Shown: positions 1 to 64,000 of the stretch, piece after piece
How the letters are laid out: every line of letters begins with the position of its first letter
Numbering within the stretch: the first letter of the stretch is position 1
Source: Thioalkalivibrio sp. ALMg11
GTDB taxonomy: Bacteria; Pseudomonadota; Gammaproteobacteria; Ectothiorhodospirales; Ectothiorhodospiraceae
Direction of reading: 5' to 3'
Length of the DNA: 64,000 nt
Assembly: GCF_000377905.1 (NCBI RefSeq)
Contig: NZ_KB898871.1
Location: forward strand, 221,001 to 285,000
Position numbers and translations under genes: made by a program
Notes under the pieces: model-generated
Databases searched by the model: none
Seen by the model: the letters and a program-made list of their open reading frames with translations, nothing else
What the model was told of the DNA's origin: nothing

Positions 1-494
1 TGGTCCTCCACGCGCAGACGGCGTTCCTCCTTTACAACGTTCAATTCCGGACGGAACTCGTCTTCCTGCAGCTTCAGGTGCTGCATGCGCTCCGCCTCCA
101 TCGCCATCATGGTCTCCCAGTGATCACGCCCGATGATCTGGAAATAACCGGTGTAGTCACGGCCGGTAAAGGCGTTCTCGCGCCCGCCCAGACGCGAAAC
201 GATGCGCGAGAACTCGCCGGGCTCGTACTGCTCGGTCCCACGAAACATCATGTGCTCCAGCATGTGCGAGATGCCGGTCACGCCGCTGTGCTCGTCGGCC
301 GACCCGACCCGGTACCAGACCATGTTGGCCACCACCGGGGCACGCCGGTCCTCCAGCACCAGGACCGTCAGGCCGTTGTCCAGCGTGGTCTCGACCACCT
401 TCGATTCGATCTCGGGCGCCGCGGCCAGGACCCCGACGGGCCAGGCAAAGGCAAGCGCCGTAACGAGCACTGTGACCAGGTTTTTACCGCGCAT
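1..494 (-). CDS. M16 family zinc peptidase, N-terminal part (runs off window)
   Basis: Reading leftwards from an ATG at 494, the frame stays open to the window edge, so only about 164 N-terminal residues are seen. The product opens with a short basic stretch and a hydrophobic segment typical of a Sec signal peptide, then the M16 core with the inverted zinc motif HMLEH (HxxEH) near residue 80, followed by MMFRGT. M16 proteases of this form (pitrilysin/insulinase family) are periplasmic or membrane-associated and often come as two adjacent genes; the partner would lie outside the window. It is divergent from ftsY, as in many gammaproteobacteria. The substrate cannot be told from this part. Confidence 0.88.
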   Translation of the reverse strand, partial: MRGKNLVTVLVTALAFAWPVGVLAAAPEIESKVVETTLDNGLTVLVLEDRRAPVVANMVWYRVGSADEHSGVTGISHMLEHMMFRGTEQYEPGEFSRIVSRLGGRENAFTGRDYTGYFQIIGRDHWETMMAMEAERMQHLKLQEDEFRPELNVVKEERRLRVED

Positions 495-550
495 GATTCA
501 TGGATCCTCGTGCTAGCATTGGCGAACTCTTCTACTTGACCACATCGAGC

Positions 551-1558
551 ATGTTCGGTTTCCGCAAAAAGAAGTCCGAAGACCCGACCACCCCTGGCGC
601 GGAGGCACCTGGCAGCGAGCCGGAAAAGCCCGCCCGCGGTGGCTGGTTCCAGCGGTTGCGCAAGGGCCTGGCCAAAACCGGGCAGGTCCTGGGCAGCGAT
701 TTGGGATCGCTGCTCCGGCGCAAGATCGACGACGAACTGTTCGAGGAGCTTGAAGAACGCCTGCTCCTCGCGGACGTGGGCCTGGATGCGACCCAGCGGA
801 TCATGGATCGTATCACCCGCGAGGTGAAACGCGGACAGCTGGATGATGCCGAGGCCCTGATGGACGCCCTCGAGGCGGCCATGATCGAAATCCTCGAACC
901 GGTCTCGCGGCCTCTGGAAATCCCGCCCGCCGAGCGCCCGTTCTCGATCCTCGTCGTCGGCATCAACGGCGCCGGCAAGACCACCACCATTGGCAAACTG
1001 GCGCACCACCTCCACGCGGAGGATCGCTCGGTGCTGCTGGCGGCCGGCGATACCTTCCGCGCCGCAGCGGTGGAACAACTGCAGACCTGGGGCGAGCGCA
1101 ACGGCGCCCCGGTGATCGCCCAGGGCACCGGGGCCGATTCCGCCTCGGTGGTCTACGACGGCCTGCAGGCCGCGCAGGCGCGCGGCATCAACGTGATGAT
1201 TGCCGACACCGCCGGGCGCCTGCACACCCAGACCAACCTGATGGACGAGGTGCGCAAGGTAAAGCGCGTGATGGGGCGCCTCGACGAACACGCCCCGGAC
1301 GAGGTCCTGCTGGTGGTCGACGGCGGTACCGGCCAGAACGCCCTGAACCAGGCCCGTCAGTTTCACGAGGCCCTGGGCCTGACCGGAATCGTCGTGACCA
1401 AGCTGGACGGCACCGCCAAGGGCGGCGTGCTGTTCGCGCTGGCCGAACAGCTGGGCATTCCGGTGCGGTTCATCGGGGTCGGGGAGAAGGCCGAGGATCT
1501 GCAGGTCTTCGACGCGCGCGCCTTCGTGCGCGCCCTGCTCGGCCGCGACAGCGACTAA
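551..1558 (+). CDS. ftsY: Signal recognition particle receptor FtsY
   Basis: FtsY is the membrane-associated GTPase that docks SRP-ribosome complexes at the Sec translocon. The product (335 residues) has a charged N-terminal region, a helical N domain and an NG GTPase domain with G1 loop GINGAGKTTT, the DTFRAAAVEQL motif, DTAGR (G3) and TKLDGTAKGG. An ATG 51 bases further upstream is in frame, but the chosen start (MFGFRKKK) matches usual FtsY starts; the acidic A region is shorter than in E. coli. It is the first gene of the conserved ftsY-ftsE-ftsX-rpoH order, with only 12 bases before ftsE. Confidence 0.95.
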   Translation: MFGFRKKKSEDPTTPGAEAPGSEPEKPARGGWFQRLRKGLAKTGQVLGSDLGSLLRRKIDDELFEELEERLLLADVGLDATQRIMDRITREVKRGQLDDAEALMDALEAAMIEILEPVSRPLEIPPAERPFSILVVGINGAGKTTTIGKLAHHLHAEDRSVLLAAGDTFRAAAVEQLQTWGERNGAPVIAQGTGADSASVVYDGLQAAQARGINVMIADTAGRLHTQTNLMDEVRKVKRVMGRLDEHAPDEVLLVVDGGTGQNALNQARQFHEALGLTGIVVTKLDGTAKGGVLFALAEQLGIPVRFIGVGEKAEDLQVFDARAFVRALLGRDSD

Positions 1559-1570
1559 CGTGCACACCGG

Positions 1571-2248
1571 ATGATTCGACTGCAACGCGTCACCAAGCGA
1601 TTCGGCAGCGCGTCAGAGGCGCTCAGCAACGTCAGCCTGCGCGTGGACCCGGGCGCGATGGCCTTCATCACCGGACCCTCCGGCGCCGGCAAGAGTACCC
1701 TGCTGCGCCTGATCGCCGGCCTGGAGCGCCCGACCCGCGGGCGCATCCGGGTCAACGGTCACGACCTCGACCGCCTCTCCAACCGCGCGATTCCCGGGTT
1801 TCGCCGCAGTATCGGGCTGGTGTTCCAGGATCACCGCCTGCTGTTCGACCGCCCGGTGTTCGACAACGTCGCGCTGCCGCTGGAGATCCTCGCCTACCGC
1901 CGCCCCGAGATGCGCAAGCGCGTGCGCGCCGCGCTCGACAAGGTCGGCCTGCTGCACAAGGAAGGGGTCAACCCGCGCACCCTGTCCGCGGGCGAACAAC
2001 AGCGCGTGGGCATTGCCCGGGCCATCGTCCACCGGCCGGTCCTGTTGCTGGCGGACGAGCCCACCGGCAACCTCGATCCGGCGTTGTCGCGCGAGATCCT
2101 GCAACTGTTCGACGACTTCAACCGGGTCGGCATGACCGCCCTGATCGCCAGCCATGACCTCGGCCTGGTGGAGCGCATGGGCAAGCCAATCCTGCACCTG
2201 GAAGACGGGCGCATCGAGGCGCGCGCGGCTGCCGGGGCCCCGGCATGA
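1571..2248 (+). CDS. ftsE: Cell division ATP-binding protein FtsE
   Basis: FtsE is the ATPase of the FtsEX complex, which activates septal peptidoglycan hydrolases during division. The 225-residue product has Walker A GPSGAGKST near residue 35, the ABC signature LSAGEQQRVGIARA near 137, Walker B LLLADEPTGNLD and a switch histidine in ASHD. Length and motifs match the family. Its last four bases overlap the ftsX start (ATGA), indicating translational coupling. Confidence 0.95.
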   Translation: MIRLQRVTKRFGSASEALSNVSLRVDPGAMAFITGPSGAGKSTLLRLIAGLERPTRGRIRVNGHDLDRLSNRAIPGFRRSIGLVFQDHRLLFDRPVFDNVALPLEILAYRRPEMRKRVRAALDKVGLLHKEGVNPRTLSAGEQQRVGIARAIVHRPVLLLADEPTGNLDPALSREILQLFDDFNRVGMTALIASHDLGLVERMGKPILHLEDGRIEARAAAGAPA

Positions 2249-3174
2249 AGCCAGGCCGTCGCCTGCTGGACACCGTGCCGGCCTGGCTGGAGGCCCATCG
2301 GGATGCCGCCCGGCGCAGCCTCCAGCGCCGCCTGCAGGCCCCGGTGCTGAGCCTGATCAGCATTGCCGTGCTGGGCTTCATCCTCGCCCTGCCGGCCTAT
2401 CTCTGGGTCCTGCTGGACAATGCCCGCACCCTGTCCGAACACGTGGACCACGACCCGCGCATCGCCCTCTATCTCGACGGCGTGGAGGCGGCCACGGTCG
2501 CGGATCTGGAACGCCACCTGGAGACCGATGCGCGGGTGGAACGCTGGACCTGGATCGATGCCGACGAGGCCCTGGCCAGCTATCGCGAAGGCCTGGCCGA
2601 CCCGGGCCTGCTGGACTGGCTGGACGAAAACCCGCTGCCGGACGTGGTGGATGTGGTCCCCGCGACCGCGGACCCCGAGACGGTGGCGGCGCTGCGCGAG
2701 GCGCTTGCAGCCACCGCGCCGGGCGCGACCGTGGTCAGTGACGACGACTGGGTGCGTCAGCTGAACAGCCTGCACCACCTGGGCCTGCGCATCCTGGCGG
2801 TGGTTGGGGCCCTGCTGGGGCTGGGGGCGTTGCTGATCCTGGCCCTGGCGACGGCCTCGGAGCTGCGCGAACGCCGGGAAGAGATCGCCATCTCGCGCAT
2901 CAGCGGGGCCACCCACCGGTTCCTGCGTCGGCCATCCCTCTATGGCGGGCTGATGACCGGCCTCGGCGGCGGCATCTTCGCCGCCATCCTGCTGCTCATC
3001 GGGATCGGCCTTAGCCGGGCCCCGCTGGAACAGGCCGCCGCCGCGTTCGATCTCGAGTTCGGCCTGGCCCTGCCCGGGGCCACCCACCTTCTGGCCCTGC
3101 TGCTGGCGGGGTTGCTCCTCGGCTGGCTGGGCGCCCGGCTGGGCAGCGGGCATGCCCTTCGGGATGCCCCTTAG
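2245..3174 (+). CDS. ftsX: Cell division protein FtsX (permease subunit)
   Basis: FtsX is the membrane partner of FtsE and signals to amidase activators through its periplasmic loop. The 309-residue product has a basic cytoplasmic N terminus, a first membrane segment near residues 37-57, a periplasmic domain of roughly 120 residues, then three further membrane segments (about 178-200, 232-256 and 275-298) with the FtsX permease pattern including SELRERREEIAISRISGAT. The start overlaps ftsE by four bases. The gene ends about 27 bases before the rpoH promoter, so rpoH may also receive read-through. Confidence 0.93.
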   Translation: MKPGRRLLDTVPAWLEAHRDAARRSLQRRLQAPVLSLISIAVLGFILALPAYLWVLLDNARTLSEHVDHDPRIALYLDGVEAATVADLERHLETDARVERWTWIDADEALASYREGLADPGLLDWLDENPLPDVVDVVPATADPETVAALREALAATAPGATVVSDDDWVRQLNSLHHLGLRILAVVGALLGLGALLILALATASELRERREEIAISRISGATHRFLRRPSLYGGLMTGLGGGIFAAILLLIGIGLSRAPLEQAAAAFDLEFGLALPGATHLLALLLAGLLLGWLGARLGSGHALRDAP

Positions 3175-3201
3175 AGAATCACGTCCCACACGGAACGGCC
3201 G

Positions 3202-3228
3202 GAACTTTTGCAGGGTTTAGCACTCTTA
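3202..3228 (+). promoter_or_regulatory. Putative sigmaE (RpoE/AlgU)-type promoter of rpoH
   Basis: The sequence shows GAACTT at 3202-3207 (preceded by G), a 16-base spacer, then TCTTA at 3224-3228. This matches the RpoE/AlgU consensus GAACTT-N16-TCTnA. The predicted start of transcription is near 3235. E. coli rpoH also has a sigmaE-dependent promoter, so the assignment makes biological sense. The same arrangement occurs at 48293-48319 in this window. Confidence 0.75.
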
Positions 3229-3243
3229 TTCACAGACTGCTAA
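3217..3243 (+). promoter_or_regulatory. CIRCE element (HrcA operator) upstream of rpoH
   Basis: TTAGCACTC (3217-3225), nine bases, then GACTGCTAA (3235-3243). The CIRCE consensus is TTAGCACTC-N9-GAGTGCTAA, so this copy has a perfect left arm, the exact spacing and one mismatch in the right arm. It covers the -10 region and predicted transcription start of the sigmaE-type promoter, a good position for HrcA repression. HrcA itself is not in the window. Confidence 0.82.
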
Positions 3244-3276
3244 TCTAGAGTGATGAATCACGAGGACACACCACGC

Positions 3277-4143
3277 ATGACTCAGGCCCTGACCACCCCG
3301 CGCATCGACATGCCCGTACCGGTGGGCAACCTCGACCACTACATGCAGGCCGTTGGCCGCATCGAGGTGCTGGACACCGAACAGGAGCGTGAACTGGCCG
3401 TGGCGCTGCACGAGCGCCAGGACCTGGATGCCGCTCGCCAGCTGATCCTGCATAACCTGCGCTTCGTGATCCACGTCGCGCGCGGCTACAAGGGGTACGG
3501 CCTGCCACTGGGCGATCTGATCCAGGAAGGCAACGTGGGCCTGATGAAGGCAGTCCGTCGTTTCGATCCGAATCAGGGCGTGCGCCTGGTGTCGTTTGCC
3601 GTGCACTGGATCCGCGCCGAGATCCACGAGTTCATCCTGCGCAACTGGCGCATCGTGAAGGTCGCGACCACCAAGGCGCAACGCAAGCTGTTCTTCAACC
3701 TGCGCAGCGCCAAGCAGCGGCTCGGCTGGCTGTCCAACGCCGAGGTCTCCGCCGTCGCCCAGGATTTGGGCGTCTCCGAAAAGGACGTCTGGGAGATGGA
3801 ACGCCGCCTGTCGAGCCAGGATCCGAGTTTCGACCCGGGCCCCGAGGCCGGCGACGAACACGGCTATCAGGCTCCGTCAGAACGCCTGAGCCTGGAGGAC
3901 CTGAGCGACGACCCGGCCAATGTGACCGAAGACGAGGACTGGGACCGTCACTATCAGGAACGCCTGAGCGAGACCCTGGGCGAGCTCGACGAGCGTTCGC
4001 GCACCATCCTGATGCGCCGCTACATGGCCGACCAGAAGGCGACGCTGCACGAGCTGGCCGCGGAGTACGGCGTCTCGGCCGAACGCATCCGCCAGATCGA
4101 GAACAGCGCGATCAAGCGCATCCGGGCCGCCTTCGACGACTGA
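3277..4143 (+). CDS. rpoH: RNA polymerase heat-shock sigma factor RpoH (sigma-32)
   Basis: Sigma-32 directs transcription of heat-shock chaperones and proteases. The 288-residue product shows sigma region 2 (DLIQEGNVGLMKAVRRFDP), the RpoH-box sequence QRKLFFNLR that separates RpoH from RpoD, and region 4 with SAERIRQIE. The ATG at 3277 gives an N terminus aligned with E. coli RpoH (14 residues before PVGNL) and has GAGG 11 bases upstream; in-frame starts at 3250 (GTG) and 3253 (ATG) are alternatives. Regulation appears to combine a sigmaE-type promoter and a CIRCE operator just upstream. Confidence 0.95.
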   Translation: MTQALTTPRIDMPVPVGNLDHYMQAVGRIEVLDTEQERELAVALHERQDLDAARQLILHNLRFVIHVARGYKGYGLPLGDLIQEGNVGLMKAVRRFDPNQGVRLVSFAVHWIRAEIHEFILRNWRIVKVATTKAQRKLFFNLRSAKQRLGWLSNAEVSAVAQDLGVSEKDVWEMERRLSSQDPSFDPGPEAGDEHGYQAPSERLSLEDLSDDPANVTEDEDWDRHYQERLSETLGELDERSRTILMRRYMADQKATLHELAAEYGVSAERIRQIENSAIKRIRAAFDD

Positions 4144-4180
4144 CGGCCCCGCGGCATCCCGAAACCCAAGGCTTCGAACG

Positions 4181-4212
4181 AAAAAGGCCCCGACGTATGC
4201 CGGGGCCTTTTT
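4181..4212. terminator. Bidirectional intrinsic terminator
   Basis: A perfect 12-bp stem (AAAAAGGCCCCG, 4181-4192, against 4201-4212) with an 8-base loop. A T run ends the right arm and an A run begins the left arm, so it can stop rpoH transcripts on the plus strand and cbb3-cluster transcripts on the minus strand. Confidence 0.9.
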
Positions 4213-4264
4213 GTTGCCGGGTGCCAGGGGATCGTACCCCTAGCCGGCCAGGTTCCTTGCCGGA

Positions 4265-4366
4265 TTAGCCGAACAGGATCACCGAGAAGAAGCTGATCCA
4301 GGACCAGATGATCAGGGCTATCGTGAAGGTCAACGGGAAAGTGTCAAAGCGGAACCACTCGCGCAT
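4265..4366 (-). CDS. 33-residue single-pass membrane protein at the end of the cbb3 cluster
   Basis: A small ORF, too short for most gene callers, starting with ATG at 4366 behind AGGA and ending with TAA. It encodes MREWFRFDTF followed by one strongly hydrophobic segment of about 22 residues rich in Ile, Trp and Phe, ending in LFG. The layout is a short charged N terminus plus one membrane helix. It is the last ORF on the minus strand of the ccoG-H-I-S group, before the shared terminator. AT-rich sequence upstream (4380-4395) could hold its own promoter. Small single-helix proteins such as CcoM and CcoQ accompany cbb3 oxidases, but this does not resemble the CcoM sequence I know. Function unknown. 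Confidence 0.55.
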   Translation of the reverse strand: MREWFRFDTFPLTFTIALIIWSWISFFSVILFG

Positions 4367-4449
4367 CTCAGAATCCTCGGAATTAATTTTCTAAACCTTG
4401 ATGGGTAAAGGGTAAGCCGCGCCGAGCGGCGGCGCAAGTGCGTCCGACA

Positions 4450-4674
4450 TCAGCGCTCGGACTTTTCGCGCTCGCGGCCCTTCTCCACTTCCCCATCCCC
4501 CGGATCATCGCCCGCACCCGTGGGGATACGCGGGTCGTCATCATCCATCAGGATACGATGCGCCGGGCCCTGGAGGTCGTCGTACTGCCCCGAGCGAATC
4601 GCCCAGAACAGCATTATCCCCACCACCAGGGCGAACAGCATGGCCAGCGGGATCAGCAGGTAGAGGATTGTCAT
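4450..4674 (-). CDS. ccoS: cbb3-type oxidase assembly protein CcoS
   Basis: CcoS is a small single-pass protein needed to install redox cofactors in CcoN. The 74-residue product has one N-terminal membrane helix (about residues 3-25), then FWAIRSGQYDDLQGPAHRIL, which is the family signature, and a D/R/E-rich tail longer than average. It lies 30 bases after ccoI on the same strand, in the usual ccoGHIS order. Confidence 0.9.
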   Translation of the reverse strand: MTILYLLIPLAMLFALVVGIMLFWAIRSGQYDDLQGPAHRILMDDDDPRIPTGAGDDPGDGEVEKGREREKSER

Positions 4675-4704
4675 TCTTCCAGTGTACCCAGGCGCGCGGA
4701 CCGC

Positions 4705-7260
4705 TTAAACCGGGGGTGGCCGCGACGCCGGATCATGCGCGGGCTGTTGCCCGGAAGGCACCGAGTCCGCGCCGGCGTCCGAGAGGTCGCGCGCCGGACG
4801 CAGGCGCAGCGCATTGCCAACCACCAGCAACGAGCTGAGCGACATCCCAAGCGCCGCCAGCCAGGGAGTCAGCAGGCCCGCCGCGGCCACCGGGAGGGCC
4901 ACCAGGTTGTAGCCGATCGCCCAGGCGATGTTCTGTCGGATCACGCGCCGTGTGTGGCGCGCCTGGTCCAGCGCCTGCGGCAGGTGTTCCAGGCGATCCG
5001 AGAGCAGGACCAGGTCGGCCTGATTCTGGGCCAACTGGGTGCCGCCGCCCATCGCCAGCGATACGTCGGCCCCGGCCAGCACCGGGGCATCGTTGATGCC
5101 CTCGCCGGCCATCAGGACCACGCGGCCCTCGGCCTGGCGAGCCCGCACATAGGCAAGCTTGTCTTCCGGGGTCAGGCCACCCTCGGCTTCGGCAATGCCC
5201 ATCTCCGCCGCGAAGGCCTGCGCGGCCTGCGGGCGATCCCCGGTCAGCAACACCACCTGCAACCCGCGCCCCTGCAGATCGGCGATCACGTTCCGCGCCT
5301 CGGGACGCGGAGTGTCGGCCAGCCAGAACAGGGCGACCGGTTGGTCGTCGACCACCAGCCAGACCGGCGTCGCCAGAGGATAGCCCGCGGGTGCCTCCGG
5401 GCTAGGCGCACCGCGCTGCGGCAACATCGACGATCCACCAATGGCGACACGGTGGCCCTCTATGTGGCCAACGAGGCCTTGCCCGGGGAGGTTGCGAACC
5501 TCGCTGGCGACCACCGAAGAGGGCTTGCCCGGGGCGACCAGGGCGCGTGCCAGGGGGTGTTCGGAATGGGCCTCGAGCGCGGCGGCCCAGTTCCGCCAGT
5601 CGGCCCCATCGGGCGCAGGCTGCAGCTCGGATTGAGCCACCAGACGCGGCATGCCAACGGTCAGGGTGCCGGTCTTGTCGAGACAGACCATATCGACGCG
5701 CGGCAGGGTCTCCAGGGCACTGCCGCGCGTGACCAGCAGACCGAGGCGCGACAACGCGCCGGTGGTGGCCGTCAGCGCGACCGGCGTCGCGAGCGCCAGG
5801 GCACAGGGGCAGGTGGCGACCAGCATGGCGACCATGACCCAGAGGGCCCGCGTCGGATCGATCCACGCATACCAGACCAGACCCGCCAGCGCCGTCAGGA
5901 CCAGGACGGCACCCACAAACCAGCCGGTACCGGCCTCGGCGATGCGGGCCATCCGGGGCTTCTCGGTCTGAGCGCGATCGAGCAGCCGCTGGATCGCCGC
6001 CAGGGTCGTCTCGGCGCCGACGCGCTGGACCTCGATGGCGAGCGGGCCATCGACATTCACGGTCCCGCCCGTCACGGGATCACCGACCCGCACCGCGTGG
6101 GGCTCGGGCTCGCCGGTCAGCAGGGCACGATTGACCGTCGACTCGCCCTCGCACACCACGCCGTCCGTGGGGATGGTCTCGCCCGGACGAACGCGCACCC
6201 GAGCCCCCGGGATCAGCTCGCCGACCGGGACGGCCTCGACGCGTCCGGCTGGGTCCAGACGATTGGCGATGGCGGGGACCAGGCGATCCAGGCGATCAAT
6301 GGCATGGCTGGCGCGCTGGCGCGCAATCAGTTCCAGATAGCGGCTGGTGAGCAGGAAGAAGACGAACATCACGACGGATTCGAAATAGACGTGCTCGCCA
6401 GTCCCGAGGATGACCGCATACAAGCTGGCCAGGTAGGTCACGATGATCGCCAGACTCACGGGCACGTCCATCCCGAGCTGTCGATGACGCAGGTCGCGCC
6501 AGGCGCTCTGGTAGAACGGGATTGCGGAGTACAGGACGACCGGGGTGGTCAGTGCCGCCGCCACCCAGCGCATGAACTGGAGCAGGTCTTCGTGCTCGGT
6601 GTCCTCGGCGCCCAGCCAGAGCGCCACGGCCAGCATCATCACCTGCATCATCCCCAGGGCGGCGACGGCGATCCGGCGCAAGGCGAGGCCCCGTTCGCGG
6701 GCGATCGCCTGCTCGCGGGTTCCGGGGTCGTAGGGATGGGCGTGGTACCCGATGTCGCGGATCGCCTTGAGGATATCCGACAGGGCGATCCTCGCGGGGT
6801 CCCAGACGACCTGCGCGCGATGAGTAGAGTAATTCACGCGAAAGCTGTCCACGCCTGGAAGGGCCTGCACATGACGCTCGTTCAGCCATACGCAGGCCGC
6901 ACAGGTGATGCCCTCGAGCATCAGGGCGGCCTCGCGGCGGTCGCCCTCTGCGCCGGCGGGCGCGACGAACTGTTGCTGGACGCCGGGGTGATCGAACAGT
7001 TCGAGCTCGCGGAGCTCGTCGGGGATCAGGGGGCTGCCGGTGTCCGCCGGGGGGGCATCACGGTGATGGTAATAGGCCCCCAGGCCACGCTCGATGATCG
7101 CGCCGGCCACGGCCTGGCAGCCGGGACAGCAGGTGGGTTCCTCGCGGCCCTCGAACGTCACCGGGTAGCAGGCGCCTGCCGGCACCTCCAGGCCGCAGTG
7201 GAAACAACGGGCCTCGGCCTCGGGCGTTGCCGGGCCCTGCGAGTCGGACGCGAGCGCCAC
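4705..7260 (-). CDS. ccoI: Copper-translocating P-type ATPase CcoI/FixI
   Basis: CcoI is the copper-transporting P1B ATPase needed for cbb3 oxidase assembly. The 851-residue product has an N-terminal cysteine cluster (CFHCGLEVPAG, then CCPGCQ), a heavy-metal domain with GITCAAC, about eight membrane segments, the CPC ion motif (CPCALALATP), the phosphorylation motif DKTGTLT and the HP motif (SEHPLA). The normally invariant GDGxND hinge reads GEGIND: residue 720 is Glu (codon GAG, plus-strand complement at 5101-5103). It ends 30 bases before ccoS and starts 17 bases after the ccoH stop. Confidence 0.93.
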   Translation of the reverse strand: MALASDSQGPATPEAEARCFHCGLEVPAGACYPVTFEGREEPTCCPGCQAVAGAIIERGLGAYYHHRDAPPADTGSPLIPDELRELELFDHPGVQQQFVAPAGAEGDRREAALMLEGITCAACVWLNERHVQALPGVDSFRVNYSTHRAQVVWDPARIALSDILKAIRDIGYHAHPYDPGTREQAIARERGLALRRIAVAALGMMQVMMLAVALWLGAEDTEHEDLLQFMRWVAAALTTPVVLYSAIPFYQSAWRDLRHRQLGMDVPVSLAIIVTYLASLYAVILGTGEHVYFESVVMFVFFLLTSRYLELIARQRASHAIDRLDRLVPAIANRLDPAGRVEAVPVGELIPGARVRVRPGETIPTDGVVCEGESTVNRALLTGEPEPHAVRVGDPVTGGTVNVDGPLAIEVQRVGAETTLAAIQRLLDRAQTEKPRMARIAEAGTGWFVGAVLVLTALAGLVWYAWIDPTRALWVMVAMLVATCPCALALATPVALTATTGALSRLGLLVTRGSALETLPRVDMVCLDKTGTLTVGMPRLVAQSELQPAPDGADWRNWAAALEAHSEHPLARALVAPGKPSSVVASEVRNLPGQGLVGHIEGHRVAIGGSSMLPQRGAPSPEAPAGYPLATPVWLVVDDQPVALFWLADTPRPEARNVIADLQGRGLQVVLLTGDRPQAAQAFAAEMGIAEAEGGLTPEDKLAYVRARQAEGRVVLMAGEGINDAPVLAGADVSLAMGGGTQLAQNQADLVLLSDRLEHLPQALDQARHTRRVIRQNIAWAIGYNLVALPVAAAGLLTPWLAALGMSLSSLLVVGNALRLRPARDLSDAGADSVPSGQQPAHDPASRPPPV

Positions 7261-7277
7261 GGCGGGAGCGGCGGGAG

Positions 7278-8111
7278 CTAGCCGGGCTGGGCGCTACGCA
7301 CGCGGGTGCGTGCCTGTTGCTCCAGAAGCTGCCCATCGTGCTGGACCTGGAAGCGCAGATCCCAGCGCCCCGGTGCCGGCAGCGCTATCTCGACCTGATA
7401 CATGCCCTCGCCCGTCGCCTCCATCTCGAAGCCCTGGTCTCGACGTTCGTCGGCCAGCCACATGAATAGCCCGCGGATGCTGGCATCGTCGATAGGCTCG
7501 CCGTCCGCATCCCGCACCTCGACCTGCAGGGTGGCGGTCTCGCCCTCGGTGGGTCGGTCGACCCAGCCCTGACGCACCTGCCAGCCCTTCTGTCGCTGTT
7601 CCTGCAGATCCGAGACCCGGTGCACGGCGAGCGCCTGCTTGCGGCTCTCCATGCCGGCCACGGTGCCGGGGAAGGCGGAGGTCACCCGCTCGGCCCGGTT
7701 CTCCGGCTCCGGCAGGATCGAGCCAATGAACTGCTGCGGCATCCCGTTATGGGCGAGTGTGATCAGGACCGCCTGCACCGAGGCGACCATGGTGAAGAAA
7801 CCCACCAATACCAACGGGGCCCAGTGCAGACGCCCAATCTTGCCCTTGCCACCACTCTCGACCTCGGCCTCCTTCTGGGTGAAGACGATCCCCAGGCCGT
7901 AAGGCACGATGATGTAGAGCGCCAGGTGAATGGCGAAGACGTCCGCCCCCTGCCAGGTCAGGATCGAGTAAGGGATAAACACGAACAGCATGAGCGCGAC
8001 CACGACGGCCGAGGTGCTGTAGGCCTTGAACCGCGTGAAACGGTAGATCAGGGCGAACAGGATGGCCAGTGCTGCACTGCCGATGCCGAGGGTAATGACG
8101 AGGTTGCTCAT
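7278..8111 (-). CDS. ccoH: FixH/CcoH-like membrane protein
   Basis: The 277-residue product starts with three to four hydrophobic segments (roughly 5-25, 33-53, 58-80 and 100-122). A soluble C-terminal region of about 110 residues follows, with FixH-type features (TLQVEVRDADGEPI, then a beta-rich stretch ending in GRWDLRFQVQHDG). FixH/CcoH interacts with CcoI and is required for stable cbb3 assembly. This version is longer than the usual 150-170 residues because of the extra N-terminal membrane part. The assignment rests on the C-terminal pattern and on its position between ccoG and ccoI. Confidence 0.72.
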   Translation of the reverse strand: MSNLVITLGIGSAALAILFALIYRFTRFKAYSTSAVVVALMLFVFIPYSILTWQGADVFAIHLALYIIVPYGLGIVFTQKEAEVESGGKGKIGRLHWAPLVLVGFFTMVASVQAVLITLAHNGMPQQFIGSILPEPENRAERVTSAFPGTVAGMESRKQALAVHRVSDLQEQRQKGWQVRQGWVDRPTEGETATLQVEVRDADGEPIDDASIRGLFMWLADERRDQGFEMEATGEGMYQVEIALPAPGRWDLRFQVQHDGQLLEQQARTRVRSAQPG

Positions 8112-8219
8112 ATTGTTTTCTTCGTTTCCTGCATGAACGCAAGCTAGGCGCTTGCGGTGTGCCGCGCGAGTTCCGGCAGCTCGATTACTGTTTCTTCGCC
8201 AGTGGCCAGCGGACGGTTG

Positions 8220-9620
8220 CTAGCGGTGACTGAACTGCGAGGTCACCTCGAGCGGTTCGATATGGCCCTCGCGGTCGGTAATGACGAAGCGGAAAGGCTG
8301 CGGCGAGGGGGTACCCGCGGGCACGTCGTAGCGCACGCGTGCCACGACGGTCAGCCGTTCCCCAGGCTCCAGACGGATGCGTTCCACCTGTCCCAGATCC
8401 AGCTCGGCACCCTCCAGCCCCGCCAGGCCGATCTCGAAGTCCAACTCCCGATCCGCGGTGTTGTTCAGGCGGATCTCGTAGCCATTCTGGGTCCGGCCAT
8501 CGGACATCTGGACGTAGAGTGGCTGGCGCACCTGGTTGACGTTGGCGTCCACCGGCGGGCGGCCGAGGATACTGGCGACCAGCGCCACGACCACGATAAG
8601 CACTGCGGCCCCGTAGCCAAGGGTCTTGCCCCTCAGGACACGGGTCTTGCCACCCTCCTGCTCGCGTTCCGAGGTGTAGCCAATCAGGCCGCGTGGCCAG
8701 CCCTGCTTGTCCATAATGGTGTCACAGGCATCGATGCACAGCGCGCAGTGGATGCACTGGACTTGCAGCCCGTCGCGGATATCGATGCCGGTCGGGCACA
8801 CCTGCACGCAGTAGCCACAATCAATGCAGTCACCCACGCCCTTGGCCTGACGTTCCTCGCGGGTCTTCAGTCCGGCCTGAACCTTCGCGCGGCCCGCCGA
8901 CCCTTCGCCACGGGTTTCGTCATAAGAGACGATCATGGTGTCACGGTCGAACATCACGCTCTGGAAGCGGGCGTAGGGGCACATGAAGGTGCAGACCTGT
9001 TCGCGCGCCAATCCGGCAAAGGTGTAGGTCGTGGCCGTCAGGATGCCGGTGGTCAAGTATGCCGCGTAGACCGCCTGCCCGGTAAAGAAGTCGCTCACGA
9101 TCGAGGGCGCATTACCCCAGTACAGGACGAAGCCGAGGCCGGTGGCGAAGGCCACGAACAGCCAGGACAGGTGGGTCAACCCGTACTTGAAGAGCTTTTC
9201 GCCACTCCACGGCTGCTTGGCCAGGCGCAGGCGGGCGGGCCGTTCGCCCTGGATCTTGCGCTCCAGCCACATGAAGACGTCGGTCCACAGTGTCTGGAAG
9301 CAGAAATAGCCGCAGAACACCCGTCCGGCGACACCCGTGACGAAAAACAGCAGCAAGGCAGCCACGAGCAGGAAGCCGGCCAGCCAGAAGATGTCCTGCG
9401 GGTAGACGACCAGATCGAAGATGTGAAACTGACGGCCCGGAATGTCGAACAAGACCGCCTGATTGGGGCCGTATTCGCGCTCCCAGCGGACCCAGGGCAG
9501 GCCGAAGAACACGCCGTAGGCGAGCAACAGGATGCCGGTCTTCAGATTGCGGAAACGCCCCTTGACCGACCGCGGATGGATCGGGATGCGTGCCTCGTAC
9601 AACGGCTGGGCCTGGGACAT
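8220..9620 (-). CDS. ccoG: cbb3 oxidase accessory protein CcoG (polyferredoxin, RdxA/FixG)
   Basis: CcoG is a membrane ferredoxin-type protein that reduces Cu(II) to Cu(I) for cbb3 assembly. The 466-residue product has an N-terminal cytoplasmic region, several membrane helices, a CGYFCFQTLW segment and two classical 4Fe-4S clusters (CIDCGYCVQVCPTG and CIHCALCIDACD). A last helix is followed by an Ig-like C-terminal domain of about 120 residues. It is the first gene after the terminator that ends ccoNOQP and probably has its own promoter in the 180-base gap. Confidence 0.93.
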   Translation of the reverse strand: MSQAQPLYEARIPIHPRSVKGRFRNLKTGILLLAYGVFFGLPWVRWEREYGPNQAVLFDIPGRQFHIFDLVVYPQDIFWLAGFLLVAALLLFFVTGVAGRVFCGYFCFQTLWTDVFMWLERKIQGERPARLRLAKQPWSGEKLFKYGLTHLSWLFVAFATGLGFVLYWGNAPSIVSDFFTGQAVYAAYLTTGILTATTYTFAGLAREQVCTFMCPYARFQSVMFDRDTMIVSYDETRGEGSAGRAKVQAGLKTREERQAKGVGDCIDCGYCVQVCPTGIDIRDGLQVQCIHCALCIDACDTIMDKQGWPRGLIGYTSEREQEGGKTRVLRGKTLGYGAAVLIVVVALVASILGRPPVDANVNQVRQPLYVQMSDGRTQNGYEIRLNNTADRELDFEIGLAGLEGAELDLGQVERIRLEPGERLTVVARVRYDVPAGTPSPQPFRFVITDREGHIEPLEVTSQFSHR

Positions 9621-9691
9621 CTAAACCTCCCGGAGTTTTATCCGGCAGAGTGGGGCGGCTGCAAGGCGCGCCCTGGCATCGGGTTCCTTCC

Positions 9692-9741
9692 AAAAAAGCA
9701 GGGGCGCCCTCGGGCGTCAAACAACCCGGCGGGCACCCCTG
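9692..9741 (-). terminator. Intrinsic terminator after ccoP
   Basis: On the minus strand, an 11-bp stem with one mismatch (9741-9731 against 9709-9699) is followed by a run of T (AAAAAA on the plus strand at 9692-9697). It separates the structural operon ccoNOQP from ccoGHIS. Confidence 0.75.
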
Positions 9742-9799
9742 TAGTTATCGCGGGAAGCACCCGGCCCCGGGGCTCCCCATACGGTCAACAGATCCGCGT

Positions 9800-10729
9800 T
9801 TACTGCCCGCCACCCAGCGAATGCACGTAGGCGGTCAGCATCTTGATCTCCGCATCGGACAGGCGGTCCGCGAAGGCGGGCATCTCGCGCTGGGCGCCGT
9901 TGCGAACGAAGTTCGCCACCAGACGCTGACGCTCGCTGTCGCTTTCCGCACCGCGCACGTCCACCAGACCCCACAGATCATTGGTCAAGTTGGGCGCGCC
10001 CTGGGAGGCCAGGCCCTGGGCATCCATAGCATGGCACTGGTAGCAGCCGCCGTCCGTACCGGTAAAGATTCGTTCACCGGCATCGGCTTCGTCCTGGTCG
10101 ACGCTATAGTCGTTCAGCGACAGTACGTAGGCGGCGACCTGGTTCAGCTGATCGCCGTCCAGGGTGTCGCGGTAACCGGGCATGTAGCCCAGGCGGCCCT
10201 GGTGCAGGGTTTCCTCGATTTGCTCCACGGTGCCGCCCCACTTCCAGTGGTCGTTGCGCAGATTCGGGTACTGCCCCACTACGCCCGCACCACCGACCTG
10301 ATGGCAGGCAGCACACCAGGTCCCGAAGGAGCCCTGGGCGTAGGCGTTGACGAAGCTCATGCTCTCGGCGTCCTGCAGGATGGTTTCGTAATCCTGGGCC
10401 GCGACCTGTTCGAGCATTTCCCGCTGACGCACGGCGTAGGTACCGGTCTGCATGTCCTTGGCCAGCAGCGCACGGGTATTCCAGTGCATCGTCCGTTCTT
10501 CGCCATTCTGCTCGAACGTGATCGTGTTGAAACCCTTGGTGAAGCTGTCACCGATCGGCCAGGCCGGATAGATCAGCCAGTACACCACAGCGAAGACGAT
10601 CGTGGCGTAGAAGCCCCACAGCCACCAGCGCGGGAGCGGGTTGTTGTATTCCTGGAGGTTCCCGTCCCAGACGTGCCCAGTGGTCTCGACCTGGTTCGGG
10701 TCCTTTTCACGGTTGTCCTGTGTGCTCAT
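9800..10729 (-). CDS. ccoP: cbb3-type cytochrome c oxidase subunit III CcoP (diheme)
   Basis: CcoP is the diheme c-type subunit that passes electrons to CcoO/CcoN. The 309-residue product has an N-terminal WDGNLQEYNNPLPRWW signature, one membrane helix at about residues 36-55, and two heme c sites, CAACH at 139-143 and CYQCH at 229-233, with methionine ligands downstream (for example YMPGY). Length is normal. Its start overlaps the ccoQ stop by four bases (ATGA). Confidence 0.96.
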   Translation of the reverse strand: MSTQDNREKDPNQVETTGHVWDGNLQEYNNPLPRWWLWGFYATIVFAVVYWLIYPAWPIGDSFTKGFNTITFEQNGEERTMHWNTRALLAKDMQTGTYAVRQREMLEQVAAQDYETILQDAESMSFVNAYAQGSFGTWCAACHQVGGAGVVGQYPNLRNDHWKWGGTVEQIEETLHQGRLGYMPGYRDTLDGDQLNQVAAYVLSLNDYSVDQDEADAGERIFTGTDGGCYQCHAMDAQGLASQGAPNLTNDLWGLVDVRGAESDSERQRLVANFVRNGAQREMPAFADRLSDAEIKMLTAYVHSLGGGQ

Positions 10730-10944
10730 TGCTCGTCACTCTCGGTTTTGTCACGCCGGGCCACGGGCTCCCGATGTGAATCATCGTCATCCAGAGGAAT
10801 GTAGCGATACGTCTCGAACTTCTGGGCGCGCCGCCGATTGGAGAACAGGAAGATCACGACCCCAATAAAGGTGCCCATGAAGAGCAACAGGGCGACCATC
10901 TTGCTGTTGCCCATGTCCGTGATCCATTCCCACATTCCCATCAT
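10726..10944 (-). CDS. ccoQ: cbb3 oxidase subunit CcoQ
   Basis: CcoQ is a small membrane subunit that stabilises the cbb3 complex. The 72-residue product has one membrane helix at about residues 17-35 followed by NRRRAQKFE and an acidic stretch, the usual CcoQ layout. It lies between ccoO and ccoP with an 18-base gap upstream and a 4-base overlap downstream. Confidence 0.85.
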   Translation of the reverse strand: MMGMWEWITDMGNSKMVALLLFMGTFIGVVIFLFSNRRRAQKFETYRYIPLDDDDSHREPVARRDKTESDEQ

Positions 10945-10962
10945 GCTTGCGCCCGCTCCTCC

Positions 10963-11697
10963 TTACCGAAACTCGGCAAAGTGTCCGTCGTCGTATTCGC
11001 TAAAGTCGACCATCGTCCCGAGGACCTGGAGATAGGCCACGAGCGCATCCATTTCGGTGATGGTCCCAGGGTTGCCGTCAAAGTTCTCGGTCTGGGCCTG
11101 CTGAACCAAGCTGTCCTCGGCGTTGCGGATGTCGAACATCCGGGCGTGCTCTTCACCGAACTTCTCGACGTTGGCCTCGTATTCCTCTTCGGTGAGCGAG
11201 TACGGCACACCGACTCGCTTCAGCGCGATCATCCGACGGTCGATATCGGAGTAATTCAGCGGGGTCTCCGCCAGCCAGGGATAACCCGGCATGATCGACT
11301 CTGGTACCAGCGACTGCGGATCAATCATGTGCTGGACCTGCCACTCGTTGGAGTACTTGCCGCCAACTCGGGCCAAGTCCGGGCCGGTGCGCTTGGAGCC
11401 CCACTGGAACGGATGGTCGTACTGCGACTCGGCCGCCAGCGAGTAGTGGCCGTAGCGCAGCATCTCGTCACGGAACGGGCGCACCATCTGAGAGTGGCAG
11501 GCGTAGCAGCCCTCGCGGAGGAAGATGTCGCGCCCCCTCTGCTCCAACGGGGTGTACGGACGCACACCGTCCACTTCCTCGATCGTGTCGTCGATGTAGA
11601 ACAACGGCACGATCTCGACCAGGCCGCCGACGCTGATCACCGCAAGGGTGAGGATGATCAGCAGGCCGGCATTGGTTTCAACGCTTTCATGCTTCAT
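10963..11697 (-). CDS. ccoO: cbb3-type cytochrome c oxidase subunit II CcoO (monoheme)
   Basis: CcoO is the membrane-anchored monoheme cytochrome c subunit. The 244-residue product has one N-terminal membrane helix (about 10-32), the heme site CYACHSQMVRPF at 64-75, and the family segments YGHYSLAAESQYDHPFQWGS and GPDLARVGGKY. A Met ligand lies in the IMPGYPWL region. It starts 19 bases after the ccoN stop. Confidence 0.96.
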   Translation of the reverse strand: MKHESVETNAGLLIILTLAVISVGGLVEIVPLFYIDDTIEEVDGVRPYTPLEQRGRDIFLREGCYACHSQMVRPFRDEMLRYGHYSLAAESQYDHPFQWGSKRTGPDLARVGGKYSNEWQVQHMIDPQSLVPESIMPGYPWLAETPLNYSDIDRRMIALKRVGVPYSLTEEEYEANVEKFGEEHARMFDIRNAEDSLVQQAQTENFDGNPGTITEMDALVAYLQVLGTMVDFSEYDDGHFAEFR

Positions 11698-11716
11698 GGG
11701 TCTAGTCTCTCCCTAA

Positions 11717-13201
11717 TCAGGCCGTGCGGGCTTCGGCGGACGCAGCCTGGGCCTCGCGGGCCTCGGCCTTGATGCCCGAGCGAATGGTCATCGCGATGTT
11801 GAACGCCATGATCAGCATGCCGGCGAGGAAGAACCCGCCACCGATGGCGCGCACCACGTACGGCTTGTGCAGGAACACCACCGACTCGGTAAAGGTGTAG
11901 GCGAGGTTCCCGTACTGGTCGAAGGCACGCAGCATCAGGCCCTGACCAATACCGGCCACCCACATCGCAGTGATGTACAGCACGATCCCGATGGTCGCCA
12001 GGAAGAAGTGCACGTACACCAGCTTCAGGCTGTACAGGTTCACGTTCCAAAGCCGCGGCATCAGGTGGTACAGGGAGCCGAAGGTGATCATCGCCACCCA
12101 GCCCAGGGCACCGGAATGCACGTGGCCCACGGTCCAGTCGGTGTAGTGGGACAGCGCGTTCACGCTCTTCAGCGACATCATCGGGCCTTCGAAGGTCGAC
12201 ATGCCGTAGAACGCCAGCGCAGTGATCAGGAACAGCATGATCGGGTCGGTGCGCAGTTTGTCCCAGGCACCCGACAGGGTCATGATCCCGTTGATCATCC
12301 CGCCCCAGGAGGGCAGCAGCAGCAGGATGGAGAAGGTCGCCGCCAAGGTGGAGACCCAGTCCGGCAGGGCCGTCCAGTGCAGGTGGTGCGCGCCCACCCA
12401 CATGTACAGGAAGACCAGCGCCCAGAAGTGGATAATGGACAGCTTGTACGAGTAGATCGGACGTCCGGCCTGCTTCGGCACGAAGTAGTACATCATCCCG
12501 AGGAAGGCCGCGGTGAGGAAGAAGCCTACCGCGTTATGGCCGTACCACCACTGGCGCATAGCGTCCTGCACCCCGGAGAAGATGGGGTAGGACTGCGTGT
12601 GGAAGAGGCCGACCGGCACCTCGATGTTATTGAAGATGTGCAGCAACGCAGTCGCCAGGATGAACGACATAAAGAACCAGTTCGCCACGTAGATATGCGG
12701 CTGGTTCCGGCGCAGCAGGGTCATCAGGAAGACCATGAAATAGGCCACCCAGACCACCAGGATGATCAGGTCGATCTGCCAGTTGAATTCGGCGTACTCA
12801 CGACCCTGGGTGATCCCCATCGTGTAGCTGATCACGCCGAGGACCAGCGCCAGGTTCCACCCGTAGAAGGTGAAGCTCGCCATGGAGTCACTCCACAGGC
12901 GAGTCTGACAGGTCCGCTGAACCACGTAATACGAGGTGGCGAACAGCGCGTTACCCCCGAAACCGAAGATCACGGCCGTGGTATGGACCGGACGGAAACG
13001 TCCGAAGGTGATCTGCGCGATATCGAAATTCAGGAACGGGAACGCCAACTGCGAGGCGATCCAGACGCCGGCGGCCATCCCGAACACGCCCCAGAGGACG
13101 GCGGCAATGGCAAACCGCTTGATGATCGCGTAGTTGTACTGCTCGGAAGTCGCGACTGACGCTGCGGGTGCGGCACCCGCCGTAGTGGCTGCTTGTGACA
13201 T
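11717..13201 (-). CDS. ccoN: cbb3-type cytochrome c oxidase subunit I CcoN
   Basis: CcoN is the catalytic heme-copper subunit that reduces oxygen at low tension. The 494-residue product has about 12 membrane helices and the expected conserved His residues ([58 protein letters not shown]). The ATG at 13201 has an AAGGTGG ribosome-binding site; the frame is open further upstream but without a better start. It heads ccoNOQP. An FNR box lies about 196 bases upstream. Confidence 0.96.
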
Positions 13202-13308
13202 GACTTTTCCACCTTGCTGCGGGGAACACGGATGTCCCGATGGTTCGGGGGCGTGAACTCTACCCCATTCTGGGCGCACAAAAAACCAAGACCGCCTGGA
13301 TCACTCGG

Positions 13309-13314
13309 ATATTA
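13309..13314 (-). promoter_or_regulatory. Possible -10 element of the ccoN promoter
   Basis: The minus strand reads TAATAT here, about 108 bases before the ccoN start. There is no good -35 at 17 bases, as expected for an activator-dependent promoter. The perfect FNR box would then be centred near -101, a class I type position. Tentative. Confidence 0.3.
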
Positions 13315-13396
13315 AGCACGATCAGGGGAACTTTTTGACCGCGTCAAGAATACATCGTCCACGAGCGCCGAGGCGAGCGACCGATGGGCCGATTCC

Positions 13397-13410
13397 TTGA
13401 TCTGGATCAA
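13397..13410. promoter_or_regulatory. FNR/ANR box upstream of ccoN
   Basis: TTGATCTGGATCAA is a perfect match to the FNR palindrome TTGAT-N4-ATCAA. It lies upstream of ccoN, the classical FNR/ANR target. It is identical in all 14 bases, including the non-conserved centre, to the box at 22851-22864. On the minus strand the bioC stop codon TGA is part of the half-site. Confidence 0.85.
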
Positions 13411-14279
13411 GCAATCGGCTGGACCGGGATTACCCGCCCCTCCGGGCGCGATGGCGGCGGCGCATCCGGCACCCAGGCATGGCCGTAGATCACCTCCCAG
13501 GTTGCCGGCAGACGACCCTCCACACCGAAGTCGCGCGCGTAGGCCTCAGCCACCGCAACCAGGCGGCGCGGACCGAACAGGCCCGTTGACCGGCCCGACA
13601 GGGCATTGCGCACCCCGACCCCGCGCAGGTCGCGAATCAACCCGGTCAGATCCGGGTAGGTCAGGGTCAGGGCCTCCTGGTCCATCACCGGATCGGCAAA
13701 CCCGGCGCGCACCAGGGCATCGCCAATGTCGTGCATATCCATGAAGGCGTTCACATGCGTCCCCGCCCCGCCGTCCACCGCCGCGAAGGCGGCCCGCAGC
13801 TCGCGCAGGGTGTCGGGACCGAAGGTGGTGAACATCCAGAGCCCGCCCGGGCGCAGGATACGCCGCACCTCGGTGAAGGCCTGATCCAGGCTGGCGCACC
13901 ACTGCAGGGCTGAACTGGAAACCGCCAGGTCGAAGGATTGCTCCGCCAGCGGCAGCGCCTCGAGATCGCCGCAGACCACCTGCGGCCGACGCAGCCAACG
14001 CCCGCGGCGGCGCGCACGCGCGACCATCTCCGGGGCGAAATCGACCCCGGCCAGGCGGGCTTTGCGATAGCGGCGGCTCAAGTGATCCAGGGCCTCGCCG
14101 ATGCCACAGCCGAGATCCACGACCTGCTCCGGCTGCATGCGAATCCAGTCCAGCCGGCCCAGCATTCGCTCCTGCACCTCGCGCTGCAGGACCGCGTGCT
14201 CCTCGTAGGTGGACGCCGCCCGCGCGAAGGACTCGCGGACCCGCGCCTTGTCGAGATCGAAGCTGTCGGGTCGGCTCAT
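13407..14279 (-). CDS. bioC: Malonyl-ACP O-methyltransferase BioC
   Basis: BioC methylates the free carboxyl of malonyl-ACP so that fatty acid synthesis can make the pimeloyl chain for biotin. The 290-residue product is a class I SAM methyltransferase with motif I VVDLGCGIGEAL, the SSSALQWC segment typical of BioC, and RPGGLWMFTTFGPDTLREL. The start (MSRPDSFD) overlaps the bioH stop by four bases. The stop codon lies within the FNR box of the next operon. Other biotin genes are not in the window. Confidence 0.92.
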   Translation of the reverse strand: MSRPDSFDLDKARVRESFARAASTYEEHAVLQREVQERMLGRLDWIRMQPEQVVDLGCGIGEALDHLSRRYRKARLAGVDFAPEMVARARRRGRWLRRPQVVCGDLEALPLAEQSFDLAVSSSALQWCASLDQAFTEVRRILRPGGLWMFTTFGPDTLRELRAAFAAVDGGAGTHVNAFMDMHDIGDALVRAGFADPVMDQEALTLTYPDLTGLIRDLRGVGVRNALSGRSTGLFGPRRLVAVAEAYARDFGVEGRLPATWEVIYGHAWVPDAPPPSRPEGRVIPVQPIA

Positions 14280-15100
14280 GCGGATTTCCCTGCGCTGCAC
14301 TGATTCAAGAACTCGGCGACAAAAGCGGCCAGCGGCCGCGGGCGCGCGAACCACTCCGCGTGGCCGCCCACGCCGCGGACGATCCGACTGGCGGGTCGCA
14401 GCCCGTGCAGATCGTCCGCCACGGCGGCCGGCACAAGGGCATCGCCCACCTGCAGCCAGGCCGCCGCCGGCACCTCCAGGCCCGCCCAGACGGACCGAAG
14501 ATCCGCCGCCTCCAGTAGCGCGAGGCCGGCCTGCAGGCCCTCCGGCGAGGCCGGGGCGGCCTGCAACTGCGCCGCAAGCCGGCGGGCGAGCGAAGCGGCA
14601 TCCAGGCTGCCGCGCGCACAGAGCATCGCCAGGCGGCGCTCCAGCCGGCGGCGATCTCCCCCGAGGGCGGCACGAAAACCCTCCAGCTCGGCCAGGGGCA
14701 GGGCGGCCGGCCAGTCGTCGGCCCTCGCAAAGCGCGGCGTAGCCCCGATCAGCAGCACCCCCTGGGGCCCCGACCATTGGCGCGCGGCGGCCAGCGCGAC
14801 CAGCCCGCCCAGAGACCAGCCGGCCCATACCGGACACTCCACATCTGCTGGCAGCGAAGCGATCAGCGCCGCCGCGGTGCGCTCGGCATCCGCCAGCGTC
14901 TCGGCATCGCCGGCCGCCCCGTGCCCAGGCAGGTCCGGCGCCAGCACCTGCGTGGCGCCTGGGAGTGCGGCCCGCAGCGGGGCCCACACCGCGCCGGAGA
15001 AGCCCCAGCCATGCAGGAGCACCAACGTCGGGGTGCATCCCTGCGGCTTCGCAGCGCTCACGTCAGCGCCCTGAACGACAACCACCGGCTTGCGTATCAT
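14276..15100 (-). CDS. bioH: Pimeloyl-ACP methyl ester carboxylesterase BioH
   Basis: BioH removes the methyl group from pimeloyl-ACP methyl ester, ending the BioC-dependent pathway. The 274-residue alpha/beta hydrolase has the oxyanion region LLHGWGFSG, the nucleophile elbow GWSLGG, an Asp in LQVGDALVP and a His in GGHAEWFARP, so the triad is complete. It is coupled by a 4-base overlap to bioC and starts 47 bases from the divergent plsY. Confidence 0.88.
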   Translation of the reverse strand: MIRKPVVVVQGADVSAAKPQGCTPTLVLLHGWGFSGAVWAPLRAALPGATQVLAPDLPGHGAAGDAETLADAERTAAALIASLPADVECPVWAGWSLGGLVALAAARQWSGPQGVLLIGATPRFARADDWPAALPLAELEGFRAALGGDRRRLERRLAMLCARGSLDAASLARRLAAQLQAAPASPEGLQAGLALLEAADLRSVWAGLEVPAAAWLQVGDALVPAAVADDLHGLRPASRIVRGVGGHAEWFARPRPLAAFVAEFLNQCSAGKSA

Positions 15101-15147
15101 GTGCGGTCGAATCCTCTCGCCAAACCGCGCAGGCAGGCTGACCGCTC

Positions 15148-15765
15148 ATGGGCATTACAATCGGCATCATCATCGCGTATCTGCTGGGATCGCTTTCCAC
15201 GGCCATTCTGGTCAGCAAGCTGCTGCGCCTGCCGGACCCGCGCACCACCGGCTCGAAGAACCCCGGCGCCACCAATGTACTGCGCTCGGGCGGCAAGACG
15301 GCGGCCATCATCACGCTCATCGGGGATGTCGGCAAGGGCTGGCTGCCGGTGTTCGTCGCCCTGCAGCTGGACCTGTTTCCCGGCTGGGCGATCGGCCTGA
15401 TCGGCCTGGCCGCCTTCCTCGGGCACGTGTTCCCGGTGTTCTACCGCTTCCAGGGCGGCAAGGGCGTGGCCACCGCATTGGGCGTGATCCTCGCCATCAG
15501 CCCGCTGGTCGGCGGGCTTGTGCTGCTCACCTGGCTCGTCGTCGCCGCCATCTGGCGCTATTCGTCGCTGGCCGCCCTGGTCGCCGCCGGCATGGCCCCC
15601 GTGTACATGGTCCTGCTGGGCATGGACCACTGGATCAGTGCCGCCGTGGCCCTGATGAGCGTGATCCTGTTCATCCGTCACGACGCCAACATCCGCCGCC
15701 TGATGCGCGGGGAGGAATCGCGGATCGGCCAGAAGGACAAGGCACCGGCGGCGCCGAAGGAGTAA
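15148..15765 (+). CDS. plsY: Glycerol-3-phosphate acyltransferase PlsY
   Basis: PlsY is an integral membrane enzyme that transfers an acyl group from acyl-phosphate to glycerol 3-phosphate, the first step of phospholipid synthesis in the PlsX/PlsY route. The 205-residue product is hydrophobic and carries the family motifs GSKNPGATNVLRSGG near residue 38 and HVFPVFYRFQGGKGVATALG near residue 93. A polar tail of about 20 residues is present. It is divergent from bioH and convergent with tsaD. Confidence 0.94.
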   Translation: MGITIGIIIAYLLGSLSTAILVSKLLRLPDPRTTGSKNPGATNVLRSGGKTAAIITLIGDVGKGWLPVFVALQLDLFPGWAIGLIGLAAFLGHVFPVFYRFQGGKGVATALGVILAISPLVGGLVLLTWLVVAAIWRYSSLAALVAAGMAPVYMVLLGMDHWISAAVALMSVILFIRHDANIRRLMRGEESRIGQKDKAPAAPKE

Positions 15766-15776
15766 CCCTTCGGCCC

Positions 15777-15810
15777 GCGGATGGGTTTACAAATCCGCAG
15801 TCCCATCCGC
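15777..15810. terminator. Possible hairpin between convergent plsY and tsaD
   Basis: GCGGATGGG (15777-15785) and CCCATCCGC (15802-15810) form a perfect 9-bp inverted repeat with a 16-base loop. There is no T run, so a terminator role is only suggested by its place between convergent genes. Confidence 0.4.
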
Positions 15811-15818
15811 AGACCACT

Positions 15819-16841
15819 TCATGCCGCAGCGGGCGGCGTCAGCTCCGCCAGCGGCCAGCGCGCCCGCGCCGCAACCACCGGCGCCCCGGTTTCCGCCACC
15901 TGGCCGGCCTGCAATCGCCGCAGGCCGGCCAGCGCGATCATCGCCCCGTTGTCGGTGCAGAATTCGGGCCGCGGGAAATACACCGGCACCCCCTGACGCT
16001 GCGCCATCGCCCGCAGGCCGGCGCGCAGCGTGGTGTTGGCGGCCACCCCGCCGGCCACCACCAGCGCCGGGGCCCCGGTTTGATCCAGGCCACGCCGGGT
16101 CTTCTCCACCAGGGTATCGGTCACCGCCTCCTCGAAGGCGCGGGCGACATCCTCCGGCCGGTAGACCTGTTTCTTCAACGCGGTCAGCACCGCAGTCTTC
16201 AGACCGGAGAAGCTCATGTCCAGCCCCGGGCGGTCGAGCATCGGGCGCGGCAGGCGCAGGGCATCCGAACGCCCCTGCTCGGCCAAACGCGCCAGCGCCG
16301 GCCCACCCGGATAGCCCAGCCCCAGCAGCTTGGCGGTCTTGTCGAAGGCCTCGCCGGCGGCATCGTCAATGCTCTCGCCGACCAAGTCGTAGTCGCCCAG
16401 GGCACGCGCGTGAATCAGCTGGGTATGCCCGCCGGAGACCTGCAGCACCAGGAACGGGAAATCGAGCCCGGTATCCTCCAGAAACGGCGCCAGCAGGTGG
16501 CCCTCCAGGTGATGCACGGCCAGCGCCGGAATGCCCCAGCCCCAGGCCAGGGAGCGCGCCACGGAGGCCCCAGTCAGCAGCGCCCCCAGCAGCCCTGGCC
16601 CACCGGTGTAGACCACCGCATCCAGGTCGTGGCCGTCCACGCCCGCCTCGTCCAGCACGGCGCGCACCAGCGGCAACAACCGCTGGATATGATCGCGCGA
16701 GGCCAGCTCCGGCACCACGCCGCCGTAGACGGCATGCAGGTCGGTCTGACTGTACAGCCGGTGCGCGAGCAGGCCCCGGTCCGCGTCGATCAGCGCCACA
16801 CCCGTCTCGTCGCAGGAAGTCTCGATGCCCAGTACGATCAT
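15819..16841 (-). CDS. tsaD: tRNA N6-adenosine threonylcarbamoyltransferase TsaD
   Basis: TsaD transfers threonylcarbamoyl to A37 of tRNAs that read ANN codons. The 340-residue product starts with the [19 protein letters not shown] motif of the ASKHA fold, has [12 protein letters not shown] and the metal-binding HHLEGH motif near residue 110, and ends with [20 protein letters not shown]. Length is normal. rpsU, often adjacent, is absent here; the neighbour upstream is a MidA-type gene 76 bases away. Confidence 0.96.
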
Positions 16842-16917
16842 CGCGCAAGCATGCCGGGTTTCGCAGACCGCACCAAGCAGCCCCTGCCGCGCCGCGCCAT
16901 TGCGTTCGGGCTAGGCT

Positions 16918-18117
16918 TCACAGGCGCCCCCGGCGATCCGGGATACCGTCCAGCGGCAGCTGCGTGCAACCGCGACCCAGGGCCATCACCTGAAAACGCT
17001 CGCCCATTTCCCCCGGCAGCGTCAGCATGCGCACGGCCTGGGCGGCCCGCATGGTCAGACGGGCATCCTCGCCGCTGCCCACGCGCGCCTCGAAACGTTG
17101 CGGCAGCCCCGCCCCCAGCAGGAATTCGCCCTGCGCGGCATACGCCAGCACATCGAGGCCCGCGGCATCCGCCGCCTCGGCGATCCCGGTGAAATCCACG
17201 CTCGCGGTCAGATCCATCAGGCCCGGATGGGCCAGCGGGTCCTGGATCATCTGCTGGCGGTAGTAACCCACCAGCGTCCCCTGGTGACGCTCCGGCGCGT
17301 AGTAGGCGCTGCGCGGAAAGCCATAGTCCACGATCACGGCGGCCCCCTGCTCCAGAAAACCGGCCAGCGCGGTCACCCACGCGGCCTGGGCCGGGCGCCA
17401 CTCGGAGAGGTAACCCTCGGGCCACGGGCCATGCTCGGCCTGCAGCCGCGCCACCGGCTCGGCGAGGCCGGCCGAGGCCGGTCGCTCGGCCAGGCCCAGG
17501 GCGCCCGCTGCATCGGTCGTGACCCCGACCTGCCAGACCCGGCCTTCGCGCCAGCGGAAGAGCTCCACCGGCAGGGCATCCAGCACCTCGTTGGCGAGCA
17601 CCACGCCGCGCAACGGGGTCTCGGGCAGGGCATCCAGCCACGCCAGCCGGGCGTACTCGGCGGGTTCAAGCGTGGCCTCCAGGTGGGCCTGCTGCCGCGC
17701 CCGCAGGTCCGGACTGACCTCGATGATCCAGTAGCGCTCCCATGCCACCCCGAGTTCGCGCAGCGTGGCGATCACGTCCCCCGCGAGCCGGCCACTGCCG
17801 GCGCCGAACTCGAGCAGTGTGCCGGTCCCGTCCAGATCGTCCCGCAACACCGGGGCCAGCCAGGTCGCCAGGGTCTCGCCAAACAGCGGCGAGAGCTCCG
17901 GTGCGGTGACAAAATCGCCCCCCTCGCCCAGCTTGTGCGCCCCGTTCACGTAATAGCCCAGCCCCGGCGCATACAGCGCGGCCTGCATGTAATCGACGAA
18001 CGGAAGGAACCCCTCGCCGGCGACGACACTCTGTTGCAGGAAGGCGTGCAGACGCAGGGCGATATCGGCAGCAACCGGATCGGCCGGGGCGTTTGTGCTA
18101 GGTTTCGGCGGCATCAT
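16918..18117 (-). CDS. SAM-dependent methyltransferase, MidA/NDUFAF7 family
   Basis: This 399-residue product belongs to the MidA (COG1565, NDUFAF7) family. Mitochondrial members dimethylate an arginine of complex I subunit NDUFS2; bacterial targets are poorly known. Visible features are YYVNGAHKLGEGGDFVTAPE, motif I LLEFGAGSGRLAGDVI, and a conserved IVDYGFPRSAYYAPERHQGT. Two adjacent ATG codons (18117, 18114) are likely starts. It is divergent from and close to the FolM-like gene, with 55 bases between the starts. Confidence 0.85.
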   Translation of the reverse strand: MMPPKPSTNAPADPVAADIALRLHAFLQQSVVAGEGFLPFVDYMQAALYAPGLGYYVNGAHKLGEGGDFVTAPELSPLFGETLATWLAPVLRDDLDGTGTLLEFGAGSGRLAGDVIATLRELGVAWERYWIIEVSPDLRARQQAHLEATLEPAEYARLAWLDALPETPLRGVVLANEVLDALPVELFRWREGRVWQVGVTTDAAGALGLAERPASAGLAEPVARLQAEHGPWPEGYLSEWRPAQAAWVTALAGFLEQGAAVIVDYGFPRSAYYAPERHQGTLVGYYRQQMIQDPLAHPGLMDLTASVDFTGIAEAADAAGLDVLAYAAQGEFLLGAGLPQRFEARVGSGEDARLTMRAAQAVRMLTLPGEMGERFQVMALGRGCTQLPLDGIPDRRGRL

Positions 18118-18172
18118 GACGACGAATGGTACCAACCCGGGGGCAGGCGTGGCGCAGGTTCAAACCGACAGC

Positions 18173-18922
18173 ATGGACACGACCTCCGGGCAAGCACGGG
18201 TGGTACTCGTCACCGGGGCCGCGCGGCGGGTCGGCGCAACCATCGTGCGCGGGCTGCACGCAGCCGGGCTGCGGGTACTGATCCACTACCGCGGCTCGCG
18301 CACGGATGCCGAAGACCTCGCCGCCGAACTGAACGCGAAGCGCGCGGACAGCGCCCGCGCCCTGCAGGCCGACCTCCTCGACCTGGAGGCCATCGAACGC
18401 CTGGCCCGCGAGGCCGAGGCGGCTTGGGGCCGCCTGGATTTCCTGGTCAACAACGCCTCGACCTTCTACGCCACCGCCGTGGGCGAAATCACACAACAGG
18501 CCTGGGACGACCTGATCGGCTCCAACCTGAAGGCCCCGACCTTCCTCACCCAGGCCTGCAGCCCGGCGTTGCAACGCCAGCAGGGCGCGGTCGTGAATAT
18601 CGTCGACATCCACGCCCTGCGCCCGCTAAAGGGCTACCCAGTGTATTCGGCGGCCAAGGCCGGGCTGTGGGCGCTCACCCAGGCCTACGCCCGCGAGCTG
18701 GGGCCGGACGTGCGGGTCAACGGCGTCGCCCCCGGCGCGATCCTCGCCCCCGAGGACGCGGAAAACACCGGCACCCACGAGGCAATGATCGAGCGCACCG
18801 CGCTCAAGCGCGAGGGCAGCCCGGAGGACATCGCACGCACCGTGCGCTTCCTGCTGCTGGACGCGCCCTACATTACCGGCCAGGTGATCCCGGTGGACGG
18901 CGGCCGGTCAGCATCGCAGTAG
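18173..18922 (+). CDS. Pteridine reductase, FolM-like short-chain dehydrogenase
   Basis: The 249-residue product is an SDR enzyme with the pteridine-reductase form of the dinucleotide motif, TGAARRVGA near residue 14. NNAS is at about 88, a Tyr-Lys pair occurs in YPVYSAAKAG, and there is a PVDGGRS C terminus. FolM-type enzymes reduce dihydropterins (dihydromonapterin, dihydrofolate) with NADPH. The ATG at 18173 is preferred because the upstream in-frame ATG codons (18095, 18116) overlap the divergent MidA gene; its ribosome-binding site is weak. Confidence 0.82.
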   Translation: MDTTSGQARVVLVTGAARRVGATIVRGLHAAGLRVLIHYRGSRTDAEDLAAELNAKRADSARALQADLLDLEAIERLAREAEAAWGRLDFLVNNASTFYATAVGEITQQAWDDLIGSNLKAPTFLTQACSPALQRQQGAVVNIVDIHALRPLKGYPVYSAAKAGLWALTQAYARELGPDVRVNGVAPGAILAPEDAENTGTHEAMIERTALKREGSPEDIARTVRFLLLDAPYITGQVIPVDGGRSASQ

Positions 18923-18987
18923 CCGCGACCCCGTCCTGCCGCGCTACACTGGCCCCCAACCGAGCATTTGCGCCAGGAGACTGCAGC

Positions 18988-19248
18988 ATGATCGATTCCA
19001 AACGCTTCGACGACCTCGCCCGCCGCATCACCGAAAGCCTGCCGGAGTCGGTACGCCACATGCAGGAGGACGTGCAACGCCAGGTCCGCTCGTCGCTGCA
19101 AAGCGGCTTCGAGCGCATGGACCTGGTGACCCGCGAGGACTTCGACATCCAGGTGGCCCTGCTGGAACGCACCCGCGAACGCCTGGCAGAGCTGGAGGCT
19201 CGGGTCGCCGCGCTGGAAGCCCGCCCGAGCGACGAAGCCGGGCAGTAA
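18988..19248 (+). CDS. ubiK: Ubiquinone biosynthesis accessory factor UbiK
   Basis: UbiK (YqiC family) is a small coiled-coil protein that assists the soluble ubiquinone biosynthesis complex with UbiJ. The 86-residue product has an N-terminal amphipathic segment (MIDSKRFDDLARRI), the family pattern ESVRHMQEDVQRQVRSSLQ and a C-terminal coiled coil (LLERTRERLAELEARVAALE). A good ribosome-binding site (CAGGAG) precedes the ATG. It is followed by comM, a common pairing. Confidence 0.88.
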   Translation: MIDSKRFDDLARRITESLPESVRHMQEDVQRQVRSSLQSGFERMDLVTREDFDIQVALLERTRERLAELEARVAALEARPSDEAGQ

Positions 19249-19307
19249 CCACCATCTGAAACCACCCGCCGGGCACGGATGCCTGGCGGCAGAACGGAGG
19301 GGCACGG

Positions 19308-20813
19308 ATGCCCGTCACCATTGCCTACGCCCGCGCCATCGACGGCATCCACGCCCCGCTGGTCACCATCGAGACCCACCTGGCCAACGGGCTGCCCGCC
19401 TTCCAGATCGTCGGCCTGCCCGAGGCTGCGGTGCGCGAGAGCCGTGACCGCGTCCGCGCGGCGATCCAGACCAGCGGCTTCGAGTTCCCACGGCGCCGCA
19501 TCACCGTCAACCTGGCCCCCGCCGATCTGCCCAAGGACGGCGGCCGGTTCGACCTCGGCATTGCCCTGGGCATCCTGGCCGCCAGCCAGCAGATCCCGGC
19601 CGAGGCGCTGGCGCGCCACGAATTCCTCGGCGAGCTGGGGCTGGACGGAACCCTGCGCCCAGTGGGCGGCACCCTGGCCGCCGGGCTTGCGGCGGCCGAC
19701 GCCGAGCGGGCGCTGGTGGTGAACCCGGAGGATGGGGCGGAGGCGGCCCTCGCCAGCCGTGCCCGGGTCCTCACCGGCTCGCACCTCAATGCCGTCTGCG
19801 CCGCGCTGGCGGGGCGCGCCGCACTGGCCCCGGCGCAACCGCCCGCGCCCTCCGCACCCGCCCACCCCGATCTCGCCGACGTGCGCGGCCAACACCAGGC
19901 GCGCCGGGCCCTGGAGATCGCGGCCGCCGGCGGGCATCACCTGCTGATGGTCGGCCCACCCGGGAGCGGCAAGTCCATGCTGGCCTCGCGCATCCCCGGC
20001 ATCCTGCCGCCAATGGACGAGGCCGAGGCCCTGGAGACCGCGGCCATCCACAGCCTGCGCGGCAGCTCGCACCTGCGCCAGGACTGGCGGGCGCGCCCGT
20101 TCCGGTCCCCGCACCACACCGCCTCGGGCGTCGCGCTGGTCGGCGGCGGCAGTACACCACGCCCCGGCGAGATCTCGCTCGCGCACCAGGGCGTACTGTT
20201 CCTCGACGAACTCACCGAGTTCAGCCGCTCGGTGCTCGACGTACTGCGCGAACCGCTGGAGAGTGGGGTCATCCACATCTCGCGCGCGGCCCGCCAGGCC
20301 GAGTTTCCGGCCCGCTTCCAGCTGGTCGGTGCGATGAACCCCTGCCCACAGGGATTCGACTGCGACCTCGCCGAACGCTGCGAATGCACCCCGGAGCAGC
20401 GGGCCCGCCACCGCAAGCGCCTGTCCGCACCGCTACTCGACCGGATTGACCTGGCCATCGAGGTCCCGCGCATCCCGCCCAAGGACCTGGCCGGATCAGC
20501 CGAGGCATCGGAAGACTCGGCCTCGGTGGCGAAGCGCGTCGCTCGGGCCCGCAAGGTGCAGCGCGAGCGCCAGAATGGACTGAACAGCGCACTCGATGGC
20601 ACGGCACTGGACGGGTACGCCGCCCTCGGAACGGCTGACCGGGAGCTGCTGGACAAGGCTGCGGAACGCTTTCGGCTCTCCGCGCGGGCCTACCACCGAA
20701 TCCTGCGGGTGGCGCGCTCCATTGCCGATCTCAACGGCGCCGAGGCGATCGCGACCCAGCACCTGACCGAGGCACTGAGCTACCGCGCCCTGGACCACTG
20801 GCGCACACAATAG
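19308..20813 (+). CDS. comM: YifB/ComM family Mg-chelatase-like AAA+ ATPase
   Basis: ComM is a hexameric branch-migration helicase that helps integrate DNA during natural transformation; homologues occur widely in non-competent species too. The 501-residue product has an N-terminal ChlI-like domain (GLPEAAVRESRDRVRAAI), a Walker A GPPGSGKSML near residue 217, a Walker B FLDELTEF, the NPCPQGF segment and a C-terminal helical domain (YHRILRVARSIADL). Length is standard. It ends just before a terminator shared with the convergent cytochrome gene. Confidence 0.92.
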   Translation: MPVTIAYARAIDGIHAPLVTIETHLANGLPAFQIVGLPEAAVRESRDRVRAAIQTSGFEFPRRRITVNLAPADLPKDGGRFDLGIALGILAASQQIPAEALARHEFLGELGLDGTLRPVGGTLAAGLAAADAERALVVNPEDGAEAALASRARVLTGSHLNAVCAALAGRAALAPAQPPAPSAPAHPDLADVRGQHQARRALEIAAAGGHHLLMVGPPGSGKSMLASRIPGILPPMDEAEALETAAIHSLRGSSHLRQDWRARPFRSPHHTASGVALVGGGSTPRPGEISLAHQGVLFLDELTEFSRSVLDVLREPLESGVIHISRAARQAEFPARFQLVGAMNPCPQGFDCDLAERCECTPEQRARHRKRLSAPLLDRIDLAIEVPRIPPKDLAGSAEASEDSASVAKRVARARKVQRERQNGLNSALDGTALDGYAALGTADRELLDKAAERFRLSARAYHRILRVARSIADLNGAEAIATQHLTEALSYRALDHWRTQ

Positions 20814-20829
20814 GATGCGGCAAAAGAAA

Positions 20830-20860
20830 AACCCCGCCCAGGCGGTACCTGAGCGGGGTT
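20830..20860. terminator. Intrinsic terminator between comM and the cytochrome gene
   Basis: AACCCCGC (20830-20837) and GCGGGGTT (20853-20860) form a stem with a 15-base loop. A-rich sequence on the left and T-rich sequence on the right make it usable in both directions. Confidence 0.75.
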
Positions 20861-20886
20861 TCGTACTGCCGTTCTTACTGGGACGA

Positions 20887-21756
20887 TCAGTCTTCGAAGG
20901 TCGCCACGTACACGGCCAGGTCGGCGATATCCCCATCCGACAGGTTGGCGGCATTCGGCGCCATCAGGGCCGTCTGATCGCCAACGGTCTCGCCCGCACG
21001 GTAACGCACCAGCTTGTCGGCGATGTACTCGGCATCACGACCGGCCAGCTTCGGGAACACCGGGGTACCCTGACCCTGCGCACCATGGCAGGCAATACAG
21101 GTGTTGTAACCCGACTGACCGCGCTCCGCATCGCCATCTTCGACCGCGATGGCTGCAACCGCCTCGGCCTCTTCTTCGGCCGCCGCTTCCCCGGTATCGG
21201 TACTCGCAACCGGCTCTTCGCCCTCGGCGGCGGCGGTGTCGCCGTTGCCGTTATCGTCGCCGTTGCCCTCGTAGTCGTGTTCAACGCCAGCCTGATCCAG
21301 CATGTAGGCGACGACGTCGCGCATCTGCTCGTCGCTCAGACTGGGATCGCCACCGCGCGCCGGCATGGCGCCGATGCCGTTGATGGAATTTGCGAAGATG
21401 GTGTCCAGACCCTTGTCGTTCAGGCGGTTGCTCCACTCGTCGGTGTCGTCCTTGAGCGGGGCGCCGGAAACACCAGCATCATGGCAGGCCGCGCAGACGT
21501 TCGAGTAGAGGTCGCCCGGGCTCAGGTCTGCGGCTTCCTCGGCCGCGTCCACCTCACCGGAGACCACCTGACCGATCGGCGCGATGCGCTGGGCGACGCG
21601 CTCGTCACTCACGGTGTCGGGCTGGGACACCTGCATGCCGGCAAGCCAGCCGGCCAGGTGCGACACCAGAAAAAGGACCGTGGCCAGCAGGGCCAGGGAC
21701 GCAATAAACAGCAACACCTTGTTCCCGGTGTCCATCTTGATCGGTTGATTTCCCAC
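20887..21756 (-). CDS. Membrane-anchored diheme cytochrome c (cytochrome c5-like)
   Basis: The product has one N-terminal membrane helix (about residues 12-38) and two cytochrome c domains with CAACH near residue 88 and CIACH near 215. They are joined by a long Asp/Glu/Ala/Gly-rich linker of about 60 residues with a GNGDDNGNGD stretch. Both domains have an MP or MAP ligand context (GAMPARGG, ALMAPNAA), as in the c5/c555 group. The GTG at 21756 is preferred because GGAGGG lies 7 bases upstream; an ATG at 21792 is in frame but lacks such a site. It probably carries electrons in the periplasm, perhaps to the cbb3 oxidase. Confidence 0.85.
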   Translation of the reverse strand: MGNQPIKMDTGNKVLLFIASLALLATVLFLVSHLAGWLAGMQVSQPDTVSDERVAQRIAPIGQVVSGEVDAAEEAADLSPGDLYSNVCAACHDAGVSGAPLKDDTDEWSNRLNDKGLDTIFANSINGIGAMPARGGDPSLSDEQMRDVVAYMLDQAGVEHDYEGNGDDNGNGDTAAAEGEEPVASTDTGEAAAEEEAEAVAAIAVEDGDAERGQSGYNTCIACHGAQGQGTPVFPKLAGRDAEYIADKLVRYRAGETVGDQTALMAPNAANLSDGDIADLAVYVATFED

Positions 21757-21939
21757 TTCTCTCCCTCCGAGATCCTGGCCTTGAGTGGCCATGTGGTGTG
21801 CTATTCAAAAGCCCTCGCGCATCAAGCGCAAATCGGGCGCAGAGTATAGGGCATCATGCAAACCAGGACCACAAACCGAGTGTGGCGGTCAAATATGGCT
21901 GGACGCGCCAAAGCTCGCGCCCGTATCATGGCAGGTCTT

Positions 21940-22016
21940 GCGCCCGTAGCTCAGCTGGATAGAGTACTGCCCTCCGAAGGCAGGGGTCGCAGGTTCGAAT
22001 CCTGCCGGGCGCGCCA
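21940..22016 (+). tRNA. tRNA-Arg (anticodon CCG)
   Basis: A 77-base cloverleaf: acceptor GCGCCCG pairs with CGGGCGC at 22006-22012. The D arm contains AGCTCAGCTGGATAGAG. The anticodon stem CTGCC/GGCAG encloses loop CTCCGAA with CCG at 21974-21976. The T loop is GGTTCGAATCC, and CCA is encoded at 22014-22016. It reads CGG arginine codons. Confidence 0.97.
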
Positions 22017-22024
22017 TCATGACG

Positions 22025-22059
22025 ACGAAGAAGGGCCCATTTTATGGGCCCTTCTTCGT
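22025..22059 (+). terminator. Perfect 16-bp hairpin downstream of tRNA-Arg
   Basis: 22025-22040 and 22044-22059 are perfectly complementary with a three-base TTT loop. It starts 8 bases after the tRNA and probably ends its transcript, although there is no long T run beyond it. The rest of 22060-22198 shows no gene. Confidence 0.7.
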
Positions 22060-22198
22060 TATGCGGCTGCAGCCCGGGGCCGGCCGAGCCTCCCCTCTCG
22101 AATCGAGGCCCGCAGAACGCGCAAACACCTCAGCCCCGCCAGGACAATCCCAAGCCTCTGTGCATAGCAGACGACAGCCTCGCCCTCGGACTGCGTGA

Positions 22199-22705
22199 TC
22201 AGGCAACAGGCCCCACGGCCGCAGCCGGCAGTTCGACCTGCTGACTCTGGTTCATGATCTGCATGAGCACGATCACGCGCTCTTCTCCGGTGCGGGCGAG
22301 AAACAGGGCCTCGTGCCCCTGAAACGGTCCATCCGTGATGGTGACCGGCTGCTGGGGGGCAAAGTCGCTGTCACGGGTAAGGTCGAGACAGCCGCTGTCG
22401 GGGTCCAGACGCAGGCGGATACCCTCGATGACCGGCTCGGGCACTGGCAGCGGGCTGCAACCAAAGCGCACCAAACCAAGCACGCCGCGCGTGGAGCGAA
22501 TTGGCGCCCAGTTTTCTTCGACGTCGCAAAGCTGGGCGAAGAGGTAGCGCGGAAACAGGGACTCGGTGACGGCGGTGCGACGCCCCCCGCGGCGAATGGC
22601 CCGGCGGATTAACGGCCGGAACGTGCGATACCCCTGGCGGTCGAGATTCGCCTCGGCGCGGGCTTCTTCCCGGGGTTTGCATTGGATGGTGTACCAGTGT
22701 TTCAA
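22199..22705 (-). CDS. rfaH: Transcription antitermination factor RfaH (NusG paralogue)
   Basis: RfaH is a specialised NusG paralogue recruited by ops elements to long operons, often for surface polysaccharide synthesis. The 168-residue product has the N-terminal NGN pattern (MKHWYTIQCKPREEARAEAN), SLFPRYLFA, and a C-terminal KOW domain (PVTITDGPFQGHEALFLA). Its length and the short, basic linker fit RfaH better than NusG. It stands alone; none of its likely target operons is in the window. The 219 bases upstream show no gene. Confidence 0.85.
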   Translation of the reverse strand: MKHWYTIQCKPREEARAEANLDRQGYRTFRPLIRRAIRRGGRRTAVTESLFPRYLFAQLCDVEENWAPIRSTRGVLGLVRFGCSPLPVPEPVIEGIRLRLDPDSGCLDLTRDSDFAPQQPVTITDGPFQGHEALFLARTGEERVIVLMQIMNQSQQVELPAAAVGPVA

Positions 22706-22850
22706 GGGGACCTCGTCGCAGCAGCGCGCCGGTCATTGCGCACCACGGGCAGCATCAACTCACTCTAATGATAGGCCGGCTGGCAGCAAAGGTGCGTAGA
22801 TACATCACGAAAGTGGATGTGCAGGGTCGCCGGGGCGATCGGCTATTGCC

Positions 22851-22892
22851 TTGATCTGGATCAAATTCGACAGCCCGGGGCAGCGCTAGCGT
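22851..22892 (+). promoter_or_regulatory. FNR-dependent class II promoter
   Basis: TTGATCTGGATCAA (22851-22864) is a perfect FNR box. A weak -10 (TAGCGT) lies at 22887-22892. This would put the box centre near -41.5 from a start at about 22899, the standard class II spacing. It drives the small membrane protein at 22925. Confidence 0.7.
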
Positions 22893-22924
22893 CTGAGGTG
22901 TATCGACACCTCAGGAGAACGATC

Positions 22925-23059
22925 ATGCTGACCGAAATCATGTTCCAGTCGCCCATCGGCATTCTGACGATCATCACCCTGCTGGGGATCGTGGCGTTCT
23001 TTGGCTACGTGGGCTATTACATCATCCACGGCATGCGCCAGGACAAGCAGAAAGAGTAA
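22925..23059 (+). CDS. DUF3149-type small membrane protein
   Basis: The 44-residue product (start ATG at 22925 behind CAGGAG) begins MLTEIMFQSPIGILT, has one membrane helix of about 22 residues, and ends in a basic HGMRQDKQKE tail. This is the layout of DUF3149 proteins, which have no assigned function. The perfect FNR box upstream implies induction at low oxygen, alongside ccoNOQP. A longer in-frame GTG start at 22817 would place coding sequence across the FNR box and is unlikely. Confidence 0.72.
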   Translation: MLTEIMFQSPIGILTIITLLGIVAFFGYVGYYIIHGMRQDKQKE

Positions 23060-23098
23060 CCCTCCGTGGCCGGCGCGCCCGCGACGGCCACCCATGAA

Positions 23099-23121
23099 AA
23101 CGCCCGCGCAAGGCGGGCGTT
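23099..23121. terminator. Terminator between the DUF3149 gene and soeC
   Basis: AACGCCCGC (23099-23107) pairs with GCGGGCGTT (23113-23121) around a five-base loop. It lies between convergent genes and is preceded by AAAA, so it could act on both strands. Confidence 0.7.
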
Positions 23122-23147
23122 CCATGTGCCACCTCAGCCAGCAGGGC

Positions 23148-24086
23148 TCAGGTGTGCTGGTCCCCGTGGTACAGGCGCACCACGTGCCGGGCCTCGGCGA
23201 AGAACAGCCAGCGCTCCATGATGACGCCCACCAGGGCCGCGACCAGGCCGAGCCAGGCCACGACGGCCGGCACGCCGGACAGGATCGCCGCGAATACCAG
23301 GATCGGGGTGCCGAACGCGAGCAGGAACACGCCCATCTTCAGGGTGTCGGTGGTGTTCTTGCCTGCATCGTAGCCAAACTCGTCGGTCAGGAAGGTACCG
23401 GCGGTATGCCCGGTATCCAGCAAGCGCACGGTCGCGCGGTTGAAGGTGGTGGCGGTGTTGATGGTCGGGCCGGTCACGCGGGAGATCCAGAAGTAGTAGA
23501 TCCCCTTGAGGACGCCGGCGATCAGCAGCAGCACGATGGCCACGCCCGCATGCATCGCGGTGGCGTTGCCGAACACACTGGCAATGGCGGCGAAGGCGAC
23601 GGCGCCGGTGGCCACACCCAGAAGGATGTAGTTGGCCGGGGTCAGCGCGGTGTTCCACTGGCGGATGGTCTTCAGGCAGCCGTAGATCATCCCGGTGGAG
23701 AACAGCGTGACCACCGCCAGCACGGCGGCGATGGCGCCAGCCACTGCGGCCAACGGACCGACTTCGTGGCCCTGCACCAGCACGCCGAGGCCATAGATCG
23801 CGGCGAACGGGTAGAACAGCACGGCAAATACCGCCTCGCGCGAGAGCCAGGAGGTCTTGAAGCGCATGAAGGAACGCCAGGCGTTCTTCTTGTTCGCCAG
23901 GTGGCCGGTGGACAGCATGAGCCCGACGGTGATCATGCCCAGGGCCGCAACCCCGTGCGCGATCAGCTCGCCATGGCTCATGACCGGACCGATGCCCGCG
24001 AGATGGAAGGCCACCAGCAACAGGAACAGGCCGTAGCCCGCACCAGAGATGACAGTAAACAGAATGACGGAAAACGCCGGATGCAT
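23148..24086 (-). CDS. soeC: Sulfite dehydrogenase membrane anchor SoeC (DmsC/NrfD-like)
   Basis: SoeC is the quinone-interacting membrane anchor of the cytoplasmic sulfite-oxidising complex SoeABC. The 312-residue product is hydrophobic with about eight membrane helices and starts MHPAFSVILFTVISGAGYGL, the DmsC-family pattern. It is the last gene of the minus-strand order soeA-soeB-soeC, 26 bases after soeB. Length agrees with the Allochromatium vinosum subunit as I recall it (about 320 residues). A DmsC-type anchor of another molybdoenzyme is the alternative, but the SoeA sequence argues for sulfite. Confidence 0.85.
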   Translation of the reverse strand: MHPAFSVILFTVISGAGYGLFLLLVAFHLAGIGPVMSHGELIAHGVAALGMITVGLMLSTGHLANKKNAWRSFMRFKTSWLSREAVFAVLFYPFAAIYGLGVLVQGHEVGPLAAVAGAIAAVLAVVTLFSTGMIYGCLKTIRQWNTALTPANYILLGVATGAVAFAAIASVFGNATAMHAGVAIVLLLIAGVLKGIYYFWISRVTGPTINTATTFNRATVRLLDTGHTAGTFLTDEFGYDAGKNTTDTLKMGVFLLAFGTPILVFAAILSGVPAVVAWLGLVAALVGVIMERWLFFAEARHVVRLYHGDQHT

Positions 24087-24112
24087 GGTTTTCTCTCCCC
24101 GATCGGGCGCGC

Positions 24113-24808
24113 TTAGCGCGCCACCATCTTGTTGACCCAGTCCTTCACCGAGGTGATCAGCGTGTTGGCACGCACGTCGTCGGTGGGGATGGAACGGGTG
24201 ATCCGCGGCGGCAGATAGGTGTTGACCGGCTTGTAGCCAAGCTCGGGCATCTGCTTCACGCCGCCACGCTCGCGGATCAGGCGGCTCACCTCGGAGGCGT
24301 CGTCATCGAAGTCGCCGAAGAAACGCGCGTGCGCCGGGCAGGTGATGACGCAGGCGGGCTGACGCTCTTCCGGCGGCAGCTGCTCGTCGTAGATGCGGTC
24401 CACGCAAAGCGTGCACTTCTTCATCACGCCGTCTTCGCGGTCGAGCTCGCGAGCGCCGTACGGGCAGGCCCAGGCGCAGTAGTTGCAGCCCATGCACTTG
24501 TCCTGATCGACCAGCACGATGCCGTCTTCCGGACGCTTGTAGGAGGCGCCGGTCGGGCAGACATTCACGCAGTCGGCATGCTCGCAGTGCATGCAGGACA
24601 TCGGGATGTTGACGGTCTTGTTGTTGGGGTAGTCCCCGACTTCGTAGTGGCGGATGCGGTTGAACCACACGCCGCTCGGGTCCTCGCCGTAGGGGCGATA
24701 GTCGGTCAGCGGACCCGTGGTGCCGCTGGTGTTCCACTGCTTGCAGGCCACCGCGCAGGCATGGCAGCCCACGCAGGTGTCCATGTCGATTACGAGTCCA
24801 AGTCGCAT
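24113..24808 (-). CDS. soeB: Sulfite dehydrogenase iron-sulfur subunit SoeB
   Basis: SoeB relays electrons from SoeA to SoeC. The 231-residue product carries four ferredoxin-type cysteine groups: CVGCHACAVACKQWN, CMHCEHADCVNVCPTG, CMGCNYCAWACPYG, and CTLCVDR paired with ACVITCP. It has no twin-arginine signal, in line with a cytoplasmic complex. It lies 75 bases after soeA and 26 before soeC. Confidence 0.9.
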   Translation of the reverse strand: MRLGLVIDMDTCVGCHACAVACKQWNTSGTTGPLTDYRPYGEDPSGVWFNRIRHYEVGDYPNNKTVNIPMSCMHCEHADCVNVCPTGASYKRPEDGIVLVDQDKCMGCNYCAWACPYGARELDREDGVMKKCTLCVDRIYDEQLPPEERQPACVITCPAHARFFGDFDDDASEVSRLIRERGGVKQMPELGYKPVNTYLPPRITRSIPTDDVRANTLITSVKDWVNKMVAR

Positions 24809-24883
24809 GGTTGGTACTCCCTCAAATCGTTCGTGCGGGCAAGCCCCGCGATGGCCTTGAGGCCGTCGCGGAACCGGGCCGGA

Positions 24884-27793
24884 TCAGTTTTTCTCGTCGT
24901 CCAGCGAACCGCGCGTGAGCACGTCGCGGATGTCGCGGTTCAGGTGCACGGGCTTGTGCGCGTGGTAGCGCAGCTGGTCCGGCGATTCGGACATGCCCGG
25001 CGTGGCCTTCACCTCGTCGAACTGCGGCCAGGCGCTCTGCTCGTCGGGACCGGCCGGGGTGATCTTGACCTTGAGGTCGTACCACGCGGCCTGCCCGGTG
25101 ACCGGGTCGGAGTTGGTGATGTTGTCGATCGGGTCGCCCTTCTTCGGGAGCAGCTCGCTGATCAGGTGATTCATCAGGAAGCCCTTCTGCGACTCGTTCG
25201 CCTCCGGCTTCAGGCCCCAGGCGCCCTTCTGCTTGCCGATGGCGTTCCAGGTCCAGACGGTGCTGGGCTCGCAGCCCTCGATCAGCTTGACCTGCACGCG
25301 AATCTTGCCGTTGTGCGACTCCAGCCACACCCAGGACAGATCCTCGATGCCCATGGACTCCGCCTTCTGACGGTTCATGTACAGGTAGTTCTGGGCGCAG
25401 ATCTGGCGCAGCCAGGCGTTCTGCGAATCCCAGGAGTGGTACATGAACATCGGGCGCTGGTTGACCGCGTAGAACGGGTACTCGTCCTCGTCGATCCGGG
25501 TCTGCTCCAGCGGCTTGTGCCAGATGGGCAGCGGATCGAAGTACTGGGTCAGCCGGTCCTTGTGCTCCTGCTTGGTCGGTTGCGGGCCGTCGTACAGGCC
25601 CTGGCCGGCCAGCTTGAAGCGCTGCTGGGTCTCGGAGTAGATCTCGATCGTGATCGGATCGGTCTTGCCTACCCAGCCGGCGTGCTTGGCCAGCTCCAGG
25701 TAGTCCTTGTTGGCGTAGCGGTAGAACTGCTGGTTCGGCGCCAGGTGGTACAGGAAGAACCCCTGGTTCTCGATGTACGCCTCCCACTGCTTCGGGTTCG
25801 GCTCGCCGCGCAGGTGGCTCTGGCCGTCCTTGCCGCGATAGCCGGACAGGAAGCCGATACCCGGCTCCTTCTCGAAGTTGACGATGAAGTCCTTGTAGTC
25901 CGAGAACTTGCGGCTGCCATCGTCCTTGGTGAACGCCGGGAACTTCAGGCGCCCGGCCAGCTCGACCATGACCTCCTGCCACGGCCGCACGTTGCGATCG
26001 GGCTCGAGGATCGGGTGACGGATGGAATCCGCCGCCGCGGCCGGCTCGGAGATCGGGCGGTCGAGCATGGAGATGGTGTCGTAGCGTTCCAGATAGGTGG
26101 TATCCGGCAGCACCAGGTCGGCGAAGCTGACCATCTCGGAATTGAACGCATCCGAGACCACCAGGAACGGGATCTTGTACTCGCCGTTCTCGTCCTTGGA
26201 CCGCAGCATGTCCATCACTTCGGCGGTGTTCATCGTGGAGTTCCACGACATGTTCGCCATGAAGAAGATCAGGGTGTCGATCGGGTACGGGTCGGCGTTG
26301 ACCGCGTTGGTCACCACCATGTGCATCATGCCGTGGTTGGACACCGGCGCATCCCAGGAGAAGGCCTTGTCGATGCGCAGCGGGTTGCCGTCGTCATCGA
26401 TGACCAGATCCTCCGGCGCGGTCGGGAAACCGAGCGGCGGGCTCTTCAGCGGGGTGTTCGGGGCGCATTCCTTGGCCGGCTTGATGCCCGGCGGGATGTG
26501 CTTCGGATATGGCGGCTTGGCCAGGTGACCGCCGGGGCAGTCCACCGAGCCGAGCATGATCTGCAGCAGGTGGATCGCGCGGCAGGTCTGGAATCCATTG
26601 GAGTGCGCGGAGATGCCGCGCATCGCGTGCATGGACACCGGACGCCCGAACACCTTGTCGTGCTTGCGGCCCCAGGAGTCGGTCCACTCGATGTCGAGCT
26701 CGATGGTCTCCTTGAACGCGACGTGGGCCATCTCCAGCGCCAGGCGCTCGGTCTGCTCGGCCGGGATGCCGGTCACCGCGGCGGTATTCTCCGGGGAATA
26801 CTCGTCCGCCAGGTAACGTTCGGCCAGCAGGGTCATCACGGTCTTGACCGGGCGGCCGTCCGGGGCGGTGTACTCACCGAACAGGGCCGGCTTGATGTCG
26901 ACCTGGCTGCCGTCGACGAAGGCCTCCTTCTCCAGTTCCCAGACCTGCGGGTTGCCGGCCTCGTCACGCAGGATCAGGCCGTCGCCCTTCTGGCCCGGGG
27001 TCTGTACCACCAGCTGGGTGGCGTTGGTGTAGCGCACCAGGAAGTCCCAGTCGAACTGGTCGTTCTTCAGCAGCACGTGCAGCATCGACAGCGCGAACAG
27101 GCCGTCGGTGCCGGGCTTGATGCCCACCCACTCGTCGGCGATCGCCTGGTAGCCGGTGCGCACCGGGTTGATCGCGACGAACTTGCCGCCGCTGCGCTTG
27201 AGCTTTTCCAGCCCGATCTTGATCGGGTTGGAGGCATGGTCTTCCGCCACACCCCAGAGCATGTGGTACTTGGTGCGATCCCAGTCGGGGTCGCCGAATT
27301 CCCAGAAGGCGAAGCCAGTGGTATACAGGCCGCCGGCGGCCATGTTCACCGAGCAGAAGCCACCGTGGGCCGCCCAGTTGTAGGTACCGAACTGGGTTGC
27401 CCACAGGCCGGTCAGGGCCTGCATCTGGTCACGGCCGGTGAAGAACGCCAGCTTGCGCGGGTCGGTCTCGCGGATCTTCTGCAGGCGCGCGGACAGGGTG
27501 TCCAGCGCCTCGTCCCAGGAGATCGGCTCGAACTCGCCAGCACCGCGCTCGGTGCCCGGCTTGCGGCGCATCGGCTGGTGCAGGCGCGCCGGGGACTGCT
27601 GCTTCATGATCCCCGCGTTGCCCTTGGCGCAGAGCACACCCTTGTTGATCGGGTGGTGCCGATTCCCCTGGATGTAGCGGACCTTGTTGTCCTGGACGGT
27701 AACCTTGATACCGCAACGACAGGCGCACATGTAGCAGGTGGTGTACTTGATCTCCTGCTCGCCGTGCTTTTCGAATTCGGGCAACGCGCTCAT
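24884..27793 (-). CDS. soeA: Sulfite dehydrogenase molybdopterin subunit SoeA
   Basis: SoeA is the catalytic bis-MGD subunit that oxidises sulfite to sulfate in the cytoplasm of many sulfur oxidisers. The 969-residue product has an N-terminal 4Fe-4S motif (CYMCACRCGIKV, then GVLCAKG), molybdopterin oxidoreductase domains, and a C-terminal MGD-binding domain (VNQRPMFMYHSWDSQNAWL). It has no Tat signal. Length and order (A-B-C) fit Allochromatium vinosum SoeABC. The gene is divergent from moaA, whose product makes its cofactor. Polysulfide or thiosulfate reductases are related but usually carry a Tat signal. Confidence 0.88.
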   Translation of the reverse strand: MSALPEFEKHGEQEIKYTTCYMCACRCGIKVTVQDNKVRYIQGNRHHPINKGVLCAKGNAGIMKQQSPARLHQPMRRKPGTERGAGEFEPISWDEALDTLSARLQKIRETDPRKLAFFTGRDQMQALTGLWATQFGTYNWAAHGGFCSVNMAAGGLYTTGFAFWEFGDPDWDRTKYHMLWGVAEDHASNPIKIGLEKLKRSGGKFVAINPVRTGYQAIADEWVGIKPGTDGLFALSMLHVLLKNDQFDWDFLVRYTNATQLVVQTPGQKGDGLILRDEAGNPQVWELEKEAFVDGSQVDIKPALFGEYTAPDGRPVKTVMTLLAERYLADEYSPENTAAVTGIPAEQTERLALEMAHVAFKETIELDIEWTDSWGRKHDKVFGRPVSMHAMRGISAHSNGFQTCRAIHLLQIMLGSVDCPGGHLAKPPYPKHIPPGIKPAKECAPNTPLKSPPLGFPTAPEDLVIDDDGNPLRIDKAFSWDAPVSNHGMMHMVVTNAVNADPYPIDTLIFFMANMSWNSTMNTAEVMDMLRSKDENGEYKIPFLVVSDAFNSEMVSFADLVLPDTTYLERYDTISMLDRPISEPAAAADSIRHPILEPDRNVRPWQEVMVELAGRLKFPAFTKDDGSRKFSDYKDFIVNFEKEPGIGFLSGYRGKDGQSHLRGEPNPKQWEAYIENQGFFLYHLAPNQQFYRYANKDYLELAKHAGWVGKTDPITIEIYSETQQRFKLAGQGLYDGPQPTKQEHKDRLTQYFDPLPIWHKPLEQTRIDEDEYPFYAVNQRPMFMYHSWDSQNAWLRQICAQNYLYMNRQKAESMGIEDLSWVWLESHNGKIRVQVKLIEGCEPSTVWTWNAIGKQKGAWGLKPEANESQKGFLMNHLISELLPKKGDPIDNITNSDPVTGQAAWYDLKVKITPAGPDEQSAWPQFDEVKATPGMSESPDQLRYHAHKPVHLNRDIRDVLTRGSLDDEKN

Positions 27794-28028
27794 GGGGGCG
27801 ACCTCGTGATCTCGGTTCAGTTATGCATCGCGCATTGTGGACGGAGCGGACACATTCTGCCAACGAGTCTTTTCTATTTGCGGATAAGCCAGAATTATCG
27901 GGTGAAGATTTTTTTTATTGTGACGCGAATCCACAGATGATTTGCACGTTCATGTGGCAAAGACGGCAAAATGATCTACGATGTGTACCACGGAACATAT
28001 CGCCCCACTCGACGTTACAGGCCCGCCA

Positions 28029-29039
28029 ATGGAACACGCCGACACCCCCACGGAAGGAAACGCCCTGATCGACGCCTTCGGTCGCCGCATCGAATACGTG
28101 CGCCTCTCGGTCACCGATCGCTGCGATCTGCGCTGTTTCTACTGCATGCCCAAGGGCTTTCGCGACTTCGAGGAGCCGGAACACTGGCTCAGCTTCGAGG
28201 AGATCGAGCGCGTTATGGGCGCCTTCGGTCGCCTCGGCACCCGCCGTGTGCGCCTGACCGGCGGCGAGCCCCTGGTGCGCAAGAACCTCCCGGATCTGGC
28301 CGCGCGCCTGAATGCCCTGCCCGGCATCGACGATATCTCGCTGTCCACCAACGCCACGCGCATGGCGCGCCATGCGCAGGAGCTGAAGGATGCTGGCGTC
28401 GACCGGATCAACGTCAGCCTCGATTCGCTCAAGCCCGAGGTCTTCAAGGAGATCACCGGCGGCAAGCTGGAGAAGGTGCTGGACGGGCTGATGGCCTCCA
28501 AGGCCGCGGGCCTCGCCCCAATCAAGATCAACATGGTCGTGATGGGCGGGATCAACGAGCCGGAGGTCGAGGACATGGTCGACTTCTGCATCGAGCACGG
28601 CTTCACCCTGCGCTTCATCGAGACCATGCCGATGGGCGACACGGGCCGCCAGGCGAAAGAGGGCCATTACGTGAACCTGCAGGATGTGCGCGCCCGCCTG
28701 GAGCCGCGTTACAACCTGGTGCCCGGCGTGATGCCCGGGGGCGGCCCGGCGCGCTACATGCAGATCCCGGATACCGATGTGCGCATCGGCTTCATTACCC
28801 CGATCTCGCAGCACTTCTGCGATACCTGCAACCGCGTGCGCCTGTCGGTGGACGGCACCATCTACACCTGCCTCGGCAACGACCACAGCCTGAACCTGCG
28901 CCCCTACCTGCGCGAGGGCTGCACCGATTCGGAACTGGAGGACCTGGTGATCCAGGCCATCAACCTGAAGCCGGAACGCCACGAATTCTCCGAGCGCCCG
29001 GAGAAAGTCCTGCGCTTCATGTCCATGACCGGGGGCTGA
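28029..29039 (+). CDS. moaA: GTP 3',8-cyclase MoaA (molybdenum cofactor biosynthesis)
   Basis: MoaA is a radical SAM enzyme that starts molybdopterin synthesis from GTP. The 336-residue product has the radical SAM cluster CDLRCFYC near residue 37, GGEPL, and a C-terminal second cluster (CDTCNRVRLSVDG, then CLGND). It ends in the functionally important Gly-Gly. An in-frame ATG at 27981 would add 16 residues; neither start has a clear ribosome-binding site. The gene is divergent from soeA with an AT-rich gap (27860-27930) that should hold both promoters. Confidence 0.93.
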   Translation: MEHADTPTEGNALIDAFGRRIEYVRLSVTDRCDLRCFYCMPKGFRDFEEPEHWLSFEEIERVMGAFGRLGTRRVRLTGGEPLVRKNLPDLAARLNALPGIDDISLSTNATRMARHAQELKDAGVDRINVSLDSLKPEVFKEITGGKLEKVLDGLMASKAAGLAPIKINMVVMGGINEPEVEDMVDFCIEHGFTLRFIETMPMGDTGRQAKEGHYVNLQDVRARLEPRYNLVPGVMPGGGPARYMQIPDTDVRIGFITPISQHFCDTCNRVRLSVDGTIYTCLGNDHSLNLRPYLREGCTDSELEDLVIQAINLKPERHEFSERPEKVLRFMSMTGG

Positions 29040-29083
29040 CGCCCGACCAGCCGTCATCGCGAGAGCATGCCGCAGGAACGAGA

Positions 29084-29106
29084 AAGGCCCGCTGAAAGCG
29101 GGCCTT
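29084..29106. terminator. Terminator between moaA and the universal stress protein gene
   Basis: AAGGCCCGC (29084-29092) pairs with GCGGGCCTT (29098-29106) around TGAAA. It lies between convergent genes. Confidence 0.75.
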
Positions 29107-29134
29107 CTGCATGCCGGGAGGGCTGCGAGCCGGC

Positions 29135-29623
29135 TCAGTCGACGGCGCCTTCCGGCGGCAGCTTTTCCTTCATCGAGTCGGACAGCGGCACGTCGTGCAC
29201 CACCAGCACCGGCAGGCGCGCATTGCGCACCAGCCACTCGGTGGCAGAACCAGAGAGCATGTTGGAGATCTGGCTGCGCCCACGGGTCCCCATCACGATC
29301 ATGTCCGCACCCCACTCCTCGGCGTGGCGCGAGATTTCCTCGGGGGCGCTGCCCACGGCGATGGCGACGTCGTCGTCTGCCTCGGCCCACTCCTGCATCT
29401 GGGCACGCACCTTCTCCTCCGCAGCATTGCGCATGTCCTTCGCGTTCAGCGGCGACGAGCCCGCACCACTGAACGCACCGGCAGAGCTGGGACCGGCCAC
29501 GTCCGACGGCTTCATCACATAGAGCAACCGCTTCTTCGCCCCCGGGCAGTGCTGGCGGGCAATCGCCAGGGCCGAGGCCGAAGCGGGCGAGAAGTCGATG
29601 GCGATGATGACGCGCTGCAGCAT
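29135..29623 (-). CDS. Universal stress protein UspA family
   Basis: The 162-residue product has the Usp fold signature: an N-terminal MLQRVIIAIDFSPAS strand and the ATP-binding loop pattern GTRGRSQISNMLSGSAT near residue 115, followed by RNARLPVLVVHD. An insertion rich in Ala, Gly and Ser (about residues 40-55) and a C-terminal extension after VHDVP distinguish it from minimal Usp proteins. The G-2X-G-9X-GS motif suggests ATP binding. It is divergent from the SulP transporter. Confidence 0.9.
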   Translation of the reverse strand: MLQRVIIAIDFSPASASALAIARQHCPGAKKRLLYVMKPSDVAGPSSAGAFSGAGSSPLNAKDMRNAAEEKVRAQMQEWAEADDDVAIAVGSAPEEISRHAEEWGADMIVMGTRGRSQISNMLSGSATEWLVRNARLPVLVVHDVPLSDSMKEKLPPEGAVD

Positions 29624-29684
29624 GAAGATCCCCTTTGTGATCGCTTGAAACCGACCCGGCGTACGCGCCCGGGGTCATGAAAAC

Positions 29685-29714
29685 TTCAGAACCGACTACA
29701 TAGAGTGGTACAAT
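29685..29714 (+). promoter_or_regulatory. Putative sigma70 promoter of the SulP gene
   Basis: TTCAGA (29685-29690), an 18-base spacer and TACAAT (29709-29714) give a predicted start near 29721. The leader would be about 210 bases long, and I see no known riboswitch in it. Confidence 0.45.
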
Positions 29715-29933
29715 TTCGCGCCTTTCCTGAGCGGTTCTCAGTCTGTACTGGCACCGAACCGCTTGCAACCGCGCCATCCACTGGTGGCAACCGGGCCCGG
29801 CTACTTCCCGGGGAAGCGCCGATCCAACCCTTCGCGTGGATCCGCGCCTCCCAAAGTCTCTGGTACCTGTTCGTTCACCCGTTGATCCCGACCCGGGTCG
29901 GCTTCGGCGCGCACCGGTATTGGGGAACGCAAC

Positions 29934-31439
29934 GTGCAGCAGACCACACAAGACTTCCTGTCCCGCCAGCGCAAGGTCTGGTTCTTCAATGTCCGCGGCG
30001 ACCTGATCGCCGGGATCGTGGTCGCACTGGCCCTGATCCCCGAGGCGATCGCCTTCTCCATCATTGCCGGCGTCGATCCGAGCGTGGGCCTGTACGCCTC
30101 GTTCACCATGGCCGTGGTGATCGCCTTCGCCGGCGGGCGCCCCGGCATGATCTCGGCGGCAACCGGGGCGATGGCCCTGCTCACGGTCACGCTAGTGGCC
30201 GAGCACGGGCTGCAGTACCTGTTGGCGGCCACCATCCTGACCGGGATCATCCAGCTCCTGTTCTCGTGGGCCAAGCTCGCGCGCTACATGATGTTCATAC
30301 CGCGCACCGTGCTGGTCGGCTTCGTCAACGCGCTGGCGATCCTGATCTTTCTCTCCCAGGTGCCGTATCTGGTCGATGGCGACACCACCATGTGGGCGCT
30401 GGTCGCGGCCGGCCTGATCATCCTCTACGGCCTGCCGATGATCCCGGGCTACCCGAAGCTCCTGCCGCCACCGCTGGTCGCGATCATCGCGCTAACCGCC
30501 GTCGTCTACTACATGGGCATGCCCACGCTGGAAGTCGGCGACATGGGCGACCTGCCCTCCGGCCTGCCGGTGTTCCTGTTCCCAGACATCCCGTGGAACC
30601 TGGAGACCCTGCAGATCATCTTCCCGACCGCCTTCGCGCTGGCGATCGTTGGTCTGCTGGAGTCGCTGCTGACGGCCTCGATCCTCGATGACCTGACCGA
30701 CACCCCCTCCGGCAAGAACCGCGAGGCCCAGGGCCAGGGCATCGCCAACATCGTCACCGGCTTCTTCGGCGGCATGGCCGGCTGCGCGATGATTGGCCAG
30801 TCGGTCATCAACATCAAGTCCGGCGGTCTCGGTCGGCTGTCGACCCTGTCGGCCGGCCTGTTCCTGCTGTTCTTCATCCTGGTGCTGGGCGATCTGGTCT
30901 CGATCATCCCGATGGCCGCACTGGTCGCGGTGATGATCATGGTCTCCATCGCCACCTTTGATTGGGGCTCGCTGACCACGCTGCACAAGTTGCCGCGCAC
31001 CGATGCCGTGGTGCTGATCGTGACCGTCGCGGTCACCGTGATCACCCACGACCTGTCGATGGGCGTGTTCGCCGGCGTGCTGCTCGCCGCGATCTTCTTC
31101 GCGCGCAAGATGGTCAAGGCGGTGGAAGTGAAGAGTGACCTGTCGGAGGACGGCAAGACCCGTATCTACACCGTTCGCGGCCAGCTCTTCTTCGTCGCCG
31201 TGGACAAGTTCATCGACAGCTTCGACTACCGCGAAGGCATCCATAACGTCGAGATCGACCTGACCCGCGCCTCGCTGTGGGACAGCTCGGCCGTGGCCGC
31301 GATCGACAAGGTGGTCGGCAAGTTCCGCCGTAACGGCATGGAGGTCGACGTGAAGGCCCCGCACGGCGAGAGCGGCGAACTCCACGACAAGCTCGCCCTG
31401 CACGACAAGGGCGCCGACCTGGGGCCGGGCGGGCACTAA
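29934..31439 (+). CDS. SulP family anion transporter with STAS domain
   Basis: The 501-residue product has the SulP core with 10 or more membrane segments, starting with [23 protein letters not shown], and a cytoplasmic STAS domain from about residue 400 ([17 protein letters not shown], then [13 protein letters not shown]). SulP proteins carry sulfate, bicarbonate or other anions. In a sulfur oxidiser either sulfate export or bicarbonate uptake is plausible, and the sequence does not decide. The start is GTG at 29934, with GGGGAA upstream. Confidence 0.9.
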
Positions 31440-31456
31440 TCCCGCCGTTCGCCTTC

Positions 31457-31580
31457 GGCACCGTCATTGCGAGGAGCCGAAGGCGACGCGGCAACCTCCA
31501 TCCGGAACCACCGGCTCCCGACTCGGCGCCAGCTTTGGGAGGTTGCCACGGCCCCTGCGGGGCCTCGCAATGACGGTGCC
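31457..31580. repeat. Palindromic intergenic repeat (GTCATTGCGAGG family)
   Basis: A 124-base element with two perfectly paired outer arms of 18 bases (31457-31474 and 31563-31580, containing GTCATTGCGAGG) and two inner arms of 10 bases (GGCAACCTCC 31490-31499 and GGAGGTTGCC 31538-31547). This sequence type is a dispersed palindromic repeat seen in many bacterial genomes. It lies between the SulP gene and the rhomboid gene and probably folds as a long hairpin. Confidence 0.8.
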
Positions 31581-31642
31581 AGGGGCGGCGCCCGGGAGCC
31601 AGAGAAATTGGACCTCGTGCCCGAGCGTGGCAGGCTAGGCAC

Positions 31643-32371
31643 ATGATGAATCTGCGCCGGCCGGCACCCCCGACCGATCCCAGGGCCGAACGCGAGCGCA
31701 TTCGGCGCGCCCTGATGTGGCCCATGCTCGGGGCCGGCATCCTGATCGCGATCCATGCGCTGCAGGAGCTGACCGGCGGTGACTGGTCACGCCTGGGCAT
31801 CCTCCCGCGCGACGCGGTCGGGGTGCTGGGCATCATCACCTCGCCGCTGATCCACGGCTCCTGGGGCCACCTGCTGGCCAATGTCCCGACCCTCTGGGTG
31901 CTGGGCATGCTGACCCTCTACGGCTTTCCCCAGGCCACGCGCACGGCGGTGCCGCTGATCTGGCTGATGGGTGGACTGGGCGTGTGGCTGTTTGCCCGCG
32001 AGGGGCTGCACATCGGGGCGTCCGGCCTTACCCACGGTCTGATGTTCTTCGCGGTCGTGATCGGGATTCGCCGCCGCGATGCGCTGTCCATCGCGCTCGC
32101 CATCATCATCCTGTTCCTTTACGGAAGCATGCTGTGGGGCGTGTTCCCCAGTGGTCCCAAGGTGTCCTTCGAGGCACACCTGTTCGGCGCGGTGGTGGGC
32201 GCGGTCTGTGGCGGGTTCCTGTACCGGCGTGACCCGTTACCCCCGGCGCGCCGATCCTCCTGGGAGGACGACGACGAGACCGACCCGGAGACCCTGCGCA
32301 AGATCGAGCAGGGGCGGTTGGACGAGATCGAGCCAAGACAGCCGCCGGAGGAACCGGGGCGACGTGATTAG
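31643..32371 (+). CDS. Rhomboid family intramembrane serine protease
   Basis: The 242-residue product has six hydrophobic segments, the HGSWGHLLANV motif in the second, the catalytic serine in GASGLTHG (Ser127) and the catalytic histidine in EAHLFGAVVGA (His179). Both active-site residues are present, so it should be an active intramembrane protease. A polar, acidic tail of about 50 residues follows the last helix. A second ATG directly after the first is an equal start candidate. Confidence 0.9.
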   Translation: MMNLRRPAPPTDPRAERERIRRALMWPMLGAGILIAIHALQELTGGDWSRLGILPRDAVGVLGIITSPLIHGSWGHLLANVPTLWVLGMLTLYGFPQATRTAVPLIWLMGGLGVWLFAREGLHIGASGLTHGLMFFAVVIGIRRRDALSIALAIIILFLYGSMLWGVFPSGPKVSFEAHLFGAVVGAVCGGFLYRRDPLPPARRSSWEDDDETDPETLRKIEQGRLDEIEPRQPPEEPGRRD

Positions 32372-32385
32372 TCGGACACGTGTGT

Positions 32386-32471
32386 TGATGCGGTTCGCTA
32401 CGCTCAGCGCATCCTACGATGATGCTTCCGGACCCGCAGATCGTAGGGTGCCGTGAGCGCAGCGAACCGCA
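32386..32471. repeat. REP-like palindrome, copy 1 (TTCGCTACGCTCA family)
   Basis: Imperfect inverted repeat: 32386-32420 (GATGCGGTTCGCTACGCTCA, then CGCATCCTACGAT) against 32440-32471. The same core sequence forms the inner arms of the repeat at 38561-38651, so this is a dispersed family. It lies between the convergent rhomboid and TonB-receptor genes and may serve as a terminator. Confidence 0.75.
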
Positions 32472-32482
32472 CCGCCCCCCTC

Positions 32483-34594
32483 TCACTGTCCGAAATACAT
32501 CCGCACCCCCGCCATCAAGGTCAGACCCGGCGCTGGCTCGTAGTAGCGGCCGCCCGCCGCATTGATCCGGATGTTGTCGACATTGTCCGCATCCAGCAGG
32601 TTGTTGGCGGCGACGAAGGCCTCGGCACGGGTATCGCCCTGCTGCCAGAACCGGCCGGCGCGCAGGTTCAGCGTCGTCTGCGGCCCCACCTTCTCCGTGT
32701 TCGCGTTGTCCGCGTAACGCGACCCCACGTGCAGCGCGTCCACGGTCACGAACCAGGGGCCGTCGCGCCAGTCGGCCTCGACGAACAACTGCTCGCGCGG
32801 CAGCCCCGGCATCCGGTTGCCGTCGAAGTGCTGGCCCCCGGCATCCGCATACTCCCGAAACTGAAAGCGGTTCAGACTCAGCGCACTGCTCAAGGTCCAG
32901 GCCTCCGACGCCCGCCACTCGACACCAAGCTCCACCCCTTCACGCGCCGTACGTCCCGCATTCTCATAGAAATCGCGGAAATCTCCCTCGTCGTCCACGA
33001 CGATCTCGTCTCGAACCCGCGTGGCATAGACCGAGGCCTCCCAGGAGAGCTGCGGATTCTCGCGCCGGATACCGACCTCGATACTGCGCGCCCGTTGTGG
33101 GTCGACCTCGGGATTAAAGCCGCCTCCGCCCTCCGGATTGGCAAACTCGGTGAAGGTCGGGGTCTCGAAGTTGGTCGCCACATTCACGTAGGCGCGATAC
33201 TCCGGCCGAAAGTGCCAGATCAGCCCGGCCATGCCGCTGGTCTCGTCAAAGGTCCGCCGGCCCGATCGGTCCGTGACGTCATCACCGTCGTCGAACCGCT
33301 CGACGAAGTGATCGTCGATGGACATGCGAATACGATCGTGACGGGCGCCGGCCACCAGGTTCCAGTCCGACCCGAGTGCGGTATCGGTCTGCACGAACAC
33401 ACCGCGCGAGCGGGCCCGCTCACGCTGGTCAAGCGCCAGACGGTCGAACGATTCCGGAGCCCGGTCGGCACACTCGCCTTCGTCTGGATCGAAAACCAGC
33501 CCGACAGAACAACGGCGAGTGCGGTCATCGCGCTGTTCTTCCAGGTCGATGCCGGTTAGCACACGGGTCGCCCCAACGTCGCGCTCGTACTGGGCATTGA
33601 CTCCAAAGAAATCGCGCTCGTAGGCGACGCGGGAATCACCGGGGAAGGGCAACTGCTGCGCATAATCGCGCTGGGTCCAGAATCCGCCCAGGCGCAGCTC
33701 GCCCCCGGCCAGCGGCTGCTCCCATTGCAGGCCGGTGGTCAGCTGCTCGGCGGACTGGGTACTGTCCAGCGCCGTGGCCAGCGGGGCCGCGGCACGCCGG
33801 TCCTCGCGCATCTCCTCGCGGGTCAGGCCGCCGGGGTCATCGGTGCGCGGCGCATCGAGGTAGCGCAGGTGAAAGTTGAGGGTGCCGGCTTCCAGTTCCG
33901 AGGCGGTGTGCAGGCGCAGATAGCGCTTCTCGGCGGTGGACTGTTCGCGGTAGCCGTCGATGGCGAAATCATGTGCGGTCAGGGAATAGCGATGGGTCCC
34001 GTGGTCCTGCTCCGCCACCGCTTCGGCGCGACGATAACCGTAGCTACCCATCAGCACGCCGCCGCCGAAGCCGCGCGGGTCACGCCCGTCGCGGGTGCGC
34101 GCAGCGATCACGCCGCCGGAGGCATTGCCGTACAACGCAGCGCTGGGCCCGCGCAGGACCTCGATGTCGCGCAGGTTCAGCAGATCGATCGCATCCACCT
34201 GCGACTGCCCGTCCGGCGTGGTTTCCGGGATCCCGTCCTGGAGGATGCGCAGCCCACGCACCCCGAACGGCGCACGCGAGCCGAAACCGCGGATCGACAG
34301 CCGCGCGTCCTGGGCGAAGTTGTAGCGGTTCTGGGCGAACAGACCCGGCACACGATTCAGTGCCTCGTCCAGTTGCAGGCCCTGACGCCCCTCGGTGGCC
34401 TGGCGCTCACCAACGCGACTGACCGCCGCCGGAAGATCCGCCAGCGGGGTCGCCAGCCGCGGCGCGGTCACTGTGATCTCCACCGGATCAAGCACCGGCG
34501 GATCGTCCTCCGCACTACTCGCTGCGGAGACGAGCAGAAGGGGCGGCAGTATCCAGCGACCCAGGCGGGGGATCGTCGACTCCGATGCTTGCAA
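32483..34594 (-). CDS. TonB-dependent outer membrane receptor (YncD/PqqU-like)
   Basis: The 703-residue product has a signal peptide, a TonB-box-like EITVTAPR, a plug domain with SIRGFGSRAPFGVRGLRILQ, VEVLRGPSAALYGNASGGVI-type features (here EVLRGPSAALYG), and a beta-barrel ending in aromatic YFGQ. The pattern GVRGLR, DGIPETTPDGQ and D-rich link is reminiscent of E. coli YncD (PqqU), so uptake of a small cofactor-like ligand is possible; the ligand is not proven. The start is TTG at 34594, because AGGAGGT lies 6 bases upstream and no ATG fits. The frame is open upstream but implausible. Confidence 0.85.
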   Translation of the reverse strand: MQASESTIPRLGRWILPPLLLVSAASSAEDDPPVLDPVEITVTAPRLATPLADLPAAVSRVGERQATEGRQGLQLDEALNRVPGLFAQNRYNFAQDARLSIRGFGSRAPFGVRGLRILQDGIPETTPDGQSQVDAIDLLNLRDIEVLRGPSAALYGNASGGVIAARTRDGRDPRGFGGGVLMGSYGYRRAEAVAEQDHGTHRYSLTAHDFAIDGYREQSTAEKRYLRLHTASELEAGTLNFHLRYLDAPRTDDPGGLTREEMREDRRAAAPLATALDSTQSAEQLTTGLQWEQPLAGGELRLGGFWTQRDYAQQLPFPGDSRVAYERDFFGVNAQYERDVGATRVLTGIDLEEQRDDRTRRCSVGLVFDPDEGECADRAPESFDRLALDQRERARSRGVFVQTDTALGSDWNLVAGARHDRIRMSIDDHFVERFDDGDDVTDRSGRRTFDETSGMAGLIWHFRPEYRAYVNVATNFETPTFTEFANPEGGGGFNPEVDPQRARSIEVGIRRENPQLSWEASVYATRVRDEIVVDDEGDFRDFYENAGRTAREGVELGVEWRASEAWTLSSALSLNRFQFREYADAGGQHFDGNRMPGLPREQLFVEADWRDGPWFVTVDALHVGSRYADNANTEKVGPQTTLNLRAGRFWQQGDTRAEAFVAANNLLDADNVDNIRINAAGGRYYEPAPGLTLMAGVRMYFGQ

Positions 34595-34837
34595 CGCCGC
34601 ACCTCCTATCGTTCGCCCCCTGGATCTCCATTGGACCGGAAGCCGGCTCCTCTCCAAAGGACCCACCGCCTTACAGCGGGTTCCCTTCCCAGCCGTGTCT
34701 TTTCCGCAACGGTGTTGCCTTTTAACGCGATCTTCATCGCCGCTTAACCGGGGCGTCACCCGGCCTCCCCATGCTGGCGCCCTGTCGAGAGGCACCCGCG
34801 TCTCGCCAACCTTCAAGCGCAAATAGGGGAGAAATCC
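34595..34837. other. Divergent leader region between the TonB receptor and porin genes
   Basis: A 243-base gap without a gene. It must hold both promoters. On the minus strand the receptor leader has GGCTGGGAAGG, a CCGC/GCGG hairpin around TGTAAG, and a strong AGGAGGT. It looks structured and superficially recalls a cobalamin riboswitch, but the diagnostic boxes are missing. Confidence 0.4.
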
Positions 34838-35863
34838 ATGAATCGCAAGCACCTGCTGACCAGCCTGATCGCCGCTGGCCTGATCGTTCCGGCCCTGGCC
34901 ACCGCCGACTGGACGCTGTACGGCCGCGCCCACCTGTCCGCCGACGTCCTCGACGACGGCGCCGACTACAACGAATTCAACGTCTCCAGCAATTCCAGCC
35001 GCCTGGGCTTCAAGGGCGAGCGCGAGTTTCGCGAACAACTGATCGGCATGTTCCAGATCGAACAACAGATCGATTTCGACACCAACGGCACGAACTTCGC
35101 CACCCGCGACACCTTTGTGGGTGTGAAGGGTTCCGACTGGGGCATGCTGCGGATCGGCAAGTTCGACACCCCGTTCAAGCGCGCCCGTGGCCCGGCCAAC
35201 TTCTTCGGCGACCAGGTCGGCGACATGCGCAACCTGACTCGCTCACGCGACCAGACCGGACGGTTCGACGAGCGCTTCAACAACAGCATCCACTACCAGA
35301 CCCCCAGCTTCGGCGGCCTGACCTGGAACATCCAGTACTCCAACGAGACCGGCGATGCCTCCACCGTGGACGGTGCGACCAACAAGGCCTACTCCACCTC
35401 GCTGAATCTCAACATGGGCGACCTGACCGGTGCCCTGGCCTACGAAAAACAGGAAGACGGCGCGATGGATCCGGATGCCTGGCGCCTGGCCGTTGGCTAC
35501 CGCATCACGCCGGCCTTCCGCATGGGTGCCTTCTACCAGAACTCGGAAACCACCAATGGCGACGAAGCAGATGTGTACGGCCTGGGCGGGCAGTTCCGCC
35601 TGACATCGAACATGTACCTGAACGGCCACGCCTTCCAGCTGGATTCCGATCTGGACGATGCCAACGCCACCATGTATGCGCTTGGCCTCGAATACCGTGT
35701 CGACAGTGACCTGCGTTTCTACGGCAACGTCGCAATGGTCGACAACGACGCGAACTCCGCCTTGAGCCCCTGGAGTGCGGCCCGCAGTGCCGACCCCGAC
35801 GACGCCAACCCCCTCGGCCAGACGGCCACGGCACTGTCGATCGGCATGCGCTACGACTTCTAA
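34838..35863 (+). CDS. General porin (Gram-negative porin family)
   Basis: The 341-residue product has a signal peptide ending at ALATA, a trimeric-porin start (DWTLYGRAHLSADVL), the family segment SSRLGFKGEREF, and alternating beta strands. It ends in a C-terminal phenylalanine (GMRYDF) used by the BAM machinery. Negative charge dominates, as expected in a halophile. A ribosome-binding site GGGGAG precedes ATG. It is divergent from the TonB receptor and followed by a strong terminator. Confidence 0.92.
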   Translation: MNRKHLLTSLIAAGLIVPALATADWTLYGRAHLSADVLDDGADYNEFNVSSNSSRLGFKGEREFREQLIGMFQIEQQIDFDTNGTNFATRDTFVGVKGSDWGMLRIGKFDTPFKRARGPANFFGDQVGDMRNLTRSRDQTGRFDERFNNSIHYQTPSFGGLTWNIQYSNETGDASTVDGATNKAYSTSLNLNMGDLTGALAYEKQEDGAMDPDAWRLAVGYRITPAFRMGAFYQNSETTNGDEADVYGLGGQFRLTSNMYLNGHAFQLDSDLDDANATMYALGLEYRVDSDLRFYGNVAMVDNDANSALSPWSAARSADPDDANPLGQTATALSIGMRYDF

Positions 35864-35918
35864 CGCCGTAGCACGGACACTCCGGCGGCCAGGACCGCCG
35901 GGGGGAGTCCTCAATACC

Positions 35919-35953
35919 AGGCCCCGTCGGCTTACGCCCCGGCGGGGCCTTTT
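35919..35953 (+). terminator. Intrinsic terminator of the porin gene
   Basis: A 12-bp stem (35919-35930 with 35939-35950, one G-T pair) with an 8-base loop, followed by TTTT. Confidence 0.85.
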
Positions 35954-35987
35954 CGTTGGTGCCGAGCGTTCGCGGACGGCAGCGAGG

Positions 35988-36860
35988 TTAGTCGCGCAGG
36001 TGCTGGTTGACGAAGCGGGTGACGCGGGTCATGGCATCGCGTGAGGCGAGGTCGTCGGCGAAGGTGCGGTTGTTGCCGTTGCGGAAGTCGAAGCCACGGC
36101 CCACGCCCGGGTATTCGATCCAGAGCACCTCGCCGCCCCGGCTTTCGAGGCCGTCGGCGGCCATGCGCGCGGTGCGATGGCGCTGGTACTGCTCCTCGTC
36201 GCCGATCAGGATCATCATCGGGATCTCGAGCTGGTTGACCTCGTTGGCGTAGCGATACACCTGGTGCGGTTCGCCCAGATTCGGGTCCTGCAGGTGCGGG
36301 TAGTAGCCGGCCCAGCAGGCGACATCCTCGACCTGGCGCTCGAACGTGACGGCGACCTTGAGCGCCTTGTAGCCGCCACGGGTGATGGAAAGCAGGCAGG
36401 CGCGATTGCCAATGATGTCCTCGCGCTCCAGCAGCACGTCGAGGCCCTTGTTCAGGTCGCCTTCCAGTTCGTAGTCATGGTCCAGCGGGTGGCTCTCCAT
36501 GAAGCGGCCGGTGTACAGGTCCGGTGCCAGCACGACGAAGCCGCGGGCCGCCAGGCGCTTCACATGCAGTTCGGCCAGATCGTCCAGGCCGCGCCGGCCA
36601 TGGGTCCAGAGGATTGCGGGATAGTCCTCGCCGTCCGTCGGACGGGCGACCATCGCCGGAATGCCAATGCCATCGCGCTCGTATTCGATGCGTTCGATCG
36701 CGACGTCGTGGTTTTCGAGGTCGGCATACATCACGCCGTCCTCCCACCAGTCGTCATCCCACCACCAGTTGTCGGAACCGGTGGGTTCATCGGCCGTCAG
36801 CGCGGCCGAGATCAGGGCCGTGGCGGCCAGCAGACAGAAGGAACGCAGCACTGGAAACAT
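35988..36860 (-). CDS. Secreted dienelactone-hydrolase-fold protein lacking catalytic residues
   Basis: The 290-residue product has a Sec signal peptide (cut near ALTA), an unusual acidic-aromatic stretch NWWWDDDWWEDG at 31-42, and an alpha/beta-hydrolase core similar to dienelactone hydrolases (PAILWTHGRRGL, FVVLAPDLYTGR, YPGVGRGFDF). The nucleophile elbow usually reads GxCxGG or GxSxGG but here is SITRGG, with Thr160 at the nucleophile position. The catalytic His of GHGF is Arg255. The Asp region ILIGDEEQ is kept. Start ATG 36860 has GAGG upstream; ATG 36872 is an alternative. Probably a non-catalytic or altered-chemistry member. Confidence 0.75.
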   Translation of the reverse strand: MFPVLRSFCLLAATALISAALTADEPTGSDNWWWDDDWWEDGVMYADLENHDVAIERIEYERDGIGIPAMVARPTDGEDYPAILWTHGRRGLDDLAELHVKRLAARGFVVLAPDLYTGRFMESHPLDHDYELEGDLNKGLDVLLEREDIIGNRACLLSITRGGYKALKVAVTFERQVEDVACWAGYYPHLQDPNLGEPHQVYRYANEVNQLEIPMMILIGDEEQYQRHRTARMAADGLESRGGEVLWIEYPGVGRGFDFRNGNNRTFADDLASRDAMTRVTRFVNQHLRD

Positions 36861-36978
36861 CGGAAACCTCATCAAAATGGTGAGTCGGGGCGGGCAGATG
36901 CGCCCTTGGAAGACGGGCGGCCCGGTTACTTTCTTCCGAAGCCTAGTGCAATCCGGATCGTTCTGCCGCCCCGCATGT

Positions 36979-37443
36979 CTACTGGCCGCCAGGAAATCCC
37001 AGCTGGCGCCAGGCCTCGTAAACCACCACCGCAACGGCATTGGAGAGGTTGAGGCTGCGGCTGCCCTCGCGCATCGGGAGACGCAGGCGATGCTCCGGCG
37101 GCAGGGTCTCCAGGACCGACTCCGGCAGACCGCGCGTCTCCGGGCCGAACAACAAGGCATCGCCATCGCGGAAGATCGGGGCATCGTAGCGGGCCTGCCC
37201 GCGCGTGGTCATGGCGAAGACCCGGGCAGGCTGCACCGATTCCCGCCAATGGTCGAGGCTGTCATACTCTTGCACCCGGGCCAGCTCGTGATAGTCGAGC
37301 CCGGCGCGGCGCGCCCGCGCACTGTCCAGCTCGAAGCCGAGCGGATGGATCAGGTGCAGCGCCGCCCCGGTATTGGCCGCCAGACGAATGATATTGCCCG
37401 TGTTCGGCGGGATCTCCGGTTCATAGAGGACGATGTGAAGCAT
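36979..37443 (-). CDS. trmL: tRNA (cytidine(34)-2'-O)-methyltransferase TrmL
   Basis: TrmL is a SPOUT-class methyltransferase acting on the wobble base of tRNA-Leu. The 154-residue product starts [20 protein letters not shown], has the knot motifs [12 protein letters not shown] and [18 protein letters not shown], and has normal length. Its ATG (37443-37441) overlaps the ATG of the divergent pyrD-like gene in the palindrome CATG, so the promoter must lie inside the neighbour's coding region. Confidence 0.93.
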
Positions 37444-38434
37444 GAGTGATTCGCGCACCGATCCGCGGCTGGCCCTGGAATTCTGCGGCCTGCATTTGAA
37501 CACGCCGCTGGTGCTGCTGTCCGGCTGTGTCGGCTTCGGCGAGGAGTACACCCGCGTGGCCGGCTTCTCCAACCGCGATGCGGGCGCGATCTGCCTGAAG
37601 GGCACGACCGGCCAGGCGCGGCTGGGCAACGCCCCGCACCGCGTCTACGAGACCCCGGACGGGATGCTGAACGCAATCGGCCTGCAGAACCCCGGGGTCG
37701 ATCACGTGGTGGACCACACCCTGCCACAGCTCGATTTCGACGAGACGCGCTTCTTCGCCAACGTCTCGGGCTCCACCCTCGAGGAGTACATCGAGGTCAC
37801 CCGCCGCTTCGACGACTCCCCGATCGACGCCATCGAGATCAACATCTCCTGCCCCAACGTGAAGGAAGGCGGCGTCGCCTTCGGGAACGATCCCGACATG
37901 TCCGCGCGGGTGGTCGAGGCCTGCCGCAAGGTCACCTCCAAGCCGCTGATCACCAAGCTCTCGCCCAACCAGACCGACATCGCCGAAAACGCCCGGCGCT
38001 GCATCGAGGCCGGCACCGACGCGTTTGCGGTGATCAACACCCTGATGGGCATGGCGGTGGACGTGGAGAACCGCCGCGCGGTCATCGGCAACAACCAGGG
38101 CGGGCTGTCCGGTCCGGCGATCAAGCCGATCGCGCTGCTGAAGGTGCAGCAGGTCTACCAGGTGGCCGCGCCGCACAACGTGCCGATCATCGGCCAGGGC
38201 GGCGTAATGAACGCCACCGACGCGCTGGAGTTCCTGATCGCCGGCGCCAGCACCGTGGGCGTCGGCACGGGCCTGTTCTACGACGCGCTGTGCCTGCCCA
38301 AGATCCTGCATGGCATTAGCGACTACATGGACCGCCACGGCTACACCCACGTGCGCGACCTGACCGGCACCCTGCAACTGAACGGCGCCGTCTCCGCCTG
38401 CGCCCCGCCCGCACCGCAGGACCCCACGACCTGA
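37442..38434 (+). CDS. Class 1 dihydroorotate dehydrogenase (PyrD1B-like)
   Basis: The 330-residue FMN-binding TIM barrel oxidises dihydroorotate to orotate in pyrimidine synthesis. The catalytic base is Cys137 ([12 protein letters not shown]), which defines class 1, unlike the Ser of the membrane class 2 enzyme usual in gammaproteobacteria. [10 protein letters not shown], TKLSPNQTD and [14 protein letters not shown] are conserved. Class 1B enzymes need the PyrK iron-sulfur flavoprotein partner, which is not adjacent. The start overlaps trmL's start codon. Confidence 0.88.
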
Positions 38435-38461
38435 AAGGCCTGTTCACTAAAGAGCCTGTTG

Positions 38462-38737
38462 ACCACGAAGCACACGAAGGCGCGAAGAAGGGCGAAGGTC
38501 AAAAACTTTTGCACCACAGAGTGCACAGAGGGCTCGGAGAAAGGCGCCAATTTTTCAGAGGGGTAGGATGCGTTGAGCCATGCGAAACGCATCGGGGCCG
38601 GGCCACCCCGTGTGGCCGATGCGATTCGCTACGCTCATCGGCATCCTACCCGTAACAAAACCATCCCTGGTTTTCTCCGTGTCCTCCGTGATCTCTGTGG
38701 TTAAATCGCCCTTGCCCTTCTTCGTGCCTTCGCGGTG
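38462..38737. repeat. Three-level nested inverted repeat
   Basis: The gap between the DHOD and ntrC genes is filled by three concentric imperfect palindromes. The outer pair 38462-38497 / 38706-38737 (ACCACGAAGCACACGAAGG type) encloses a middle pair 38512-38544 / 38671-38702 (CACCACAGAG type). That encloses an inner pair 38561-38595 / 38616-38651 (GGGTAGGATGCGTTGAG type). The inner pair belongs to the same family as the repeat at 32386-32471. No gene is present. Confidence 0.8.
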
Positions 38738-38744
38738 AAAAAAC

Positions 38745-40180
<1,436 letters not shown>

Positions 40181-40181
<1 letters not shown>

Positions 40182-41278
40182 CAGCGCGTCTCCTCCCGGC
40201 CCTGGGGGGAATCAATCGGAAGCAGGATGTCGAATGAGGTCGCCCCTGGGCGTGAATGGCATTCGATCAAGCCGTCATGCAGCTGGATCAGACTCTGGGC
40301 AATCGGCAGCCCCAGCCCGGTGCCCTCGGCGCGCCCGGTCACCATCGGGAAAAAGATGCGTTCGCGAATCTCCTCCGGGATGCCGGGGCCGTTGTCGCGC
40401 ACGCTCAGTTTGGCCACCAGCCGGTGGCGTTTCCCGGAGATCGTGTACTGGCGCAGGATCCGCGAGCTCAGGGTGATCTGGCCCCCGTCTTCCAGCGCAT
40501 GCACCGCGTTCTGCACCAGGTTGAGGATGGCCTGCACCAGCATGTCGCGATCCGCCTGCACGTCGGGAATACTGGGGTCGTAGTCGCCGCGGATTTTCAG
40601 CCCCAGCGGCAGTTGCACGCTGACCAGGCCCCGGACGTGCTCCAGGACCTCGTGCAGATTGACGGCCTCGCGCCGGGGCATGTTGTTCGGCCCCAGCATG
40701 CGGTCCACCAGGCTGCGCAGACGGTCGGCCTCGCGGATGATGATCTGGGTGTATTCCTTGAGGCCCGAGTCGTCCAGCTCGCTGGCGAGCAACTGCGCCG
40801 CGCCGCGCAGCCCGCCCAGCGGATTCTTGATCTCGTGGGCGAGCCCGCGCGTCACCGCGCGAGTGATCGCCTGCTGCTTCTGCAACTGCTCCTCGCGGCT
40901 GATGCGCTCGTGGCGGTCGATGGCGTTCAGTTCGAACAGCAACTGGCCCGGCCGCTCGCCGGCCGCGTGCAGTGGCGTGATGATCACGTCGGCCAGGAAG
41001 CTGTCGGCTCGCAGGGGCTCCATCTGACGGGCACGCAGCGTGATCGGCTGATCCAGAGTCAGCGCCGAACGCAGGCGGTTGGCCAGATTCCGGTCCAGCT
41101 TGAGCCATTGCCCCAGTCCGTGACCGACGATGCGTTCGCGGCTCAGCCCGAGCAGGACCTCGGCCGCACTGTTCAGGCTCAGCAGGCGCAGGTTCGCATC
41201 GGTCACCAGCACGGCCGTGGAGAGGTCGTCCCACCAGGGCGGGGTAGCCAGACCGGGATTGGCAGGGGGCGTAGTCAT
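40181..41278 (-). CDS. ntrB: Nitrogen regulation sensor histidine kinase NtrB
   Basis: NtrB (GlnL) phosphorylates NtrC and is controlled by PII. The 365-residue product has an N-terminal PAS domain, the H box GLAHEIKNPLGGLRGAAQLL, an N box (ILNLVQNAVHAL) and G boxes (VRDNGPGIPEE, TGLGLPIAQ). There is no membrane segment, as expected for NtrB. It is translationally coupled to ntrC. A 17-bp perfect palindrome lies 110 bases upstream. Confidence 0.95.
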
Positions 41279-41387
41279 CGAAAGGCCTCAAGCAGGAATC
41301 GCGCCAAGCGAAAATCGCCGGGCGGGGCGCTGAAGCCGGGGACTGCGTCACACAATAAGCCTGGCCGCCGACACCCTTGAAACCGAA

Positions 41388-41428
41388 ACGCCCTGGATTG
41401 GTGCAATAATAGCACCAATCCAGGGCGT
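41388..41428. repeat. Perfect 17-bp inverted repeat upstream of ntrB
   Basis: 41388-41404 and 41412-41428 are perfectly complementary around AATAATA. It lies between the DUF4124 gene and ntrB, both on the minus strand. It is followed on that strand by TTTCGGTTTC, so a terminator for the DUF4124 gene is likely. Confidence 0.7.
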
Positions 41429-41466
41429 CAACCGCACCACCTCGGTGCGCGATACGAGTGCCGTCG

Positions 41467-42114
41467 TCAATTCGGGCCAGGCGTCACAGGCTGCGGCGCC
41501 CGGGGCGCCTGCGGTGCCTGCGGCGCACCGCCCGACGGAAACTGCTGGGGCCGCTGCTGCTGTTGCTGGCTACGCGGGATGGCCATGCGCAGCACGTTGA
41601 ACTCGATGGTGTCGCTGGTGCCCAGCTCCTGACCCGATTCGTCCACGACCCGCGCCTGCAGGGTGTAGGCACCGCGGTTCAGGCCCTGGAAGGTCGCGCT
41701 TGTCGAGGGGCCCTCGCCGGCGGCCTCCCCGTCCAGCAGCCAGACCACGCGATGGCCGGCGTCGGCATCCAGCGCCGGTTCAAGCTCGAGCTCGGCGGTC
41801 ACGTTGCCGTCGTTCGCCCGCACGCCCTCGCCGTCCTCCGGCCGCGCGATGGCGACCCGCTGATAGGCACCCTCCGCCTCCGGCTGGCCGCGGGGGCGCA
41901 CCGGACGTTCGAGGATCTCGCGCGCGCCCTCCAGCGGCACGCCCCGCATTGGCTCGCGCACATCGACCGACTCGCTACGGCTCCCCTCGGGGGGCCGGTC
42001 GCCGAAGTGGACGTTGCCTTGATCGTCGGTCCAGCGATAGACGTCGGCACTCAGGAGCGCAGGGGCGAGAAGGGCGGCCAGGGGCAGCGCCAGCCAAACA
42101 GCGATTCGGAACAT
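41467..42114 (-). CDS. DUF4124 domain-containing periplasmic protein
   Basis: The 215-residue product has a signal peptide and directly after it the DUF4124 pattern DVYRWTDDQGNVHFGDRPP. A beta-rich Ig-like region follows (AGHRVVWLLDGEAAGEG, then GAYTLQARVVDESGQELG), and the tail is rich in Gln, Pro and Ala. Start ATG 42114 has AAGGAGGAAAG; the frame is open upstream but without a site. DUF4124 proteins commonly sit beside ntrB/glnA in gammaproteobacteria. Function unknown. Confidence 0.85.
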   Translation of the reverse strand: MFRIAVWLALPLAALLAPALLSADVYRWTDDQGNVHFGDRPPEGSRSESVDVREPMRGVPLEGAREILERPVRPRGQPEAEGAYQRVAIARPEDGEGVRANDGNVTAELELEPALDADAGHRVVWLLDGEAAGEGPSTSATFQGLNRGAYTLQARVVDESGQELGTSDTIEFNVLRMAIPRSQQQQQRPQQFPSGGAPQAPQAPRAPQPVTPGPN

Positions 42115-42215
42115 GGGCTTTCCTCCTTGGAAGGCACGGATCCACGACCCCGCCTCGTTGTGTTTGCGAACGACCGGACCAGGCACCCCGCACGTCATGC
42201 GGGCCGGCTGGGTCA

Positions 42216-43076
42216 TCAAGCCGCGGCGCGAACCCAGACACCCTGCAAGCGAGCCGCTTCTGCCTGAAGGGCCGCCAGCCGTTCACGCTCGGCGCGCCCA
42301 TCGGCCCCGGCCTCCAGTGCGGCGAGCCAGTCGTCCAGCGCGGCCAGGCGCAGCAGGGTCGGCGCCGCCCCTCGCTCGATGGCGGTCAACGGCCGCCGCC
42401 CGTTATATCCGGACAGCAACGCCCGGTAGCCCTCGGCATCCGGCCGCCCCGCGCCATCCACGGCGACCGCCAGGGCGAGCCGTGCGACCTGCCAGAAGGC
42501 CGGCACCGGCGCGGGCGGGACGGCCAGGTCGGCCAGGCCGGCGCCCTCCGGATAGATGCGGACCGTCTGCCAGACACTTCCCGCCAGCGGCAGGTCCTCG
42601 AAACGGTAAAGCCCCTGATGGTGCAGCTCGGCATCCAGGATCGCCCGCGATGCGCCATCCAGCGAAGACGTGATTGTGTCCGCACGCTCGCGCATGCTCT
42701 GCTGCAGCACGCCGCGTCGGTAGCCGTCTCCAGCGGGAAGGGCACCGGCCGTGTGGCGGCCCTGCCAGTCGGCCGCGCGCTCGCCCAGGGCCTCCAGGCT
42801 GCCAGGCCCTTCGGCCGCGACCGTGCCCTGAATGGCCTGGCCACGCTCGATCACCAGGACCACCTGCCCGGCGGCATCCTCGGCACCCCGGCCGATCACG
42901 CGGCCACAGCCAGCAGGGACCTCGGCGAGGGCCTGCTCCAGAGCCGGCGCCGCGGCGGCCGGCAGGCGCAGGCACTGCACCGGCCGGCCGTCGAGTTCCG
43001 GCCCCTCGGGACCGGCTGTCAGTGTCAGGCCGGCAAGCTCGCCGCAGCCCTGAATTTCGGATTCATTCATTACCAT
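42216..43076 (-). CDS. Degenerate homoserine-kinase (ThrB type II)-like protein
   Basis: The 286-residue product has no motif for a confident family call. Its C-terminal half (about 195-265: RALLSGYNGRRPLTAIE, then PTLLRLAALDDWLAAL) resembles from memory the end of pseudomonad ThrB, an aminoglycoside-phosphotransferase-fold homoserine kinase. The catalytic HADLFRDN loop would align with HHQGLYRFED, so the catalytic Asp and Asn are gone. Position between DUF2782 and polA is also where thrB lies in pseudomonads. Possibly a pseudokinase. It overlaps the DUF2782 stop; an ATG at 43070 is an alternative start. Confidence 0.6.
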   Translation of the reverse strand: MVMNESEIQGCGELAGLTLTAGPEGPELDGRPVQCLRLPAAAAPALEQALAEVPAGCGRVIGRGAEDAAGQVVLVIERGQAIQGTVAAEGPGSLEALGERAADWQGRHTAGALPAGDGYRRGVLQQSMRERADTITSSLDGASRAILDAELHHQGLYRFEDLPLAGSVWQTVRIYPEGAGLADLAVPPAPVPAFWQVARLALAVAVDGAGRPDAEGYRALLSGYNGRRPLTAIERGAAPTLLRLAALDDWLAALEAGADGRAERERLAALQAEAARLQGVWVRAAA

Positions 43077-43468
43077 CGGAAAATCACCCAGGACGGGGGT
43101 ACAAAGTCGGGATCCAGCTCGTTGCGGCGACCATCCAGCGTGCCATCGCCGGTGGTATCAATCAGGTAGTAGGTCGGACCGACCGCAGGCGTGACCTCGA
43201 CCATCACCAGCTGGCCACCCATGCGGTATTCGCGCCGCGTCTCGCCATCGCGCTCGATAATGATGATGTCGGCTTCTTCCAGGGAGCGCTGCTCGCGGGC
43301 GCGCTCGTCCAGCACCGGAGGCGACGGGTCGGCAGCCTCGTCCAGTTCCGGCGGCGGCGGGGCATCCCCCCACTCGCGGTCTTCCTGCGCCAGCGCCAAA
43401 CCGGGCACCAGCAGCAGGGCCGCCAGCAGCGACAGGGGCAGGCTCAGGCGGATCGGGGTCATCATCAC
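43070..43468 (-). CDS. DUF2782 domain-containing exported protein
   Basis: The 132-residue product has a signal peptide (cut near GLALA), an acidic Pro-rich segment, and the DUF2782 core (IIERDGETRREYRMGGQLVM, then PTYYLIDTTGDG) ending in PSWVIFRW. DUF2782 genes are usually found next to polA and thrB; function is unknown. It overlaps the LOG-family gene at its start (4 bases) and the ThrB-like gene at its end. Confidence 0.85.
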   Translation of the reverse strand: MMMTPIRLSLPLSLLAALLLVPGLALAQEDREWGDAPPPPELDEAADPSPPVLDERAREQRSLEEADIIIIERDGETRREYRMGGQLVMVEVTPAVGPTYYLIDTTGDGTLDGRRNELDPDFVPPSWVIFRW

Positions 43469-44190
43469 AGCTCCATCAGTCGTTTCTTTTCTTCCCCGGA
43501 CGGCTCGAAGCTGCGCGTCTCGTAGTGCTCGAAGATCGCGCTCACCACGTCCTCCGGCGAATCTACCAACGAGTATAGCTGCAGGTCCTCCTGGTCGATG
43601 GTGCCCTGTTCCACCAGGGTATCCTGGAACCAGTCGAGCAGCCCCTTCCAGAACTCGCTGCCCACGAGGACCACGGGAATACGTCGAGTCTTGCCGGTCT
43701 GCACCAGCGTCAGGATCTCCGCCAGCTCGTCCAGCGTGCCAAAGCCGCCCGGCAGGACCACGTAGGCGGATGCATACTTCACGAACATCACCTTGCGCGA
43801 AAAGAAGTGGCGAAAGCCGAGCCCGATGTCCTGATAGGGATTGGCACTTTGCTCGTGGGGCAGCTGGATGTTCAGGCCGATGCTGGGCGAGTGCCCGGCG
43901 AAGGCCCCCTTGTTGGCCGCCTCCATGATGCCCGGTCCGCCGCCGCTGACGACGGCAAAACCGGCATCCGAGAGCTGCCGCGCGGTGGTCTCGCCCAGTT
44001 GGTAATAGCGATGCTCCGGGGGAAAGCGGGCGGAGCCGAAGATGCTCACCGACGGCTTGATGTGCGCCAGGCGCTCGAAGCCCTCCACGAACTCCCCCAT
44101 GATCTGGAAGATCTTCCAGCTCTCGCGGGTCAGGGCAGAGTCATCAATCGGGCGCAGGCCCGGGTGTTCGGCACGTTCACGGTTGTTCAT
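43465..44190 (-). CDS. LOG family protein (TIGR00730-type)
   Basis: The 241-residue Rossmann-fold product has SGGGPGIMEAANKGA near residue 81 and PGGFGTLDEL near residue 147, the LOG-family nucleotide-binding signature. LOG enzymes hydrolyse nucleoside 5'-monophosphates to release the base; long forms like this one (with an N-terminal extension) occur in many proteobacteria, where they are often misannotated as lysine decarboxylases. It heads a three-gene overlapping cluster and is divergent from polA. Confidence 0.88.
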   Translation of the reverse strand: MNNRERAEHPGLRPIDDSALTRESWKIFQIMGEFVEGFERLAHIKPSVSIFGSARFPPEHRYYQLGETTARQLSDAGFAVVSGGGPGIMEAANKGAFAGHSPSIGLNIQLPHEQSANPYQDIGLGFRHFFSRKVMFVKYASAYVVLPGGFGTLDELAEILTLVQTGKTRRIPVVLVGSEFWKGLLDWFQDTLVEQGTIDQEDLQLYSLVDSPEDVVSAIFEHYETRSFEPSGEEKKRLMEL

Positions 44191-44334
44191 GCGGCGGGTT
44201 CCTCGGATGGAGACTCAAGCGTAACGGGCGCCCCGCGTCCATACAAACGTGTCCATACAAATGGCCCGCACGAATGGGCGCCCCACGACCAGCCCTGTAG
44301 AATAGCGCGCGTTCCCTGTCCGGATTCCGCCTGC

Positions 44335-47040
44335 ATGTCGCAACCGCCCCTCGTCCTGGTCGACGGCTCGTCCTATCTGTTCCGCGCGTTCCACGCCCTG
44401 CCGCCACTGACCGCGCCAGATGGCGCCCCGACCGGCGCGATGATTGGCGTGGCCAACATGCTGCGCAAGCTGCGCGCGGACTACCGGCCGGAGCACATGG
44501 CGGTGGTGTTCGACGCCAAGGGCAAGACCTTCCGCGACGACATCTACCCGGAATACAAGGCCACCCGCCCCCCGATGCCGGACGAGCTGGCGGCCCAGAT
44601 CGAACCCCTGCACGAGCTGGTCCGGGCGATGGGCCTGCCGCTGCTGTGCGTCGGGGGTGTAGAGGCCGACGACGTGATCGCCACCCTGGCCGACCAGGCG
44701 GCGCGCGCCGGCCACGCGGTGGTGATCTCCACTGGCGACAAGGACCTCGCCCAGCTGGTGGATGATCGCATCACGCTGGTCAACACCATGAGCGGCGTCA
44801 CACTGGACCCGGACGGCGTGCAGGAGAAGTTCGGCGTGGCCCCGGAACAGATCGTCGACTATCTCGCGCTAATGGGCGACAGCGTCGACAACATCCCGGG
44901 CGTCGACAAGGTCGGCCCGAAGACCGCAGCCAAGTGGATCGCAAAGTACGGCGACCTCGACAGCATTCTGGAGCAGGCGGACGACCTCGGCGGCAAGATC
45001 GGCGAGAACCTGCGTGCGGCGGCCGATCGGCTCCCCACCTCACGCGAACTGATCACCGTCAAACGCGATGTCCCGCTGGAAGTCGGCCCCGACGACCTCG
45101 CGATCCAGGAGCCGGACCATGACCGCCTGCTGGAGATGGTGCGCCGCTATGGCTTCACCCGCTGGCGCGCGGAACTGGAAGAAGGGGGCAACAGCGAGGC
45201 CGCCGGGGACAACCCCGGGTCAGCGCAGGCGAAGGGAGACTACCAGACCGTTCGCGAAGAGGCCGATTTTGCCCGTCTGCTGGAGCGCCTGGAACAAGCC
45301 AAGCGCGTCGCCTTCGACACCGAGACCACCAGCCTGGACGCGATGCGCGCCGAACTGGTGGGCATGTCGTTCGCGTTCGAGCCAGGGACGGCGTACTACC
45401 TGCCGCTCGCCCATACCGGGCCGGATGCTGATCCGCAGTTGCCGTTCGACGTGACGCTGGAGCGCCTGAAGCCCTGGCTGGAATCGGCGGACCACGGCAA
45501 GCTGGGCCATCACCTGAAGTACGACCGCAACGTGCTGGGCAATCACGGCATCACCCTGCGCGGGATCCAGGACGACACCCTGCTCGAATCCTTCTGCCTG
45601 GACGCCGGCGCCAACCGCCACGACCTGGACTCCCTGGCCGAACGCCACCTGGACTACAAGACCACGCACTATGAGGACGTGGCGGGCAAGGGCGCGAAGC
45701 AGATCCCGTTCGCGGAGGTGGATATCGGCATCGCCACCGATTACGCCGGCGAGGATGCCGACATCTGCCTGCAACTGGATGCGGTGTTCCAGCCGCGCCT
45801 GAAGGAAGCGGAAGGCCCGGCCTTCGTCTACCGCGAGATCGAGATGCCGCTGATCCCGGTGCTGGCGGATATCGAGCGCGCGGGCGTGAAGGTCGACCCG
45901 GACCAGCTCGGCGCGCAGAGCCAGGCGCTGCTGACCGAGATGGAGCGCATCGAGCGCGAGGCCTTCGAGGAGGCCGGGGGCGAGTTCAACCTGGGCTCAC
46001 CCAAGCAGATCCAGGAGATCCTGTTCGAGCGCCTGGGCCTGCCGGTGCTGCGGCGCACGCCCAAGGGCCAGCCCTCCACCGCCGAGGACGTGCTGGAGCA
46101 GATGGCGGGCGACTACGCCTTGCCCCGCCTGATCCTGGAGCACCGCGGGCTGTCCAAGCTGCGCAGCACCTATACCGAGACCCTGCCCCGGCGCATCCAC
46201 CCCGAAACCGGGCGGGTGCATACCTCCTATCACCAGTCGGGTGCGGCCACCGGGCGCCTGTCGTCGTCGGAGCCGAATCTACAGAACATCCCGGTGCGCA
46301 CCGAGGCCGGGCGGCGCATCCGCCAAGCGTTCATCGCCGCAGCAGGCCACCAGCTACTGGCGGCCGACTACTCGCAGATCGAGCTGCGCATCATGGCCCA
46401 CCTGTCGCAGGACGCAGGCCTGCTGCGCGCCTTCGCCGAGGGCCAGGACATCCACCGTACCACCGCCGCCGAGGTCTTCGGCCTGGAGCCAGCAAAGGTT
46501 TCGGGCGATCAGCGCCGGGCGGCCAAGGCGATCAACTTCGGTCTGATTTACGGCATGTCCGCCTGGGGTCTGGCGCGCAACCTCGGCATCGAGCAGGGCG
46601 AGGCGCGCGAGTACATCGACCGCTATTTCAAGCGCTACCCCGGCGTGCACGACTACATGGAGAAGGCGCGCGCCAGCGGGCGCGAGAACGGCTATGTGGA
46701 GACCCTGTTCGGCCGCCGCCTGTACCTGCCGGAGATCAACAGCCGCAACGGGGCCCGGCGCCAGCAGTCCGAGCGCGTCGCGATCAACGCCCCGATGCAG
46801 GGTACGGCCGCCGATATCATCAAGCGCGCGATGGTGCGGGTCGCGAACGACCTGGCCGAGTCGCAGATCGATGCCCGCATGATCATGCAGGTGCACGATG
46901 AACTGGTATTCGAAGTCGCCGACGACGCAATGGATGCGTTGACCGACCTCGTGCGCAAGGCGATGAGCGGCGCCGCCGATCTCGACGTCGAGCTGGTGGT
47001 GGATATCGGCGTCGGCGCCAACTGGGACGACGCGCACTAA
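44335..47040 (+). CDS. polA: DNA polymerase I
   Basis: PolA performs repair synthesis and removal of RNA primers. The 901-residue product has a 5'-3' exonuclease domain (LVDGSSYLFRAFHALP, DDVIATLA), an intact 3'-5' proofreading domain (VAFDTETTSLDA) and the polymerase palm (AADYSQIELRIMAHLS, AKAINFGLIYGMSAWGL, QVHDELVFEV). Length is close to E. coli's 928. The ATG at 44335 follows a TAGAAT -10-like sequence at 44298; the open frame further upstream is not used. The next gene starts directly after its stop. Confidence 0.97.
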   Translation: MSQPPLVLVDGSSYLFRAFHALPPLTAPDGAPTGAMIGVANMLRKLRADYRPEHMAVVFDAKGKTFRDDIYPEYKATRPPMPDELAAQIEPLHELVRAMGLPLLCVGGVEADDVIATLADQAARAGHAVVISTGDKDLAQLVDDRITLVNTMSGVTLDPDGVQEKFGVAPEQIVDYLALMGDSVDNIPGVDKVGPKTAAKWIAKYGDLDSILEQADDLGGKIGENLRAAADRLPTSRELITVKRDVPLEVGPDDLAIQEPDHDRLLEMVRRYGFTRWRAELEEGGNSEAAGDNPGSAQAKGDYQTVREEADFARLLERLEQAKRVAFDTETTSLDAMRAELVGMSFAFEPGTAYYLPLAHTGPDADPQLPFDVTLERLKPWLESADHGKLGHHLKYDRNVLGNHGITLRGIQDDTLLESFCLDAGANRHDLDSLAERHLDYKTTHYEDVAGKGAKQIPFAEVDIGIATDYAGEDADICLQLDAVFQPRLKEAEGPAFVYREIEMPLIPVLADIERAGVKVDPDQLGAQSQALLTEMERIEREAFEEAGGEFNLGSPKQIQEILFERLGLPVLRRTPKGQPSTAEDVLEQMAGDYALPRLILEHRGLSKLRSTYTETLPRRIHPETGRVHTSYHQSGAATGRLSSSEPNLQNIPVRTEAGRRIRQAFIAAAGHQLLAADYSQIELRIMAHLSQDAGLLRAFAEGQDIHRTTAAEVFGLEPAKVSGDQRRAAKAINFGLIYGMSAWGLARNLGIEQGEAREYIDRYFKRYPGVHDYMEKARASGRENGYVETLFGRRLYLPEINSRNGARRQQSERVAINAPMQGTAADIIKRAMVRVANDLAESQIDARMIMQVHDELVFEVADDAMDALTDLVRKAMSGAADLDVELVVDIGVGANWDDAH

Positions 47041-47550
47041 ATGGCCGGCTCGCGCGCCCGACGCTTCAACCGGATCGCCGCCTGGCTGGTAGCGGCCCTG
47101 CTACTGGCAGTCGCCTGGGTGCTAGCCGAACAGTATCTGGATACCGGCGGTTCGGGCGACGTCACGATCCTCCAGCCGGGCGAGTGCGATCTGAACGCCG
47201 GCCCCTGCACTGCCACCCATCCGGCGGGCGGCACGCTCACCCTGGAGATCACCCCGCGCCCGGTGCCGATGCTGCAACCTCTGAGCCTGACCCTGGATCT
47301 GGATGCGACCGCGCGGACCCGCCTGGGCGACCCGGAGGCCCTGGAACTGGACCTGGCCGGGGTGGAGATGTACATGGGTTTTCAGCGCCCACGACTGGAG
47401 CACGCCGGCGACGGGCGCTACACCGGCGAGACCACCCTGCCCATCTGCACCACCGAATCCATGACCTGGGCGGCGACCGTCATGCCCGCGGGCGATCCGG
47501 ACGGTGCACGGGTCCAGTTTCGCTTCGTCACCCGCCGTGACCCTGACTGA
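47041..47550 (+). CDS. Hypothetical membrane-anchored periplasmic protein next to SCO1
   Basis: The 169-residue product starts at the base after the polA stop codon (TAAATG). It has one N-terminal membrane helix (about residues 10-29), then a beta-rich periplasmic domain with cysteines in ECDLNAGPC and ICTTE and a Met-containing segment EMYMGFQRP. Cys and Met placement and the SCO1 gene 9 bases downstream suggest a role in copper delivery to oxidase, but I do not recognise a family. Ends in RRDPD. Confidence 0.75.
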   Translation: MAGSRARRFNRIAAWLVAALLLAVAWVLAEQYLDTGGSGDVTILQPGECDLNAGPCTATHPAGGTLTLEITPRPVPMLQPLSLTLDLDATARTRLGDPEALELDLAGVEMYMGFQRPRLEHAGDGRYTGETTLPICTTESMTWAATVMPAGDPDGARVQFRFVTRRDPD

Positions 47551-47559
47551 GGAACCGCC

Positions 47560-48207
47560 ATGCAGCGCATACCGCTGAGCAACCTGCTGTGGGGTCTGGC
47601 CGTACTGGCGGCCGGGGCCCTGCTGGTATTCGTGATGCTGCGCCCGGCACCGCCCCCGCTGCCCCAGGGCGCGGACCACGAGCGCCTGCCGGTAGCCGAG
47701 GGGATCGCCGGCGGCCCGATCGAGCTCCCTCTATCGACCGAGGGTGATGCGTTCCGGCTCGCGGATCTGGAGGGGCAATACGTGTGGCTTTATTTCGGCT
47801 ACACCGCCTGCCCGGATGCCTGCCCGACCAGTCTGGGCTGGATCAGCGCCGCACTGGATCGTCTGCCGGAGAACCTGGAGGATCACGTTGCCGCCGTACT
47901 GGTGAGCGTCGACCCCGAACGCGATGATGCGGAACGCCTGGAGACCTATGTCGGCCACTTCCACCCGGCCATCCAGGCCGCGACGGGTTCGCACGAGGAG
48001 TTACGACCGATCACCGAACGCTACGGGGTATTCTACGAACGCACCGAGATCGACTCGGCCATGGGGTATGTGGTGGATCACAGCTCGTCCACCTACCTGA
48101 TCGGGCCCGAAGGCGAACTACTGGAGATCCACCCGCACGGCACATCGGCAAGCGAGCTGATGGCCACCCTGCAGGCGCGAATCGAGGCCGGCGAGGGCCG
48201 CGAATAA
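47560..48207 (+). CDS. SCO1/SenC/PrrC family copper chaperone
   Basis: SCO proteins are membrane-anchored thioredoxin-fold chaperones that insert copper into oxidase subunits. The 215-residue product has an N-terminal membrane helix, the copper motif CPDACP (GYTACPDACPTSLGWI, two Cys four residues apart) and the conserved His in YVVDHSSSTYLIGP. All three copper ligands are present. It follows the hypothetical gene by 9 bases, forming polA-hyp-sco1. It may serve the cbb3 oxidase of this window or another oxidase elsewhere. Confidence 0.9.
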   Translation: MQRIPLSNLLWGLAVLAAGALLVFVMLRPAPPPLPQGADHERLPVAEGIAGGPIELPLSTEGDAFRLADLEGQYVWLYFGYTACPDACPTSLGWISAALDRLPENLEDHVAAVLVSVDPERDDAERLETYVGHFHPAIQAATGSHEELRPITERYGVFYERTEIDSAMGYVVDHSSSTYLIGPEGELLEIHPHGTSASELMATLQARIEAGEGRE

Positions 48208-48292
48208 GTTCGCCCCTTCCGCGCCGGACGCTTGTGTGAGCCTGGGGCAATCGATTCTGTGAACAAATTCGCAATCGAGACGGATCCGGCCG

Positions 48293-48319
48293 GAACTTTG
48301 CCCGGACGACGCTTTCTCA
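48293..48319 (+). promoter_or_regulatory. Putative sigmaE/AlgU-type promoter of the candidate sRNA
   Basis: GAACTT (48293-48298, preceded by G), 16 bases, then TCTCA (48315-48319): a full match to the RpoE/AlgU consensus GAACTT-N16-TCTnA and the same layout as the rpoH promoter. The start of transcription is predicted near 48326. A weaker sigma70-like pair (TTGCCC, 18 bases, TCATAA) overlaps it. Confidence 0.75.
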
Positions 48320-48325
48320 CTTCAT

Positions 48326-48440
48326 AAGCGCTCTAGCCCAGCGCGGCCCGCTTCTCTCCCTGAGCGGGCAATAGGCCTCTCCACCCCCTGTAGAGGCCGA
48401 AATTAGCCCCGGTCCCACCCCAAGGCCGGGGCTTCTTTTT
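48326..48440 (+). ncRNA. Candidate small RNA in the polA-engB interval (ErsA/Spot 42 locus)
   Basis: A 115-base segment with a promoter at one end and an intrinsic terminator at the other, holding three consecutive hairpins. Stems are 48346-48352 / 48363-48369, 48374-48380 / 48392-48398 and 48405-48412 / 48426-48433. The loops are C-rich (TCTCTCCCTG, CCACCCCCTGT, TCCCACCCCAAGG) and could pair with ribosome-binding sites. The position near polA and engB is that of Spot 42 in enterics and ErsA in Pseudomonas; ErsA is sigma22-dependent, as the promoter here predicts. No ORF of note is inside. Homology is inferred from place and promoter, not from sequence alignment. Confidence 0.7.
48405..48440 (+). 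terminator. Rho-independent terminator (3' end of candidate sRNA)
   Basis: AGCCCCGG pairs with CCGGGGCT around a 13-base loop, followed by TCTTTTT. It points along the plus strand. Confidence 0.88.
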
Positions 48441-48489
48441 GTCCAGACCTCTTGGCCCAACGACTGACACCCGGACCCATGCCCGCGGG

Positions 48490-49104
48490 TCAGTCGGACT
48501 CGTGGTCGACCAGCCAGTCGCCGAGCAGGCCGCGCAAATCGTCCACGCCCTGGTTTTTCAGGGAGGAAAAGGTCTGCAGCGTCGCCTCAACGCCCATCAC
48601 CTCGAGCTCGCCATGGGCCTTGCGCAGCTGCTGGTCGGCCTCCTGGCGCGAGAGTTTGTCCGCCTTGGTCAACAGGCAGTGCAGGCGGCAGCGCTCCAGC
48701 GGGACCCATTCCAGCAACTGGCGATCCAGGTCCGTCAGCGGGCGGCGGATATCCATGATCAGCACCAGCCCGATCAGGTTTTGGCGCGTCCGCAGATACC
48801 CTCCCAGCAACTGGTCCCACTCGGCCCGCTTGCCGGCCGAGACCTTGGCAAAGCCGTAACCCGGCAGGTCCACCAGCCGCCAGTGCTCTGCCGGCGGCAG
48901 GCTGAACAGATTGATCTCCTGAGTGCGCCCCGGCGTGCGCCCGACCCGCGCCAGCGCCTTGCGCCCGCACAGGGCATTCAGGGCGCTCGACTTGCCGGCA
49001 TTGGAGCGGCCAGCAAAGGCGATCTCGACGCCGGCATCCTCGGGGAGCTGGGATAGCTGAGCCACCCCGCGCATGAAGGCGGTCTCGCGGAATCGGGGTT
49101 GCAT
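48490..49104 (-). CDS. engB: Ribosome biogenesis GTP-binding protein EngB (YsxC/YihA)
   Basis: EngB is a small essential GTPase for large ribosomal subunit assembly. The 204-residue product has G1 GRSNAGKSS near residue 33, the TPGRTQEINLF switch region, G3 DLPGYGFA, G4 TKADKL and the late FSSLKNQGVDDLR motif. Length matches the family. It is convergent with the sRNA/sco1 side and divergent from cytochrome c4, the usual gammaproteobacterial context. Confidence 0.95.
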   Translation of the reverse strand: MQPRFRETAFMRGVAQLSQLPEDAGVEIAFAGRSNAGKSSALNALCGRKALARVGRTPGRTQEINLFSLPPAEHWRLVDLPGYGFAKVSAGKRAEWDQLLGGYLRTRQNLIGLVLIMDIRRPLTDLDRQLLEWVPLERCRLHCLLTKADKLSRQEADQQLRKAHGELEVMGVEATLQTFSSLKNQGVDDLRGLLGDWLVDHESD

Positions 49105-49147
49105 GAGGGAATACAGTCCTTGGCCGAGTGCGGGGCTCGGTTTATTT

Positions 49148-49176
49148 TTGAGTACAAATTAGCATTGTGCTATAAA
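49148..49176 (+). promoter_or_regulatory. Sigma70 promoter of the cytochrome c4 gene
   Basis: TTGAGT (49148-49153), exactly 17 bases, TATAAA (49171-49176): a near-consensus promoter. The predicted start near 49183 gives a leader of about 80 bases. It lies in an AT-rich island in otherwise GC-rich DNA. Confidence 0.8.
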
Positions 49177-49264
49177 CTGCGCCCCTTATGTTGATCGCCC
49201 TGCCATGGGGCACAAGGAACGGGTCGCGACCCGGCACGCATTTACAAGCAGGAGATTCTCCATC

Positions 49265-49888
49265 ATGAACCACAAGCTTTCCGCTCTCTTTGCTGCCCTG
49301 TCCGTATCCCTGCTGCTCCCGCTGTCGGCGGCCCAGGCGGGCGATCCTCAGCGCGGCCAGGAACTCTCCCAGTCCTGCGCGGCTTGCCACCAGGCTGACG
49401 GCAACAGCGTCAACCCGGAATGGCCCAAGCTCGCCGGCCAGCACCCGAAGTACACCACCAAGCAGCTGGAAGACTACAAGTCCGGCCGCCGTGAAAACGC
49501 GCTGATGGCCGGCCAGGTTGCCAACCTGGACGAACAGGACATGCGTGACCTGGCCGCCTACTTCGCCGAGCAGAACATCAGCAGCGGCACCGCCGACGAA
49601 GCCGTCGTCGAGCGCGGCGAACAGATCTACCGCGGCGGCATCCCGTCGCAGAATGTCGCCGCCTGCATCGCCTGCCACGGCCCGAACGGCAACGGCAACC
49701 CGGAAGCCATGTTCCCGGCCGTCGCCGGCCAGCACGCGCAGTACAACGCCGATCAGATGCGCCAGTTCCGCAGTGGCGACCGCGCCAACGACAACGGCCG
49801 CATGATGCGCAACGTCGCGCGCAACATGTCGGATTCCGACATCGAGGCCGTATCCCAGTACATGGCCGGCCTGCAGACCGGTAACTGA
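49265..49888 (+). CDS. Diheme cytochrome c4
   Basis: Cytochrome c4 is a periplasmic diheme electron carrier that donates to cbb3 oxidase in several gammaproteobacteria. The 207-residue product has a signal peptide (cut after AQAG region), two homologous domains with CAACH at 38-42 and CIACH near residue 136, and Met ligands downstream (ALMAGQV, GRMMRNV). Start ATG 49265 follows AGGAG. It has a strong promoter and a strong terminator, so it is a monocistronic, probably highly expressed gene. Confidence 0.94.
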   Translation: MNHKLSALFAALSVSLLLPLSAAQAGDPQRGQELSQSCAACHQADGNSVNPEWPKLAGQHPKYTTKQLEDYKSGRRENALMAGQVANLDEQDMRDLAAYFAEQNISSGTADEAVVERGEQIYRGGIPSQNVAACIACHGPNGNGNPEAMFPAVAGQHAQYNADQMRQFRSGDRANDNGRMMRNVARNMSDSDIEAVSQYMAGLQTGN

Positions 49889-49938
49889 TCCGGTCCGCAG
49901 TTGCGCCGCGCAGGATCGGCGGCGAAGCGACCCAGGGA

Positions 49939-49967
49939 AGGGGCGGCCTCGGCCGCCCCTTTTTTTT
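49939..49967 (+). terminator. Strong intrinsic terminator of the cytochrome c4 gene
   Basis: AGGGGCGGCC (49939-49948) and GGCCGCCCCT (49951-49960) pair around a two-base loop and are followed by eight T. Confidence 0.93.
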
Positions 49968-50100
49968 GGGCGCAAGAAAAACACCCTTTGCGGGAATGCC
50001 TTCGTAGCCGCTTGCGTCATGGTGGGGCACGACCGAACTCATCGGCACGCCATCGGTCCACCCAGTGCTCGCGGAACGCCCGTGCAGTTTGTCTTGGAAA

Positions 50101-50129
50101 TTGAACCCCCTCGGGTTGCTTCGCATAGT
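50101..50129 (+). promoter_or_regulatory. Putative sigma70 promoter of resB-ccsA-dsbA
   Basis: TTGAAC (50101-50106), 17 bases, CATAGT (50124-50129). The predicted start near 50136 lies 19 bases before the resB ATG. The remaining 130 bases between the terminator and this promoter show nothing clear. Confidence 0.55.
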
Positions 50130-50154
50130 CGCCAGGGTTAAAGCAGGTTTCAAA

Positions 50155-52227
50155 ATGTCGAATATCGATCAGGCCGCAGACGCCGGCCCGTCCCCCGCAT
50201 CTCGCCAGAAAGCCGCCCGCAAGCCGCGGCGTAGCCGCATCCTTGTGGATTTCATGGGCTCGATGACCCTCGCGATCACCTTGTTGGTGGCGCTCGCGAT
50301 TGCGTCGGTCATCGGCACTGTCCTGGTACAGAACGAACCCTATACCGAGTACCTGATGGACTACGGTCCGTTCTGGCACGAGATCTTTGCCGGAATGGGG
50401 CTGTACCAGGTCTATTCGGCCACCTGGTTCCTCCTGGTCGTCGCCTTCCTGGTGATCTCCACGTCATTCTGCGTCTACCGCCAGACCCCTGGATTGATCA
50501 AGGATCTGCGCCGCTACAACACACAGGTCAAGGAAAAGTCGCTGCGCTCGTTCAATGCCAGCGCCGAGGCGGACCTGGATCAACCGCAGGATGAATTCCT
50601 GCAGCATGCCCACCGCGTACTCAAGGCCCAGGGGTTCCGGGCCCGCGAGAAGAGCACCGACGGCCAGACCGTCATTGCGGCAATGCGCGGCCGCTGGAAT
50701 CGCCTGGGCTATCTGCTGACCCACGTTGGCATTGTCGTGATCTGTGTCGGCGCCCTGGCCGACGGCACGACCCTGCTCAAGATCAACGAGTGGCTGGGGA
50801 ACCTGGAGATCGAGACCCGCAGCGTGCCGATCTCCGAGGTCCCGCGCTCGGCCTGGATCCCGGACTGGAACCCATCCTTCCGCGGTTCGGTGGAGATCCC
50901 CGAGGGCGCCTCGGCCAACGTGGTCTTCCTGCCGATGCGGGACGGCTATTTCGTCCAGGAACTGCCGTTCCGCATCGAATTGGAGGAGTTCCGCATTGAG
51001 CGCTTCTCCACCGGCGCCGAGAGTTCCTACGAATCGGACCTGATCATCCATGATCCGGACCGCGACGAACCGCTACGGCATACGATCTCGGTCAACTATC
51101 CGTTGATCTACAACGGCTACGCCATCTTCCAGGCCAGTTTTGCCGACGGCGGCACCCGACTGGACATCGACGCCATCCCGCTGGGTGCCGAGGCGCTGCA
51201 AGAGCTCGAAGTCCCCGGCCGCGTATTCCAGGAGGTGGACATCCCGACCCCGGATGGCGATACCCGCACCATCGAATTCATCAATTTCCAGCTGGAGAAC
51301 GTGGTCCCGCTCCTGGATGAAGACGGCGTGCGTGAAAACCGGCATATGGGCCCGAGCTTCGACTTCCGCCTGATGGATCGGACCGGCCATGGCCTGTACT
51401 ACCGCAACTACCAGCGCCCGGCCCTGCAGGAAGGGGCGATGTATTTCCTGAGCGGCGTGCGCGAGAGCCCCGCCGACGAGTTCCATTACCTGTTCCTGCC
51501 GGCCGACGCCGACAACTCGCTGGAACGTTTCCGCACCTATCTGGCCATGCTGCACAACCCGGAGGTGCGTAACGAGATCGCCCGCCAGGTGGCCCGTGAC
51601 GACGACACTGTCGAGGGGTCGCAGAACCAGGCGATTGCGCAAACCGCGGCCGAACTGATGGGCCTGTTTGCCCAGGGTGGCTACATGGCCGTGCACAACG
51701 AGATCGAAAGCCGCGTACCGGCAGAACGCATCGAGGAAGTACGCGACCTGATGGTCCGCATCCTTCACGCCGGCCTCCAGGGGCTTTACATGGAGGTCCT
51801 GCAGGACGAGGGTGTGGTCTCGATCCAGGAAGAGGAGCAGCGCTTCCTGGAGGACACGATCTCGGCGATCAACGCGATCAGCCTGTATCAGTCGCCGTTC
51901 TTCTTCCACCTGAAGGATTTCGAGCACCGCGAGGCCTCGGGCCTGCAGATTGCCCGGGCACCAGGCCAGAGCACGGTGTACGTTGGCAGCACCATGCTGA
52001 TCATCGGGATCTTCCTGCTGTTCTACGTGTCCTATCAGCGCCTGTGGATCATGGCGCGGCGGCGCGAGGATGGCGAAGGCACCCACGTGGTGTTGGCCGG
52101 CACCAGCAACCGCCATCAAGTGGAATTCGAGGAACATTTCGCGCATCTTAAGCGCTGGATCATCGATCAGAAGCCAGTCGGCAACGCCGATGACAGCACC
52201 CGTGAATCAAACAACAAGAACGACTAG
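50155..52227 (+). CDS. resB: Cytochrome c biogenesis protein ResB (Ccs1, System II)
   Basis: ResB and CcsA form the System II heme transporter and cytochrome c synthetase. The 690-residue product has an Ala/Lys-rich cytoplasmic N terminus, membrane helices at about 30-55, 80-105 and 165-185, a large periplasmic domain, and a last helix near 610 (STVYVGSTMLIIGIFLLFYV). The conserved FLVISTSFC and LGYLLTHVGIVVI segments are present. Start ATG 50155; upstream in-frame codons lack a site. It is followed 26 bases later by ccsA. Confidence 0.93.
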   Translation: MSNIDQAADAGPSPASRQKAARKPRRSRILVDFMGSMTLAITLLVALAIASVIGTVLVQNEPYTEYLMDYGPFWHEIFAGMGLYQVYSATWFLLVVAFLVISTSFCVYRQTPGLIKDLRRYNTQVKEKSLRSFNASAEADLDQPQDEFLQHAHRVLKAQGFRAREKSTDGQTVIAAMRGRWNRLGYLLTHVGIVVICVGALADGTTLLKINEWLGNLEIETRSVPISEVPRSAWIPDWNPSFRGSVEIPEGASANVVFLPMRDGYFVQELPFRIELEEFRIERFSTGAESSYESDLIIHDPDRDEPLRHTISVNYPLIYNGYAIFQASFADGGTRLDIDAIPLGAEALQELEVPGRVFQEVDIPTPDGDTRTIEFINFQLENVVPLLDEDGVRENRHMGPSFDFRLMDRTGHGLYYRNYQRPALQEGAMYFLSGVRESPADEFHYLFLPADADNSLERFRTYLAMLHNPEVRNEIARQVARDDDTVEGSQNQAIAQTAAELMGLFAQGGYMAVHNEIESRVPAERIEEVRDLMVRILHAGLQGLYMEVLQDEGVVSIQEEEQRFLEDTISAINAISLYQSPFFFHLKDFEHREASGLQIARAPGQSTVYVGSTMLIIGIFLLFYVSYQRLWIMARRREDGEGTHVVLAGTSNRHQVEFEEHFAHLKRWIIDQKPVGNADDSTRESNNKND

Positions 52228-52253
52228 AAGTTAAACAGTCGGAGGAGCGATCC

Positions 52254-53426
52254 ATGTCAGTACCCCACGAGGCCCTGGATTTCGAACGGCCCGGCATCTT
52301 CCGGCGCATTCAGCTGCGCGACTGGGCGTATATCGCCCTGACCATCGCGGTCGGCGTAATTGCCTTCTGGCAGTACGGCCACATGATGGACCGCTACGAC
52401 ACCGGCGGCCTGATCCTGGCCGTGGGTCTCAGCGCCTGGATGGGCTGGTTCTGGCGCCCATGGCAGGCCTTCTCGATCATCGTGGGCGTACTCGCACTGT
52501 TCGGGATCTGGTTATACGCCGATGATCTCGCCCGCGGCAGCACCAACTTCTGGCTGAACTACGTCGGTTCCGGTCAGGCCGGTGTCATGTGGATGAGCGT
52601 CTTCCTGTACCTGTCCACAGTCGCCTACGTCACGGGCCTGTTCAGCCGCTCCGACTTCCCCACCCGCGTCGGCGGGGCTTTTGCCTGGATCGGCGCCGGC
52701 GCCGGCTTGATGGCCCTGCTGGTGCGCTGGCGCGAGATCTACCTGACCGACCCGACCTGGGGCTACATCCCGGTGGCCAACCTCTACGAGGTGTTCATCC
52801 TGCTGGCCGCCATGACCACCCTGATGTACCTGTACTACGAGAGCCGCACCGGCCAGCGCACCATGGGTGCGTTCGTGATGCTGGTTATCGCCGCGTCGGT
52901 CACCTTCCTGCTGTGGTACATGTTCAGCCGCGGCGCGCAGGAGATCGAACCCCTGGTCCCGGCGCTTAACAGCTGGTGGATGAAGATCCACGTGCCCACC
53001 AACTTCGTTGGTTACGGCGGCTTTGCCATCGCCGCCATGCTGGGCGTGGCCTACCTGATCAAGCACCGTCTGGAACGGACCCGCCCGGACGCCGCCATCA
53101 CCCAGCGCATTCCCAGCAAGGAAGCGCTGGATAGCGTGATGTACAAGGCCATCGCAATCGGCTTCGCCTTCTTCACCATCGCCACCGTGCTCGGCGCGAT
53201 GTGGGCCGCCGAGGCCTGGGGCGGCTACTGGACCTGGGATCCGAAGGAGACCTGGAGCCTGATCCTGTGGCTGACCTACGCGGCCTGGCTGCACATGCGC
53301 TTTACCAAGGGCTGGCGCGGTCCGGTCATGGCCTGGTGGGCGATCATCGGCCTGTTCGTCACCACCTTCACCTTCCTGGGCGTGAACATGTTCCTGTCCG
53401 GCCTCCACTCCTACGGAGAACTGTAA
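52254..53426 (+). CDS. Cytochrome c biogenesis protein CcsA/CcsB (ResC, System II)
   Basis: The 390-residue polytopic protein carries the heme-binding WWD-type motif WGGYWTWDPKETWSLILW and conserved His residues in MKIHVPTNFVGYGG and AAWLHMRF. It handles heme for attachment to apocytochromes such as CcoO, CcoP, c4 and the diheme cytochrome in this window. It has about eight membrane helices; a ribosome-binding site GGAGGAG precedes the ATG. Its stop codon overlaps the next start (TAATG). Confidence 0.93.
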   Translation: MSVPHEALDFERPGIFRRIQLRDWAYIALTIAVGVIAFWQYGHMMDRYDTGGLILAVGLSAWMGWFWRPWQAFSIIVGVLALFGIWLYADDLARGSTNFWLNYVGSGQAGVMWMSVFLYLSTVAYVTGLFSRSDFPTRVGGAFAWIGAGAGLMALLVRWREIYLTDPTWGYIPVANLYEVFILLAAMTTLMYLYYESRTGQRTMGAFVMLVIAASVTFLLWYMFSRGAQEIEPLVPALNSWWMKIHVPTNFVGYGGFAIAAMLGVAYLIKHRLERTRPDAAITQRIPSKEALDSVMYKAIAIGFAFFTIATVLGAMWAAEAWGGYWTWDPKETWSLILWLTYAAWLHMRFTKGWRGPVMAWWAIIGLFVTTFTFLGVNMFLSGLHSYGEL

Positions 53427-54058
53427 TGAAGCGTCGTGAATTCATGGGCGCGCTGGGCGGTGCCGGGCTACTGTTGGCCACGGGCTCCAGCCTCGCCGCC
53501 GAATACCGCGAGGGCCAGCATTACCAGGCCATCCAGCCGCCGCTCGATACCGGCCTGGAAGAAGGCAAGATCCAGGTGGTCGAGATCTTCTGGTACGGCT
53601 GTCCGCACTGCTACGCCTTCGAGCCCAAGGTCCAGGCATGGAAGCCTGGCCTGGCCGACGACGTGCAGTTCGAATACCTCCCGGCGCCGATGAACGACGT
53701 CTGGGCGCTGCACGCCCGGGTGTACTACACCGCCGAGAAGCTGGGCGTGCTGGACGACGTCCATCAGGCGTTCTACGACGCGATCCACGACCAGGGCCGC
53801 CAGTTGCGCTCCGAGAGCGCGATCCTGCGCTTTATCAACCAGCGCGGGCTGGACGCCGACGAGTTCCGCGAAACCATGCGCTCCGAGGCGATTCGCCGAC
53901 GGATCGTCGAGGCCACCGAGACGGTGCAGGACTACGGCGTGAGTGGCGTGCCTACCCTGGTCATCAATGGCGAGGCCATCGTCTCCGCCAGCATGGCCGG
54001 CGGGCACGACGAAATGCTGGAGGTTGCCGACTACCTGATCGAACGTGCCCGCGGCTAA
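53426..54058 (+). CDS. Thiol:disulfide interchange protein DsbA
   Basis: The 210-residue thioredoxin-fold product has the DsbA active site CPHC (EIFWYGCPHCYAFEP) and the cis-proline segment GVSGVPTLVING. DsbA oxidises periplasmic thiols, including cysteines of apocytochromes. The signal begins MKRREFMGALGGAG, which looks like a weak twin-arginine signal rather than the usual SRP-type one. Translational coupling to ccsA by TAATG supports a role in cytochrome c maturation. Confidence 0.9.
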   Translation: MKRREFMGALGGAGLLLATGSSLAAEYREGQHYQAIQPPLDTGLEEGKIQVVEIFWYGCPHCYAFEPKVQAWKPGLADDVQFEYLPAPMNDVWALHARVYYTAEKLGVLDDVHQAFYDAIHDQGRQLRSESAILRFINQRGLDADEFRETMRSEAIRRRIVEATETVQDYGVSGVPTLVINGEAIVSASMAGGHDEMLEVADYLIERARG

Positions 54059-54085
54059 CGCGGGCCCAGTCCGGCGGGTTCGGCC

Positions 54086-55726
54086 ATGAGCGATCCGACC
54101 ACCGCCCAGCGTCTGGTCGAGTGCCTCGAGCAAGAGGGCGTTGAACGCATCTTCGGCCTCCCCGGCGAGGAGAACATGGCAGTTCTCGACGCCCTGGCCG
54201 ATTCCCCCATCGAGTTCGTCACCACGCGCCACGAGCAGGGCGCGGCCTTCATGGCCGACGTCCACGGCCGGCTGTCCGGCAAGGCGGGCGTTTGTCTGGC
54301 GACCCTGGGGCCCGGTGCCACCAACCTGATCACCGGCGTCGCCGACGCCAACATGGATCACGCCCCCCTGGTCGCGATTGCCGGCCAGGCCAGCACCCAT
54401 CGGCTGCACAAGGAATCGCACCAGGTCCTCGACCTCAAGGGCCTGTTCCAGCCGATCACCAAGTACAGCTCACAGGTGCTGGAGCCCGAGATCCTGCCCG
54501 AGGTGATCCGCAAGGCCTTCAAGTGGGCCGAAGGCGGCAAGCCCGGTGCCAGCTTCATCGAGCTGCCGGAGAACATCGCCGCTCTGCCGTGCCCGAATCC
54601 GCCCCTGCCGGTGCATGCCGGCCCGGCCGCCGTGCCGGCCGAAGCCTCCCTGGAGGCGGCTGCGCGCCTGCTGAACGAGGCCCGGCACCCGCTGATCCTG
54701 GCCGGGAACGGCGTGATCCGTTCCGGCGCCAGCGGCGCCCTGGCCATGCTCGCCAGCGCCCTGAACATTCCGGTCGCCAACACCTTCATGGCCAAGGGCG
54801 TACTGCCGTTCCGCCATCCACTGGCACTGGGTTCGGTCGGCCTGCAAAGCCAGGACTTCGTGAACTTCGGCTTCCACAAGGCCGATGTGATCGTCTGCAT
54901 CGGCTACGACCTGGTCGAATACCCGCCCAGCTTCTGGCACCCTGATGGCGACCGCACGCTGATCCATATCGACTCTGCGCCGGCCGAGATCGACGGTCAC
55001 TACAATGTGACCGCCGAGGTCCTGGGCGATCTTACGACCTGCCTGCACCGCCTGGCGGAACAGGTCAGTCCGCGCGACGAGACGATCCTGCGCCCGCTAC
55101 GTCAGCGCCTGATCGACGACATGAACGAGCACCGCGACGACACCCAGGTGCCGCTCAAGCCGCAAAAGCTGATCTGGGACCTGCGCACCGCCGCCGACCT
55201 CGACGCGATCATGATCACCGATGTGGGTGCGCACAAGCTCTGGATGGCGCGTATGTTCCGCTGCGAGCTGCCCAACACCTGCCTGATCTCCAATGGCTTT
55301 GCCAGCATGGGGATCGCGCTCCCGGGCGCCATTGCCGCCGCAAAGCTCCATCCCGAACGCCAGGTGGTCGCGGTCACCGGCGATGCCGGCTTCCTGATGA
55401 ACGTGCAGGAACTGGAAACCGCCGTGCGCCTGGGCCTCAACTTCGTCGTCCTGATCTGGAACGACAACGCCTACGGCCTGATCGAGTGGAAGCAGGTACG
55501 CGAATATGGCCGCAAGGCCTTCGTCGAGTTCGGCAATCCGGACTTCGTGCAGCTGGCGCAGTCGTTCGGGGCGCACGGCGTGCGCATCGAACCCGGCGAC
55601 AGCCTGGAGATGGCGCTGCGCGAGGCCCTGGTAACACCCGGCGTAACAATCATCGACTGCCCGGTCGACTACAGCGAGAACATGAAGCTGACGGAACGTT
55701 TGGGCGAGCTGGTTTGTCCATTCTGA
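54086..55726 (+). CDS. Acetolactate synthase large-subunit-like ThDP enzyme
   Basis: The 546-residue product has the three ThDP-enzyme domains: PYR domain with FGLPGEENMAVLDAL and the catalytic Glu in TRHEQGAAFMAD, a middle domain, and the PP domain with the ThDP motif GDAGFLMNVQELE continuing to WNDNAYGLI. No regulatory subunit gene (ilvH) lies next to it, so it resembles single-subunit or catabolic forms (AlsS-like) rather than IlvB. Acetolactate from pyruvate is the likely product; related ThDP enzymes cannot be excluded. It starts 28 bases after dsbA. Confidence 0.82.
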   Translation: MSDPTTAQRLVECLEQEGVERIFGLPGEENMAVLDALADSPIEFVTTRHEQGAAFMADVHGRLSGKAGVCLATLGPGATNLITGVADANMDHAPLVAIAGQASTHRLHKESHQVLDLKGLFQPITKYSSQVLEPEILPEVIRKAFKWAEGGKPGASFIELPENIAALPCPNPPLPVHAGPAAVPAEASLEAAARLLNEARHPLILAGNGVIRSGASGALAMLASALNIPVANTFMAKGVLPFRHPLALGSVGLQSQDFVNFGFHKADVIVCIGYDLVEYPPSFWHPDGDRTLIHIDSAPAEIDGHYNVTAEVLGDLTTCLHRLAEQVSPRDETILRPLRQRLIDDMNEHRDDTQVPLKPQKLIWDLRTAADLDAIMITDVGAHKLWMARMFRCELPNTCLISNGFASMGIALPGAIAAAKLHPERQVVAVTGDAGFLMNVQELETAVRLGLNFVVLIWNDNAYGLIEWKQVREYGRKAFVEFGNPDFVQLAQSFGAHGVRIEPGDSLEMALREALVTPGVTIIDCPVDYSENMKLTERLGELVCPF

Positions 55727-55763
55727 CAACGCGGACTTCCCCGCCAGCAGGAGACGACCCGCG

Positions 55764-56645
55764 ATGACCTCAATCGCGAACGGCCACGATCGTGCCGTGC
55801 GCACCGGGCCCGAGGACGTGGAGCAACCGGAAGCCCCCACCCCGGCAAGGCTGTCGTATCAACGTGAGCCCGACAGCCAGCGCCTGCGTCTTTTGAGCTT
55901 CAACGCCCAGGTCGGCATCCATTCCTCCCGGCTGCATCACTACCTGACCAACAGCTGGAAACACGTGCTCCCCTATGGCGGGCGCATGGACAACCTTGAT
56001 CGGGTGGCGCGCTTCATCTCCGAGTTCGACATCGTCGGCGTGCAGGAGCTGGACGGGGGCAGCCTGCGCAGCAACTTCGTCGATCTTGCGTCCTATCTTT
56101 CCGAACGGGCGCATTTCCCGTACACCTATAACCGCATTAACCGCGATCTAGGCCAGTTCGCCAAGCACTCCATCGCCCTGTTCTCGCGCCTGGAGCCCGA
56201 CCGGGTCGAGATGCACCGCCTGCCCGGCGCACTGCCCGGGCGCGGCGCCATCGAGGCGCGTTACGCGATGGGCGACGGCGAAGAGCTGGTGCTGTTCTTG
56301 CTGCACCTGGCGCTGGGTAAGCGGACCCGGAAATCGCAACTGGCCTACGTGGCCGAGCGCATCCACGACCTGCCACATGCCATCGTGATGGGCGACCTCA
56401 ACTGCCAGCAGGACAGCGAAGAACTGCGGCAGCTGGTCGCGCGCACCGGATTGATGGAGCCCATGGCCTGCCCCGCGACCTATCCCGCCTGGGACCCACG
56501 CCTGGTCTTTGACCACATCCTGCTGACCCCCAACCTGCACGTGAGCGACGTGCGCGTCTACAACGTGGCGCTCTCCGACCACCTGCCGGTCGGGATCGAA
56601 ATCGAACTGCCGCAGCGCCAGGCCCTGCACGATCCGCAGCACTGA
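55764..56645 (+). CDS. Endonuclease/exonuclease/phosphatase (EEP) family protein
   Basis: The 293-residue product has the EEP fold motifs: LLSFNAQVG (Asn), VGVQELDGG (metal-binding Glu), the MGDLNCQ motif and a final SDHLPVGIEI with the catalytic Asp-His pair. An N-terminal extension of about 40 residues is not conserved. Such proteins hydrolyse phosphodiester bonds in nucleic acids, lipids or small molecules; the substrate is not visible here. No signal peptide. It follows the acetolactate-synthase-like gene by 38 bases. Confidence 0.83.
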   Translation: MTSIANGHDRAVRTGPEDVEQPEAPTPARLSYQREPDSQRLRLLSFNAQVGIHSSRLHHYLTNSWKHVLPYGGRMDNLDRVARFISEFDIVGVQELDGGSLRSNFVDLASYLSERAHFPYTYNRINRDLGQFAKHSIALFSRLEPDRVEMHRLPGALPGRGAIEARYAMGDGEELVLFLLHLALGKRTRKSQLAYVAERIHDLPHAIVMGDLNCQQDSEELRQLVARTGLMEPMACPATYPAWDPRLVFDHILLTPNLHVSDVRVYNVALSDHLPVGIEIELPQRQALHDPQH

Positions 56646-56735
56646 CCCCTGGGGAACGCTGATTACTGGCCGCAGGCGGTAGCATCCGCGGCGGTTCCAC
56701 GGTTAAATAGTCCCACTTTCCTTATGGGCCCCCCA

Positions 56736-58022
56736 ATGTCCGACAGCGATCTGCGCAAGACCATTATCGAGCTCGAGCGCTCGCTGGACCGGGAGCGAGC
56801 CCTGCAAGACGCGATCCGTCGGGTGGCCCTCAGGGCGCTCGCGGTGGTCTCCGCGAAGGTGCCGGCGCTGGAAGGCGCCGTGCGCGACCTGACCCGCGCC
56901 ATCGAATCCGACCCCGGCGACACCGCCTGGCTGGATCGCCTGAGCGGCCAGCTGGCCGACGCCGTGCGATCCAGCGATCAGCGGGAGGACCTGGCCGACG
57001 GTATCCTCGCGGTCGTCCAGCGTGGCCTGCACGGCTTCGAATTCCTCGACCCCGAGCTGGAGGCCCTCACCCGGGCCGCCGATCGCCGCGACAAGGCAGA
57101 GATCGAGCGCACCCTCGCACGCCTGTTCTCGGTGATGCACGACAAGTGCGAGCAGGCGATGACCGAGCGCGAGGAACTCACCGAGGTGGTCGGCGAGATC
57201 TGGCACCGTCTGGGAGACGTGGATACCGCCCTGTCCGAAGACGAGGCGCGCGGCCAGCGCGCCCGCGAATCGGTCTCCGATCTGCACGCGGGGATCTCCG
57301 GGGACGTCGAACACATCAAGGGCCGGGTGGTCGACGTCGAGGACCTCGCCACACTGCGCACCGAGGTGACCCGCGGTCTCGACCGCATGGTGGAGCGCGT
57401 CACCACGTTTCGGGACGAGCAGGAAGACGAACTGCAGGTGGCGCTGGAGCGTAACCGCGTCCTGCGCTCCAAGGGCCGCAGCCTGGAGGGTCAGGTGCAA
57501 GCGCTACGCGACCGTCTGGAGCAGGCCCGCGCCGAAGCCACTCGCGACAGCCTGACCGGACTGCCCAATCGAATGGCCTTCGAACAGCGGCTGGAACAGC
57601 TCCCCGCGGAACTCGAGAAATCCGGTGGGGCCTCACTGCTGGTCTGGGACATCGACCACTTCAAGACCATCAATGACGAGTACGGCCACACCGCCGGCGA
57701 CAAGGTCCTGCGAGCGGTCGCGGAGATCCTGGCCGAGGGCGTCCGGGAGCCGGATTTCGTCGCGCGCTATGGCGGGGAGGAATTCGTGATGATCATCCAT
57801 CGCGAACCCAACGCCGCATACAGCCAGGCCAATACCATCCGCGACGCCGTGGACCGCCTGATCGTGCGCTCCGGCAAGACGCGCCTGAAGGTCACCATCT
57901 CCGCCGGGCTGGCCGAAATCGACCCCGCCGCCGCCCCGGAGGCGATATTCGACGCCGCCGACCACGCGCTGCTGCAGGCGAAAAAGCGAGGCCGTGACCG
58001 CATCGAGCGGGCCGGCGACTGA
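56736..58022 (+). CDS. GGDEF diguanylate cyclase
   Basis: The 428-residue cytoplasmic protein makes cyclic di-GMP. A mainly helical N-terminal region (about residues 1-250, several acidic coiled-coil segments) precedes the GGDEF domain, which begins DSLTGLPNRMAFEQRL. The active site is RYGGEEF, and an RxxD inhibitory site (REPD) lies five residues before it, so product inhibition is likely. The ATG at 56736 (MSDSDLRK) is preferred over ATG 56724. The N-terminal domain may sense a signal; none is recognisable. Confidence 0.9.
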   Translation: MSDSDLRKTIIELERSLDRERALQDAIRRVALRALAVVSAKVPALEGAVRDLTRAIESDPGDTAWLDRLSGQLADAVRSSDQREDLADGILAVVQRGLHGFEFLDPELEALTRAADRRDKAEIERTLARLFSVMHDKCEQAMTEREELTEVVGEIWHRLGDVDTALSEDEARGQRARESVSDLHAGISGDVEHIKGRVVDVEDLATLRTEVTRGLDRMVERVTTFRDEQEDELQVALERNRVLRSKGRSLEGQVQALRDRLEQARAEATRDSLTGLPNRMAFEQRLEQLPAELEKSGGASLLVWDIDHFKTINDEYGHTAGDKVLRAVAEILAEGVREPDFVARYGGEEFVMIIHREPNAAYSQANTIRDAVDRLIVRSGKTRLKVTISAGLAEIDPAAAPEAIFDAADHALLQAKKRGRDRIERAGD

Positions 58023-58041
58023 TCCACTGCCGAGGGAACCC

Positions 58042-58926
58042 ATGAACGGCACGCCCCAACCCCACCTGATCTTCGGCGAAGTCCTGTTCGATTGCTTCCC
58101 CGACGGCACACGCGTCCTTGGCGGCGCACCCTTCAACGTCGCCTGGAATCTACGCCAGCTAGGCGAGGCCGCCTGTTTCGTGGGTGGCGTGGGGAACGAC
58201 GCGGACGGCCGCAGCATCCGCGAACGCATGGACCGCATCGGGATGGACACCCGCGGGCTGTACCAACATCCCGCGGCCCCCACCGGGCAGGTCCGCATCG
58301 CCCTGAAAGACGGCGAACCGACCTACACCATCGTCCCCGACCAGGCCTATGACGCCGTACCGGCGGAATGGGCGGACCAGCTGCCGGACACCGCCGGCCT
58401 CCTCTATCACGGCACGCTCGCCCTGCGCGCCGACAACCGCGAGCTACTGGAACGGCTGCAGGCCCGCGCACAACATCGTTTCGTCGACGTGAACCTGCGC
58501 GCACCGTGGTACCAGCCAGACGACGTCCTCGCGCTGATGCGCGGCGCCGACGTGGTCAAGCTGAACACCGACGAGGCGGCCACGCTGGCCCCGGACGTTG
58601 CCGCACCGGAGCGCCCGGCGGCGCTCCTGGAGCGCGCCGCGATCCGCTCCGCCCTGATCATCACCCACGGCGCCGACGGCGCTGCCATCCACACCACCGA
58701 TGGCCAGCACTGGCAGGCCCCGGCCCCAACCGTCGACGGCTTCCGTGATGCCGTGGGCGCCGGCGACGCCTTCGCCAGCGTCGCCATCATCGGCCTACAA
58801 AACGACTGGCCCTGGACGACGACCCTGGACCGCGCCCTCCAGTTCGCCGCCGCCGTCTGCACCCTGCAGGGAGCCACCAGCGAAGATCCCGACTTCTACC
58901 ACCGCGCCCGCACCACCTGGAGCTAA
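58042..58926 (+). CDS. PfkB family carbohydrate kinase (fructokinase-like)
   Basis: The 294-residue product is a ribokinase-fold sugar kinase with the N-terminal GGAPFNVAWNLRQLG motif and the C-terminal anion-hole and base motif RDAVGAGDAFAS. The short form and FGEVLFDCFPDG start resemble bacterial fructokinases, for example those working with sucrose synthase or sucrose osmolyte pathways in halophiles; the true substrate is open. It starts 20 bases after the diguanylate cyclase, so the two may be co-transcribed. Confidence 0.85.
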   Translation: MNGTPQPHLIFGEVLFDCFPDGTRVLGGAPFNVAWNLRQLGEAACFVGGVGNDADGRSIRERMDRIGMDTRGLYQHPAAPTGQVRIALKDGEPTYTIVPDQAYDAVPAEWADQLPDTAGLLYHGTLALRADNRELLERLQARAQHRFVDVNLRAPWYQPDDVLALMRGADVVKLNTDEAATLAPDVAAPERPAALLERAAIRSALIITHGADGAAIHTTDGQHWQAPAPTVDGFRDAVGAGDAFASVAIIGLQNDWPWTTTLDRALQFAAAVCTLQGATSEDPDFYHRARTTWS

Positions 58927-59203
58927 TCGCTCCCTCGCACAAACAATGCCCCGCGCACAAAAACCCGGCGGCAATCTGACTCCAGAAAGGGGCTCAGCCC
59001 ATCCTCGCGACAATGGGCAGCGATGAGAGCCAAGCCGAGCATGTACCGCTTGGGGGCACTACAACGCCGCGACTAACCCAATGGGACGCTGATCGATTTG
59101 CAGCTCGCCCATACAACGCGGTGACAGATCATTAACCGTGCCCGGTCAGTGCGCAGACCGACTCAAACATGGACGTCTACATCATGCGATGCCGCCCTAT
59201 CGC
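58927..59203. other. Gene-free stretch
   Basis: No credible ORF or RNA. At 59083-59100 is GGGACGCTGATCGATTTG, a partial match to the arm of the adjacent inverted-repeat element (GGGAGACGCTGATTGAATCG), possibly a remnant. Confidence 0.5.
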
Positions 59204-59491
59204 CTAGGGAGACGCTGATTGAATCGCGCGCTCGCGCTCGAGTCGCTTTTGCGTGCGAACAAGGCGCGGTGACTGCCGTGCAGTCATTCTGCACAAGGGA
59301 GCCGCAACGCCGTGCGCGCGCAAAAGCGGCCGAGCCCGCTCTTTCAATCACTTGTCGGGTTGGTGCCCCCTGTTCCCCGATCCTTCGTTGCGCCGCTTGC
59401 GGGTAGAACCACTACCCGCTGCACGACGCGCCTTGTCTCGGAAAACAGGGGGCACCAACGCGAGCGCGCGATTCAATCAGCGTCTCCCTAG
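59204..59491. repeat. 288-bp nested inverted-repeat element
   Basis: Perfect 33-bp terminal inverted repeats (59204-59236 and 59459-59491) starting CTAGGGAGACGCTGATTGAA enclose further palindromes. These are 59244-59253 / 59319-59328 (CGCTTTTGCG), a 16-bp perfect pair 59359-59374 / 59444-59459 (GTTGGTGCCCCCTGTT), and small hairpins 59278-59294 and 59399-59419. No ORF. The right terminus contains the hlyD stop codon. It looks like a MITE-like or REP-type mobile palindromic element; no transposase is in the window. Confidence 0.75.
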
Positions 59492-60924
59492 CGCTCCCCC
59501 AGGCTCTCGTTGGCGGCGCGCAGCAACGGCGCGAGGAAGTACTCGATGATCCGGCGGTAGCCAATCTTGATCTCGACCGTTGCCATCATGCCCGGCGCGA
59601 TGCGCACCGCCTCGCCGTGGACATCCACGGTGTCCTGCTCCAGGCGGACACGCACCACGAAGACAAGTCCCTGTTGTTCATCCTGCACCGCATCCTGCGA
59701 GACGTCCGTCACCACACCATCGATGGTTCCGTACTTGGTATAAGGGAACGTCTGCAGCTTGACCTCGGCCTCCTGGCCAGCCCGGACAAAGCCGATGTCC
59801 TTGTTGGGCAGGGTGGCCTCGACCTCCACTGCGCCATCCTCGGGGACCACGACCATTAACGGACGGGCCGGCTCCACGACACCGCCCACCGTGTGCACGG
59901 CCAGTTGCTCGACCGTGCCATCCACCGGGGCCCGCAGGCGGGTCAGCTCGTCCAGACGGCGCGCCTTGATCAGCTCCTGGCGCAGCGACTCGGCGTCCGC
60001 GCGCGCCCGGTGCAGGGTGTCCAGCGCCTCGCGACGACTCTCCGCGCGCAAGGCCTCACGTTGCTCCCGGACTTCGTGCAGCGCGGCTTCCGCCTCGGCC
60101 AGGCGCGCGCGCTGAGCGGTCAGTTGGTGCGTCGTCTCGATGTAGTTCTGTTCCAGCTCCAGTTGCTCGTGCGCCGCAGCCAACCCCTGGTCGGATAACT
60201 GGCGAAAATCCTCGCTGCGACGGCGGATGATGGGCAGGGTACTTTCCAGGCTAATCACCATCGCCCGGGTCGCCTCCAGCTCCTGCTGACGACGGGCCGT
60301 TTCCGCCTGGAGTTGCTGGATCCGTGCACGGTAGTGGTGGACATGCCCGACCAGCACGCGCTCCTCGAGCCGCCTTGCATCTTCCGGGACCGGGTAGCCG
60401 GTGTTGAGAAGCGGGATTCCTTCCTCCGCCTCCAGGACTTCGAGAAAGGCCTCCGACCGCGCGGCGGTGAGTCGCGCGGAACGATACTCAATTCCCAGGC
60501 GCTCCAGATCGGCCCCGGGCAGGGTCGGATCCAGCTCGACCAGGATCTCTCCCGCCTTCACGCGCTGACCGTCGCGCACATGGATGGCATGCACGCTGGC
60601 CGTCTCGGTAGCCTGGATCGTCTGGGTGCGCCCGTCCGGTACCACCCGGCCCTCGGCAACCGCCACGATGTCCATGCGCCCCAACGTCGCCCAGATCAGC
60701 GCGAGCACCGCCAGCAACAGGATGGCGCCGACGATCACCCGGGGCAGTGGATGCACAGGGGTCTCCTGGAGGGACAGGGCCGCGGGCATGAACTCGTGCT
60801 CATGTGGCTGGCGCCGCGGCGGATCCATTTCCCGCCGCCGCGCCCAGGCACGGGCGAATACCCGTCGATAGCGTCCTCCCAGGTCACCCCAGGCCTTGCG
60901 CAGAATGCCCATGCCGTCCCTCAC
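59488..60924 (-). CDS. Type I secretion membrane fusion protein (HlyD family)
   Basis: HlyD-type adaptors link the inner-membrane ABC exporter to TolC. The 478-residue product has a basic cytoplasmic N terminus, one membrane helix at about residues 63-83, a lipoyl-like domain (VVPDGRTQTIQATETASVHA), a long periplasmic coiled coil (about 150-300), and a beta-barrel tail (VKLQTFPYTKYGTIDG). It overlaps hlyB by four bases. Its stop codon TAG lies in the right arm of the 288-bp repeat, so the final codons may have been set by insertion of that element. Confidence 0.92.
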   Translation of the reverse strand: MRDGMGILRKAWGDLGGRYRRVFARAWARRREMDPPRRQPHEHEFMPAALSLQETPVHPLPRVIVGAILLLAVLALIWATLGRMDIVAVAEGRVVPDGRTQTIQATETASVHAIHVRDGQRVKAGEILVELDPTLPGADLERLGIEYRSARLTAARSEAFLEVLEAEEGIPLLNTGYPVPEDARRLEERVLVGHVHHYRARIQQLQAETARRQQELEATRAMVISLESTLPIIRRRSEDFRQLSDQGLAAAHEQLELEQNYIETTHQLTAQRARLAEAEAALHEVREQREALRAESRREALDTLHRARADAESLRQELIKARRLDELTRLRAPVDGTVEQLAVHTVGGVVEPARPLMVVVPEDGAVEVEATLPNKDIGFVRAGQEAEVKLQTFPYTKYGTIDGVVTDVSQDAVQDEQQGLVFVVRVRLEQDTVDVHGEAVRIAPGMMATVEIKIGYRRIIEYFLAPLLRAANESLGER

Positions 60925-63074
60925 TCCCGCTGCATGCGCAGCAGACCCGCATAAAAGCCTTCCTCGCGCCCCGCCAGTTCGTCATGGCTCCCGGACTCGA
61001 TGATCTGGCCGTGTTCCATGGCGATGATGCGATCGCTGCGGCGTACTGCGCTCAGGCGGTGGGCAATGATGATGACCGTGCGCCCGCGCGCAATGTGCTG
61101 CATGTTCTGCTGGATGATCCGCTCCGACTCGTAGTCCAGCGCGCTCGTGGCCTCGTCGAAGATCAGGATGCGAGGGTCGTTCATCAGCGCCCGGGCAATC
61201 GCGATGCGCTGGCGCTGCCCGCCGGAGAGGCTGGAGCCGTGCTCACCCACGGTCGTGTCGTATCCCTCGGGCGTTTCCAGGATGAAGTCATGCGCGCCTG
61301 CCTGGCGGGCGGCGGTCATCACCTGCTCCAGCGATGCGCCCGGACTAGCCAGGGCGATGTTCTCGCGGATCGAGCGATTGAAGAGCATGTTCTCCTGTTG
61401 CACCAGCCCGATCTGGCGGCGCAACGAGCTGATCTCGGCCACTGCCAGGTCGGTCCCGTCCACCAGCACGCGCCCGCGCTCGGGGACGTACATCCGCGCC
61501 ATCAACTTGGCCAATGTGCTCTTGCCCGAGCCGGAGCGGCCCACCACGCCCAGGACCTGGCCGGGCGGGATCTCCAGGCTGAGCCCGCGCAGCACCTCGG
61601 GGCCGTCGGGCCGGTAGCGGAAATGCACCTGATCGAACTCGATCCGTCCCTCCAGACGCGGCAGGTTGCTGCGGTTGGCGAACGAGGACTCGGTCGGCGC
61701 GTTGAGGATGTCGCCAAGACGCTGCATGGAGATCCCCACCTGCTGGAAGTCGGTCCACATATTGGCCAGCCGCATGATGGGTTGCGCCACGCGGGCCGCC
61801 AGCATGTTGAAGGCGATCAGCTGGCCGACGGTCAGGTCCCCCTCGATGACCAGCCGGGCCCCGAGCCACAGCGTACCCACCGTGACCAGCTTGCCCACCA
61901 GCGAGATCAACTCGCGGGCGATGGTCGACAGACGTGTGGTGTGCAGCCCGGCCGAGACATAGCCCGCCAGCTGCTCATCCCATTTCTTGGTCGTCTGCGG
62001 CTCCACCGCCATGGTCTTGAGGGTGTCGATGCCGTTGATGCTCTCGACCAGGAAGGCCTGGTTCTCGGCACCGCGGTTGAACTTCTCGTGCAGGCGCGCC
62101 CGCAGCGGTGGCGTGATGAGCACCGAGATCAGCACGTACAGCGGGAGCGAGGCGATCACAATTAGCGTCAGCCAGCCGCTATAGAGCAGCATCACGGCGA
62201 TGAAGACGACCGAAAACAACAGGTCCAGCACCAGCGTCAGCGCATTGCCGGTCAGGAACTCGCGGATGTTCTCGAGCTCGCGCACGCGCGCCACCGAGTC
62301 GCCGACCCGGCGCGACTCGAAATAGCCCATGGGCAGGTGGATCAGGTGGCGAAACAGGCTCGCCCCGAGCTCGACATCGATGCGGCTGGCGGTGTGCGCC
62401 AGGATATAACTGCGCAGCCCGGACAGCACCACCTCGAAGACCATCACCGCCAGCAGACCGATCGCCAGCACATCCAGCGTGGTCAGGCTGCGATGGACCA
62501 GAACCTTGTCCATCACCACCTGGAAGAACAGCGGCGTGACCAGGGCAAAGATCTGGAGGAAAAACGAGGCAAGCATCACCTCGCCCAGCAGCTTGCGATG
62601 CTTGACCAGCGCCGGGACGAACCAGGTGAAATCGAACTTGCCCAGTTCCGCCCTGAGCGAGGCACGGGAGGTGAGCAGGACCAGCTCGCCGGACCACAGC
62701 TCCTCTAGCGCCTCCCAGGACATCCGCTCCGCCTGGCCACGGCCAGGGTGCTGCACCAGCACGCCCTGCTCTCCGACGCGCGCCAGCACGAAGAAGCGCC
62801 CGTCGGTAGCCTGCGCGATCGCGGGCAAGGGCGTGTGCTCGAGCCGCGCCAGTTTCGTCCGGACGCGTTTGGCCTTGAGCCCCAAATGCCGCGCACCGTG
62901 CAGGATGCGATCGAAATCGAATGGCTGACCATCCGGCGCGAACTCGTGGCGCAACTGCGCCGGGTTGGCCGGCACGCCGTGATACTGCGCCAGCATCGCC
63001 AGCGCGGTCAGTCCCGTGTCGATAGCCCCGGTCTCGTCATTCGAGTCCGGGGTGGCCTTCCCTGGCGAATCCAT
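60921..63074 (-). CDS. Type I secretion ABC transporter (HlyB-like)
   Basis: The 717-residue product exports RTX proteins. It has an N-terminal C39-like domain without the catalytic Cys (DTGLTALAMLAQYHGV), as in HlyB, where it binds substrate instead of cleaving it. Six membrane helices follow (about 160-440), and then an ATPase domain with Walker A GRSGSGKST, signature LSGGQRQRIAIARAL and Walker B ILIFDEATSALD. It is very close to E. coli HlyB in pattern throughout (KFDFTWFVPALVKHRK, PLFFQVVMDKVLVHR). It lies between the RTX gene and hlyD. Confidence 0.94.
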   Translation of the reverse strand: MDSPGKATPDSNDETGAIDTGLTALAMLAQYHGVPANPAQLRHEFAPDGQPFDFDRILHGARHLGLKAKRVRTKLARLEHTPLPAIAQATDGRFFVLARVGEQGVLVQHPGRGQAERMSWEALEELWSGELVLLTSRASLRAELGKFDFTWFVPALVKHRKLLGEVMLASFFLQIFALVTPLFFQVVMDKVLVHRSLTTLDVLAIGLLAVMVFEVVLSGLRSYILAHTASRIDVELGASLFRHLIHLPMGYFESRRVGDSVARVRELENIREFLTGNALTLVLDLLFSVVFIAVMLLYSGWLTLIVIASLPLYVLISVLITPPLRARLHEKFNRGAENQAFLVESINGIDTLKTMAVEPQTTKKWDEQLAGYVSAGLHTTRLSTIARELISLVGKLVTVGTLWLGARLVIEGDLTVGQLIAFNMLAARVAQPIMRLANMWTDFQQVGISMQRLGDILNAPTESSFANRSNLPRLEGRIEFDQVHFRYRPDGPEVLRGLSLEIPPGQVLGVVGRSGSGKSTLAKLMARMYVPERGRVLVDGTDLAVAEISSLRRQIGLVQQENMLFNRSIRENIALASPGASLEQVMTAARQAGAHDFILETPEGYDTTVGEHGSSLSGGQRQRIAIARALMNDPRILIFDEATSALDYESERIIQQNMQHIARGRTVIIIAHRLSAVRRSDRIIAMEHGQIIESGSHDELAGREEGFYAGLLRMQRE

Positions 63075-63120
63075 GCTGCCTCGCTTGGTCCGTCACCGGC
63101 GTCCTTGCCGGGGACATGCA

Positions 63121-63151
63121 AAAACTGGCGGCCCGGTTGACCGGGCCGCCG
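63121..63151 (-). terminator. Intrinsic terminator after the RTX gene
   Basis: GGCGGCCCGG (63128-63137) pairs with 63142-63151 around TTGA; on the minus strand it is followed by TTTTT. It would reduce expression of hlyB relative to the RTX gene. Confidence 0.85.
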
Positions 63152-63210
63152 GAGTTGAACTGGAAAAGCGGGGCGGCCGCGAAGGACCGACCCCGCGGGT
63201 GGCTACCGGA

Positions 63211-64000
63211 TCACTGCCACGCGGATGCGACCACGGGCTGGAGCTGCTCCCGGTACGCCTCGGGGATACGGGTCTCGTCCGCACTCGGCGGGTCGAACGC
63301 GGCCATGGCCTGGACCAGTTGGTTGACCTCGGATGCCGCAAGGATCTCGCCGCTCGAGAGCTTTACCCGGTCCAGGGTTTCGCCGTGCCGACCAAACCAG
63401 TCATCGACCGTGATGCGGTCGTCGGTACCGATGACCCCGATCTCCAGGTCACGGCGGTCCTGGCGGAACCAGAGCTGGTCCGCCGCGATATCCTCGCCCA
63501 GGAGCAGGGTGTCCTCCCCCGGGTCGCGGGCGCGCTCGACGGTCCGGTCGTGCCCGTCTCCGCGCTCGAAGTAGTAGGTATCGCTACCCGCGCCCCCTTG
63601 CAGGACGTTGCTGCCGCGACCGCCGTGGATGAAGTTGTCGCCGCCTTCGCCACGCAGGACGTTATCGCCGTCGTTGCCGATCAGGGTGTTGTCGAGCTCG
63701 TTGCCCCGGCCCCAATAGTCGCCGTCCCCGGTCAGGGTGAGGTTCTCCACGTGATCGGGCAGCCGGAAGTGGGTCTCCGCCTTCACGGTGTCCGTGCCGC
63801 CACCTTCCTGGGCGATCACCTTCGTGCCCGGGTTGCTGACCACATAGGTGTTGTCCCCGTCACCCCCGTACAGGAAGTTCGCGGAGCGGCCGCCCCCGAT
63901 CAGCACGTTGTCGCCACTCACGCCGTAGAGATGATTGGGGCGCTCCGTGCCGATGATCACGTTGTCCTCGTCGTTGCCGCGGCCCACCCGGGCATCGCCC
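63211..64000 (-). CDS. RTX calcium-binding secreted protein, C-terminal part (runs off window)
   Basis: Only the last 263 residues are present, and the frame is open to the window edge. The part consists of RTX-type nonapeptide repeats and variants (GGGRSANFLYGGDGDNTY, GNDGDNVLRGEGGDNFIHGG, GGAGSDTYYFERGDGHD). A post-RTX domain follows (DQLWFRQDRRDLEIGVIG, then DRITVDDWFGR), ending in ASAWQ; this last region carries the type I secretion signal. It is likely a large secreted protein, for example an adhesin, protease or toxin, that uses the downstream HlyBD exporter. The catalytic or adhesive part is outside the window. Confidence 0.9.
   Translation of the reverse strand, partial: GDARVGRGNDEDNVIIGTERPNHLYGVSGDNVLIGGGRSANFLYGGDGDNTYVVSNPGTKVIAQEGGGTDTVKAETHFRLPDHVENLTLTGDGDYWGRGNELDNTLIGNDGDNVLRGEGGDNFIHGGRGSNVLQGGAGSDTYYFERGDGHDRTVERARDPGEDTLLLGEDIAADQLWFRQDRRDLEIGVIGTDDRITVDDWFGRHGETLDRVKLSSGEILAASEVNQLVQAMAAFDPPSADETRIPEAYREQLQPVVASAWQ

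Follow-up and report, generated by a model that had tools for sequence, protein, structure and literature searches.

A probable σE-type small RNA gene beside engB in Thioalkalivibrio sp. ALMg11 and its likely kinship with anti-hemB, ErsA, and sX13

The window that we analyzed, a 64 kb stretch of the genome of Thioalkalivibrio sp. ALMg11, apparently a sulfur bacterium of soda lakes, very probably contains a gene for a small regulatory RNA (48324..48440, plus strand). We propose that this RNA is a σE-driven, trans-acting RNA of about 115 nt, that its C-rich loops would pair with G-rich ribosome-binding sites, that it probably receives a CRP-like input, and that it probably forms one family with anti-hemB, ErsA, and sX13. 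We put the probability of this reading at roughly 0.78. The gene is a well-conserved small RNA gene of a known kind, and it is new for the genus in the literature that we examined. (The main text of PMC11109978, which describes a search for ncRNAs in a Thioalkalivibrio genome, does not mention engB, sX13, or anti-hemB.) Three points are new here: how far the family reaches, that it is probably akin to anti-hemB, ErsA, and sX13, and that 8 of the 16 loci from the genus have a CRP-like palindrome upstream.

Fold, conservation, and spread

The element occupies positions 48292-48440 of the plus strand and consists of a GGAACTT box, a 16-base spacer, TCTCA, four hairpins, and a T-rich tail. The RNA itself aligns to positions 1-113 of our covariance model R2 with 105.8 bits, its own sequence being among the R2 seeds. 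Hairpin 1, at the 5' end (48328..48344), has a 5-bp stem and the loop CTAGCCC. Hairpin 2 (48346..48369) has a near-invariant stem and the loop TCTCTCCCTG (48353-48362), and hairpin 3 (48374..48398) has a strongly covarying stem and the loop CCACCCCCTGT (48381-48391). Hairpin 4 (48406..48440) is an intrinsic terminator, with a C-rich loop, CCACCCCAA, at 48415-48423 and a T-rich tail at 48433-48440. A first-pass annotation of this DNA had described three stem-loops with C-rich loops and a terminator. These are all present where it placed them, but the total is four, as the 5' hairpin at 48328-48344 had been overlooked. A simple terminator scan did not report hairpin 4, because its 9-base loop exceeds the length that the scan allows. 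The folding energy of 48320-48445 is −56.5 kcal/mol (z = −5.23), and none of 200 shuffled sequences folded equally well.

The RNA lies in the gap between the end of a SCO1/SenC-family protein gene (47560..48207, plus strand), which is its upstream neighbor, and engB (48490..49104, minus strand), which encodes a YihA/YsxC-type GTPase. engB is convergent with the RNA and is its commonest neighbor in relatives. As the downstream gene is convergent, we rejected a riboswitch or leader. The gap had been described as free of genes and the locus as polA-engB. We found no evident gene either, but minus-strand frames at 48011-48274 and 48093-48320 enter the left part of the gap. Also, engB does adjoin the RNA, but polA (DNA polymerase I; 44335..47040, plus strand) is not adjacent: the SCO1-like gene and a 169-aa ORF (47041..47550, plus strand) intervene. 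This ORF has no match in Pfam or NCBIfam.

The fold is conserved by compensatory changes. We built a covariance model, R1, from 10 sequences of the genus with the structure written from the fold, and ran it at E ≤ 0.05 on 100 of 180 loci. (E-values from both R1 and R2 are approximate.) It matched 99 of these. The exception, a Chloroflexi record (L049), had none of six proteins searched nearby, and we rejected it as a chance pattern match. To thin the set to 88 loci, we left out L049, near-duplicates (L003, L010, L012, L020, L021, L028, L040, and L156), and weaker matches (L035, L139, and L157). At E ≤ 2e-4, R1 gave 94 matches in 88 of these 88 loci. Of the loci, 16 belong to the genus, and 7 of the 16 are seeds. 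In the alignment of these 94 sequences (A4), 95.2% of 2531 cells were paired, versus 74.7% in shuffles, and 25 of 28 pairs had changes on both sides, versus 17.7 in shuffles; because A4 was fitted to the structure, these counts lean towards the structure. If the partner was slid by 1-3 columns, pairing was at most 50% and at most 83 cells had two-sided changes. In a MAFFT alignment (A1), 8 of 24 predicted pairs had changes on both sides. The first-pass annotation had made its reading depend on compensatory changes in the stems of related species; with 496 two-sided cells versus 121 in shuffles, this test did not refute it, and the covariation speaks against a chance structure, which we rejected.

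The helices differ in how they vary. Helices 1, 3, and 4 have two-sided changes at every pair. Helix 2 is nearly invariant: 3 of its 7 pairs never vary, and identity is 0.90 in the stem and 0.89 in the loop, a conservation that is partly selected, as many loci were chosen by a hairpin-2 pattern. CCC is found in loop 1 of 94/94 sequences, in loop 2 of 57, and in the terminator loop (loop 3) of 63, and 80 of the 94 sequences have at least two CCC-bearing loops.

The RNA is widespread. Of 58 relatives searched at the DNA level, 35 had a match: 27 of 30 in the genus (counting the source genome), all 7 other members of the family, and 1 of 21 beyond it. The hairpin-2 pattern CCCGCTNNNCTCCCTGAGCGGG, which is blind to the neighborhood, was found at at least 120 loci among 84,980 species genomes. 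Of 120 listed loci, 101 had EngB as a neighbor, 89 a cytochrome c4 relative, and 54 PolA, and 108 had at least one of six proteins searched. The named records among them include Thioalkalivibrio (ALJ3, ARh2, and several MAGs), Ectothiorhodospira mobilis, Chromobacterium, Aquitalea, and Collimonas, as well as Methylobacillus, Thiobacillus, Gallionellaceae, Rhodocyclaceae, and Steroidobacteraceae, and the covariance model based on the genus finds the RNA across Beta- and Gammaproteobacteria. Relatives of the 169-aa ORF lie near 7 of the at least 120 pattern loci.

The search of related genomes with a covariance model, which had been proposed as a check, gave a similarly broad picture. R2, which was built from the 94 sequences, matched 118 of 232 genomes of the class (99 of 196 genera) at E ≤ 1e-4, where some seeds come from the genomes searched. 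The Rfam anti-hemB model, which is free of this circle, matched 108 of the 232 at E ≤ 1e-3, 11 of them over its cut-off; below the cut-off, it also matched 3 of 14 control genomes, including E. coli and Deinobacterium, and sub-cut-off Rfam matches are partly noise. In a sample of the phylum, R2 matched 22 of 299 genomes, 21 of the same class and 1 outside it.

EngB was found in 199 of the 232 genomes of the class, in 150 of them among the matches listed, so we counted synteny in the 86 of 118 R2-positive genomes with EngB among the matches listed. In 64 of these 86, the RNA lies no more than 478 bp from engB, with a median distance of 44 bp. It is 3' of engB and convergent in 58, 3' on the same strand in 5, and 5' in 1. 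In 4 others it is farther away on the same contig (2,528 bp in G022), and in 18 the two are on different contigs, either genuinely or as a result of fragmentation. Also, 9 of 20 chosen engB loci from R2-negative genomes had a local R2 match (E < 1e-3), so 118/232 is likely a lower bound.

Some genomes carry more than one copy, and 6 of the 64 have 2-4 copies beside engB. G190 has four tandem copies by engB (L233 1089-1843, contig C33), and a separate GGAAC box and terminator go with every copy. Two copies on opposite strands, divergent instead of tandem, are found in L123 (2933-3438) and in L027 (1145-1610). Finally, G449, of the same class, has five R2 matches on three contigs, which suggests a dispersed paralogue family.

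Promoter and CRP-like palindrome

The RNA is most likely transcribed from a σE/AlgU-type promoter, with the −35 box GGAACTT at 48292..48298 and the −10 box TCTCA at 48315..48319 (both plus strand), from which we infer a start near 48325-48327. The first-pass annotation had reported this promoter, and GGAACTT-N16-TCTCA is indeed present, with its first base at 48292 instead of 48293. The pattern GGAACTTN{15,17}TCTSA has a single match in the 64 kb window, at the RNA (0.04 expected). The looser GGAACTTN{15,17}TCTNA has four matches in the source genome (G000) and none for a reversed control. These are at the RNA, before rpoH, over the conserved coding end of metK, and elsewhere on contig C4. The rpoH match serves as a yardstick for the RNA promoter: GGAACTT-N16-TCTTA (3201..3228, plus strand) stands directly 5' of rpoH (σ32; 3280..4143, plus strand; 384 bits against the RpoH equivalog model). 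In E. coli, control of rpoH by σE is classical. The match before rpoH is also found in G003 and G022. Across four genomes of the genus, there were 13 matches to the promoter pattern versus 2 for the control, among them the RNA promoter in 4/4 genomes and the rpoH promoter in 3/4.

The promoter box is conserved with the RNA. Among the 93 loci with enough upstream sequence, 69 have GAACT 20-45 bases 5' of the RNA, versus 4, 0, and 4 in control windows upstream and 1, 1, and 2 for the reverse complements. (This count is slightly biased for about 27 of the 93 rows, as the promoter stretch was part of the query that yielded the first locus set.) GAAC is at the expected place in 79 of the 93 and absent in 14. 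In 61 of 80, a −10 element, xTCxxA, follows the G of GAAC at a distance of 21 bases, a placement that was chosen as the best fit without a control. Within the genus, GAACT is kept in 24 of 24 rows, four of which have GAACTC.

The source genome encodes RpoE (308.5 bits against a cut-off of 236) next to RseA_N and MucB/RseB proteins, and it has a gene for Hfq. By sequence, then, GGAACTT and TCTNA boxes, as expected for a member of the σE regulon, stand in a genome with RpoE and RseA. The conservation of GAACT, the motif before rpoH, and the presence of RpoE, RseA, and RseB support the σE-type promoter that had been proposed, and the RNA would likely be switched on by envelope stress. Some observations weigh against this reading: 14 of the 93 loci lack GAAC at the expected place, ncS04 (the anti-hemB RNA of B. 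cenocepacia) showed no significant change across seven tabulated conditions, and short stress, including SDS, largely left the small RNAs of that study uninduced (PMC5688073).

The earlier description of the regulation overlooked a CRP-like palindrome, TGTGAACAAATTCGCA (48258..48273, plus strand), which matches 9 of 10 consensus positions. Its center is 27 bp 5' of GAACTT, or about −60 relative to the expected transcription start. A site at about −60 fits class I activation. Palindromes with 9 or more matches to the 10 positions of TGTGA-N6-TCACA are found 5' of GAAC at 8 of the 16 loci from the genus, with the center 27-28 bp from GAAC in seven of them. (In the eighth, L009, our script gave a distance of 19 from another GAAC, and the plain rows show the common place.) None of 100 shuffles was as good at any of the 8 loci, which are close relatives and not eight independent finds. 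The flanks look less conserved than the palindrome. The source genome encodes CRP (equivalog, 322 bits, cut-off 266) and Fnr. We propose that in the RNAs most like the window RNA, the operator probably adds a second input, from the carbon or energy state. A perfect 16-bp palindrome, GTGAAAATATTTTCAC, is also found 5' of GAACTT at an ErsA locus that is over the Rfam cut-off (L232, 1422-1437); it resembles the CRP-like site of the window, and its spacing differs.

Could control be mainly by CRP, or by another CRP/FNR protein together with the growth state, with the σE-type box minor or ancestral? Spot 42, which has the same genomic place, is under CRP (PMC3771888). Also, ncS04 did not change significantly in the tabulated conditions (PMC5688073), CRP and Fnr are encoded, and shuffling does not reproduce the palindrome. 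However, half of the genus loci (8 of 16) lack the palindrome or have a degraded form of it (scores of 5-7), and it is not general beyond the genus, where only 5 of 77 other matches have at least 8 of 10 positions. In contrast, none of the 24 rows from the genus has lost GAACT, and the 8 palindrome loci are not independent. Control mainly by CRP seems unlikely, and we prefer σE as the main regulator.

Mode of action and alternatives

In our proposal, RNA polymerase with RpoE would transcribe about 115 nt, starting near 48325-48327 and stopping at the terminator (48440). Envelope stress would free σE from RseA, and the RNA would be made. By analogy with sX13, the C-rich apical loops, chiefly CUCCCUG in hairpin 2, would then pair with G-rich ribosome-binding sites, which would lower the translation of several mRNAs. 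The CRP-like operator at about −60 probably ties this output to the carbon or energy state as well in those RNAs that most resemble the window RNA. The steps of this mechanism that come from sequence are the conservation of the promoter box, of the four-hairpin fold with its compensatory changes, of the C-rich loops, and of the place 3' of engB, usually convergent.

The computed pairing energies (without a control) are −17.6 kcal/mol for loop 1 with its full complement and, with the site AAGGAGGUGA, −6.5 for loop 1, −10.7 for loop 2, and −9.3 for loop 3. For targets, we searched eight genomes of the genus for the loop 1 complement CAGGGAGA, followed by N2-10 and ATG. There were 132 matches (23 in G000) versus 8 for a reversed control, but this excess proves nothing because the string itself resembles a ribosome-binding site. 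Of the 21 matches in G000 that we inspected (out of 23), 10 open an ORF of at least 100 aa. One of these is an MlaE permease (Pfam); others look by eye like photolyase-, ProV-, and ACT-type proteins, and some may be wrong-strand frames. Among the target strings that are repeated between genomes, most of those inspected open short frames. One string opens frames of unlike lengths (104-212 aa) in three genomes (L309-L311), and another opens a similar long ORF in two (L304 and L326). The target prediction that had been suggested for the loops, run with loop 1 in these eight genomes, thus gave no convincing conserved target. hfq is a published target of sX13, and the hfq start in L282 has no obvious loop complement by eye. 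Loops that resemble an anti-Shine-Dalgarno sequence would fit many genes, and the loops would not explain the specificity of the RNA.

Another possibility, to which we give rather little weight, is that the RNA acts mainly by binding protein, for example by sequestering Hfq or a different RNA-binding protein via its repeated C-rich loops, and not by pairing with mRNAs. The stem and loop of hairpin 2 are near-invariant, beyond what pairing alone would need, and repeated C-rich loops and 2-4 copies in some genomes would suit titration. Hfq binding has been reported for ncS04 (PMC5688073). However, the conservation of hairpin 2 is inflated by the choice of loci that have the hairpin-2 pattern. 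Also, sX13 acts via its C-rich loops on G-rich motifs in its targets, and it does so without Hfq: mutations in its loops alter reporters of targets with G-rich motifs (PMC3771888). Pairing by the C-rich loops is the action that we favor.

The element could instead be a terminator region that insulates two convergent units, with the promoter a chance match, as convergent genes do flank it and its 3' end forms a strong GC-rich hairpin with a T run. This is very unlikely given the conservation of the promoter box (69 of 93 loci versus at most 4 in controls) and of the loops and the separate 5' hairpin. Also, the relative ncS04 is a discrete transcript of 105 nt (PMC5688073), and each of the four copies in G190 has a GGAAC box and a terminator of its own. 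Least credible of all is a small protein: E. coli spf is annotated with SpfP inside it, but no ATG-started ORF of at least 10 codons is present on either strand of 48326-48440, and the stems vary by compensatory and non-triplet length changes.

Relation to named RNA families

At gathering thresholds, Rfam reports a tRNA alone in the window. At relaxed thresholds, the best match in the gap is anti-hemB, followed weakly by αr7, αr14, 6C, sX13, and others. The first-pass annotation had named ErsA in Pseudomonas and Spot 42 in enterics as occupants of this place; it passed over anti-hemB, the best match, and sX13.

The window RNA matches anti-hemB (RF02837) with 39.3 bits (E = 5.4e-8). This is below the gathering cut-off of 49.5 bits, which two other Thioalkalivibrio loci (L054 and L106) do not reach either. 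Of 18 loci tested, out of at least 120, 10 pass the cut-off, including Ectothiorhodospira mobilis (L040). The loci over the cut-off share the fold and the place by engB with the window RNA, and one model (R1 or R2) covers both, whereas the Rfam model has 81 positions and starts at hairpin 2 of the window RNA. In B. cenocepacia, the transcript (ncS04) was identified by dRNA-seq, RACE, and Northern blot (PMC5688073). The name misleads at the one locus that we read (L075, from Collimonas): there, the anti-hemB-type RNA and hemB diverge, the RNA converges with engB, and it is not antisense within the ALAD domain of hemB.

ErsA (RF01719, Pseudomon-1) is a weaker match by score (13.9 bits, E = 2.7, versus a cut-off of 50 bits). 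In print, ErsA has the polA-engB place and is controlled by σ22. It is predicted to pair with anr via a U-rich stretch between stem-loops, not via C-rich loops, and it needs Hfq. By sequence, the two RNAs share a promoter type, as GAACTT is also found at L232, an ErsA locus over the cut-off. RF01719 matched 8 of the 232 genomes of the class and 0 of 14 controls. One match is over the cut-off (G182) and seven are below it, these seven all beside engB, and R2 matches all 8 loci. At the true ErsA locus, R2 scored 22.5 bits (E = 1e-4 in 25 kb), and the loops differ from those of the window RNA. A relation to ErsA is thus backed by sub-cut-off cross-matches at the engB place.

The window RNA scores 22.7 bits against sX13 (RF02232), whose cut-off is 50 bits. 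sX13 is 115 nt long, lies downstream of polA, and has three stems with C-rich loops (PMC3771888). Three stems with C-rich apical loops are common to both RNAs, and the window RNA adds the 5' hairpin. RF02232 matched 12 of the 232 genomes, two of them over the cut-off, and 1 of 14 controls (below the cut-off). R2 scores the two loci over the cut-off at 30.3 and 26.9 bits. These two lack a GGAACTT box and an adjoining engB, which is about 70 kb away on the contig in G048 and on another contig in G184. Of the ten sub-cut-off matches, five are on R2 places (G190, G109, G157, G243, and G057), one is beside an R2 place (G100), one has a local R2 match of 20.8 bits (G241), and the others are elsewhere (G143, G051, and G095). 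The four-copy locus of G190 has sub-cut-off matches to several families: anti-hemB (35.9-41.8 bits), sX13 (48.3), ErsA (37.1), and αr14 (38.0).

More distant candidates share the place or the loops. αr7 (RF02342) and αr14 (RF02344) match the window RNA with 24.5 and 23.6 bits, far below their cut-offs; αr7 is adjacent to polA and has C-rich loops (PMC3771888). Spot 42 (RF00021) does occupy this place in enterics, as had been claimed: the order in E. coli is polA-spf-yihA(engB), with the RNA convergent with engB, whereas in the window two ORFs stand between polA and the RNA. RF00021 is not among the 17 Rfam matches listed for the gap. E. coli spf is the top R2 match in 6 kb (16.8 bits, E = 7.5e-4), but its match lacks hairpin 2, and Spot 42 has no C-rich loops.

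Taken by sequence, the window RNA is probably related to anti-hemB, ErsA, and sX13, as one family that is split in Rfam. In the literature that we searched, no paper names both ErsA and sX13, although this does not prove that the link is new to print. The data suggest that the family is wider, and its promoter logic clearer, than the names in use imply: one covariance model leads to about half of 232 genomes of the class, by engB in most of those that could be placed and mostly with one promoter type. Separate names become one testable family, whose regulator (RpoE) and mode of action can be predicted. If our reading of the promoter is true, an RNA arm of the σE response is widely conserved well beyond the pseudomonads. 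Going further, we lean slightly towards the view that the window RNA would form one ancient lineage with anti-hemB, ErsA, and sX13, and Spot 42 and αr7 may belong to it as well. This lineage would have become fixed beside polA/engB, ancestrally under σE, would occur in roughly half the genomes of Gammaproteobacteria as GTDB defines the class, and would have been duplicated in place from time to time. The RNA would then be a conserved post-transcriptional arm of the σE response that acts by C-rich loops on ribosome-binding sites and that carries a CRP operator in part of Thioalkalivibrio. If this lineage and the reading of the CRP site are both true, envelope state and carbon or energy state would meet at one RNA in that part of the genus.
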